Positions 1-32,860 of a stretch of DNA of 32,860 bases are shown here, piece after piece (the first letter of the stretch is position 1; every line of letters starts with the position of its first letter). Both the position numbers and the translations under genes were made by a program. The notes below the pieces were generated by a model that was given only the letters and a program-made list of their open reading frames with translations, was not told the DNA's origin and did not search any database. The DNA is from a virus, in the IMG/VR virus record IMGVR_UViG_3300021960_000298, positions 1-32,860 of that record. The stretch is one strand, 5' to 3'.

Positions 1-855
1 GCCTGCAAAGACGTCTTCTTCACCACCACCTGCTGCCGGTGCTTCGGCTCCAGTATCTGCACCTAAGTCTGCGCCTGCTTCGGCTCCGCCTTCTGCTCCA
101 GGAAACTCTCCGCCTCCTCCTTCAGCACCTCCGAATACATCTTCTCCAGATGCTGCATCATCAAATTGGGAGGTAATAGGACCTGATGCTAGCATATGTC
201 CGATCTTATCTAAGCATTGCTGGTATTCTGATACGTTGTTTAAGAAGTATCTTTTTCCTTCTACAGTAGCTTGAAATCCTTTTCCCATCCATTTTAATTG
301 AATGTCTTGTCCGTTTTTAAACTCTACTTTAAATGTAGATGGTTTTGGTGACATCCAACCTACTTTTTCTACAAACTCCTCAAACTCAGGAGTCATTAAG
401 TGTACTAAAGTCTTTTTTAATGTAGGGAATTTAGCTAAGATGTCGGCTGTTGGATCAGCTTCTTCTGCTGCTTCTACTTCTTCGGAATCAGCAAATTCAG
501 TATCAGGAGTTTCTTCTGGTACTTCCTCAGTCTCCTCTTCGTCGCCTTCAGCTTCTGATAAGTGGCCGGCGTATCCTTTAACTACGTTTCTAGGGTCAGC
601 CATATCTAGACCTTTCTGAAGGAAGTCTACTCTCTTTTGGATCACTCCTTTCATTAGCTGGAGAGTCTCTAGGTCAAACTCGTCTTCAACAGCATCTAGA
701 AACTCTTGAGTTTCCATTTCTGCAAGAAGTGTTCTTAGTTGAGTTTCGTTTAGACTGTAAGCTTCTTCAGGAAGAATAGCATTCATTGAAGCTGTTTCTG
801 CTAACAATTCGTAGTAAGCTTCTTCGATAATATCTTTTAAGTCCTGTTTAGTCAT
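1..855 (-). CDS. Acidic prohead-core-like protein, C-terminus cut by window edge
   Basis: An open frame runs from an ATG at 855 through 285 codons to the window edge without a stop, so the C-terminus is missing. The product is strongly acidic. Residues 1-20 form an amphipathic helix ending L-A-E (18-20), like the N-termini of several neighbours. Residues about 105-135 are rich in Glu and Asp. A more ordered part follows (about 137-235), and the visible end is a Gly/Ala/Glu-rich tail. Composition and the LxE leader suit a scaffold or packaged internal protein, but I do not recognise a named family. It begins just after the stop of the upstream gene, so both are probably co-transcribed. The serine-rich plus-strand frame at 302-619 is only its complement. 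Confidence 0.85.
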   Translation of the reverse strand, partial: MTKQDLKDIIEEAYYELLAETASMNAILPEEAYSLNETQLRTLLAEMETQEFLDAVEDEFDLETLQLMKGVIQKRVDFLQKGLDMADPRNVVKGYAGHLSEAEGDEEETEEVPEETPDTEFADSEEVEAAEEADPTADILAKFPTLKKTLVHLMTPEFEEFVEKVGWMSPKPSTFKVEFKNGQDIQLKWMGKGFQATVEGKRYFLNNVSEYQQCLDKIGHMLASGPITSQFDDAASGEDVFGGAEGGGGEFPGAEGGAEAGADLGADTGAEAPAAGGGEEDVFAG

Positions 856-856
856 C

Positions 857-2062
857 TTATCTTACTCTACAATGATCTTTACCTGTTAAATAAGGCTTTT
901 TACATTCAGTACCTTTAACGTGTGTTCTGCCACATTTACCGCAACAAGTAGCTTTATTCTCAGTCAAAGATTCATCAACCTCGCCTTTATATTCCTGTCC
1001 TGCTCCGATACCGGCTATTATCTTTTCTAGTTCAGCGGATAATGCTTTTTTCTTAGTAGTAAGGTCTTTTAGTATAGGTACTACTGATTTGTCTCCTTCT
1101 TTGTATTTCTTAGCTAGCTCTTTCATTTTAGTAACGGTGGCGTCTAGTTCTGTACGTACTGTCTTTTCGCCTCTCTTTCTAGCTTCTTTCAAGAACTTCT
1201 CGTTGTACTGTCCTAGGTTTATAGTATGTACTTTATCTAGAGAATCTTTAATCTTCATTACAATACCGTCATTCTCGATAACTTTAACTACCCCGTAACC
1301 TCTTAGTTGTAACTCTTTACCAGGTTTAATTTTCTCAAACTCTGCTTTTTTAATCTCGTCTAACGTATCTTCTTTTAGATTTTGTTCTCTTCTTGCTTTT
1401 TCGTCAGCTGCTAATTTTTCTAAACGTTTTTCGAAAGCAGATTTTTCTTTAGGTTCTGCAGTATCGTAGTCTGGTAAGTTAGCGAGTAAAGAGTCAGCCA
1501 TTGTACTTAACTCTTCGTCAGGATTAACATCCTTACCTTTTAATGCTCCAAATTGCCAAGCATCTCTCAAGTATTGAAATACTAAATCTTCTTTAGTACG
1601 TGGTTCGTAATCCTCTGCTAATTCTTCTCCAGAATGTCCATCTACTGCGGCATCGATTTGAGGCTTCATAGTCTCAAACTCTAAATAATGAGTAGCTTTA
1701 GATATGTACTCTCTAGCCATCATTACCTTGTGTTGCCACCAGTTAGGAAAATCTACATGATCTTCCATTTGTTCGTAGTGGTGGAGTAACTTATATAGTT
1801 TAGCAGCGTAATCCGCAGTATCAAAAGCAAACTGTTTTAACATACCGGGTTCGTCGTCTATATGACCTATAGAGATATTCTCTTCTTCCATCGGTGCAAT
1901 CTTTGCACCTTTCTTTTTCATCTCCATTTCTTCTTCAGGAGTTACGACTTGAGCAACAGTCTTACCAGAAGGTCCTGTTACTGTTTTTAACTTTCCTGTG
2001 TTTTCTGCTAGTACTTCTTGAATAGCTTCGGTGATAGTTTTTTTATTAAAAGACATGGCCAT
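857..2062 (-). CDS. Conserved phage protein with LxE leader and C-terminal Cys cluster
   Basis: The product is 401 residues from ATG 2062. An in-frame TTG lies further upstream at 2089, but it falls inside the CTATTTATAA promoter-like motif (2077-2086), so the ATG at 2062 (or 2056) is preferred. Residues 1-20 form a helix ending L-A-E. The next part contains a motif around DEPGMLK and a Trp-rich FPNWWQ segment that I associate with uncharacterised proteins of marine T4-like phages. The middle is charged and probably coiled (about 190-370). The C-terminus carries Cys in a CCGKCGR/ECKKP arrangement that may bind a metal. The function is unknown. The leader suggests a prohead-core or packaged protein, by inference only. 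Confidence 0.85.
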   Translation of the reverse strand: MAMSFNKKTITEAIQEVLAENTGKLKTVTGPSGKTVAQVVTPEEEMEMKKKGAKIAPMEEENISIGHIDDEPGMLKQFAFDTADYAAKLYKLLHHYEQMEDHVDFPNWWQHKVMMAREYISKATHYLEFETMKPQIDAAVDGHSGEELAEDYEPRTKEDLVFQYLRDAWQFGALKGKDVNPDEELSTMADSLLANLPDYDTAEPKEKSAFEKRLEKLAADEKARREQNLKEDTLDEIKKAEFEKIKPGKELQLRGYGVVKVIENDGIVMKIKDSLDKVHTINLGQYNEKFLKEARKRGEKTVRTELDATVTKMKELAKKYKEGDKSVVPILKDLTTKKKALSAELEKIIAGIGAGQEYKGEVDESLTENKATCCGKCGRTHVKGTECKKPYLTGKDHCRVR

Positions 2063-2076
2063 ATTATCTTGTTTCT

Positions 2077-2086
2077 TTATAAATAG
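2077..2086 (-). promoter_or_regulatory. Late-promoter-like motif CTATTTATAA
   Basis: Read on the coding strand this is CTATTTATAA, 14 bases upstream of the ATG at 2062. The same decamer or a one-base variant stands upstream of at least six other minus-strand genes in the window. It is probably the -7-type element of the late promoter class read by the gp55-like sigma factor, by inference. Confidence 0.5.
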
Positions 2087-2089
2087 CAA

Positions 2090-2320
2090 TTAGTCGTGGT
2101 AGTTAATGAATCTACGTAAAGCCTTAGCTTTAGTACTACCTTTATCTTTCATGCTACTGAGTTTCTGTCTTACTTTTGATATCTTGATCTTACCGTCTTC
2201 TCCTTTTAGGCTAGAGTCTTTAGATAAAATTCCTGGGTTCATTGCTTTATGAACATCTTTAGCTTCTTGCATCTCTGCAAGTACCTCTCTTACGATTTCT
2301 GTTAATTTTTCTCTAGTCAT
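2090..2320 (-). CDS. Small basic protein with LxE leader
   Basis: The product is 76 residues. Residues 1-16 form an amphipathic helix ending V-L-A-E (13-16), nearly the same as the leader of the next gene downstream and as an internal segment of the 284-residue protein at 2830-3684. The rest is Lys/Ser-rich and hydrophilic, ending in a basic helix and Asn-Tyr-His-Asp. If cleaved after Glu16 it would leave about 60 basic residues, which resembles T4 internal proteins in size and charge. The family is not recognised. No clear promoter precedes it, although CTATTATA lies about 8 bases upstream. Confidence 0.8.
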   Translation of the reverse strand: MTREKLTEIVREVLAEMQEAKDVHKAMNPGILSKDSSLKGEDGKIKISKVRQKLSSMKDKGSTKAKALRRFINYHD

Positions 2321-2347
2321 AGCTGTATAATAGAAACTACAAAAATA

Positions 2348-2413
2348 TTATATTAGGCCTCCTGGTCTCCCTGACGTAGTTCTTCTTCGGATATTTGAGG
2401 TAGGAAACTTCAT
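2348..2413 (-). CDS. Possible 21-residue basic peptide
   Basis: In the gap between two genes, an ATG at 2413, three bases after the preceding stop, opens 21 codons. They encode a very basic peptide with an Arg-Arg-Arg-Thr-Thr-Ser-Gly-Arg-Pro-Gly-Gly core. Placement directly after a stop is the only support, and the length is too small for coding statistics. It could equally be leader sequence for the 76-residue gene. Confidence 0.25.
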   Translation of the reverse strand: MKFPTSNIRRRTTSGRPGGLI

Positions 2414-2416
2414 CAG

Positions 2417-2833
2417 CTACTTTTCATTTCTTTCTTGCCAGTCGTATGAGATGCTATCTTTCTGAATAGGACCTCCTTTAGCCCAAGTTCTACAAGTTCT
2501 AGCTGAGTGACATTTAAAATGATGCATCCAACAATACCCTAATCTTCCATCTTCATCAGATACCTCACCAGGCATACAGTTTTCCATTCTTGGAGAAATA
2601 TCAAAAGCTACACAGTTGCCACACAGTGACTTCTTAGCTGCTTCTTCAGTAGTATCCCAATGCTTAGCAATATCTTTCCAGTAATCGCCGGGTTCATCTA
2701 CGTTTAATGGACCGTACTTAATGTGATCGGCTTTGATTGAAGCATCTCTATTCTTAGTGTTGATTTCTAAGTCTAAAGTAGCTACCGGACATTCTGTAGC
2801 AGCTTCTAATAAGATGTTGGTTAGCTTTCTCAT
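2417..2833 (-). CDS. Cysteine-rich conserved phage protein
   Basis: The product is 138 residues. The first ten end in L-L-E, a short version of the LxE leader. The remainder is a compact domain with eight cysteines: one at 15, a CGNC pair near 71-74, then Cys in the segments ENCMPG, YCWMHHFKC and RTCRTW. The spacing and accompanying His residues suggest a zinc or iron-sulfur site. I recall similar proteins, unannotated, in marine T4-like phages, where TKNRD and YGPLN segments are also conserved. It overlaps the stop of the upstream 284-residue gene by four bases, so translation is probably coupled. The function is unknown. Confidence 0.85.
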   Translation of the reverse strand: MRKLTNILLEAATECPVATLDLEINTKNRDASIKADHIKYGPLNVDEPGDYWKDIAKHWDTTEEAAKKSLCGNCVAFDISPRMENCMPGEVSDEDGRLGYCWMHHFKCHSARTCRTWAKGGPIQKDSISYDWQERNEK

Positions 2834-3684
2834 TTTTTCTTTTTCTTAGAGCTGTAGTTAGCAACACCTACGTTTCTACATTGACTAATAGCCATTGATT
2901 TGTAGGCTGAGGTTTTCATGCCGTATATGCCGTCTACTTTTTTATGGCAAGCGTCTTTTGGTTTACCGTCTGCTCTATGGGTAGCGGTTGCTTTACCAGG
3001 TTTCTTTTTCTTCTCAGCAAGCACTTCACGAACTAATTGCTCTAATTGCTCAGTAGTTACTTTTCCTTTCTTAGTATTAGTTATTACTTGAGCTCCTTTC
3101 TTACCTGCTGCTTTTGTATTTTTACTTTCTCCTAAATTAGTAGACTGGGTACCGCCTTGAGGTTTGATATAATCAGAAGCGAAAGCTTTTAAACTGTCGA
3201 CTGATTGAAATACCGGTGTTCCTTTTTCTTCTCCAGTTTCTACATCAATTAATGAATATTTAGCTCTATCGGAACCTATCTTAATTAACTTAAAGATAAA
3301 TTCCCCGTATCTTGATTCTAGTTCTTGAGGCCACTGTTCTTTCACTTCTCTAGTTACTTTTGCTTTTTTAGTATTACTTACAAACTGCTTACCTTTCTTG
3401 CCACCTTCCTTTTTCTTTCTAGCTGTAGCTGCTCTTTGTGACTGGGTCATTGAGTTTGCTTTTGCTTGAGGTAGACAGCGATCAGGATTACTCTGCTTTT
3501 TAGATGTACCGCAAGGACCGCCTATTTCACCGGATGATGTGATTCTTACCCACTTCTTTTTAATCCAGTCACGAAGGTTTTCAGCCATGACAGAATCCTC
3601 TTGAAGTATTTCTTCTAGAAGCTCTCTCATGAAAGCGTATGTAGCGCTATCAATGTTCTTCTTGTTGAAAGAATCTTTTGTCAT
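2830..3684 (-). CDS. Lysine-rich protein with duplicated segment and two LxE sites
   Basis: The product is 284 residues and strongly basic. Residues 1-29 form a helix ending I-L-Q-E. It starts SFNKK like the leader of the 857-2062 product, suggesting shared ancestry of the leaders. Residues 36-92 contain WVRI...GGPCGTSK...NPDRCLP and an Ala/Arg/Lys-rich tail, a small family I associate with marine phage proteins (possibly DUF6321; not certain). A segment of about 18 residues is duplicated at 95-112 and 194-211 (pattern GKKGxQ, NTKKxKVT). A second leader-like helix ending V-L-A-E lies at 213-224, followed by a basic tail with two Cys. It looks like two internal-protein units joined. Its start overlaps the cupin gene by 35 bases. 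Confidence 0.85.
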   Translation of the reverse strand: MTKDSFNKKNIDSATYAFMRELLEEILQEDSVMAENLRDWIKKKWVRITSSGEIGGPCGTSKKQSNPDRCLPQAKANSMTQSQRAATARKKKEGGKKGKQFVSNTKKAKVTREVKEQWPQELESRYGEFIFKLIKIGSDRAKYSLIDVETGEEKGTPVFQSVDSLKAFASDYIKPQGGTQSTNLGESKNTKAAGKKGAQVITNTKKGKVTTEQLEQLVREVLAEKKKKPGKATATHRADGKPKDACHKKVDGIYGMKTSAYKSMAISQCRNVGVANYSSKKKKK

Positions 3685-3991
3685 TTAAATCTATCTTTAT
3701 GACTAATTCACCTTCGCCTTTTATGACTCGGTGCCAATCGTGCCTTTCTATAAATAGTAAGTCTCCTACCTCTAGTTCATATGGTAGTTCGTTGTCGTAC
3801 TGAAAGCCCCATCCTTTACCGCATTCTAAGATTGTAATCATCCTATCCTCATCATCCTGGTGCCATTTAAGTTCTTCAGGATCTACGTTGGGAGAGAAGC
3901 TTCTTATTATACAGTCTTTAGTTACTGAGAGGTTGTGGTAAGGTCTACCAGTATCCTCCAAAGCTTGATTTGAGTCCGAGTAAGCTTGCAT
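3650..3991 (-). CDS. Cupin-like small protein
   Basis: The product is 113 residues, matching one cupin barrel. Metal-ligand candidates are His44 and Asp46 (WHQDDEDR), followed by a GWGF turn at about 60-63, a GDLLFIERHDWHRV strand pair (His84, His87), and an acidic/basic tail. In cupins and related Fe(II) oxygenases such residues bind a metal, but the partner ligands are not certain here. It overlaps the upstream gene by 47 bases and the downstream one by 35. A TTG at 3961 would shorten the first overlap. It sits among proteins with LxE leaders but lacks one. The substrate is unknown; it could be a modifying enzyme or a structural cupin. Confidence 0.75.
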   Translation of the reverse strand: MQAYSDSNQALEDTGRPYHNLSVTKDCIIRSFSPNVDPEELKWHQDDEDRMITILECGKGWGFQYDNELPYELEVGDLLFIERHDWHRVIKGEGELVIKIDLNDKRFFQQEEH

Positions 3992-4877
3992 ATCTTGGTA
4001 ATCGGCAAGACCAGTATCCTGCTTTAGTTTTATCTTTTTTAGCCGGGCAGTTGTGGCGGTCTGAGAAGGCTTTTCTTGCTTCTTTGTTATTAATCTTAGC
4101 TGTTAATCCGCCTTTAGCATCTCCAAAGTTAACTACTACAACGTTTCCTTTATCGTTCTTAGTATATACTTTGTACTTCTTAGGGCCTGAGCTTCTCATT
4201 GGTTTGTTGAGCTTAACCTCTTTACCTTTATATTTTGCTTCGCTAATGGTGTCTTCATTCTCTTCTGTGATATCCACTACCCATATATCTGGGTCTGGAT
4301 CTTCTTGAACTAACGAGGCAAGAACGTCAGCACCGGTAATTACTTTGTAATTAACTTGATCTCCTTCCATGTACTTTAGTACTGTTGGCATTTGAACTTC
4401 GTCGGTATCGGAGAATGTTATGTTTGGTTCCGGTAGCTGTCCTAGGAATGTTTTAATATCTGAGTACTTAGTTTTGTATCCTAACCCTCCTGCTGCTTTA
4501 GATTTTCCGGCTATATTTAACCATCTGTCTTCACCCATCTGCATTACCATTGGCTCTTGAGAAGCTGATTTCCAGGATGCTGCTGGTGATGGGATTACAA
4601 CTGCAATTTCGTTTATCATTGGAAAGTCTAAAGGTACTTTCTTACCTTCAAATATTCCGAACTCTCCTACTTCGGTTTCAAATAAAAGCTCCATATCCTC
4701 TAAACATAGTTCAGTAAGGATACCTTTGTTTATTAAATGACGGGCTTGCTTGATAGTAGAGAAGTATGCTTCTGAACCTGGACGGTATACGTTTTCGTAT
4801 AACGGTGTTTTAGTATCAAGATGGTATTTCATACCTTCTGTTAATACTTCTGTTAGTTTGGATTCTGTTAAAAGCAT
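3945..4877 (-). CDS. Prohead-core-type protein with conserved C-terminal phage domain
   Basis: The product is 310 residues. The N-terminus is Leu-rich with three overlapping (L)xE sites within residues 3-14. Residues 20-200 form a mixed domain I do not recognise. From about 215 there is a conserved module (KYKGKEVKLNKP, KKYKVYTKNDKGNV, VNFGDAKGG, DRHNC, GYWSCRLPRY) that I know from many uncharacterised T4-like marine phage proteins. It is preceded here by I-S-E (211-213), a possible prohead-protease site that would release the module. An upstream CTATTTATAA motif lies 11 bases before the ATG. A role in the prohead core or as a packaged protein is inferred from the leader and module only. Confidence 0.85.
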   Translation of the reverse strand: MLLTESKLTEVLTEGMKYHLDTKTPLYENVYRPGSEAYFSTIKQARHLINKGILTELCLEDMELLFETEVGEFGIFEGKKVPLDFPMINEIAVVIPSPAASWKSASQEPMVMQMGEDRWLNIAGKSKAAGGLGYKTKYSDIKTFLGQLPEPNITFSDTDEVQMPTVLKYMEGDQVNYKVITGADVLASLVQEDPDPDIWVVDITEENEDTISEAKYKGKEVKLNKPMRSSGPKKYKVYTKNDKGNVVVVNFGDAKGGLTAKINNKEARKAFSDRHNCPAKKDKTKAGYWSCRLPRYASLLGLKSSFGGYW

Positions 4878-4888
4878 AAAGTATTTCT

Positions 4889-4898
4889 TTATAAATAG
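4889..4898 (-). promoter_or_regulatory. Late-promoter-like motif CTATTTATAA
   Basis: On the coding strand CTATTTATAA ends 11 bases upstream of the ATG at 4877, in the short gap after the upstream stop (4899). It belongs to the same motif family as the sites near 2080, 9250, 22360, 24580 and 28255. Confidence 0.5.
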
Positions 4899-5474
4899 TT
4901 ACTCCATATGCTCCTTGAGGTGCTTGAGGTATTCGTTCATACCTGTGATCATTTCTTGCTTCTGTTTCTGAGTGTTTCCTTTCCAGTCTTCTACATCTCC
5001 TTCTTCGGTAACAAATGTCATTGTTTCATTAACTTGTTCTGTTACCCATTGTTCTAATCCTATAGCCCAAGCTTGCATATTGCCTTGCATCATCTGCTTT
5101 TCGTACTGCTCGTATAATCCAGCTTTACGTAAGTCAGCTTCCATATCAACAGTACAGTTAAAACAGAATCCATGAATCTTGTACATCTTCTTAGATAAGT
5201 GATGTTTCATTGATCCTCCGCATTTGGGGCAAGTCAGAGGTACCTGCATAGATTTTTTAGCTTGATCTAACTTAGTTATATTTTGTTTAACACCGTTTTT
5301 AATCGTCCAGGTTCTACCATCTTCCTCCCAGATGTCACCTTCGCTATGCTTTTCTTTTCTTTTAGAGTAACCGGTTCCGATTGTGGTACGGCTAGTGAAA
5401 TCTTTCTTAACTAAGTTTCTAACTCGATTGACTGCTCTAGAATCAAATTCTTTCTTCAGTTGACTCTCCTTCAT
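4899..5474 (-). CDS. Zinc-ribbon protein, conserved in T4-like phages
   Basis: The product is 191 residues. A four-cysteine zinc ribbon is visible: Cys82 and Cys85 (CPKCGGSM), then Cys104 and Cys107 (FCFNC). Before it, residues 43-75 contain the pattern EGDIWEEDGRTWTIKNG followed by KQNITKLD. After it come Tyr/Glu-rich helices with E-A-D-L-R-K-A-G-L and V-T-E-E-G-D-V-E-D-W. I recall this arrangement from uncharacterised proteins in several marine phage genomes. The N-terminus is basic and lacks a clear LxE leader. It overlaps the HAD gene by 32 bases. Nucleic-acid or protein binding through the ribbon is plausible, but no function is known to me. Confidence 0.85.
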   Translation of the reverse strand: MKESQLKKEFDSRAVNRVRNLVKKDFTSRTTIGTGYSKRKEKHSEGDIWEEDGRTWTIKNGVKQNITKLDQAKKSMQVPLTCPKCGGSMKHHLSKKMYKIHGFCFNCTVDMEADLRKAGLYEQYEKQMMQGNMQAWAIGLEQWVTEQVNETMTFVTEEGDVEDWKGNTQKQKQEMITGMNEYLKHLKEHME

Positions 5475-6063
5475 CTTCTTTATATAACTTTCTTAATCTT
5501 TCTAAAACTGATGAAATATCAGATGCATTCTCTGGGTGATGTATACCGATACCGCCTGCTGCTTCCCAGTTGGAGATGTTATCTCTTCTATCATCTATTA
5601 ATATAGGAATAAATCCTTGAGATATATCCTTTATTGCTATTTCTTGCTTATCTTTTGATCTCTTAAATATAACATCGCTAGAACTTAATCCTAAGTTTTG
5701 ACCTGCCCATTGAGTTTTCCCTTCAGTTGCTGTAGGGTCAAAGTTGCTAAAGTCTCTGTAAGCTCTAGGAGGTGCTGTTAGTAGTTTGGGATCATATTGC
5801 TTGATCGATGCCCATAATTGACGTCCTGATGGAGTCCATGGCATACCTGACCAGAACTTAGCTCCTACTCTTCTGATCATTGCCCAAAAGTAAGGTGCTC
5901 CTTTTTCAGCTTCAATCTCTCTAGGACTTTTGCCGAATAAGTATTCAAAGCGATACTTAAAATCGCATAATACTCCGTCCATATCACAATATAAACGGTA
6001 CTTTTTTAATTCAGGATTCATATCCTCCTTTGTAACTTCAAACAAATCTAATAAACTTTGCAT
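5443..6063 (-). CDS. HAD-superfamily phosphatase, 5'(3')-deoxyribonucleotidase-like
   Basis: The product is 206 residues. HAD motif I is C-D27-M-D29-G-V-L, where Asp27 would be the nucleophile and Asp29 the acid/base. Motif II is probably L-T-A-P (95-98), motif III the Lys around 134-139, and motif IV I-D-D-R-R-D-N (156-162). The length and the DMDGVLCDF signature fit the 5'(3')-deoxyribonucleotidase-like group, with nucleoside monophosphates as the usual substrate, although a nucleic-acid 3'-phosphatase cannot be excluded. About twenty extra residues precede the fold and include L-F-E at 7-9, a weak version of the local LxE leader. The gene abuts the nucleotidyltransferase fusion upstream and overlaps the zinc-ribbon gene downstream. 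Confidence 0.85.
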   Translation of the reverse strand: MQSLLDLFEVTKEDMNPELKKYRLYCDMDGVLCDFKYRFEYLFGKSPREIEAEKGAPYFWAMIRRVGAKFWSGMPWTPSGRQLWASIKQYDPKLLTAPPRAYRDFSNFDPTATEGKTQWAGQNLGLSSSDVIFKRSKDKQEIAIKDISQGFIPILIDDRRDNISNWEAAGGIGIHHPENASDISSVLERLRKLYKEDEGESTEERI

Positions 6064-8453
6064 TATAACTCTTGCCTAATACCTAACGCAGGTAATCTCT
6101 TGCGCCATAAGTTAAGAACTTTTTCTTTGTTATCCAATGAAATCATCGCTTTATCTAAATAATCATTCACTACATCGGCAAACGGTTTTTTAGATTTTTT
6201 AGCTTTATAATATAGTCCTTGAATCATAGCATCCACTTCTTTTGGAAGAGAGAAGTAAGAATCTTTATCTAATAAACCTGAGTCGATCATATCTCTTAAG
6301 TCTTGATCGTCAGGTAGATATTTACCGCTTCTAATATTCTCTCCGTCTTGAGTGAGGTGTTCTAATTCATGACGAACTACATCCTTAATATCCATTGATA
6401 CTTCTTGCCAGTTTGGGTTTTTAGGGATTTGGAAATTAACGTTAATCATCGGTTGAATTTCTTCTCCATCGTCGTCGAAGCCGGCATTAGCGCCTCCGTC
6501 TACTTTGTAAGTATCTTCTGTAAAGTTTACTACTCCCATAAAGTCAAATTCGAATTGAGTAGATTCAATATCTACTTCATCGTAATCTGGGTTACCTACT
6601 CTAAATTCAAATTCTGCTTTTTTATCTCCTCTATCGTAAGCATCTTTAAATGCTTCAAAAGCGATACGAGATAATCTGTTTGTGATCGTGTCGTATTTTC
6701 CTTCTGCCAAAACTGTTTCTACAAATCTTTTACCAAATGACACTCCGGTTGATCTTAATTTATTTGAAAGACTGGCTGGTAGTTGGAGTCTTGCAGCAAT
6801 CTTTTCAATATTATCTCCATGATCTCTCTGCAAGCGTATTACCTGTCTTATTAAATCCTCTTTTTGTGCTCTAGATAAAGATTCTATAATAGCAGACTCA
6901 TCGAGAGTTTCTTGCTCTTTATTTGAATTTTCCCAATCCCTAAATAAGAAGCTGCCTTTAGCGTGAGCTTCTTGCTCAATCTCTTTTAATTTTTCATCAG
7001 CATGAACATCAGTGGTATAGAAAGTTAGATCTCTACCTTCTAAGTTCTGCATATGGTGTATAAGTTCATGACAGAAACTTCTTAATACATCCTTAGGATG
7101 ACGTCCTGTAACATATAAAACTATCTCTTGAGTCTCTGGCTGATAGTAACCTGTTCTACCGAATAGGTTTTCGGCGTTCTCTTCATCTTGTCTGATTTTA
7201 ACCTCTGGAATAGGAGTAACTTTCATTCCTTTAGTCATACAGTACTCTAGGATTGAAGCAATATGAGGTGCAAAATTAAATTGACCGATTGTTTCTTCTG
7301 CTACTTCTGGTAGTTGTCTTTGATGAGGAGTCCAGTCGTCTTGGTGGTTCTTATTCTTATCAAAATACGGTACTGATACTCTAATATGATCTTGTCTATA
7401 CTCTACATCGAATTCATCTGGTAGAGCGTCTTGTAATATCTTTGTGTAGTTTTGAAGCTTTTGTCTTTCTTCGGAAGGAAGGACTGCAATAGGTGCTACA
7501 GGAGATCCTTTGGTGATTTCAGCTACTGCTAATTTAGGCGATGTAGCATTGGTTCTGAATTCAGGTTCTTTAGGAGAATTTCTTTTATATGCAGTTTTAA
7601 GTACCAAATCTTTTAGGTAATCATCTCCATACCCTTGATTTACTGCAGCGATATCTACTAGTTTTTTTAAATGAGTAAATACTCTATTCTCTCCTGCACC
7701 TAGAAAGTCTAGTTCATCGGGATACTTATCGTGTATCTTCTGCATTAGTTCGATAATATCTTCTTCAGTCAAACCTCTTTCAACTACCCTCTCTTTAAAG
7801 TGAGTTGTGAAGTTAATATCAATATCAAGATCAGCGAACATACTATCAAGAGTTCTTTCTAACTTGTTGAAATCTACTTTTTCCTCGTACATGAAGTTGG
7901 TAAACAGCTCATCGATAGCATCTGCCATTTTAGTTTCTGGTGTCTTCACAATATCGTATACTTTATCTTTATCTACTCCGTCAGGCAGTGCTTGGAAAAA
8001 TGCTTCCTTATCTCTTGCCTTTAGTGCTTTTCTTGCTGCCGTACCGCTAACATCTGTACCGGTTGATTCAACAACCTCTACATTTAAGTTAGGGTACTTT
8101 TCTCTATTCTTCTCTAAGTAAGCAGTTCTGTCAGCAATATCAGCTTTATCTTCTTCATCTCTAGCTCCTAAAAACCAATACACCTCATCTTCCGGATTCT
8201 TTGTAGCGTAGGAGTACACATGTCCGATAGGAGGTTTAGTTGCCGGTACTATCTCTAGATTACCGTTTAAGTTATCTTTATATAGGTTCCAGATAGCTAC
8301 AGCTTGAGATTGATCGATACCGTCTCTAATATTCTTACCGACAAAGATAATCATCTTATCTAAATCGGGTACTTGAGCTAAAGCTTGCTTAACTAATTCA
8401 TAGTGACCTTTGTGCGGTGGTTTGAATCCTCCTCCAACTACTCCTACTTTCAT
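6063..8453 (-). CDS. Nucleotidyltransferase fused to two HExxH metalloprotease-like domains
   Basis: The product is 796 residues and multidomain. Residues 1-170 form a cytidylyltransferase/NMN-adenylyltransferase-like fold: GGFKPPHKGHY carries the HxGH motif (H14-H17), and VSGTAARKAL (135-144) matches the second nucleotide-binding motif. A linker domain with HFKERVVERG (218-227) follows. Residues about 315-510 contain a zinc-metalloprotease signature HELIHH (462-467) with Glu-rich helices downstream. Residues 585-796 contain a second, HELEH (695-699). Between the two is F-V-E-T-V-L-A-E-G-K-Y-D (578-587), matching the neighbours' LxE leaders. Known families: HxGH enzymes transfer nucleotidyl groups; HExxH binds catalytic zinc. 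Inferred: a polyprotein cut at Glu584. The gene overlaps the kinase gene by four bases. The true substrates are unknown. Confidence 0.85.
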   Translation of the reverse strand: MKVGVVGGGFKPPHKGHYELVKQALAQVPDLDKMIIFVGKNIRDGIDQSQAVAIWNLYKDNLNGNLEIVPATKPPIGHVYSYATKNPEDEVYWFLGARDEEDKADIADRTAYLEKNREKYPNLNVEVVESTGTDVSGTAARKALKARDKEAFFQALPDGVDKDKVYDIVKTPETKMADAIDELFTNFMYEEKVDFNKLERTLDSMFADLDIDINFTTHFKERVVERGLTEEDIIELMQKIHDKYPDELDFLGAGENRVFTHLKKLVDIAAVNQGYGDDYLKDLVLKTAYKRNSPKEPEFRTNATSPKLAVAEITKGSPVAPIAVLPSEERQKLQNYTKILQDALPDEFDVEYRQDHIRVSVPYFDKNKNHQDDWTPHQRQLPEVAEETIGQFNFAPHIASILEYCMTKGMKVTPIPEVKIRQDEENAENLFGRTGYYQPETQEIVLYVTGRHPKDVLRSFCHELIHHMQNLEGRDLTFYTTDVHADEKLKEIEQEAHAKGSFLFRDWENSNKEQETLDESAIIESLSRAQKEDLIRQVIRLQRDHGDNIEKIAARLQLPASLSNKLRSTGVSFGKRFVETVLAEGKYDTITNRLSRIAFEAFKDAYDRGDKKAEFEFRVGNPDYDEVDIESTQFEFDFMGVVNFTEDTYKVDGGANAGFDDDGEEIQPMINVNFQIPKNPNWQEVSMDIKDVVRHELEHLTQDGENIRSGKYLPDDQDLRDMIDSGLLDKDSYFSLPKEVDAMIQGLYYKAKKSKKPFADVVNDYLDKAMISLDNKEKVLNLWRKRLPALGIRQEL

Positions 8454-9223
8454 GACTGTACGAATTGACTGAGTTTAGATTGTGCTTCTTCAAAACTTAC
8501 TGATTGTTGCACTCTTTTAGAAGACTGTTCCTTAGAAAGCAAATCAGCAATTTGTTGATTGAGTTCTGCTTTTCTCTTGTCAGACTTAGCTTGTTCTTCT
8601 GGAGTCTTAGGTTTACCTTTCGGAGAAGGAAACATCTTCTTTATAGCCTCTACATCGTAACTCTTATCAGCATCAGCAGGATCATTATCGATTACTACGA
8701 TATTGTCCCCAAATGCTTCCATATAGATATCTAAGTTCTTAGCTAATCCTGACCAGCTGCTTAGTACTGCAGGTGTTGGTAAGCTTCTATCTCTCTCAGC
8801 GTTCCTCTTTAACGAAGTCATTGGAGAGACATAAAGAGCAAACATAAATGTATTATATCCAAGTCTCTCTAAATCTGCTTTCTTTTTCAATAACGGTTTA
8901 AATGCAGCGCCTGTGCCGTCAATAACTATATTAAGTTTATCTTCAATAGCACTTACTTCTTTCTCTCTTGTAGTCTTTCTAGCACTACCCATCATCTTAG
9001 CAGCTTGAGAGAGTTGGTCTGGTGTCATATCTTTGAACTTAATCTCAGGACCGAACTCCTGTTTCAAAAGCACTTCATAATCATCATCTACGTTTATTAT
9101 CTTAAAATTCTCTAAATTAAGTTTTCTTAAAATAGTAGACTTACCGGAACCGGCAGGCCCAGCCATAAAGATGGCTTTTGGTGTAGATGATTCTTCAGAA
9201 AGAAGAGCTTCGATTAATCTCAT
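8450..9223 (-). CDS. P-loop kinase (zeta-toxin/polynucleotide-kinase-like) with LxE leader
   Basis: The product is 257 residues. Residues 1-10 are a short leader ending L-S-E. A Walker A motif follows at 22-30 (GPAGSGKST), an acidic NVDDDYE segment at 45-50, V-I-D-G-T-G (100-105), and an Arg-rich lid RNAERDR (140-146). This is the layout of small P-loop phosphotransferases such as zeta-toxin-like and polynucleotide-kinase-like enzymes. The phosphate acceptor cannot be told from sequence. The C-terminal 60 residues are Lys/Gln-rich and coiled. A CTATTTATAA motif lies 24 bases upstream. A HAD phosphatase sits two genes downstream, so kinase and phosphatase activities may work together. Confidence 0.85.
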   Translation of the reverse strand: MRLIEALLSEESSTPKAIFMAGPAGSGKSTILRKLNLENFKIINVDDDYEVLLKQEFGPEIKFKDMTPDQLSQAAKMMGSARKTTREKEVSAIEDKLNIVIDGTGAAFKPLLKKKADLERLGYNTFMFALYVSPMTSLKRNAERDRSLPTPAVLSSWSGLAKNLDIYMEAFGDNIVVIDNDPADADKSYDVEAIKKMFPSPKGKPKTPEEQAKSDKRKAELNQQIADLLSKEQSSKRVQQSVSFEEAQSKLSQFVQS

Positions 9224-10002
9224 AGTTTTACTTTGGTAGGATAACTATTATAAATAGGTTCTGTAACCGGGTTATCTAATTTGTATAAACTATAGATAGT
9301 CTGGAATAAGTCAAAGTTTTCATCAATCTTATCGATTTGTTTTATCTCCCAACCTTTTCCCTGGTAGAGTCCTTCTTTCTTAGAAGGACCTCTCTTAGAA
9401 GATTTTAACCATAAGATACCGGTTCTGTCAATCTTTTGTCCAAACATCTCTTCCCAAGCTTTAGCGTAAGCTGCTAACTGCAAGTCATAAGAACGGTGGA
9501 GGTTATTTGAAGTCTTAACATCTAATAACCATCTTTCACCATCCATCTCTACAATTAAATCAGCAGTTCCTGCATACTTATATTTGTCTGAGAATGTGAA
9601 TTCTTCAGCAGCAATAACGGTCGGTTTATGCTTTTGAAAGAACTCTGCAGCTCTTAAAATCATCTGCCATACTACTAAGTTGTACTTCGCATTACCAAAA
9701 TCATCCATCCAGGTAATCTCTTTACCTGCAATTAGATCTTCTACAGCCTCGTGCACAGCAGTACCTTCGTTAGCTGCTTTTCTCATAATAAGGTCAGCGT
9801 TATGACCTACATCTTTTAGCCAGTTATCGAAGAATTTATTCTTAGGCATGTACTGTAGTACAGTAGTAACAGAAGGGTAGTATACTCCTTCTTCCTTTTT
9901 GTACACGCGGCGGTCTAAAAACGTTATCTGTTCTAGGGTACCGTCATACATTAAGTTCTTTCTTTTATGTTCATTCAGAACATTAGCACCTTTATAAATC
10001 AT
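9220..10002 (-). CDS. PD-(D/E)XK nuclease, RecB/Cas4-like exonuclease
   Basis: The product is 260 residues. RecB-family motifs occur in order: Y-P-S-V-T-T-V-L near 42-49, G-T-A-V-H-E (80-85), Glu133/134, G-T-A-D148-L, L-L-D161-V-K163-T-S, and Q-L-A-A-Y-A (175-180). Asp148, Asp161 and Lys163 would form the metal-binding catalytic core, and Gln175 and Tyr179 belong to the RecB-type motif that follows it. No Cys cluster is visible, so it probably lacks the Fe-S site of Cas4. It follows the primase with a four-base overlap, which suits a role in phage DNA replication or recombination, or host-DNA breakdown. Confidence 0.88.
   Translation of the reverse strand: MIYKGANVLNEHKRKNLMYDGTLEQITFLDRRVYKKEEGVYYPSVTTVLQYMPKNKFFDNWLKDVGHNADLIMRKAANEGTAVHEAVEDLIAGKEITWMDDFGNAKYNLVVWQMILRAAEFFQKHKPTVIAAEEFTFSDKYKYAGTADLIVEMDGERWLLDVKTSNNLHRSYDLQLAAYAKAWEEMFGQKIDRTGILWLKSSKRGPSKKEGLYQGKGWEIKQIDKIDENFDLFQTIYSLYKLDNPVTEPIYNSYPTKVKL
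9248..9257 (-). promoter_or_regulatory. Late-promoter-like motif CTATTTATAA inside the nuclease gene end
   Basis: On the coding strand CTATTTATAA lies 24 bases upstream of the kinase start (9223), inside the last codons of the nuclease gene. It would let the kinase and the genes after it be expressed late, separately from the primase and nuclease. Because it is also coding sequence, chance occurrence is possible. Confidence 0.35.
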
Positions 10003-10925
10003 GCTAGTTGTAGTTTGTGCTTCAAGAGGTCGCTGAAGGTTAGCTCTTGTGCGGTTTGTACGTGATGGGTAAAATTAGAGAAACCCATCTCGCTTGGATC
10101 TTTGTCTACCATATCTACTAAGAAGACACGTTTTCCCATTGATAAAAACTGCTCAGAATAGCTTAGCGCTTTCTTTAATGCATCCTTATCTAATGCTATA
10201 TAAATGTCTTGAACCTTAGAAGAAACTAATTTCTTCATTAAGCTCTTAGATAATGTCTTACCTAAGATTGGAACGGCATTACGCTTAACAGCTATTGCAT
10301 CAAATACTCCTTCAACAAGTATTATAGGCTGATTCCAGTTAATCATATTTTCAAATACGATAATATCTTTAGAGGCGGATGGATTCTTATACTTCATAAA
10401 AGCATCTTCAAACGACCTACCTACAAAAAAGTTTAGTTGATTATTTTCGTTATACGATGGGATAATTATTCTTCCTCCATAATCACCGGTCATACAGTAT
10501 CCGATGTTATATTTAATAAAATCGTTATCAGTTAATCCTCTTCTATATAAGTACTTTCTGATCTTATTAGCAATAATCGAAGTAGTTGAGGCTGAGTATA
10601 ATGGTTGAAACTCTTTCGGTAATTCAACTACTTCTAAGTCGTGATAGGTAATCTTATCACCTTTCTTAACGTATTTAAGTACAGCGATAGCTTCTTCTTT
10701 ACCAATTTTTAATTGACGGAGAAGTGACTTAATAGTACGGCCGCGTGTATTACATACCCAACACTCCCAAGGATTATGTCCTTTCTCGTCGGAAGTTATC
10801 TTGATTTCAAGCTTAGGTTTACGGTGATTGCAAAACGGACAGTGAAAGGCATAGTTATCCCTTGCTCGTTTGTGAGATTTACCCAAAACATTTTCGACTG
10901 CATTAAGCAGTAATCCATTCTCCAT
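9999..10925 (-). CDS. DnaG-type primase (T4 gp61-like role)
   Basis: The product is 308 residues. An N-terminal zinc finger (H28-C29-x2-C32 and C55-x2-C58) is followed by a catalytic domain and a TOPRIM fold: V-E-G-V-F-D-A (204-210) with the catalytic Glu, A-L-D-K-D-A (244-249) and D-K-D-P-S-E-M-G (274-281). This order matches DnaG-type primases, which make RNA primers for lagging-strand synthesis. It is about half the length of bacterial DnaG and ends just after TOPRIM, so the helicase-binding domain is absent or reduced, as in many phage enzymes. It has its own early-class promoter within a block otherwise expected to be late. Confidence 0.93.
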   Translation of the reverse strand: MENGLLLNAVENVLGKSHKRARDNYAFHCPFCNHRKPKLEIKITSDEKGHNPWECWVCNTRGRTIKSLLRQLKIGKEEAIAVLKYVKKGDKITYHDLEVVELPKEFQPLYSASTTSIIANKIRKYLYRRGLTDNDFIKYNIGYCMTGDYGGRIIIPSYNENNQLNFFVGRSFEDAFMKYKNPSASKDIIVFENMINWNQPIILVEGVFDAIAVKRNAVPILGKTLSKSLMKKLVSSKVQDIYIALDKDALKKALSYSEQFLSMGKRVFLVDMVDKDPSEMGFSNFTHHVQTAQELTFSDLLKHKLQLA

Positions 10926-10949
10926 ATAGAGAGTCTAACTAGTTATAAC

Positions 10950-10980
10950 TAAATATAAGAAATTATTCCTTAGGAATCAA
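10950..10980 (-). promoter_or_regulatory. Early-type promoter of primase gene (TTG-N20-TATATTTA)
   Basis: On the coding strand TTG (10980-10978), exactly 20 bases, then TATATTTA (10957-10950), 24 bases before the ATG. The geometry is identical to the promoters of the small-gene region at 29-32.7 kb. It lacks the right half of the TACGAA dyad seen there. The -33 element overlaps the stop end of the upstream GIY-YIG gene. Confidence 0.7.
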
Positions 10981-11458
10981 CTTTAATAAAGTCTTTCTGA
11001 TAGAACTTACCTAAGATGTTATCATTTAGAAAGTCCGGATCTTCTAGAGCATCGTTGATAAAGATATGCTTTATCTCGTAATAAGTCAATAACTTTTTTG
11101 TTGGAACGAAATCTAAAATCTCCCTAGACCAGTCTTCAGGCTTTGAAGATCTTACTAAAGCTTTGATCTCTGCTTGAGATCCATAGTAATCTTTCCAATC
11201 AGATTCTTTTACTACTTTTTTCTTAGCAGGTACTCGGCCGCCGATACCGGCTGCTTTTCTTTCTTCTTTTAGGGTTTCTAATTCTCTTTTACCTAACTTA
11301 ACGTTACGTTCGAAGAATAGTACTTTCTTCCCTACATACTTTTTTTGAGTTGGTAGATGTGTAACTCTATAGATAAACCCATATGTGCCTTCGGGCATGT
11401 CTGAGATTTCTGTGATGAGCTGCTCTTCATACCTCCAACTTACTGGAGTTAGTGCCAT
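10970..11458 (-). CDS. GIY-YIG nuclease-like protein
   Basis: The product is 162 residues. The GIY-YIG core is visible as G-F-I-Y (27-30) and Y-V-G-K-K (41-45). It is followed by E-S-D-W-K-D-Y-Y-G-S (85-94), Arg112, and Y-Y-E-I-K (126-130) with the probable metal-binding Glu128. A basic insertion at 50-84 separates the halves. Related proteins in T4-like phages are often called Seg-like homing endonucleases, but they can also be fixed genes. Here it overlaps the stop of the preceding structural gene and carries no flanking repeat, so mobility is not shown. Its cleavage target is unknown. Confidence 0.8.
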   Translation of the reverse strand: MALTPVSWRYEEQLITEISDMPEGTYGFIYRVTHLPTQKKYVGKKVLFFERNVKLGKRELETLKEERKAAGIGGRVPAKKKVVKESDWKDYYGSQAEIKALVRSSKPEDWSREILDFVPTKKLLTYYEIKHIFINDALEDPDFLNDNILGKFYQKDFIKVDS

Positions 11459-12678
11459 TATGCATCAAATTTTACTGCAAACGTCATATCGTTGTATTGT
11501 GATTTAGGTACAGGTTGTCCTAGTTTTCCAACTGCTATGAGTTCGTTTGCATCGTTATACAGTCCTACTGTTGTGACATATGGCTGGAAATAACTTCCCG
11601 ATACGTTGTCGTTAATAGAACCGCTTTCGTTTGTATTATTAAATGTTGATGGGTTTAGTGAGTAGTTTAACTGTGATTGGTTAGATCTACAATTATACGT
11701 ATGTTCGTAGATAGTATGAGATCCTTTCCATGATAATGATCCAGAACGCAGTACCTGTTCTTGAAATCTCTTAGCTACATCGGATTTAGTTAAGGTTAGC
11801 ATTCCGTGACTGTAATATATATTACCTAGTAGCTCGTTATCTGTAACTGTACTAGCGGGGTATATTTCGTAATTTGTGGTTGTTGTTTGTACGCTGGAGC
11901 TTATAGCAGTTATCGTGATACTTCCTTCATCGGTGCCTGTAGTTGCTTCAAACTTTACCTTGTCAATATCTCCTGATTGAAGGGTTGCACCTGCATCGAT
12001 GAGACTAAGTACTGCAGTTAGTGATCCTGTTATTGATACTACTTGATCGTTTCCTTCGTTTATGTAGAAAGGTGATGTGTTTTCCGCTCCGCTATATGAT
12101 GCTGTTGTGATAGTATAGTTACTCGGTACTTCGTTTGCGGATGAGAAAGTTATTTCAGTATCACTGGCGATAGATTCGATATCACTGCTTTCTCGGGAAT
12201 CAAACGATTGATTTGATGAGCTAACAGAGCTGCTTATCGTTGCATTATAACTTACTGCTCCTGATGCAAATAAATTTCCTTCTCCATCATCTATAATATG
12301 AAATACTGATCCAGAGTTGAATTCGAATGTACCTGGTTTTATATTCTCTCCAAATAAAAACTGAGGTATAGAGATAATAGCTACATTACTTTCTAAACTC
12401 TTTGTAAAGTGTAGAGTCGATTGATTGTAATTCTCAAAACTTCCGCTCTCAATAGAAGAGGTGTAGTTTGAATAGTACAATTGGTTTACCGAACTGTGGA
12501 ATCTGTTTAGATTTGATACCTCTATATCTCCAGTTCTAGATCCAGTAATTGCTTCCCCTAATCTAAATCTAATACCAGCAATAATCCGCTCCTGGTTTGT
12601 ATTGTAGGAGTATGATTTATGCGCTGTATACGGTGTTATAAACGCATCTTGTTTGTTGAGTTTTATAAATGCACTCAT
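11458..12678 (-). CDS. Tail or baseplate structural protein, paralogue of next gene upstream, with inserted domain
   Basis: The product is 406 residues, Ser/Thr/Asn-rich and beta-rich. Its frame matches the 312-residue product of 12682-13620. Shared landmarks are a P-G-T-F segment (115-118 here), a strand pair with G-N-I-Y-Y-S-H-G (285-292), N-Y-S-L-N-P-S, and near the end T-T-V-G-L-Y-N-D-x-N-E-L-x-A-V-x-K-L-x-Q-P. About 120 residues (150-270) are extra here. They form a Ser/Thr-rich insert with an acidic region and beta strands, possibly an Ig/cadherin-like surface domain. Known: such pairs occur among structural genes of marine T4-like phages. Inferred: a distal baseplate or fibre component exposed to the host. 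Confidence 0.82.
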   Translation of the reverse strand: MSAFIKLNKQDAFITPYTAHKSYSYNTNQERIIAGIRFRLGEAITGSRTGDIEVSNLNRFHSSVNQLYYSNYTSSIESGSFENYNQSTLHFTKSLESNVAIISIPQFLFGENIKPGTFEFNSGSVFHIIDDGEGNLFASGAVSYNATISSSVSSSNQSFDSRESSDIESIASDTEITFSSANEVPSNYTITTASYSGAENTSPFYINEGNDQVVSITGSLTAVLSLIDAGATLQSGDIDKVKFEATTGTDEGSITITAISSSVQTTTTNYEIYPASTVTDNELLGNIYYSHGMLTLTKSDVAKRFQEQVLRSGSLSWKGSHTIYEHTYNCRSNQSQLNYSLNPSTFNNTNESGSINDNVSGSYFQPYVTTVGLYNDANELIAVGKLGQPVPKSQYNDMTFAVKFDA

Positions 12679-12681
12679 TCA

Positions 12682-13620
12682 TTAGAAGTCTAACTTGATA
12701 CGTACTAATGCTTCTTTGGTGAAGTCTTTTAATAATGGTTGTGATAGCTTTGCTACAGCTAAGAGATCGTTATTATCATTGTACAGTCCTACAGTTGTAA
12801 TATACGATTGAGGAGCATTGATCATTACGCTATGTCGTAGATCTCCTGAACCTGTAATATTTGATGGATTCGTTGAGTAGTTAAATTCCGAGTTTTTAAC
12901 TCTAACGAAAGCGTACTGTGAGCTAACTGTTTCTTCTGAGTTAAGTCTGAAACTACTTATTCCATCAAAGAGTTTTTCAGCATTTTCTCCGTTAGCATTA
13001 CTTCCTACTGTAGTCGCTGTAGCGATACTACTTGTGTGCAGCAAGATTGTTCCGATATCCGGTAGGAAATATCCTTTTTCAGTTGTGTTGTTAATTCCAT
13101 CTGCAATACTACCGGATACTACTTTAAATATTCTTCCTGCATCTCCATAGCTAACAGTTGCTAAATCTGTACTGTTATCTATATACACTCCGTTATCAGT
13201 GTTCAACTGGAAAGTACCGGGAAGTAACTTCTCTTTATATCTCGCTCTATCGATCGATATTACGTAGAATTCATTAAGAGTTGTACCGCTTAATGAAAAA
13301 TCTGTATCCTCATCTCCTAATACTAGGTTTCTGTACTGTCCATAAATTATTGAAGAAGGTGATTTTCCGTCTACTGCACTATTTAGTAATATTGATCCAG
13401 ACCCTACTTTATTAGCGTAGGAGATAGAGAATTGTACTTCTGCGTTTGTCAGGTTTGAACCAGTCTGGTAGATGTCTACATAGTATTGATTGTTAGATGT
13501 ATACTGTGCAGAAGATGTATAGAAACTTGTTAATGTAGGTGCTCCTGTAGACCATACCGGTGCTGTGATTGCTTCAGCACTGATTGCGATGTCGTCGGTT
13601 TCGAATCTCTTAAATGACAT
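12682..13620 (-). CDS. Tail or baseplate structural protein, shorter paralogue
   Basis: The product is 312 residues, Ser/Thr/Asn-rich, with many short beta strands and no membrane segment. It shares its C-terminal third and several internal landmarks with the 406-residue product just downstream, so the two probably arose by duplication. The end reads Y-I-T-T-V-G-L-Y-N-D-N-N-D-L-L-A-V-A-K-L, then a basic/acidic strand. It lies in the structural block and is separated from its neighbours by only 3 and 6 bases. The exact virion position is not known. Confidence 0.82.
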   Translation of the reverse strand: MSFKRFETDDIAISAEAITAPVWSTGAPTLTSFYTSSAQYTSNNQYYVDIYQTGSNLTNAEVQFSISYANKVGSGSILLNSAVDGKSPSSIIYGQYRNLVLGDEDTDFSLSGTTLNEFYVISIDRARYKEKLLPGTFQLNTDNGVYIDNSTDLATVSYGDAGRIFKVVSGSIADGINNTTEKGYFLPDIGTILLHTSSIATATTVGSNANGENAEKLFDGISSFRLNSEETVSSQYAFVRVKNSEFNYSTNPSNITGSGDLRHSVMINAPQSYITTVGLYNDNNDLLAVAKLSQPLLKDFTKEALVRIKLDF

Positions 13621-13626
13621 AATCTA

Positions 13627-14277
13627 TTAGAGTTTTGTAATTGTTACCGGTACTGTGACTCTCGCTCCTGAGTCTCTACCAACAATAGTTAGGGATGTTG
13701 TTAACGTGGTATTAGAGCCGAATAAAGTGTTCACTGTTGTACCTGTGAAGTTTAATGTGGTTCCGATCACTGTTTTTGATACGTTAGTACCTAGTGTCGA
13801 TGTTTGATTCAATCTCTGAGCTTCATCAGTGTTAATTCCTGCTCCAGTGAATACTGATGCTACTCTAGCGTCTGCAATGGTAAAGACGTAGCCGTTTGTT
13901 TCCGTAGTATTACCTCCTCCTAAATAGTTCAATGTCTCAGGAGTAACTGCTTGTGATTGACCTTGCTTCAATGAAATGCTTGCTACAGAAGCTAGGATTG
14001 GTAATCTAGCTGTACCTCTTGGTAAAGTAGTGAGCTTATATTTCATGATTTGATTTTCATCAGGAAATGCTTCTAATAACGGCATAGCTTCGATTGCTTC
14101 TCCATAGTATGCTGAGCCGTCTGGATGAGATGGATTGTATAATGTATAATCAATCTCGTCGTCTGCTAGAGCAAACTGTGTAGGATTAAAAGAGCCGTCC
14201 CCTCTAGCTAGAAGCTCTCTACCTTTTTTTGTTAAGATAGCATCAACTGTTACTACCGAATTGTCTAAATATCCCAT
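13627..14277 (-). CDS. Virion structural protein (MGYLDN type)
   Basis: The product is 216 residues. I start at ATG 14277, giving M-G-Y-L-D-N-S-V-V-T-V-D-A-I-L-T-K-K-G-R, because homologous phage structural proteins begin this way and because a CTATTTATAA-like motif sits 21 bases upstream. A longer frame to 14343 would overlap the preceding gene. Residues 1-110 hold the conserved part (RELLARGDGSF, QFALADDEIDY, LPRGTARLP). The C-terminal half is a Thr/Gly/Val-rich beta domain that may be a variable, Ig-like or fibre-like tip. The role is structural, probably in the baseplate or tail, by context. Confidence 0.82.
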   Translation of the reverse strand: MGYLDNSVVTVDAILTKKGRELLARGDGSFNPTQFALADDEIDYTLYNPSHPDGSAYYGEAIEAMPLLEAFPDENQIMKYKLTTLPRGTARLPILASVASISLKQGQSQAVTPETLNYLGGGNTTETNGYVFTIADARVASVFTGAGINTDEAQRLNQTSTLGTNVSKTVIGTTLNFTGTTVNTLFGSNTTLTTSLTIVGRDSGARVTVPVTITKL

Positions 14278-14297
14278 TGCAATGATTTTAGTATATA

Positions 14298-14307
14298 TTA
14301 TAAATAT
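14298..14307 (-). promoter_or_regulatory. Late-promoter-like motif ATATTTATAA
   Basis: A one-base variant (ATATTTATAA) of the CTATTTATAA motif stands 20 bases upstream of ATG 14277, in the short gap after the stop of the upstream structural gene. Its position supports the shorter start of the 216-residue protein. Confidence 0.45.
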
Positions 14308-14311
14308 GTAG

Positions 14312-15736
14312 TTATAGTATTCTTCTTCGTTCAAGATCATCAATAATACTTTGAATCTTCTCTTCAGAACCTTCTGGCATGTATTTTGGTTTTATTATAC
14401 CTCCAGAGGTTGCTCCTCCTGGTTTATTCTTATTGAGTAAGATTGTTCCTGCGGCATCTACGAATCTGTAAATGGAGTAACCTTTTGGTTCATGGACGGA
14501 TAAGTCTATCTCTTTATCTAACTCCAGGTGGTATTCTGTTCCGACTAATCTTACGTCCGTTATCGTTGCAGTCCTATATGAATTGTTGACCTTTAAAAAA
14601 ACAATTTTATCATATAGCTTGATTTCAAACGGGAGGGAGGGTGTTTGGTACCCGGTACCGGACGGTGATACGGGTTTATATGAGTTATTAGTTCCGTTAT
14701 TTATAAGGTCTGTTTCATCTATATCGTCACCTTCTATACCTAAGAAAATACAATCTCCGTTAACAATATTAACTCTATTAAAAGATTGAGTTACTAAGTT
14801 CAGGTTGCTCCCTTGTCCCCAGCCCTTGTGTTCTGTTCGAGTTTCTTCTCCGCTTGAAGCGGAAGTAAAGTATAGGTATGAAGCGGTTACTGCGTTAGCA
14901 TAACTTCCATCTAAGGTACTTATTATATTCTCAATACGCTTTCCTGCTGCTAGTACTTTTGCATCTCCTTCTAGACTTGACATGTTGTTACCAGCAAACT
15001 CTACGTCGTTTAATGAGATTGTGACATCTTTATTTGCTCTAAAATTCTGCTCTATTATACTTAATGTGATTTCATCGTTTGTAGGTTTTATTACGTTTCC
15101 GTCTAGGTCTATATAATACTTTATTGATGCTCCAGTTTTACGTTGAATGTCTGGAGAGGTTCCTCCTATCCAGTTGAAGTATGCGAAGTATGTTTGAGTA
15201 TCTGATACAGGTGGTACTCCTGTTTGAGAGCTTGCAATATTAAAATCAGTAGATGTATGTTTAGTTCCTTTGTACCTAGGTCCGCTATAGCTTTCTACTT
15301 CATAGTTACTGTTTTGGATTTGAGCATAACCGGCAGTCCTATTATTTATTGCGTCAATATTTGTAGGTACTAGTTGAGAAGCGTTGTTATCTACAGTCAG
15401 GAACCTGTATGTAGGTTCTCCAACTATAGCGTTACTTAATAGCGGTTCGTAATCGCTGTTCTTAAATTTACCTGCAATATACGGGGTGAAGACTGTAGCG
15501 GATGATACACTGCCTGTTGGTATAGTTGGGTGTTCTTGCTTTACAGCTAGTAGGAATGCGTTGGAGTCAACTGGATCTACTTCTATACGTCTTATATTGT
15601 ATTCGTAAAATCCATTGTCATGCTGCAGGTATATAGATTTTATATTAGGTATTTGATCAAGTGAACTTACTCCTCCTAAGGATTCTCGATGTATCCTGAT
15701 ATGTGCTATACCGTCTCCTTGTCCTTTTATTGGCAT
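14312..15736 (-). CDS. Tail or baseplate structural protein
   Basis: The product is 474 residues and soluble. It is rich in Asn, Ser, Thr and Tyr, with alternating short strands and loops and no signal peptide or membrane segment. It begins with a Gly-rich H-I-R-I-H-R segment and ends in a Glu/Arg-rich helix (EEKIQSIIDDLERRRIL). I do not recognise a named domain. Its place between the large 833-residue protein and the MGYLDN-type protein, with gaps of 11 and 34 bases, makes a virion role very likely. A baseplate-periphery or fibre-attachment role is inference from context. Confidence 0.8.
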   Translation of the reverse strand: MPIKGQGDGIAHIRIHRESLGGVSSLDQIPNIKSIYLQHDNGFYEYNIRRIEVDPVDSNAFLLAVKQEHPTIPTGSVSSATVFTPYIAGKFKNSDYEPLLSNAIVGEPTYRFLTVDNNASQLVPTNIDAINNRTAGYAQIQNSNYEVESYSGPRYKGTKHTSTDFNIASSQTGVPPVSDTQTYFAYFNWIGGTSPDIQRKTGASIKYYIDLDGNVIKPTNDEITLSIIEQNFRANKDVTISLNDVEFAGNNMSSLEGDAKVLAAGKRIENIISTLDGSYANAVTASYLYFTSASSGEETRTEHKGWGQGSNLNLVTQSFNRVNIVNGDCIFLGIEGDDIDETDLINNGTNNSYKPVSPSGTGYQTPSLPFEIKLYDKIVFLKVNNSYRTATITDVRLVGTEYHLELDKEIDLSVHEPKGYSIYRFVDAAGTILLNKNKPGGATSGGIIKPKYMPEGSEEKIQSIIDDLERRRIL

Positions 15737-15747
15737 AATTTTAATCT

Positions 15748-18249
15748 TTATTCCGTTGCTCCTGCATCTGCTTGTCCATCTTGAATAAACGCTGGGGCGC
15801 TAAATGGATCTGTATAATAGTATAATTTTACTTCTCCTTGTGCTAACGCACCTGCTTTAAATTCATTGAAGTTCGTATATATTGAAGCACTATAATTCAA
15901 TTCAGGTTGATTATATGATAAATATGGATTACCTGGATTTAGACTCTGAGTAGTTACTGTTAATATAGTACCGTCCAACTCTCCGTTGTATTGCGGAGAA
16001 TTATTATCTATCACTTTTTGAACGGTACCAGATTTACTGCTAAAAGATGCTGTATAAGCTGTGCTGACTGTTGATGGGATTACCCCTCCTTCTGAACCGG
16101 TAGTGAATGCTGTATCAATTGAACCGCTGTATTCGGGTCTGGTCCACTCTGGTGTCGGTACTTTTATCTTGCTCCTATTCAGTACGTGTGGTTTTATAGC
16201 TATACCTGTTGTAGTTACAGCTCTAGCAGGAACAAAATCCTTGACCATTTTAAAGAGTTGGTTGTCGTAGAATTTAATTAATCTTACAAAATCAAATATA
16301 CCGTAACTATCTGATCCGGATAATGCTGTTGTAGCGATCTTATTAAGGTCTTCATAGCTGCCTGATGATAGTAGCGTAGGATCTCCGATATACTCATCGA
16401 TATTAAATCCGGAAGGATAGCTTCCGGTGATCTGGTTCTCAATATGAGTATTAAGGTATCTGGTAGGTGTAAACGATACATCTATCTGATGAGAATCTTG
16501 AGTATACTTCTCATCGTTATTTTGGATCGATGTATACTGGCTTAAAGTGCTTCCGCTTACTAGGCTACCTGTATTATCTAATCTAATCTTATCAACAGTT
16601 TCAGCTCTATTGAAAAAGTAATCATCTTTTTTGTAACCTCCAACTTCAGTAATTTCTAATGAACCTGAAGGTATACCGAAACAGTTTATAAGAGCTCTTA
16701 GTCCCCTCTCAGTACCTTTCGTCTTAATAAGGTACGGAAGGTTGTGGTAGATTCTCTTATAAGTTTCTGATAAGATATCTTTATCAGGAGTAGGATCGTT
16801 TGAAGCAGTAACAAAAGTATTGATCTGCTCTGAACCACTTTGATAGAATTCTCCAATAAAACTTGCAGCTAGATTTGATACTGAGAAGTTTGATGAGTAT
16901 AGTTTTACACCAAACGACTTAAGTACGTCTCTAATCAGATCCTTTGAGACACCAACATCAAGGCGGTTATCTGCATCGTATTTATCAGTCATTGCCTTTG
17001 AATAGATCCAAAGGTTATCAAAATGCTGTCCAATCATATCCAAGAATAGATTGTATGGAGCATTAGAAGAATCTTCTCTGATAAATTCAGGTACCGTGTA
17101 AGTTAATCTGCTTTCATTTAACTCATCATATAAAGAAGCAGAAGCTACTTGCTCAGTAAACCAGCTTGTTGAATTTGATACCGTATCGTTTATATAAGGA
17201 ATATTAGCGTTGGTTTTCGGCCAAGCTTTACTTCCTGATTTAAAATACAAGTACTTCTCATAATCATCAAACTTAGAGATAATACCCTTAGTTAGATTAT
17301 CGTACTGAGGTTGGTATGTTGCTGAGATTGAAGCACTATAGTTGTATGCTTCTAATAATCCCATCTTATAGTTAAAGTTTCTTAACCTCTCTTCAGCAGA
17401 TGAGAAGTGGATAAAGTTTGAGTAGTCTGTATAATCGATACTTAACTCAACACCACTTGAAGATAGCTGAGTAATAACTCCGTGTAGTGAGCTAGTTACT
17501 GGATATGAATATAGATCGTTATAATCAAAATATTCAGTAGGCTGTACTTTTTCTTCGCCAGTATCTAAATTAAAGTTAGCTCCTCTTAATGTCGGGTATA
17601 CCGGTGCATCAGGAATAAACTCTGCTTCAATTTCAAATACTACGCTATCAGAAACAATTTCATCGAAAGTGAATCTTGACTTAGTAGAATATTGAGAAGG
17701 TAACGGTTCGTATAATTTGATAAGAACGCTATTATTAATATCGATATTCAGTCCTATTAATAAATCGTTACCTCCGAAATTTAATCTAAATTCGTTAAAG
17801 TAGGCTCCGGTAGAGATCCCGTCTTTAATCTCTGCTACTAAATCGGTAGCGTCGAAAGTTGGACTTACTGGTAATACTCTTACCTCAGTTCTATCAGCAG
17901 AAATCTCTTGAATGAAGAATTCTTCTGGTGAGATGTTGTTTAGGAAGTTGTACAATAATTTAATTCCTCCTTGATCGTATCCTGATGCTAAAGCATCTCT
18001 TTCTGGATCGATAGATAGATTAGCTCCATTTTCAGCTCCCTGTAACTGCTGGGCATCTCTATAGTTTATATTTGAATCTAAGAGAGTACCGTCGAGTCCG
18101 TATATGTGTAACTCGATATTATTACTAGCTTCATCAAAAGCAGAGTTAATTACAAACGAATCTACTACCGAGCGATCTGCTGCAGAGTAGTTTTCATACC
18201 CGACTCCGTCTAATGTAGACTGTACTACTGTATACCTAGTTTCCGCCAT
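15748..18249 (-). CDS. Large tail/baseplate structural protein
   Basis: The product is 833 residues, the largest in the window. It begins with a beta-rich region containing repeated short strands and Y-D-Q-G-G-I-K-L-L-Y-N-F-L-N-N-I near 92-108. A helical Tyr/Trp-rich central part follows (about 350-480). At about 509-528 there is a conserved-looking T-K-G-T-E-R-G-L-R-A-L-I-N-C-F-G stretch, similar to signatures in tail-associated proteins of marine T4-like phages. The C-terminal 200 residues are Ser/Thr-rich. It overlaps the preceding small gene by 14 bases. A baseplate wedge periphery role (the place held by gp7 or gp10 in T4) is possible but not shown by sequence. Confidence 0.82.
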   Translation of the reverse strand: MAETRYTVVQSTLDGVGYENYSAADRSVVDSFVINSAFDEASNNIELHIYGLDGTLLDSNINYRDAQQLQGAENGANLSIDPERDALASGYDQGGIKLLYNFLNNISPEEFFIQEISADRTEVRVLPVSPTFDATDLVAEIKDGISTGAYFNEFRLNFGGNDLLIGLNIDINNSVLIKLYEPLPSQYSTKSRFTFDEIVSDSVVFEIEAEFIPDAPVYPTLRGANFNLDTGEEKVQPTEYFDYNDLYSYPVTSSLHGVITQLSSSGVELSIDYTDYSNFIHFSSAEERLRNFNYKMGLLEAYNYSASISATYQPQYDNLTKGIISKFDDYEKYLYFKSGSKAWPKTNANIPYINDTVSNSTSWFTEQVASASLYDELNESRLTYTVPEFIREDSSNAPYNLFLDMIGQHFDNLWIYSKAMTDKYDADNRLDVGVSKDLIRDVLKSFGVKLYSSNFSVSNLAASFIGEFYQSGSEQINTFVTASNDPTPDKDILSETYKRIYHNLPYLIKTKGTERGLRALINCFGIPSGSLEITEVGGYKKDDYFFNRAETVDKIRLDNTGSLVSGSTLSQYTSIQNNDEKYTQDSHQIDVSFTPTRYLNTHIENQITGSYPSGFNIDEYIGDPTLLSSGSYEDLNKIATTALSGSDSYGIFDFVRLIKFYDNQLFKMVKDFVPARAVTTTGIAIKPHVLNRSKIKVPTPEWTRPEYSGSIDTAFTTGSEGGVIPSTVSTAYTASFSSKSGTVQKVIDNNSPQYNGELDGTILTVTTQSLNPGNPYLSYNQPELNYSASIYTNFNEFKAGALAQGEVKLYYYTDPFSAPAFIQDGQADAGATE

Positions 18250-18589
18250 CTGCTAATTTAATATTAAGGTTAGCGATTTCTTGATTCGCTGCTAGTAACT
18301 CTGTTCGTAAGTCTGATATTTCTTCTAGTAGTGGCTGTATAGCTTCGTTGTCTAGATCTACATTCACTAATTCAGAACTTCTTGCAATAAGGTATTCGTG
18401 AGAGTTAGTTTCTCCGATAACGGGTATTTCTAAATACAGTTTATCGTATAATCTAAACAGTTCATCTACAGTATCTGTATCTTGTTCAGGTATTGGCTCA
18501 GCAAATGCTTTAAACTCTCTGTCTATAATCTTAGAAAGCCCGGCATTATTATATACGGTTTTTTGTATTTGAATTTTCTGATTAGCCAT
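18236..18589 (-). CDS. Small helical structural-block protein
   Basis: The product is 117 residues. The N-terminal part contains N-N-A-G-L-S-K-I-I-D-R-E-F-K and an acidic segment. The C-terminal 40 residues form a clear coiled coil (L-L-E-E-I-S-D-L-R-T-E-L-L-A-A-N-Q-E). It overlaps both neighbours (8 bases with the 373-residue gene, 14 with the 833-residue gene), which points to translational coupling and perhaps a fixed stoichiometry. A small baseplate connector or chaperone is possible. No family is recognised. Confidence 0.78.
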   Translation of the reverse strand: MANQKIQIQKTVYNNAGLSKIIDREFKAFAEPIPEQDTDTVDELFRLYDKLYLEIPVIGETNSHEYLIARSSELVNVDLDNEAIQPLLEEISDLRTELLAANQEIANLNIKLADGGN

Positions 18590-19703
18590 TACGTACTACC
18601 TTAAATACTAAATCTTCATCAATAACGTTTGTTGATCCGTTGATCTCAGACTTGATTAATAATCTGTAATGTCTTTCTGGTTCTATTCCGTCCATGTAAA
18701 CATCGAAGTAGTTACCGGTACTGTTTCTACTAATCTTAGTATATGTTGTATCGAAATCGATAACCATCTCTTCGGTATTCTCATCCCTTAATCCCCAGTA
18801 TGAGGATGTTGGGAGGTAGTAGTTGGTTAGGTATGCTGAACTTGTTGTAAACGTTCTAGTTGGGTACTTCGGTCTAACGTGTAGTTCAAATCTCTGTCTA
18901 CCTTCGTCAGTGTACCTTCCTCTATTGTTCTTAATCTTAATTACAGAATTAGGGTCTGTTGTTTCACTTAACGTAGAGTCGTTTGTAAAATCGTCCCATT
19001 TAATCTCTAGGTATGGAGGGTATATTGTATGTGTATCATTACCGAAGTATCTTAGATACATCTGGCGATCTGTTTGAAACTCTAAGCTATCTTCTAACTT
19101 AACAATAAATCCAGCGTTAGTAATCTGTCCGGCGTAATGAGCTTTAACTCCTTCTGTTATATTGATATTAGTGTCATGAGTTGAATTTACTGCATGAGAT
19201 TGAGTCATGTTGGTAAAATCATAAGCTCCCGATCCTGTGTACCATGCTCCTCCACCTATTGATGATCCACTATATGATGCAGTGACGGAGTTGATTGTTC
19301 CCCAGTTTGTTGTATCGTCTGCATCGATATAATCCCAGGATACTCCTGAGGTGTTCCTTGGTACGTCCCCGTATTTACCGTTTCCGACAGTCCAGGTCGT
19401 ATTGCTTGCATATACCGGGTAAGCTTCTAGAGCGTATCTAGTTGGGAGTTCATTAGCACTTGCTAGCATTAATCTTAGTGAAGCGCTAAAATCTGTCACT
19501 GCTCGATCAGATGAGGATACGTAAGTTTCTAGTATACTATTTACTTCAGTAGTATCAAACGCAATAACTGAGCGATTTACGTATTTTAAAGCTCCTTTAT
19601 AGTATGATGCTATTTCTAAGATCTCATCTCTACCGGTGTTCATGTTTACATACTCTGAATATAGAGTAGCGTCTTTTTCAGGAAAAATTTTAAATATTGC
19701 CAT
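18582..19703 (-). CDS. Virion structural protein (MAIFKIFPEKDATLY type)
   Basis: The product is 373 residues. It starts M-A-I-F-K-I-F-P-E-K-D-A-T-L-Y-S and contains D-E-I-L-E-I, an aromatic-rich beta region (T-T-W-T-V-G-N-G-K-Y-G-D), Y-P-P-Y-L-E-I-K-W-D-D, and a C-terminal region with F-E-L-H-V-R-P-K-Y-P-T-R. I associate this start with structural proteins of marine T4-like phages, but no function has been assigned as far as I know. The fold is probably a beta-sandwich. It lies one base after the gp6-like gene, so a baseplate or fibre-network role is likely. Confidence 0.8.
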   Translation of the reverse strand: MAIFKIFPEKDATLYSEYVNMNTGRDEILEIASYYKGALKYVNRSVIAFDTTEVNSILETYVSSSDRAVTDFSASLRLMLASANELPTRYALEAYPVYASNTTWTVGNGKYGDVPRNTSGVSWDYIDADDTTNWGTINSVTASYSGSSIGGGAWYTGSGAYDFTNMTQSHAVNSTHDTNINITEGVKAHYAGQITNAGFIVKLEDSLEFQTDRQMYLRYFGNDTHTIYPPYLEIKWDDFTNDSTLSETTDPNSVIKIKNNRGRYTDEGRQRFELHVRPKYPTRTFTTSSAYLTNYYLPTSSYWGLRDENTEEMVIDFDTTYTKISRNSTGNYFDVYMDGIEPERHYRLLIKSEINGSTNVIDEDLVFKVVRNG

Positions 19704-19704
19704 C

Positions 19705-21522
19705 TTACAATGTTGTTATTCTACCGGTTATATCTGCATCAGGTAACTTAACTTCAAAGATACATGGATCGTAAGAAGGGTATACGATGTTGTTCTTTGT
19801 TGCTCCTTTTACGTCGTAGGCATACTGGGAGTAGCTTCCTCCTACCTTGTTCACAATCTCTATGTTCTGTACTGTCTGTACTCCTTTGATTCTATCCAGC
19901 AAGCTATAGATTACACCTACGTTAATAGGTTGGTTGATATTCCATTTTCTGATATCAAAATGCTCCTGTAAGGCTTGAGTACATCTTAGGAGTACCTCTC
20001 TACCCACTGCTCCTGGTCTTAATACAATATCGTATTTAACTCCGATATTAACAACGAATGCATCTTTAATGTTGATTGCATCTGTTAACATGCGGTACTG
20101 TGATAGGTATTGCTTGAGGTTGTTCCTAACGTTCGTACTTGCTGTGGTTAGCTTTCTATCGTTATCGTAAGTTAGTATATACATTGATAGAGAAAGCGGA
20201 TTACTATCAATAATATTATCAGTAGTAGATTTCGTACTTGTTAACTGATCTTGTAATACGTGCACCTTAGCTACTGATCCGAACTTACTTGGCAGTGATA
20301 ACGCTCTAACGATATAATCTTCTCTAGTTACTGCTCTTAGTTGTTCCGAATAAGCCTTTAAAGAGTTCTGTCTAATTTCTTCAGCTGTATCCCCATCTTT
20401 ACCTCCAGAAGCTGCTCTAGGGTTATTATATGCTATAGTAGCGGCTTTAGACGCATCTGTAGCTGTAGCTGTACCTTGATTGATTACCGTAGTAACTGTA
20501 TTAGCAGGAACGTTAGCTTCAACTCCGCCTCCTACTAAGTATCTAATGGTTAAAGTAGTATTAGCTGGCGCTAGACCGTAAGTACTTGTGAACATAAAGT
20601 TTGAAGGATCGTAAGCTACATCAATCTTACTAATGCCGTTTGTAGTACCTAGTCCTACGTTTGTAGGATCTGGTGTGATTACTGAGTCATCTTGACTGTT
20701 AGTGCCTGCTCCAAACTGAATCTGAAGGTTGCCTGTGGAAGTTACTCTAGTTACATACCTCCGGGGTGCTTTCTTTAAAGTTAGTAAGTAGGGAGCTAAA
20801 TTAGCATCTGCACCGCTATTTGAAGTCTCTTCAAAAATAGTATCTTGAGCTAAATAAGGTACCTCGTACCAATCGTTAGCGCTTCCGTCGGTAACATCTA
20901 AGATGCCGATGATATTAGAATCTTCTAAGGTAATCGTCTTAAATCTTTCTGGTGATCCTATTGATACTGTTTTAGTCTTAACTTCACCTGAAAATGCTCT
21001 TACTGTCTTTTTTAATAAGAAGGTGTTAATAGTGTTTCCTGATGAGGCGTATACTGATACGTCAGTAGGACTGTATGAGCTTGAAAATCCAAAGTTAACC
21101 TTTTCATCTATAAAGAATCTAGCTTGACCTCCTGCTACTGATTCTAGTTGAGTGTTTTCGGGAATAACTAAAGCTTGATCCCAGTCAGGGGCGTTTGTAA
21201 TAGCATCTACTTGTTGGAATACGTCAATGTCAACAGTTGCTGCTGTTGAAATCTTTGGACGGTATCCCATCATATAAGCTAAGCTGTACAGATTACCTGG
21301 TTCTTGAGCGTACTGGAGTAATGTCTCCTGTAGCTGTATATCTTGATAAAATGATAATACGTCTCCCACATACGCTGCCATCTCCATAAACATCATACCT
21401 GGTGATGTTGGTGAGAAGTCGTTGTAAGTATCTGGGAAGTAATTCTTAGCGTAGTCAATCAACTGTTGACGTAGATCGCTAAAAGTCTTATTAACGTACT
21501 TAATGTCTCTTTCTTCTGCCAT
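19705..21522 (-). CDS. Baseplate wedge protein gp6-like (J-family)
   Basis: The product is 605 residues, close to T4 gp6 (about 660). The N-terminal part has Y-F-P-D-T-Y-N-D-F-S-P-T-S-P-G, then E-M-A-A-Y-V-G-D-V-L, typical of gp6/J proteins. The middle contains the J-family helix-turn signature around E-E-I-R-Q-N-S-L-K-A-Y and A-V-T-R-E-D-Y (about residues 375-400). The C-terminal part has strands and the L-R-C-T-Q-A-L-Q-E-H-F segment. In T4, gp6 forms the inner ring of the baseplate wedge with gp25 and gp53. The gene directly follows gp25 with a shared stop/start base, which supports the call. Confidence 0.9.
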   Translation of the reverse strand: MAEERDIKYVNKTFSDLRQQLIDYAKNYFPDTYNDFSPTSPGMMFMEMAAYVGDVLSFYQDIQLQETLLQYAQEPGNLYSLAYMMGYRPKISTAATVDIDVFQQVDAITNAPDWDQALVIPENTQLESVAGGQARFFIDEKVNFGFSSSYSPTDVSVYASSGNTINTFLLKKTVRAFSGEVKTKTVSIGSPERFKTITLEDSNIIGILDVTDGSANDWYEVPYLAQDTIFEETSNSGADANLAPYLLTLKKAPRRYVTRVTSTGNLQIQFGAGTNSQDDSVITPDPTNVGLGTTNGISKIDVAYDPSNFMFTSTYGLAPANTTLTIRYLVGGGVEANVPANTVTTVINQGTATATDASKAATIAYNNPRAASGGKDGDTAEEIRQNSLKAYSEQLRAVTREDYIVRALSLPSKFGSVAKVHVLQDQLTSTKSTTDNIIDSNPLSLSMYILTYDNDRKLTTASTNVRNNLKQYLSQYRMLTDAINIKDAFVVNIGVKYDIVLRPGAVGREVLLRCTQALQEHFDIRKWNINQPINVGVIYSLLDRIKGVQTVQNIEIVNKVGGSYSQYAYDVKGATKNNIVYPSYDPCIFEVKLPDADITGRITTL

Positions 21523-21932
21523 TATACTTCAAAGTTAATTGCTACTTCGTCTTCTATGTTAGTCTCAGATACAGCGTACCTTAATTGGAACTGTACTAAG
21601 TTTTGATCTGGTGCTGAGTCTAATGTTAGGTTCCTAACAATAACTCTTGGGAAGTATAACTGTAGGTTCTCTAAGATTAATTCTCTAATCTCGTCAATCC
21701 TGTCTTGAGTGATATTTTCAAATAGTAAATTTCTTAGTCCTGCTCCAAAATTGAGGTTAAACACTCTTTCGTTCTTTCCTGTTAGAAAGAAGTTGATTAA
21801 GTTGTTTCTAATAGCATCTTTAGTCTGGTACGTAGAATTGAAAACAGCTCTACCTGAGAAAGGTAAAGCTATTCCTACAGCTTTTCTTGGCTGTAGATCA
21901 AGTGGGTCAATTTTACGTCTGTTATAGGCCAT
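21522..21932 (-). CDS. Baseplate wedge protein gp25-like
   Basis: The product is 136 residues, matching T4 gp25 (132). The family signature is clear: L-P-F near 23-25, an N-N-L-I-N-F-F-L-T-G-K-N-E-R-V-F helix (43-58), then N-L-N-F-G-A-G-L-R-N-L-L-F-E (59-72), which holds the conserved Glu and Gly. A C-terminal beta strand follows (Q-F-Q-L-R-Y-A-V). Gp25-like proteins stabilise the inner baseplate and help start sheath polymerisation. The gene sits between a small helical protein and gp6, as expected for the wedge operon. Confidence 0.93.
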   Translation of the reverse strand: MAYNRRKIDPLDLQPRKAVGIALPFSGRAVFNSTYQTKDAIRNNLINFFLTGKNERVFNLNFGAGLRNLLFENITQDRIDEIRELILENLQLYFPRVIVRNLTLDSAPDQNLVQFQLRYAVSETNIEDEVAINFEV

Positions 21933-22351
21933 TATACGCTAAACTTCTCTTTTTGTTTTCTATCTGCTGTGTTTACAATAGCTGCTGCTTTATTCACAAA
22001 TCCTAATTGTGATAAATCTAACCCTACTTTTGGTGCTGACGCTACTGCTGCTGCTACTGCGTTTGGATCATCAGAGATAGGTTTGGTTGCTCTACCTTGG
22101 GGCATAAATGCACTTCTGTTAAAGTTTTTAGCCATATCAGCTCTAAAATCACCTCCTCCGATGTTCTTATAATCTTCTGAGGTCATGCTGCCTTTTGTCT
22201 CGTTTAGAGCGTCTAAGATAGGATTGCCGGTGGATTGGGTAGTCTGTCTTGTAACCTGTTCCTGTACCGGCTGTTGCATTTCAGAGAGTTCTTCTCTAAT
22301 AGCCTCTCTTACTGCTTCTTTAATAATGTTTTTAAAATCAGATGCTTTCAT
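21932..22351 (-). CDS. Small protein with LxE leader in the baseplate operon
   Basis: The product is 139 residues. Residues 1-24 form a charged amphipathic helix ending E-L-S-E, the longest LxE leader in the window. A Gln/Thr-rich linker follows (25-42), then N-P-I-L-D-A-L-N-E-T and a region with F-N-R-S-A-F-M-P-Q-G-R. The C-terminal half is Ala/Val-rich. Its last base overlaps the gp25 start. No family is recognised. The CTATTTATAA motif lies only two bases before the ATG, so its message may be leaderless. Whether the leader targets the prohead or simply forms a helix is open, because neighbouring genes encode baseplate parts. Confidence 0.8.
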   Translation of the reverse strand: MKASDFKNIIKEAVREAIREELSEMQQPVQEQVTRQTTQSTGNPILDALNETKGSMTSEDYKNIGGGDFRADMAKNFNRSAFMPQGRATKPISDDPNAVAAAVASAPKVGLDLSQLGFVNKAAAIVNTADRKQKEKFSV

Positions 22352-22353
22352 AC

Positions 22354-22363
22354 TTATAAATAG
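22354..22363 (-). promoter_or_regulatory. Late-promoter-like motif CTATTTATAA abutting a start codon
   Basis: On the coding strand CTATTTATAA is followed by GT and then the ATG at 22351. If the motif is a -7 element, transcription would begin at or just inside the start codon, giving a leaderless message for the gene that opens the gp25-gp6 block. Confidence 0.5.
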
Positions 22364-22365
22364 TT

Positions 22366-23112
22366 TTACTGTAGAAGTTTGTCTATTTCAAACTTGGCTT
22401 CGTCTATTAATACTTTTGTTGTTGCTGAAAATGATTTATCTGTGGTAAATAATCTTTCTCCTTTTGTGCCATATACCACTGTATAACGGCGAGTAAGTTT
22501 ACCGATCTTCTCTTCTTCAATCTTAATTGTGTACCCTCTATAATCTGCTTGAATAGGGTTATCGCTGTCTTGTCTTTGTTGATTCTCAACCAATGCAGCG
22601 AACTCAGGATCTTGTTCAATAGCATCGGGTGCGCATTTTTCAATTAGTGCATCGAGTTCTGCTAACTTAGTTAAGATGTCTTGAATAGTTTCATCTACTC
22701 CATCTATAACTGTAGTTCCGTTCTTTATTTCTTGTCTGAAGTCTTTTATCTTGTCTTTCAAGAATGCTAATGTATCTCCGAATGTTACGACTAGCCCTGC
22801 TGTTGTAGCAATTCCAGGGATCGGTAATAGTTTTAATGTTGTAATTATAACTTGTATAGTATCTAAGATAGGAGGTACTTTTTCTAAGAATGTGTTTAAA
22901 GGTTGTACTCTTTTATTGAGATTCAGGATAGGTTGTTTAATCTGCTCTCTTATCAAAAGTATTCGCTGCAGTTCTGCAGGTGATGGGCAAGGTGCTTCTT
23001 CAATAGAATTTGGTATGTATTCGTCCAATAGACTGTTGATACGGTCTTCTGCTTTTTGTCGAACAGCGTGCTTGTTCTTAATTATAATCTTGTACAAACC
23101 GTCTAACGCCAT
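22366..23112 (-). CDS. Tail/baseplate-associated protein of unknown family
   Basis: The product is 248 residues. The first 90 are helical and charged. Residues 85-110 are hydrophobic (T-I-Q-V-I-I-T-T-L-K-L-L-P-I-P-G-I-A-T-T), possibly a buried helix or a membrane-active segment. A coiled region follows (to about 170). The last 60 residues contain a beta hairpin R-R-Y-T-V-V-Y-G-T-K-G-E-R-L-F-T-T and a final helix. It overlaps the spike gene by one base. The hydrophobic stretch and its location next to the spike would suit a hub, needle or tape-related role, but this is inference. Confidence 0.78.
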   Translation of the reverse strand: MALDGLYKIIIKNKHAVRQKAEDRINSLLDEYIPNSIEEAPCPSPAELQRILLIREQIKQPILNLNKRVQPLNTFLEKVPPILDTIQVIITTLKLLPIPGIATTAGLVVTFGDTLAFLKDKIKDFRQEIKNGTTVIDGVDETIQDILTKLAELDALIEKCAPDAIEQDPEFAALVENQQRQDSDNPIQADYRGYTIKIEEEKIGKLTRRYTVVYGTKGERLFTTDKSFSATTKVLIDEAKFEIDKLLQ

Positions 23113-24215
23113 TACTCAGTATATGTTTTAGTTGACTTAAGTCTCTCAAGTCGAGTGGTGAGTGTTGTAGTTTTCGTAACAAGACTTGCTCCAGCATCTT
23201 GAACTGATATAATAGGTCCTCCAGCGTTAGCTGCTGCGATCATCTTAGTACCTAAGTTTTGTAGTTCAGATAAAAGGTCTTTCAGTAATTTAACCGTATC
23301 GTCTCCTTTCAATACCGGTTGTGTGTTCTTCTCTCCTAATTGGATTCTAGGAGCGTTGATAGTAGTATTTGAAGTCCCTTCTATATATACATCAGTTGCT
23401 TTTAATCCTATTTGATTAACTGCTGTACCTAAAATACTATCTCGACCGTTTAGTACTACTCTATTAGTATTTGCTAGGAATTGACTTTGTTGATATAAAT
23501 CTACTCCTTCTGGTGAGAATAGAGCGAAAGTCTGGGAAGGTGTCAACTTGACTTGTTGGTTTGATGTTAAATACAGTGATGAGAAATCTTCATTTACATC
23601 CTCAGTAATCGTTGTGAATCCTTCATCAGTTGTAATTTGTCCGTTACTTAATATAGTGATTGGACTACCTTGCTCTCCTATCCAAGGAGTTTTACTTGGA
23701 ATACCTGTTGAGAACCTTAGTGACTGTCCTTGACGTCCTTCAAAGATAACATCTCCTTCGAAAGGTCTCATTGGGTTAACATCAGCTAGTTCTTGGAAAT
23801 CTTCCCCTAATTCGATATCTTGTTCTGTATTATCTGGAAATCCGTTATGGTGTGGGTGGTTCCATAGATTAACGATATCTAAATAATAGTTCTTAACGTT
23901 GTTAGTAGATTCATCTAGTAGTTCAGAAGGCGAGCTTACCACTAGTATAATTTCATTCTTTAACGGGATATGTTTAATATGTGACTGCAGAGGGAATGCG
24001 ATAGGTAGGTTTTGAGAGTTATTCTCATCAATATCTCTATTTAGTACTCTGTACTTTACTGCTCCAATAGAAGCCCACTTACCGTACCTTTCAAACTCTG
24101 GATGAGAATCATCTAAGATTACATCTACAACTCTAGCAGGTACTATGATTTCAGTACGAGCAACGTTTTTAGCGGTCTGCATTATAGACCTTAAGTTGTA
24201 GTTATATCCAGCCAT
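23112..24215 (-). CDS. Baseplate central spike protein, gp5-like without lysozyme
   Basis: The product is 367 residues. Residues 20-100 look like the OB-fold of T4 gp5 (I-I-V-P-A-R-V-V-D-V-I-L-D, P-L-x-S-H-I, K-N-E-I-I-L-V-V). Residues 153-170 hold E-G-D-V-I-F-E-G-R-Q-G-Q-S-L-R-F-S-T, a signature I link to T4-like spike proteins. A repetitive strand-rich part with short beta repeats follows (about 200-290), as expected of a beta-helix needle. The catalytic lysozyme domain that T4 gp5 carries between them is absent, so wall cleavage must come from another protein. The C-terminus is helical. Confidence 0.85.
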   Translation of the reverse strand: MAGYNYNLRSIMQTAKNVARTEIIVPARVVDVILDDSHPEFERYGKWASIGAVKYRVLNRDIDENNSQNLPIAFPLQSHIKHIPLKNEIILVVSSPSELLDESTNNVKNYYLDIVNLWNHPHHNGFPDNTEQDIELGEDFQELADVNPMRPFEGDVIFEGRQGQSLRFSTGIPSKTPWIGEQGSPITILSNGQITTDEGFTTITEDVNEDFSSLYLTSNQQVKLTPSQTFALFSPEGVDLYQQSQFLANTNRVVLNGRDSILGTAVNQIGLKATDVYIEGTSNTTINAPRIQLGEKNTQPVLKGDDTVKLLKDLLSELQNLGTKMIAAANAGGPIISVQDAGASLVTKTTTLTTRLERLKSTKTYTE

Positions 24216-24565
24216 TATTCTTCTTTCTTAGAATCTTCTTCAGCTTCCTCCATTTGCTCTAAGATTTGAGCAAGTTCTTCAGCACCTAATTCAAATCCAT
24301 CGCTGTCTCCGCTCTTAGATGCGTTCTCCATACGTTGTACAACAGCGAGCATATCGATTAGGTGTTTATCGTTCTTAACACCGATTTCTAAATAGTTAGC
24401 AATCATAGGAACAACAAGAGTAGCGTCTCCTATGTTTTCGATAAGAGGTTTAAGTTCTCCGATGAGAGTGTTGATCTGCTTTTCTTTCTTCTTAGAATTG
24501 CTGTAGATCTCTTCTAGTACGTCAGAGAAAGATTTTTGTTTAAAGAGTGTTTTATCTAACCCCAT
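24215..24565 (-). CDS. Conserved acidic helical phage protein
   Basis: The product is 116 residues. It starts M-G-L-D-K-T-L-F-K-Q-K-S-F-S-D-V and contains I-G-D-A-T-L-V-V-P-M-I-A-N-Y-L and an E-I-G-V-K-N-D-K-H-L segment, features I recall in an uncharacterised small protein of marine T4-like phages. The C-terminus is highly acidic. It lies between the late sigma factor and the spike gene. A link to late transcription (for example a gp33-like co-activator) is tempting because of position and size, but no sequence similarity supports it. A CTATTTATAA motif lies 10 bases before its ATG. Confidence 0.8.
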   Translation of the reverse strand: MGLDKTLFKQKSFSDVLEEIYSNSKKKEKQINTLIGELKPLIENIGDATLVVPMIANYLEIGVKNDKHLIDMLAVVQRMENASKSGDSDGFELGAEELAQILEQMEEAEEDSKKEE

Positions 24566-24575
24566 ACTTTTTCTT

Positions 24576-24585
24576 TTATAAATAG
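24576..24585 (-). promoter_or_regulatory. Late-promoter-like motif CTATTTATAA before structural block
   Basis: CTATTTATAA on the coding strand lies 10 bases upstream of ATG 24565 and 3 bases from the stop of the late sigma gene (24588). Its place at the entry to the structural block fits a late promoter. Confidence 0.55.
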
Positions 24586-24587
24586 AA

Positions 24588-25292
24588 TCAGTACTTTTTT
24601 AGGTCGATTAATCCTTTTTCGTAGTACATATTATACATGTCGTAAAACTCATCCTTAAGCACATTAATCACTCTAGTTAGATAAGGTGTCTCTGTCCCGG
24701 TCATTTCTCGAATGTATATATAGAGTGCTTTCTTTTTGAAAATATCTAAGTCGTTACGCTTTTCAAATAGAGTTAGTACAGCGTCTGCTATCTGTAAGTC
24801 GGATTGTTTGGTGAACATGTTATCTACCTTGTTTCTCATTTCAACAATGTACATATCGAAAAACTCTTTTAACTTCATTGCGTTAGGGTGTACCTCGGGA
24901 GTATTTAGATCATAACTACCTTCCCAAGCATCCATAGAGGTTTGCTGCTTAACTCTTTTATAGTTCTTGTTATTATAGTTAATTAAATGACGTTTTACAA
25001 TAGTTCCAAAGTACGAATATGCTTTAGCTCCTCTGGTGGGGTCAAACATATGTAGTTTCTCTTCTACTAACAAGGAAACGACCTCGAGTTTTAAATCCTC
25101 AAGATCGTCTACATCTGTATAGTAAAATTTAAATGTATGGATTATGTTTTCTGCTAGCTTATATAAAGGGAAATAAATCTGATCGGTAAATATCTTATCT
25201 CTAAATACGTGATCTTTTGAATTATTATAAGCTACGATTGCATCTTCTGTCTCTTGTGTGAAGTAATTATTCTTGCTCTTCTTTCTGCCCAT
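24588..25292 (-). CDS. Late-gene sigma factor, T4 gp55-like
   Basis: The product is 234 residues, a little longer than T4 gp55 (185). The sigma-70 region 2-like core runs from about 40 to 107: F-P-L-Y-K-L-A-E-N-I, then Y-Y-T-D-V-D-D-L-E-D-L-K-L-E, then M-F-D-P-T-R-G-A-K-A-Y-S-Y-F-G-T-I-V-K-R-H-L-I-N. The last segment matches the DNA-melting helix. No region 4 is visible, as in gp55, which recognises only a -10-type element. This fits the short CTATTTATAA motifs found before structural genes. The remainder is helical and charged. It overlaps the membrane-protein gene by 26 bases. Confidence 0.88.
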   Translation of the reverse strand: MGRKKSKNNYFTQETEDAIVAYNNSKDHVFRDKIFTDQIYFPLYKLAENIIHTFKFYYTDVDDLEDLKLEVVSLLVEEKLHMFDPTRGAKAYSYFGTIVKRHLINYNNKNYKRVKQQTSMDAWEGSYDLNTPEVHPNAMKLKEFFDMYIVEMRNKVDNMFTKQSDLQIADAVLTLFEKRNDLDIFKKKALYIYIREMTGTETPYLTRVINVLKDEFYDMYNMYYEKGLIDLKKY

Positions 25293-25566
25293 CGGTTACA
25301 TTGAGGTTAAACTCATCGAGCACTCCTTGAACCTCTTTTAATGTCTTAAAAAAGTAACCCACTTCGTCATCTGCTTCGAAGGCGCCACTTCCATCAACTT
25401 CCTGTAACCTTTTTGAGGACTCTCCAATAATGGTAGAAATGTTCTCGATATAATTTTGTTGATACTGTGCTATATCTTCGTATTTTTCAACTTTCCTCAT
25501 TAAATTCCAAGTAAAGTATCCGAATACAATCAGTAATATAGCGAAAATAATTGATAAAACCAACAT
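25267..25566 (-). CDS. Small membrane-anchored coiled-coil protein
   Basis: The product is 99 residues. One N-terminal transmembrane helix (about residues 2-23, L-V-L-S-I-I-F-A-I-L-L-I-V-F-G) is followed by a charged, probably coiled cytoplasmic or periplasmic domain that ends in Gln/Glu. There is no signal-peptidase site, so it is likely an anchored protein. A protein of this form commonly lies beside the sigma and HD genes in T4-like phages of marine hosts, as I recall. It could be lysis-related (spanin or holin partner) or a membrane-attachment factor. Neither is demonstrated. Confidence 0.8.
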   Translation of the reverse strand: MLVLSIIFAILLIVFGYFTWNLMRKVEKYEDIAQYQQNYIENISTIIGESSKRLQEVDGSGAFEADDEVGYFFKTLKEVQGVLDEFNLNVTDGQKEEQE

Positions 25567-25567
25567 T

Positions 25568-26302
25568 TTAAATATTTTTTATGAAATTAGTAAGACCTTC
25601 TGATGATTTTACTGACTGCCCATTGGAAGCTTTGGTCTTCTTAGTAGTTGGAGTAGTATTCCCACCGTTTTTCTTCCATATATCATACTCAACCTTGGAA
25701 GCCATGTAGTCTGCCATGTGTAGAACGTTAACGATATTGGTTCTCATACGAGAATCTGGGTTGTGACTAAAGAAATACGGTTTGTTCCCGTCGTCAAAGA
25801 TACCGTCATGCAGTTTTATACCTAAATACTCCTTATGAGACACTTGAATACCGAATTTCTGAAGTAAAAATAGGGATCTATCGGGGATCATCATGAAATC
25901 TAACTCAGGATTAGGTTTGTACATCTCATTTAACTTGTCTCTACGCCAATTATCAGTCTGCTCAAGGTATCCAGCATTATTTCCATCGCCGATCTTACCT
26001 AAATCATGGAAAAGTCCAGCAAAAACGAGTTCTTCTTGGGTAAAATCGATAGTACCGCCCATAGACTCCCAAAACTTCATCATTTTAACTGCAGTTTCAA
26101 CAACTCTATTGACATGGTCAACGTATCCACCAGCAAAAGCATTGTGGTACCAAGATTTACCACTAGCAGGCGACATAACATAGTTCTCTCCTAAGGATTC
26201 TACCATTGAGATTACTTGATTCTTACGATCTCCGGTGATAGATTGGTTGATAATAGCTAAATGCTTGTTATATCCCTCTAAAATCTGTTCAGCAGTAAGC
26301 AT
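25568..26302 (-). CDS. HD-domain metal-dependent phosphohydrolase
   Basis: The product is 244 residues. The HD signature is complete: His53 and His63 in W-Y-H-N-A-F-A-G-G-Y-V-D-H, H99-D100 in L-F-H-D-L-G-K-I-G, K-L-H-D-G (163-167) and H195-x2-D198 in H-M-A-D-Y-M. Such domains hydrolyse phosphoester bonds of nucleotides or cyclic nucleotides using two metals. Targets here could be a signalling nucleotide made by an anti-phage system or a dNTP pool. The last 40 residues are Lys/Thr/Ser-rich and probably disordered. The gene starts three bases after the stop of the small helical gene upstream and lies one base before the membrane-protein gene. Confidence 0.88.
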   Translation of the reverse strand: MLTAEQILEGYNKHLAIINQSITGDRKNQVISMVESLGENYVMSPASGKSWYHNAFAGGYVDHVNRVVETAVKMMKFWESMGGTIDFTQEELVFAGLFHDLGKIGDGNNAGYLEQTDNWRRDKLNEMYKPNPELDFMMIPDRSLFLLQKFGIQVSHKEYLGIKLHDGIFDDGNKPYFFSHNPDSRMRTNIVNVLHMADYMASKVEYDIWKKNGGNTTPTTKKTKASNGQSVKSSEGLTNFIKNI

Positions 26303-26305
26303 AGG

Positions 26306-26473
26306 CTAAACTTCACGGTTAATCATTGTTTGTAAATCACTAAGCAATGCTTTCGCATTCTCTAATTGACCGAAAACTTGTTGCCGGTCGTTTAAAGATA
26401 CTGCTCTATCTATATTATTCACAATAGACTCCAAACGAGTAACTTTATTTTGATAAATTTCTTTATTCCTCAT
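26306..26473 (-). CDS. Small helical protein (55 residues)
   Basis: ATG 26473 opens 55 codons starting M-R-N-K-E-I-Y-Q-N-K-V-T-R-L-E-S. The product is two amphipathic helices separated by a turn at S-L-N-D-R-Q. I recall small proteins with this start and shape beside the HD gene in cyanophage-like T4 relatives. It lies three bases before the HD gene, forming the head of the operon that also carries the sigma factor. The function is unknown. Confidence 0.75.
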   Translation of the reverse strand: MRNKEIYQNKVTRLESIVNNIDRAVSLNDRQQVFGQLENAKALLSDLQTMINREV

Positions 26474-26597
26474 AATTGTAACTAAGTATTAGTATTTAAT
26501 ATTTAAATTATATGTAAAGTATTATAATTACTTGGATACTATTCTTTTTATATTATATAACATATAGAAGATATATAAAATATCTCAAAGAAGCAAC
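26474..26597 (-). promoter_or_regulatory. AT-rich leader with a weak early-type promoter
   Basis: This gap of 124 bases is extremely AT-rich. A GTTGC element (TTG at 26596-26594) is followed after 20 bases by TATCTTCT (26573-26566), a poor match to the TATATTTA box at the correct spacing. It may drive the operon with the HD hydrolase and late sigma factor, with a leader of about 90 bases. No small ORF or hairpin stands out. Confidence 0.35.
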
Positions 26598-26957
26598 TTA
26601 TTTAAGTATATTTTCTTTCTTTTTATTTTTCCACCGTGCTTTATACTTCTGATCCACGTAATAAACTTTTAAGTCCGCTTGATACTGATAGCTTGTAAAG
26701 TACATTGTAAAATCTGCTTCATATGAGTTTTTAGTAAACAGCCAAAAGCAATTATCATCTCGAAGCTCGTATTTTTTATCGGTAATGTACACAAGTACAT
26801 CTGCTTGGTACTCATACGGTACTTCACAAACAATTAAATCTGCTTGATAAGGAAAATCTACCTCTCTTACAATTTGAGCAGAAAGGGGTAGGGATAGTAG
26901 GTATAGTAAAACGAATTTACCACGCGCCGCGAGCGCGCAAAAGTATGACACGCGCAT
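26598..26957 (-). CDS. Secreted tandem-repeat protein, DUF6150-like
   Basis: The product is 119 residues from ATG 26957; a longer frame would overlap the upstream gene by 50 bases. Residues 1-27 look like a signal peptide: Arg and Lys before a hydrophobic core V-L-L-Y-L-L-S-L-P-L-S-A, then Gln. The mature part is tandem short repeats with consensus Y-x-A-D-x-x-V-Y (YQADLIV, YQADVLVY, YEADFTMY, YQADLKVY), ending in a basic tail. I recognise this pattern as DUF6150, a family of small secreted proteins in Bacteroidota. The function is unknown. Its presence suggests a gene acquired from a host. The first codons contain an unusually GC-rich segment. Confidence 0.8.
   Translation of the reverse strand: MRVSYFCALAARGKFVLLYLLSLPLSAQIVREVDFPYQADLIVCEVPYEYQADVLVYITDKKYELRDDNCFWLFTKNSYEADFTMYFTSYQYQADLKVYYVDQKYKARWKNKKKENILK
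26918..26942 (-). repeat. GC-rich hairpin in the start of the secreted-protein gene
   Basis: In an otherwise AT-rich genome, the segment from the second half of the signal-peptide leader contains the inverted repeat CGCGC-TCGCG-GCGCG. On the RNA it could form a 5-base-pair GC stem with a 5-base loop about 20 bases after the start codon. It could slow translation or be a relic of the insertion event. Confidence 0.5.
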
Positions 26958-26958
26958 A

Positions 26959-27582
26959 TTAGTAATAGGTTGGTTCTCCACGTTTAAAATCTTTAGCCAA
27001 CATTTCAATAGTTTTTATTGCTTTCTCAAGAGTTACATCAAAGAACTCTCTCGAAGATCCTTGATCAGTACCTCGTCTAAATTCAGATAGGTAGCGGTGT
27101 ACGCTATTTTCTATCATATAATCATTCTCTACCGGTAGTGCATAGGATAGTTTCCATTCAGAAACCACTCCAGCATTATTAATCTGCTCTAGGCGTTTTT
27201 GAGGATTTACTGCTTTTCCGATCTTTACGAAATCAAAAGCCGGGTTAGTTAATACGTAAACGAACTTGCCTTTAGAGTGGTACTGTTTGAACTTCTTAAG
27301 ATCTGCCGTTATCTTGCCGTACAAATATTTCCAGGTAAAAGTACCGGTCTCTGGAAGATACGGCATCTCGATCTCTATACGGTAGTCGCTATTGATCATC
27401 TTAGAGACCTGATCTGGAGAGTACTGTCTAAACTTATAGAGCATCTCTCTGTAATTATCTATCCATGTGATATGATTGTCGTGTAAGAGCGTATCTGGGT
27501 AATCAGAAGAGTAATCAAAGAGAGTAATGAGAGACTCAGATTCATACTCTAAAGCTTCTTCTAAAGATATATTCTTAAACAT
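26959..27582 (-). CDS. GIY-YIG-family T5orf172-domain protein
   Basis: The product is 207 residues. Residues about 105-195 match the T5orf172/MUG113 branch of the GIY-YIG superfamily: G-K-F-V-Y-V-L-T-N-P (105-114), V-K-I-G-K (119-123), R130-L-E-Q-I-N, Glu158 in I-E-N-S-V-H, and R-E-F-F-D (178-182). The first 100 residues are a helical, acidic part without a known domain. Proteins of this group occur in phages and mobile elements. Nuclease activity is assumed from the fold, not shown. It is two bases from the membrane-protein gene upstream and one from the secreted-protein gene downstream. Confidence 0.85.
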   Translation of the reverse strand: MFKNISLEEALEYESESLITLFDYSSDYPDTLLHDNHITWIDNYREMLYKFRQYSPDQVSKMINSDYRIEIEMPYLPETGTFTWKYLYGKITADLKKFKQYHSKGKFVYVLTNPAFDFVKIGKAVNPQKRLEQINNAGVVSEWKLSYALPVENDYMIENSVHRYLSEFRRGTDQGSSREFFDVTLEKAIKTIEMLAKDFKRGEPTYY

Positions 27583-27584
27583 AA

Positions 27585-27776
27585 TTAATCACCTAAAAGA
27601 GTTTTAACAAAATTGTAGATAAATACTATTAGAGCTATAGGCCATAAAATAGTAGTAATAACTCTTTCCCAAATAGTAAATCTATTAGCTTCATCTTGGA
27701 TGTAATTGATAAGTATATCAAATAAGAAATTACAAGCAACACCTATAAAGATGTAAGTAAAAATTGTAGAAATCAT
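27585..27776 (-). CDS. Small two-helix membrane protein
   Basis: The product is 63 residues with two hydrophobic helices (about 4-25 and 40-58) separated by a charged loop with Q-D-E-A-N-R-F-T-I-W-E-R. The C-terminus is short and mixed. No signal peptide or lytic motif is visible. A holin-like role is possible from size and topology, but so is any small membrane effector. It has its own early-type promoter (27796-27826), so it is probably expressed early, together with the T5orf172 gene that follows. Confidence 0.75.
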   Translation of the reverse strand: MISTIFTYIFIGVACNFLFDILINYIQDEANRFTIWERVITTILWPIALIVFIYNFVKTLLGD

Positions 27777-27795
27777 AACCGTTTTATTTAATACT

Positions 27796-27826
27796 TAAAT
27801 ATACGAATTAAAAATCATATATGCAA
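27796..27826 (-). promoter_or_regulatory. Early-type promoter (TTG-N20-TATATTTA)
   Basis: TTG (27826-27824), 20 bases, then TATATTTA (27803-27796) on the coding strand, 19 bases before the ATG at 27776. The -35 side lies in the last codons of the upstream gene (27808). The dyad is incomplete on the right side (TTTAAG instead of TACGAA). Confidence 0.65.
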
Positions 27827-28248
27827 CTTTCATCTAAAGAAAGTTTAGTGAATATAGACTGGATCTTAGCACACTTCTCATACTCTTCTAATTCTTCAAA
27901 GTAAGAACGTAGTGATATAAGAGCGTAAGAAGATTCGGGTACTTCAAACCTTTTAGCTTCGGCTATGAAATCATTATCATTCTCATCGAATCTCTCTAAG
28001 AAATGATATAGTCTATTGAAGTACTTACTCTTAACCTTCTCCTCTACTCTCTCAAATTCCTCCTTATAGTGACGGGTATACATCTCTCTTACGATATAGA
28101 AGTTCTCTACTCCTCGTATAACTGATCCGAATAGTAGGTAGGGATGCTCAAGGTAATCTTTTAGTGAATCAATCATACCTGCTCTTTCGAGATCCTCTCC
28201 ATCGGAGTAGTCAAACATATCAAAGAAAGTAGGGTCTAATGGTTTCAT
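27808..28248 (-). CDS. Hypothetical helical acidic protein
   Basis: The product is 146 residues and mostly alpha-helical, with many Glu, Tyr and Arg residues. It starts M-K-P-L-D-P-T-F-F-D-M-F-D-Y and has no membrane segment, signal peptide or Cys cluster. The first base of its coding strand is two bases from a CTATTTATAG motif, so it may be a late-transcribed leaderless message, and it faces the plus-strand gene across a divergent region. No family is recognised. Confidence 0.75.
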   Translation of the reverse strand: MKPLDPTFFDMFDYSDGEDLERAGMIDSLKDYLEHPYLLFGSVIRGVENFYIVREMYTRHYKEEFERVEEKVKSKYFNRLYHFLERFDENDNDFIAEAKRFEVPESSYALISLRSYFEELEEYEKCAKIQSIFTKLSLDESCIYDF

Positions 28249-28250
28249 AA

Positions 28251-28260
28251 CTATAAATAG
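28251..28260 (-). promoter_or_regulatory. Late-promoter-like motif CTATTTATAG
   Basis: CTATTTATAG followed by TT and then ATG 28248 on the coding strand. The spacing matches the site at 22354-22363, so both genes would have almost no leader. Confidence 0.45.
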
Positions 28261-28347
28261 AGAGTAAACATACTCTTTATATATAAATATATACCTATAT
28301 ACTTTCCTATATAGAAAAATCCGTCAAAATTTTTTCCTCACTATTTC

Positions 28348-28378
28348 TTGTCTCTTACCCAAAAAGTTCTTATATTAT
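28348..28378 (+). promoter_or_regulatory. Plus-strand promoter, early type (TTG-N20-TATATTAT)
   Basis: On the plus strand TTG (28348-28350), exactly 20 bases ending AGTTCT, then TATATTAT (28371-28378). The spacing and AGTTC context match the minus-strand promoters, with two mismatches in the last three bases of the -7 box. It would transcribe the only plus-strand gene after a leader of about 45 bases. Confidence 0.6.
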
Positions 28379-28429
28379 TTTTATAGGTGATTTGGTACCG
28401 AACGTTCTTTGACATTTAAAAACATTATT

Positions 28430-28807
28430 ATGGAAATAACATCATTTATTTTAGGTGTGTGTGCTGTCATCATTATATTGATGGTTGCGGGCACGTCTGT
28501 GAACTACATGACAATCAAAGTCCTTAGAAAGGATATTGACAATTTAGACATGGCTTCAAGCCATTCATTTGAAGATACCTATAGACAACTTGAGAAACTT
28601 CAACAAGAAGTATACTCTCGAATTGATACTGTTGAACAAAATACCGTTCGACATACCGACTCAAGAGCCGATAAACTGGGGAATAAGTTAGATGAATTAG
28701 ATAATAGGCTTATGGGTGAGATTTCATTACTACTGCAAGATATGCGATCTTTACGTCAAGAGATTAGCAGAGTAGAAAAAAGTTATAAAGAAAAGATCAA
28801 TTATTAA
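28430..28807 (+). CDS. Membrane-anchored coiled-coil protein, sole plus-strand gene
   Basis: The product is 125 residues from ATG 28430; a TTG at 28409 would add seven residues but is less likely. A transmembrane helix (about 4-27, rich in I/L/V) is followed by a long, highly charged coiled coil with heptad character (L-E-K-L-Q-Q-E-V, L-G-N-K-L-D-E-L-D-N-R-L, L-L-Q-D-M-R-S-L-R-Q-E-I). It has no signal-peptidase site. Possible roles are superinfection exclusion, a spanin-like protein or host-membrane remodelling. None is proven. It is the only gene in the window on the opposite strand. Confidence 0.82.
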   Translation: MEITSFILGVCAVIIILMVAGTSVNYMTIKVLRKDIDNLDMASSHSFEDTYRQLEKLQQEVYSRIDTVEQNTVRHTDSRADKLGNKLDELDNRLMGEISLLLQDMRSLRQEISRVEKSYKEKINY

Positions 28808-29030
28808 TTAACTAGAGAGCTAGTAGGTACCAATTTCTCTTTAAATATATCCATATATATCCCCTATATTCAAAATCTCATCAGAAATATGCAACCTAGT
28901 ATGGCTCAGCTAACCGTTGAGAAAACCGTCTAGTGAAATTTACTGGTAGTTTTCTGTCACAGTGCTATCACCTTGACGTCACCTTGCTATCTAGATGACC
29001 GATCTAGAAAACCGTTTCTATACATAAGAA
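28808..29030. other. Intergenic region between convergent genes, unexplained
   Basis: About 220 bases without a convincing ORF. A weak hairpin (ACTAG-AGAG-CTAGT, 28811-28824) follows the plus-strand stop. From 28900 the base composition becomes more balanced and there are short direct repeats (CACCTTG, TGCTATC and GAAAACCGT twice each) plus a perfect inverted repeat CTAGAT-GACCG-ATCTAG near 28990-29010. No tRNA shape is seen. It could be a terminator zone or a structured RNA. Confidence 0.4.
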
Positions 29031-29031
29031 A

Positions 29032-29047
29032 AGGGCCCGAAGGCCCT
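29032..29047 (-). terminator. Rho-independent terminator with UUCG loop
   Basis: On the minus strand AGGGCC-TTCG-GGCCCT makes a 6-base-pair stem closed by a UUCG tetraloop and is followed by TTTTCTT. It lies 27 bases after the stop of the cysteine-protease-like gene and should end the early operon. The plus strand lacks a U tract after it. Confidence 0.88.
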
Positions 29048-29073
29048 ATCTCTATATACCATGTATCTCTATC

Positions 29074-29589
29074 TTAGAAGAGTTTAAGCTGCGGATCTAC
29101 CGTCTCTTCTATCACTCGATAAGCACTCTGGACCTTTCTGGTAGGTCTGAACTCCTCACCTTGATTATCAATCAGTACACCATCCTTGATTGTGAAAGCG
29201 TGATTAGCTACCAAGACGATGAAAGTCCCTCTGGCGTTATCTTTGATAAAGCTCTTCACTGTCTTCTGACGATCGATCAACTCACCGTACAGCTTGTAAG
29301 TATTCTTGATCTTATTCTTAGGCAGCTTCTCGAACTTAACCTTCACCTGACCGAACTCCTGAAGCTTACCTTCTAGCTCTAACATAGTAGAGTCTACAAA
29401 CATAGTACCCTGACCGTCCTGACGTTTGAAAGTCTCCTTAACAAAGCCGTGAGCTGCATCGTAAGATGATCCAGAAGCAGATGCTACTGCTCTAACAAAA
29501 CAATCGTTCTTCTCATTCTTAGCCTTTACAGACTCGCTGTAGTTAGCGATAACTTGAGAAGCATACTGATAATCTAAAACCTTTGACAT
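29074..29589 (-). CDS. Papain/C39-like cysteine-protease-fold protein
   Basis: The product is 171 residues. A possible catalytic triad is visible in the usual order: Cys30 in N-D-C-F-V-R-A (29-34), His130 in V-A-N-H-A-F, and Asp141/Asn142 in L-I-D-N-Q-G. Arg/Ala-rich helices follow the Cys as in papain-like folds. There is no signal peptide, so the enzyme would act in the cytoplasm. Substrates could be host or phage proteins. The N-terminus is helical and charged. The fold is inferred from spacing only. It has its own early-type promoter and the UUCG terminator, so it forms a single-gene unit. Confidence 0.7.
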   Translation of the reverse strand: MSKVLDYQYASQVIANYSESVKAKNEKNDCFVRAVASASGSSYDAAHGFVKETFKRQDGQGTMFVDSTMLELEGKLQEFGQVKVKFEKLPKNKIKNTYKLYGELIDRQKTVKSFIKDNARGTFIVLVANHAFTIKDGVLIDNQGEEFRPTRKVQSAYRVIEETVDPQLKLF

Positions 29590-29617
29590 AACCTTTATTT
29601 CTTTCTTTATTACTACG

Positions 29618-29648
29618 TAAATATACGAACTATAAGCCGGGGAGGCAA
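29618..29648 (-). promoter_or_regulatory. Early-type promoter with hairpin around the -33 element
   Basis: TTG (29648-29646), 20 bases, then TATATTTA (29625-29618), 28 bases before the ATG at 29589. The -33 TTG lies in the loop of the inverted repeat GGGAGG-TAGTTG-CCTCCC (29640-29657). The plus strand of that repeat is followed by TAAC and seven T residues, so it could also stop plus-strand (antisense) transcription. Confidence 0.75.
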
Positions 29649-29676
29649 CTACCTCCCTAACTTTTTTTCCGGAATG

Positions 29677-29907
29677 TTACTTCTTTGTAACTACATGCAC
29701 AACACTCTCTAACTTACCTAGCAGGATGCTAAAGCTCGCTTCACAGTAGCCGATGTGGCCATAAGGCGAAAAATCCTCTCCTCTATTCACGAACGCGTCT
29801 TCCATCTCCTTAAGCTTATCAGTAGCTTCTTCTGCGATCTCAGTCATTCTCTTGAATGCGTAAACCAAGTCGTCTTTGTCCATCTTTTCAATCTGATCGT
29901 AAGTCAT
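29677..29907 (-). CDS. Small early protein (76 residues)
   Basis: The product is acidic and helical, starting M-T-Y-D-Q-I-E-K-M-D-K-D-D-L-V and ending V-V-H-V-V-T-K-K. The first 45 residues look like a coiled coil. A Gly/Tyr-rich loop (Y-G-H-I-G-Y-C-E) lies in the middle. No domain is recognised. It has its own early-type promoter and its leader ends GAAAGAGAT before the ATG, a form shared with several other early genes here. Confidence 0.8.
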   Translation of the reverse strand: MTYDQIEKMDKDDLVYAFKRMTEIAEEATDKLKEMEDAFVNRGEDFSPYGHIGYCEASFSILLGKLESVVHVVTKK

Positions 29908-29930
29908 ATCTCTTTCTTTTTATTACTTCG

Positions 29931-29961
29931 TAAATATACGAACTAAATCTCAGACTACCAA
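29931..29961 (-). promoter_or_regulatory. Early-type promoter with complete dyad
   Basis: TTG (29961-29959), 20 bases, TATATTTA (29938-29931) on the coding strand. The sequence TTCGTA-TATT-TACGAA surrounds the -7 box as a perfect 6-base inverted repeat. It serves the 76-residue gene at 29907. Confidence 0.75.
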
Positions 29962-29994
29962 CTATTCCGGAAACCTTATTCCTTCTCTTTGGTG

Positions 29995-30144
29995 CTAAAG
30001 ATCATCTTCATCTATTTCAATCTTTATTTCTTCAAGGCTCTTTGCATGTATCATAAAGGCATCGCAATCATTTAAGTTGGTCGCTTCATAATAACCTGGA
30101 GCAAAAATAGATTTTCTTATCTGCCAATCCTTATAAATTTCCAT
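29995..30144 (-). CDS. Small early protein (49 residues)
   Basis: ATG 30144 opens 49 codons and ends with TAG. The sequence starts M-E-I-Y-K-D-W-Q-I-R-K-S-I-F and ends with an acidic run (I-E-I-D-E-D-D-L). The A-rich leader GAAAGAGA sits just upstream. It lies 12 bases after the stop of the 46-residue gene, with no promoter of its own, so it is probably the last gene of that operon. Its core (I-x-x-G-Y-Y-E-A-T-N) is similar in layout to the 46-residue neighbour, suggesting distant paralogy. Confidence 0.65.
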   Translation of the reverse strand: MEIYKDWQIRKSIFAPGYYEATNLNDCDAFMIHAKSLEEIKIEIDEDDL

Positions 30145-30156
30145 TCTCTTTCTTTT

Positions 30157-30297
30157 TTAAATGAGTGAAATTTCTTCAACCTCAAACTTAAAACCTCCAT
30201 ACTCAGCAACATTCTTATAGTACTCTACATCATTTTTAGAGTAAGCAGTTGCATACCACCTTCCGTTGAAATAGATTTTGTATTCTTCACTTGGCAT
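30157..30297 (-). CDS. Small early protein (46 residues)
   Basis: I begin at ATG 30297 (M-P-S-E-E-Y-K-I-Y-F-N), just after AGAGAGAT, rather than at an upstream start that would overlap the zinc-binding gene by 68 bases. The product has a short beta-like segment (Y-K-I-Y-F-N-G-R-W-Y-A-T-A-Y) and an acidic helix. It resembles the shape of the 49-residue gene after it. The function is unknown. Confidence 0.7.
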   Translation of the reverse strand: MPSEEYKIYFNGRWYATAYSKNDVEYYKNVAEYGGFKFEVEEISLI

Positions 30298-30310
30298 ATC
30301 TCTCTCTTTA

Positions 30311-30520
30311 TTAACTACACAAACAAGTACCCCATGGATTGTCAGAGCTGAACTCAGTCTCCACCTCACAGATATCACACCAGCGTACTTCCCATACTAC
30401 CTTCTCTTCTTCTTCATGACCGAAATCATGAACACAAACCTCTTCACCGTCCATATCCACAATCATTAACTTATCACCTGTTAAATCGCAAGTAAACCTT
30501 CTAAGAACTTTATGACCCAT
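30311..30520 (-). CDS. Small early protein with a Cys pattern
   Basis: The product is 69 residues, with Cys11, Cys29, a C-D-I-C pair near 48-51 and C-L-C at the end, plus two His residues. Such spacing could bind zinc. The first half has beta-like strands (K-L-M-I-V-D-M-D-G-E-E-V-C). It has its own early-type promoter and the common leader. It probably heads an operon with the 46- and 49-residue genes. The function is unknown. Confidence 0.78.
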   Translation of the reverse strand: MGHKVLRRFTCDLTGDKLMIVDMDGEEVCVHDFGHEEEEKVVWEVRWCDICEVETEFSSDNPWGTCLCS

Positions 30521-30543
30521 ATCTCTCTCTTTTTATTACTTCA

Positions 30544-30574
30544 TAAATATACGAACTATATTCCAGGGAGACAA
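30544..30574 (-). promoter_or_regulatory. Early-type promoter
   Basis: TTG (30574-30572), 20 bases, TATATTTA (30551-30544) on the coding strand, 23 bases before ATG 30520. The right half of the dyad is TATGAA rather than TACGAA. The -33 element touches the stop codon of the preceding small gene. Confidence 0.75.
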
Positions 30575-30721
30575 CTATTCCAGAAACTTTTTATAGTTCT
30601 GGATAGCCTCCTCTCTGGTCTGAGCAACTATATATGTGCCAGTGAGCTTACCATTCTTCTTGATAGCGAACATACAATCGCCATTAACATCCTCTCTTGC
30701 TACTTGAATCGTCGTGTACAT
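30575..30721 (-). CDS. Small early protein (48 residues)
   Basis: ATG 30721, 48 codons, TAG stop. The product has a beta-strand pair (C-M-F-A-I-K-K-N-G-K-L, T-Y-I-V-A-Q-T) followed by a helix (R-E-E-A-I-Q-N-Y-K-K-F-L-E). This beta-beta-helix layout resembles small DNA- or protein-binding domains. It follows the 47-residue gene by 10 bases in the same operon. The function is unknown. Confidence 0.7.
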   Translation of the reverse strand: MYTTIQVAREDVNGDCMFAIKKNGKLTGTYIVAQTREEAIQNYKKFLE

Positions 30722-30731
30722 AACCTATCTA

Positions 30732-30875
30732 TTAAAATTTAACATCATCACAGCTTACCTCACCCAACGTAATGTCGAGCATATAATCTAGCTCATCGTC
30801 AGTGATAAGGCTATTTGCATACCCTCTAAACAAACTATCCATTTCTAACCTTCTGTACTGTGTCAATTTAAACAT
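30732..30875 (-). CDS. Small early protein (47 residues)
   Basis: ATG 30875, 47 codons, TAA stop. The sequence is acidic and helical (M-F-K-L-T-Q-Y-R-R-L-E-M-D-S-L-F, I-T-D-D-E-L-D-Y-M-L-D). It lies directly downstream of an early-type promoter with the standard leader GAAAGAGAT. The function is unknown. Its expression signal is one of the clearest in the window. Confidence 0.7.
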   Translation of the reverse strand: MFKLTQYRRLEMDSLFRGYANSLITDDELDYMLDITLGEVSCDDVKF

Positions 30876-30898
30876 ATCTCTTTCTTTTTATTACTACG

Positions 30899-30929
30899 TA
30901 AATATACGAACTATTATTCAGACTAGCAA
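30899..30929 (-). promoter_or_regulatory. Early-type promoter
   Basis: TTG (30929-30927), 20 bases, TATATTTA (30906-30899) on the coding strand, 23 bases before ATG 30875. The dyad is TTCGTA-TATT-TACGTA (5 of 6 pairs). Confidence 0.75.
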
Positions 30930-30941
30930 CTCTTAACCCAG

Positions 30942-30961
30942 AAAAGCCGGCATAAGCCAGC
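30942..30961 (-). terminator. Hairpin terminator 3 of 3
   Basis: On the minus strand GCTGGC-TTAT-GCCGGC forms a 6-base-pair stem with one G-U pair and is followed by TTTT. It lies just upstream of the early promoter at 30899-30929, insulating it from transcription arriving from the 274-residue gene. Confidence 0.65.
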
Positions 30962-30973
30962 TCTTCCTTCGGT

Positions 30974-31035
30974 AATAAAAATAAAGGCGCCAGAGGGAGG
31001 ACCAAAGAACAAGGTCAACTACGACCTCCGGCACC
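30974..31035 (-). terminator. Strong hairpin terminator 2 of 3
   Basis: On the minus strand GGTGCCGGAGG (31035-31025) pairs with CCTCTGGCGCC (30996-30986) as an 11-base-pair stem containing two G-U pairs, followed by TTTATTTTTATT. The pairing is better on the minus-strand RNA than on the complement, where those pairs become mismatches. An inner GACC-GGTC stem may fold in the loop. Confidence 0.8.
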
Positions 31036-31038
31036 ACC

Positions 31039-31058
31039 AAAAGCCGCACTAAGGCGGC
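31039..31058 (-). terminator. Hairpin terminator 1 of 3
   Basis: Directly after the 274-residue gene stop, minus strand GCCGC-CTTAGT-GCGGC is followed by TTTT. The three hairpins in tandem form an unusually thorough stop. Confidence 0.65.
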
Positions 31059-31081
31059 CTAAGGCATTTCTATTCTATCTC

Positions 31082-31906
31082 TTAGAGAAGCAGTCCTTGT
31101 TGGATCTCGAACTTCTCTAACTCCGACTCAACTTTATCTCGTAAGTTAACTTCTCGGTTGATGAAGGAGGTAAGGTTATCCATTCGGATAGTTTCTACTT
31201 GGTAAGTATGAAGACTTCCATCGTAGTTCTTTCTACTAACCTGAACCTTAACACTCTTTCCGGAAGCAGACTGACCTACAACCTTGATAAGAGCTGGGCT
31301 ATGAATCTCCCAATCCCACTTCATCGTAAGACTAATAGACCTTGGCCATCCGTACCCATTGATAGGCTTGGCAATTACAGGTACAAATCCTTCATCTGAT
31401 TTCATAAGATCTAAGATAGCATCCTTCTTAGCCTGCTGACGAGCATTATCAATCTCTCTCAACTCTCTTTCAATCGCATCACGTACCTTTCTAGCTTCAA
31501 TCATCTTAGGACCGAAAGAGAGATCAATGTCAACAAACAACTTACAGATCACATCAATCTTCTCAGAAGCAATAGTAATAAAGTCAGCCATTGCCGGAAG
31601 GAACTTAATCTCTTCTTTACCTCCGCTATTGAATCGGTAACCACCTTCGTATCCCTTCTGAGTGTAGTCTTCACTATAAGCAGTATCTACTGATAGACGA
31701 GCCAAAGTATTAGCATAGCGGCCATCAAAGTGTTGAAATTCAATACTCGTCTCAAGAATAGTTAATCGAGTATTTTCCGGAGCATCAAAGCCATCGAATG
31801 CATTTGATAATACAGTCTTACGAGCAGTCTCCTTCTGGCCGTAAAGTAGACCGTAGGCGTTCTGAGCTTCTTTCAGCTCTAATTCAAGTTTCATTTCTCT
31901 TTCCAT
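31082..31906 (-). CDS. Hypothetical early protein (274 residues)
   Basis: The product is mixed alpha/beta, beginning with a charged coiled coil (M-E-R-E-M-K-L-E-L-E-L-K-E-A-Q-N). The middle contains L-S-V-D-T-A-Y-S-E-D-Y and a Gly-rich turn (Y-E-G-G-Y-R-F-N-S-G-G-K). The C-terminal half has a K-V-V-G-Q-S-A-S-G-K-S segment (about residues 213-223), which superficially looks like a P-loop (but lacks the Gly pattern of Walker A) and may bind nucleotide or be structural. No family is recognised. It has its own early promoter and a tandem terminator, so it is a single-gene unit. Confidence 0.8.
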   Translation of the reverse strand: MEREMKLELELKEAQNAYGLLYGQKETARKTVLSNAFDGFDAPENTRLTILETSIEFQHFDGRYANTLARLSVDTAYSEDYTQKGYEGGYRFNSGGKEEIKFLPAMADFITIASEKIDVICKLFVDIDLSFGPKMIEARKVRDAIERELREIDNARQQAKKDAILDLMKSDEGFVPVIAKPINGYGWPRSISLTMKWDWEIHSPALIKVVGQSASGKSVKVQVSRKNYDGSLHTYQVETIRMDNLTSFINREVNLRDKVESELEKFEIQQGLLL

Positions 31907-31934
31907 AACCTTTATTCTTTTATCATTTACTTCG

Positions 31935-31965
31935 TAAATATACGAACTTTATTTCAATTAAGCAA
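31935..31965 (-). promoter_or_regulatory. Early-type promoter with complete dyad
   Basis: TTG (31965-31963), 20 bases, TATATTTA (31942-31935), with TTCGTA-TATT-TACGAA around the -7 box. The following leader is identical, base for base, to the one before ATG 32373. Confidence 0.78.
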
Positions 31966-32373
31966 CTATATTTTCGGTAATTGAAATATATTTAATGTAC
32001 TTTTTAGAAATTGATTAGTAAACACTAAATCAACCCATGCTAGCTCGCCGTAGGAGTTACTCTTTGCGTAATGACCTTTCATAGGCTGTTTGCCATCAAC
32101 TTTAGGAATCTTAGCTAATATTTCGCCGGTGCTCCTATACTGATTAGCATTCTTAAACGTAATACGAATAATGCCGCTTCTACTTGTAACCTTATCTTCC
32201 GGAAAAGCTTCAGACACTATATCAACGTACTCTTTTAATGCATCCTTAGATCTAACCACTACTGCCTTCTCATATTCCGCTTTCAAATCATTGTATTCAT
32301 TCTGCAGCTTAGCAATAGTCTCAAGAACGTGATATGCGTTGTTGTATTGAAATTCTAATTGACTCTGTGACAT
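31966..32373 (-). CDS. Hypothetical early protein (135 residues)
   Basis: The N-terminal 45 residues form a coiled coil rich in Gln, Glu and Tyr. The remaining residues have beta-like strands (S-G-I-I-R-I-T-F-K-N-A-N-Q, W-V-D-L-V-F-T-N). It resembles the 274-residue gene in starting with a coiled coil followed by a strand-rich domain, but I see no reliable sequence match. Its own promoter precedes it, and the next promoter overlaps its stop codon. Confidence 0.78.
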   Translation of the reverse strand: MSQSQLEFQYNNAYHVLETIAKLQNEYNDLKAEYEKAVVVRSKDALKEYVDIVSEAFPEDKVTSRSGIIRITFKNANQYRSTGEILAKIPKVDGKQPMKGHYAKSNSYGELAWVDLVFTNQFLKSTLNIFQLPKI

Positions 32374-32401
32374 AACCTTTATTCTTTTATCATTTACTTC
32401 G

Positions 32402-32432
32402 TAAATATAAGAACTAAATCTCGGGGAGCCAA
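32402..32432 (-). promoter_or_regulatory. Early-type promoter
   Basis: TTG (32432-32430), 20 bases, TATATTTA (32409-32402), with a dyad of one mismatch (TTCTTA-TATT-TACGAA). The TTG is directly after the stop codon of the preceding 53-residue gene. Confidence 0.75.
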
Positions 32433-32433
32433 A

Positions 32434-32595
32434 TTAACCTACCATTATTTCTTGGAGATTATCACAGATCCAAACCTTATCTCTACCATATTCTTTGATA
32501 AGGTATTGTTCAATTTCGTTTGCTCTAGCGATATCATTAGTGTTAATCACATTTCTAACAACATCCCACTTGAATAATTTAACTGTGTAGCGCAT
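32434..32595 (-). CDS. Small early protein (53 residues)
   Basis: ATG 32595, 53 codons, TAA stop. The product has a beta strand (Y-T-V-K-L-F-K-W-D-V-V-R-N-V-I) followed by a helix (I-A-R-A-N-E-I-E-Q-Y-L-I-K-E-Y-G) and a final strand (K-V-W-I-C-D), a compact mixed fold. It has its own early promoter. The function is unknown. Confidence 0.72.
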   Translation of the reverse strand: MRYTVKLFKWDVVRNVINTNDIARANEIEQYLIKEYGRDKVWICDNLQEIMVG

Positions 32596-32623
32596 AACCT
32601 TTATTCTCTTATCATTTACTTCG

Positions 32624-32654
32624 TAAATATACGAACTAAATCTCTAAGAGGCAA
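32624..32654 (-). promoter_or_regulatory. Early-type promoter with complete dyad
   Basis: TTG (32654-32652), 20 bases, TATATTTA (32631-32624), with TTCGTA-TATT-TACGAA around the -7 box and the common leader before ATG 32595. Confidence 0.78.
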
Positions 32655-32655
32655 C

Positions 32656-32856
32656 TTATACAGTAAAAAGTTTATACTTTACTTCATCTTGGAGATCATT
32701 AATCTCTACTTCAATTCCAGCAACATTACTGACATGTGCTACTCCTTTACCATCCTGGTCTATTAAGAACTCATTTAAGTAAAATGTACTACCGCCATCA
32801 GTAGTGAAGAAAGCATCACCCTCCATATCAAATTGTATCTCTGCAAATCCTACCAT
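32656..32856 (-). CDS. Small early protein (66 residues) at the window edge
   Basis: The product is acidic and strand-rich (M-V-G-F-A-E-I-Q-F-D-M-E-G-D-A-F-F-T-T-D), ending V-K-Y-K-L-F-T-V. The ATG is at 32856, four bases from the window end, so its promoter is not visible and a more upstream start cannot be excluded. It belongs to the same early cluster by position. The function is unknown. Confidence 0.7.
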   Translation of the reverse strand: MVGFAEIQFDMEGDAFFTTDGGSTFYLNEFLIDQDGKGVAHVSNVAGIEVEINDLQDEVKYKLFTV

Positions 32857-32860
32857 CTAG

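Follow-up and report, generated by a model that had tools for sequence, protein, structure and literature searches.

Predicted T4-type capsid-targeting leaders on candidate virion cargo proteins of an uncultured flavobacterial T4-like phage

A set of unrelated proteins in a T4-like myovirus begins with short amphipathic helices ending in [LIV]-x-E, and judging from the sequence these leaders are very probably T4-type capsid-targeting propeptides, cut off by the gp21 protease, on proteins that would be carried in the virion. By analogy with T4 we infer targeting, cleavage, injection and an action of this cargo on the host or its defences. The DNA is a 32,860-base IMG/VR fragment (G000; the whole stretch is called the window below) in which nearly every gene lies on the - strand. 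The phage is an uncultured, T4-like member of the flavobacterial Immutovirus group; the nearest cultured relative found is Flavobacterium phage immuto (77% identity over 98% of the prohead protease, with sister contig G001 as query). Contigs L001 and L047 are 99.95% and 99.97% identical to the left part of the window (L047 over window positions 1-7010) and can therefore be read as the same phage. Leftward of the window, L047 carries a 471-aa gene, the terminase, the portal, an 80-aa leader protein, gp21, the scaffold and gp23.

Results

Leader proteins of the window

In T4 the propeptides of the internal proteins, 10-19 residues long, are capsid-targeting sequences (CTSs) that gp21 cuts after L/I-X-E (PMC9026906). 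The sequence-only reading of the window had assigned leaders of the LxE type to the products starting at 855, 2062, 2320, 2833, 3684, 4877 and 9223 and a weaker L-F-E to the HAD protein starting at 6063, and had noticed SFNKK in two of them. All were found at those positions, and SFNKK is indeed common to the genes starting at 2062 and 3684. The seven clear leaders of this cassette are 10-29 residues long and the weaker HAD leader 9 residues.

The leader genes of the window are all on the - strand, and a vertical bar marks a predicted cut. The leader protein at 1..855 is acidic (mature pI 4.1) and has 285 of its 288 aa inside the window, its gene ending 9 nt plus the stop past the window edge (L047 6156-7022); its leader MTKQDLKDIIEEAYYELLAE (796..855) has a predicted cut after residue 20, LLAE|TASM. 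The protein at 857..2062, for which Pfam and PHROG searches gave no match, carries leader MAMSFNKKTITEAIQEVLAE (2003..2062, predicted cut after residue 20), an internal predicted cut site, VDESLTE|, and directly behind this site a C-terminal Zn-binding-type module NKATCCGKCGRTHVKGTECKKPYLTGKDHCRVR (860..958). It is followed by a small basic leader protein at 2090..2320 (mature pI 10.1; leader MTREKLTEIVREVLAE at 2273-2320) and by a cysteine-rich one at 2417..2833, whose leader MRKLTNILLE| (2804-2833) has hydrophobic residues at T4 CTS positions 4, 7 and 8, plus E10. The basic protein at 2830..3684 (mature pI 10.0), which matches phrog_23735 (unknown function), consists of leader MTKDSFNKKNIDSATYAFMRELLEEILQE| (3598-3684), a GPCGxS basic module, an internal leader-like segment TTEQLEQLVREVLAE|KKKK (3013..3057, predicted cut after residue 224) and a second basic module. 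The protein at 3945..4877 combines leader MLLTESKLTEVLTE (4836-4877) with a C-terminal phrog_7595 domain. The HAD-type 5'-deoxyribonucleotidase at 5443..6063 (phrog_2643, 3e-22) has an N-terminal extension of ~21 aa ahead of its YRLYCDMDGV motif, beginning with the weaker leader MQSLLDLFE| (6037-6063), and the zeta-toxin-like P-loop kinase at 8450..9223 (Pfam PF06414, 4.2e-12; PDB 1gvn, 5.8e-5) begins with MRLIEALLSE| (9194-9223).

Inspection of the N-termini revealed no leader on three cassette genes (3650-3991, 4899-5474 and 6063-8453), and the notion of a tag on each gene of the cassette was accordingly rejected. The 796-aa protein encoded at 6063-8453 has a nucleotidyltransferase-like N-terminus, a RegB-like segment and two metallopeptidase-like stretches; it lacks an N-terminal leader but has an internal ETVLAE site ahead of its last part. 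A ninth leader protein, at 21932..22351, sits outside the cassette among baseplate genes, adjoining a gp25-like gene; its 24-residue leader MKASDFKNIIKEAVREAIREELSE (22280-22351) has IIKE and LSE sites. A short protein of repeated YQAD-type strands (YQADLIV, YQADVLV, YEADFTM, YQADLKV) is encoded at 26598-27008.

The gp21 protease and its expected substrates

A Pfam search of the window for S77 gave no match because the protease gene is situated beyond its left end. The gp21-like protease that had been predicted in that direction was found on L047, at 15015-15596, and since this contig is 99.97% identical to the window, the required protease exists in the phage. For the gp21 of its relative (L015/G001), the PHROG match is phrog_207 (head maturation protease; 4.5e-51), and alignment with T4 gp21 gives 35% identity over 160 residues. 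The two align in the segments GEL[DN]HP and [IV]SSRG, which we take to carry the catalytic His and Ser.

Sites of the same type were found in the head proteins. The gp23 of the phage group has a conserved QAK[QE][ILV][VI]xE with a variable stretch directly after it, as would be expected at the end of a propeptide, and the scaffold has PEVI[AST]E shortly ahead of its C-terminal RMQKLAGI. The small leader protein encoded close to gp21 has QLSE|MSTTGTGASF in L047 and VLAE|TSATGTGASF in G001, and gp23 reads LIKE|ASSTGTGG; the sequence after the site is thus shared as well.

Two immuto proteins (L031 21675-22139 and L041 25061-25456) begin with MKKQILSEQF[RK]RMQ.LAGIITE, repeating the scaffold-terminal RMQKLAGI, which is possibly a scaffold-derived docking tag in this position. 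Another immuto leader protein, of 146 aa (L031 13366-13806), begins with MISIYNILKE| and has a GEGDYGAVFLV stretch resembling the glycine loop of protein kinases; its Pfam match was not significant.

Conservation of the leaders and of the module junctions

Counted as distinct N-termini of orthologs, which are not independent observations, phi-phi-x-E is kept in 24/25 cases for 1-855, 8/8 for 2090-2320, 5/5 for 2830-3684, 11/11 for 3945-4877, 7/7 for 8450-9223 and 4/4 for 21932-22351, as well as in 7/7 homologs of 857-2062. Orthologs of 2417-2833 have phi-phi-x-E in 3/4 and [LIV]xE in 4/4, and those of the HAD protein (5443-6063) have [LIV]xE in 17/17 and phi-phi-x-E in just 7/17 distinct N-termini. 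Among the 1-855 orthologs the same leader precedes bodies of very different length; in some it ends in VLAT or VLAS, not VLAE, and a further LFE or LSE then comes. Furthermore, a leader of the form MTKDSFNKK...FMREL[IL]EE[VI]L[AQ]E is followed at the same locus by the body PGLWANIRAK... in G001 and by the GPCGxS module in the window, the two being unrelated.

The Zn-binding-type module (KATxCGKCG..HVKG) was found in 24 contexts, as different as a position directly after an N-terminal leader and the C-terminal end of a 1,116-aa protein. In all 24, P1, the last residue ahead of the junction, is E and P3 one of L, V and I, the other upstream positions being unconserved, and the last 33 residues of the 857-2062 protein are therefore predicted to be released.

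In phage C75C1 and Pelagibacter phage HTVC203P the GPCGxS module forms the start of the protein, without leader, and the HAD homologs of phiCbK, OLIVR1, Atu_ph07 and BUCT-ZZ01 start at or near the domain; this contrast is one of gene setting and not of protease presence, some of these phages being T4-like. The kinase of Methylophilales phage Melnitz starts with MKTFAELQE|GVYD, close to the T4 sequence MKTYQEFIAE.

The proposal of a T4-like packaging and maturation tag on unrelated proteins is thus strengthened by the presence of gp21 to the left, by the gp23 and scaffold sites, by a motif kept while the bodies change and by junctions at [LIV]xE. Its description as the mark of one cassette has to be relaxed, three cassette genes being untagged and the tag occurring outside as well.

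A polymorphic leader gene left of the window

L047 carries a leader gene (7025-8440; N-terminus MDILDKLIQEWSWRTEKGYPD...GIDLKE) that begins 15 nt to the left of the window and is polymorphic among relatives. Across 48 distinct N-termini, [LIV]xE stands at residue 10 in 47 (in the T4 register in 46) and again at residues 37-43 in all 48, and in pairs with different bodies identity drops to about 0.07 past residue 41. A wider scan gave 86/87 at residue 10 and 84/87 at residues 37-43, as compared to 19% of random 17-residue body stretches. Most bodies fell together under single-linkage clustering when no coverage rule was applied; clustering with such a rule, used instead, yielded 9-13 body families. 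Representatives have leaders that are 52% identical, and 74 of 78 pairs show no similarity in their bodies.

In an AF2 model of body family C0 (pLDDT 78), two helices form the leader, confidence is low at residues 36-43 and a folded body follows. The model matches HinP1I (2fkc) with Z 9.7 over 200 residues at 4.2 A and MspI (1sa3) with Z 7.8, weaker rows being more restriction enzymes and Holliday-junction resolvases. D218, S231 and K233 are invariant in 18 sequences of the family, the S replacing the usual acid of [E/Q/N/S]-x-K. The C0 bodies are thus predicted to fold like the PD-(D/E)XK restriction endonucleases HinP1I and MspI, a call that rests on the structural aligner, the three invariant residues and the prevalence of PD-(D/E)XK enzymes among the aligner's matches, since plain Foldseek returned weak E-values. 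The body of the window phage itself, in the 471-aa gene, belongs to family C3, for which AF2 gave pLDDT 36; compared with cyanophage homologs it conserves an E, P-x-D-I and SLKK only. No relation was found between C0 and C3 by profile comparison, and PDB sequence searches with both profiles gave nothing convincing. Additionally, a Pfam scan of eight representative bodies, even at E 5, contained no MuF domain, and no methyltransferase partner was seen beside the gene.

Homologs of C3 bodies were found in 68 phage records and homologs of C0 bodies in 24, nearly all of them cyanophages, and in the cyanophage records examined their genes lie between mazG and a nucleotidyltransferase gene. We considered whether the leader is also present on the cyanophage homologs of the nuclease-like bodies and rejected this, none being visible at five N-termini; among the records examined, the leader appears specific to the flavobacterial-phage group. 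In cyanophage S-RIM44 a single locus (L209 4647-6146 and L210 4626-5858) holds a C3-type body in one isolate and an unrelated C0-type body in another, its flanks being 99.4% and 90.6% identical between the two; exchange of bodies at a single locus therefore occurs without the leader too.

It is possible, at a little under even chances in our estimate, that phages of this group load a polymorphic nuclease into the head. Its constant 41-residue capsid-targeting propeptide would be joined, exactly at the prohead-protease site, to any of nine or more interchangeable bodies resembling restriction endonucleases, which after injection would cut DNA that lacks modification, whether it belongs to the host or to rival elements. 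That the nuclease-like bodies aim at host or rival DNA is a fair guess. The immuto genome contains genes for 7-deazaguanine DNA modification, and one may speculate that this modification could shield the phage's own DNA from such cargo.

Alternatively, the helices might simply dock the proteins to the scaffold or to the inside of the capsid, proteolysis being incidental or absent for most of them. The HAD leader, which retains LxE but has a weaker helix pattern, would agree with this, as would the N-terminus of immuto gp083, which carries the RMQKLAGI motif that ends the scaffold, and some immuto leaders (MKKSQLREIIRKELQ) without a clear site. We nevertheless regard it as improbable since the most constrained junction positions are the E at P1 and the aliphatic residue at P3, and since the swap boundary of the neighbour gene coincides with the site, neither of which docking alone would require.

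It is still less probable that the proteins are scaffold-type core components degraded and expelled at maturation, like T4 gp67 and gp68, and not delivered cargo. The acidic 1-855 protein and the internal cut sites in 857-2062 and 2830-3684 do recall the multiply cut core proteins of T4 (PMC9026906), and for 1-855 itself such a role is plausible; the kinase, the deoxyribonucleotidase and the nuclease-like bodies, however, are folded enzymes without obvious use in a scaffold, and body swapping suits effectors better.

Enrichment of the leader motif

We compared a bare motif, LxE in residues 5-30, with a strict motif, phi-xx-phi-phi-x-E, modelled on T4 IPIII, in which positions 4 and 7 serve targeting and positions 8 and 10 processing (PMC9026906). 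The T4 register itself (hydrophobic residues 4, 7 and 8, and E10) fits the 10-residue leaders at 2833 and 9223, the longer leaders fitting the general form only. Bare LxE occurs in 8/11 cassette genes versus 9/25 other genes of the window (p = 0.047), and in T4 in 11/12 known core and internal proteins versus 66/199 others (33%). Its chance rate is 33-38% of the non-head genes of T4, G001 and the window, and 26% in immuto, so that bare LxE is weak evidence for leaders.

The strict motif was found in 7/11 cassette genes versus 3/25 others in the window (p = 0.003), in 8/21 versus 7/95 in G001 (p = 9e-4) and in 14/30 versus 17/183 in immuto (p = 3e-6), p-values that are indicative only because the motif was fixed after the leaders had been seen; shuffled N-termini gave an expectation of 0.6 of 11. 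In T4, the positive control, it occurs in 6/12 known core and internal proteins and in 18/199 others, missing half of the known set. A PSSM trained on the window leaders showed weak enrichment in immuto (p about 0.02), since the immuto leaders differ slightly (KKSQLRxIIKE, FDLKKFLVENKLTxNSxxLxE), and was dropped in favour of the T4-based motif. On extending the motif search beyond the cassette, as had been suggested, enrichment in the cassette is clear for the strict motif and marginal for bare LxE, and one further leader came to light, at 22351. That the leaders are ordinary amphipathic N-terminal helices with LxE by chance, as the presence of bare LxE in about a third of unrelated genes and its slight contrast in the window would allow, is very unlikely given the enrichment of the strict motif in three genomes, the fixation of [LIV]xE at all 24 module junctions and at the leader/body boundary of the neighbour gene, and the matching sites of gp23 and scaffold.

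Discussion

If the leaders are cleaved capsid-targeting propeptides, the amphipathic N-terminal helix would dock the cargo into the scaffold core during prohead assembly, the gp21-type prohead protease would cut after [LIV]-x-E, freeing the mature cargo within the head, and this cargo would be ejected from the head with the DNA. The cargo set would comprise small basic proteins, a Zn-binding-type module freed at internal sites, a zeta-toxin-like kinase and a deoxyribonucleotidase; the neighbour gene would add a constant 41-residue leader followed by exchangeable bodies, of which one family or more may be restriction-endonuclease-like. For the small basic proteins, counter-defence can fairly be guessed because the T4 proteins Ip1-3, which have the leader as their sole shared part, each inhibit different GmrSD restriction enzymes (PMC12373910).

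The type of tag is known; the novelty would lie in its phage group, in the internal module sites and in a nuclease-like cargo that is polymorphic, with swaps at the cut site. Our literature search found no description of such leaders in T4-like phages, whether flavobacterial or otherwise marine, which is not proof of absence. If our interpretation is true, an amphipathic leader ending in [LIV]xE in a phage with gp21 becomes a rule for predicting virion cargo among the uncharacterised genes of aquatic T4-like phages, and many unnamed small proteins gain testable roles. The neighbour gene would then be a phage-delivered effector, diversified by swaps of the mature domain at the maturation cut site, in the manner of MuF toxins and by way of the T4 head pathway. 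The cultured relative immuto makes the leader hypothesis directly testable.

Several known systems resemble parts of this arrangement. In phiKZ and SPN3US, many head and ejected proteins carry propeptides, multiple cuts occur and the protease is gp21-like (PMC9026906), the phiKZ cut motif being S/A-x-E (PMC9026906) as opposed to [LIV]-x-E here. The C0 bodies share with HinP1I/MspI-type PD-(D/E)XK enzymes a predicted fold and the invariant D218, S231 and K233; they differ in standing behind a capsid-targeting-like leader with no adjoining methyltransferase seen, and as nucleases they are predicted only. The polyvalent proteins of phages and conjugative elements are multi-domain and believed to reach the host cell together with the DNA (PMC5512222). 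The protein at 6063-8453, which joins nucleotidyltransferase-, RegB- and metallopeptidase-like parts, resembles them in such combining of domains; the portions of that account used here do not describe a T4-type leader as sorting signal, and 6063-8453 also has none. The MuF polymorphic toxins of temperate phages (PMC5576092) similarly join a constant N-terminal phage part to a variable C-terminal effector; in the neighbour gene, by comparison, a 41-residue leader containing predicted protease sites takes the place of the constant part, the bodies searched have no MuF domain, and the gene sits in a T4-like packaging cluster.

The closest parallel is with the leaders of T4 IPI, IPII, IPIII and Alt, likewise short N-terminal propeptides ending in [LI]xE; the window leaders agree with the T4 internal-protein definition, in which the propeptide at the N-terminus has 7-65 residues and L/I-x-E as its end. 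MRLIEALLSE, MRKLTNILLE and MDILDKLIQE have the hydrophobic residues 4, 7 and 8 and the E10 of T4 MKTYQEFIAE, a gp21 homolog is present in the same phage, and unrelated bodies stand behind one leader type. The differences from T4 are that the cargo bodies are not those of T4, that the leaders span 9-41 residues, that internal leader-like sites join modules, and that one leader precedes a set of 9-13 swapped bodies.
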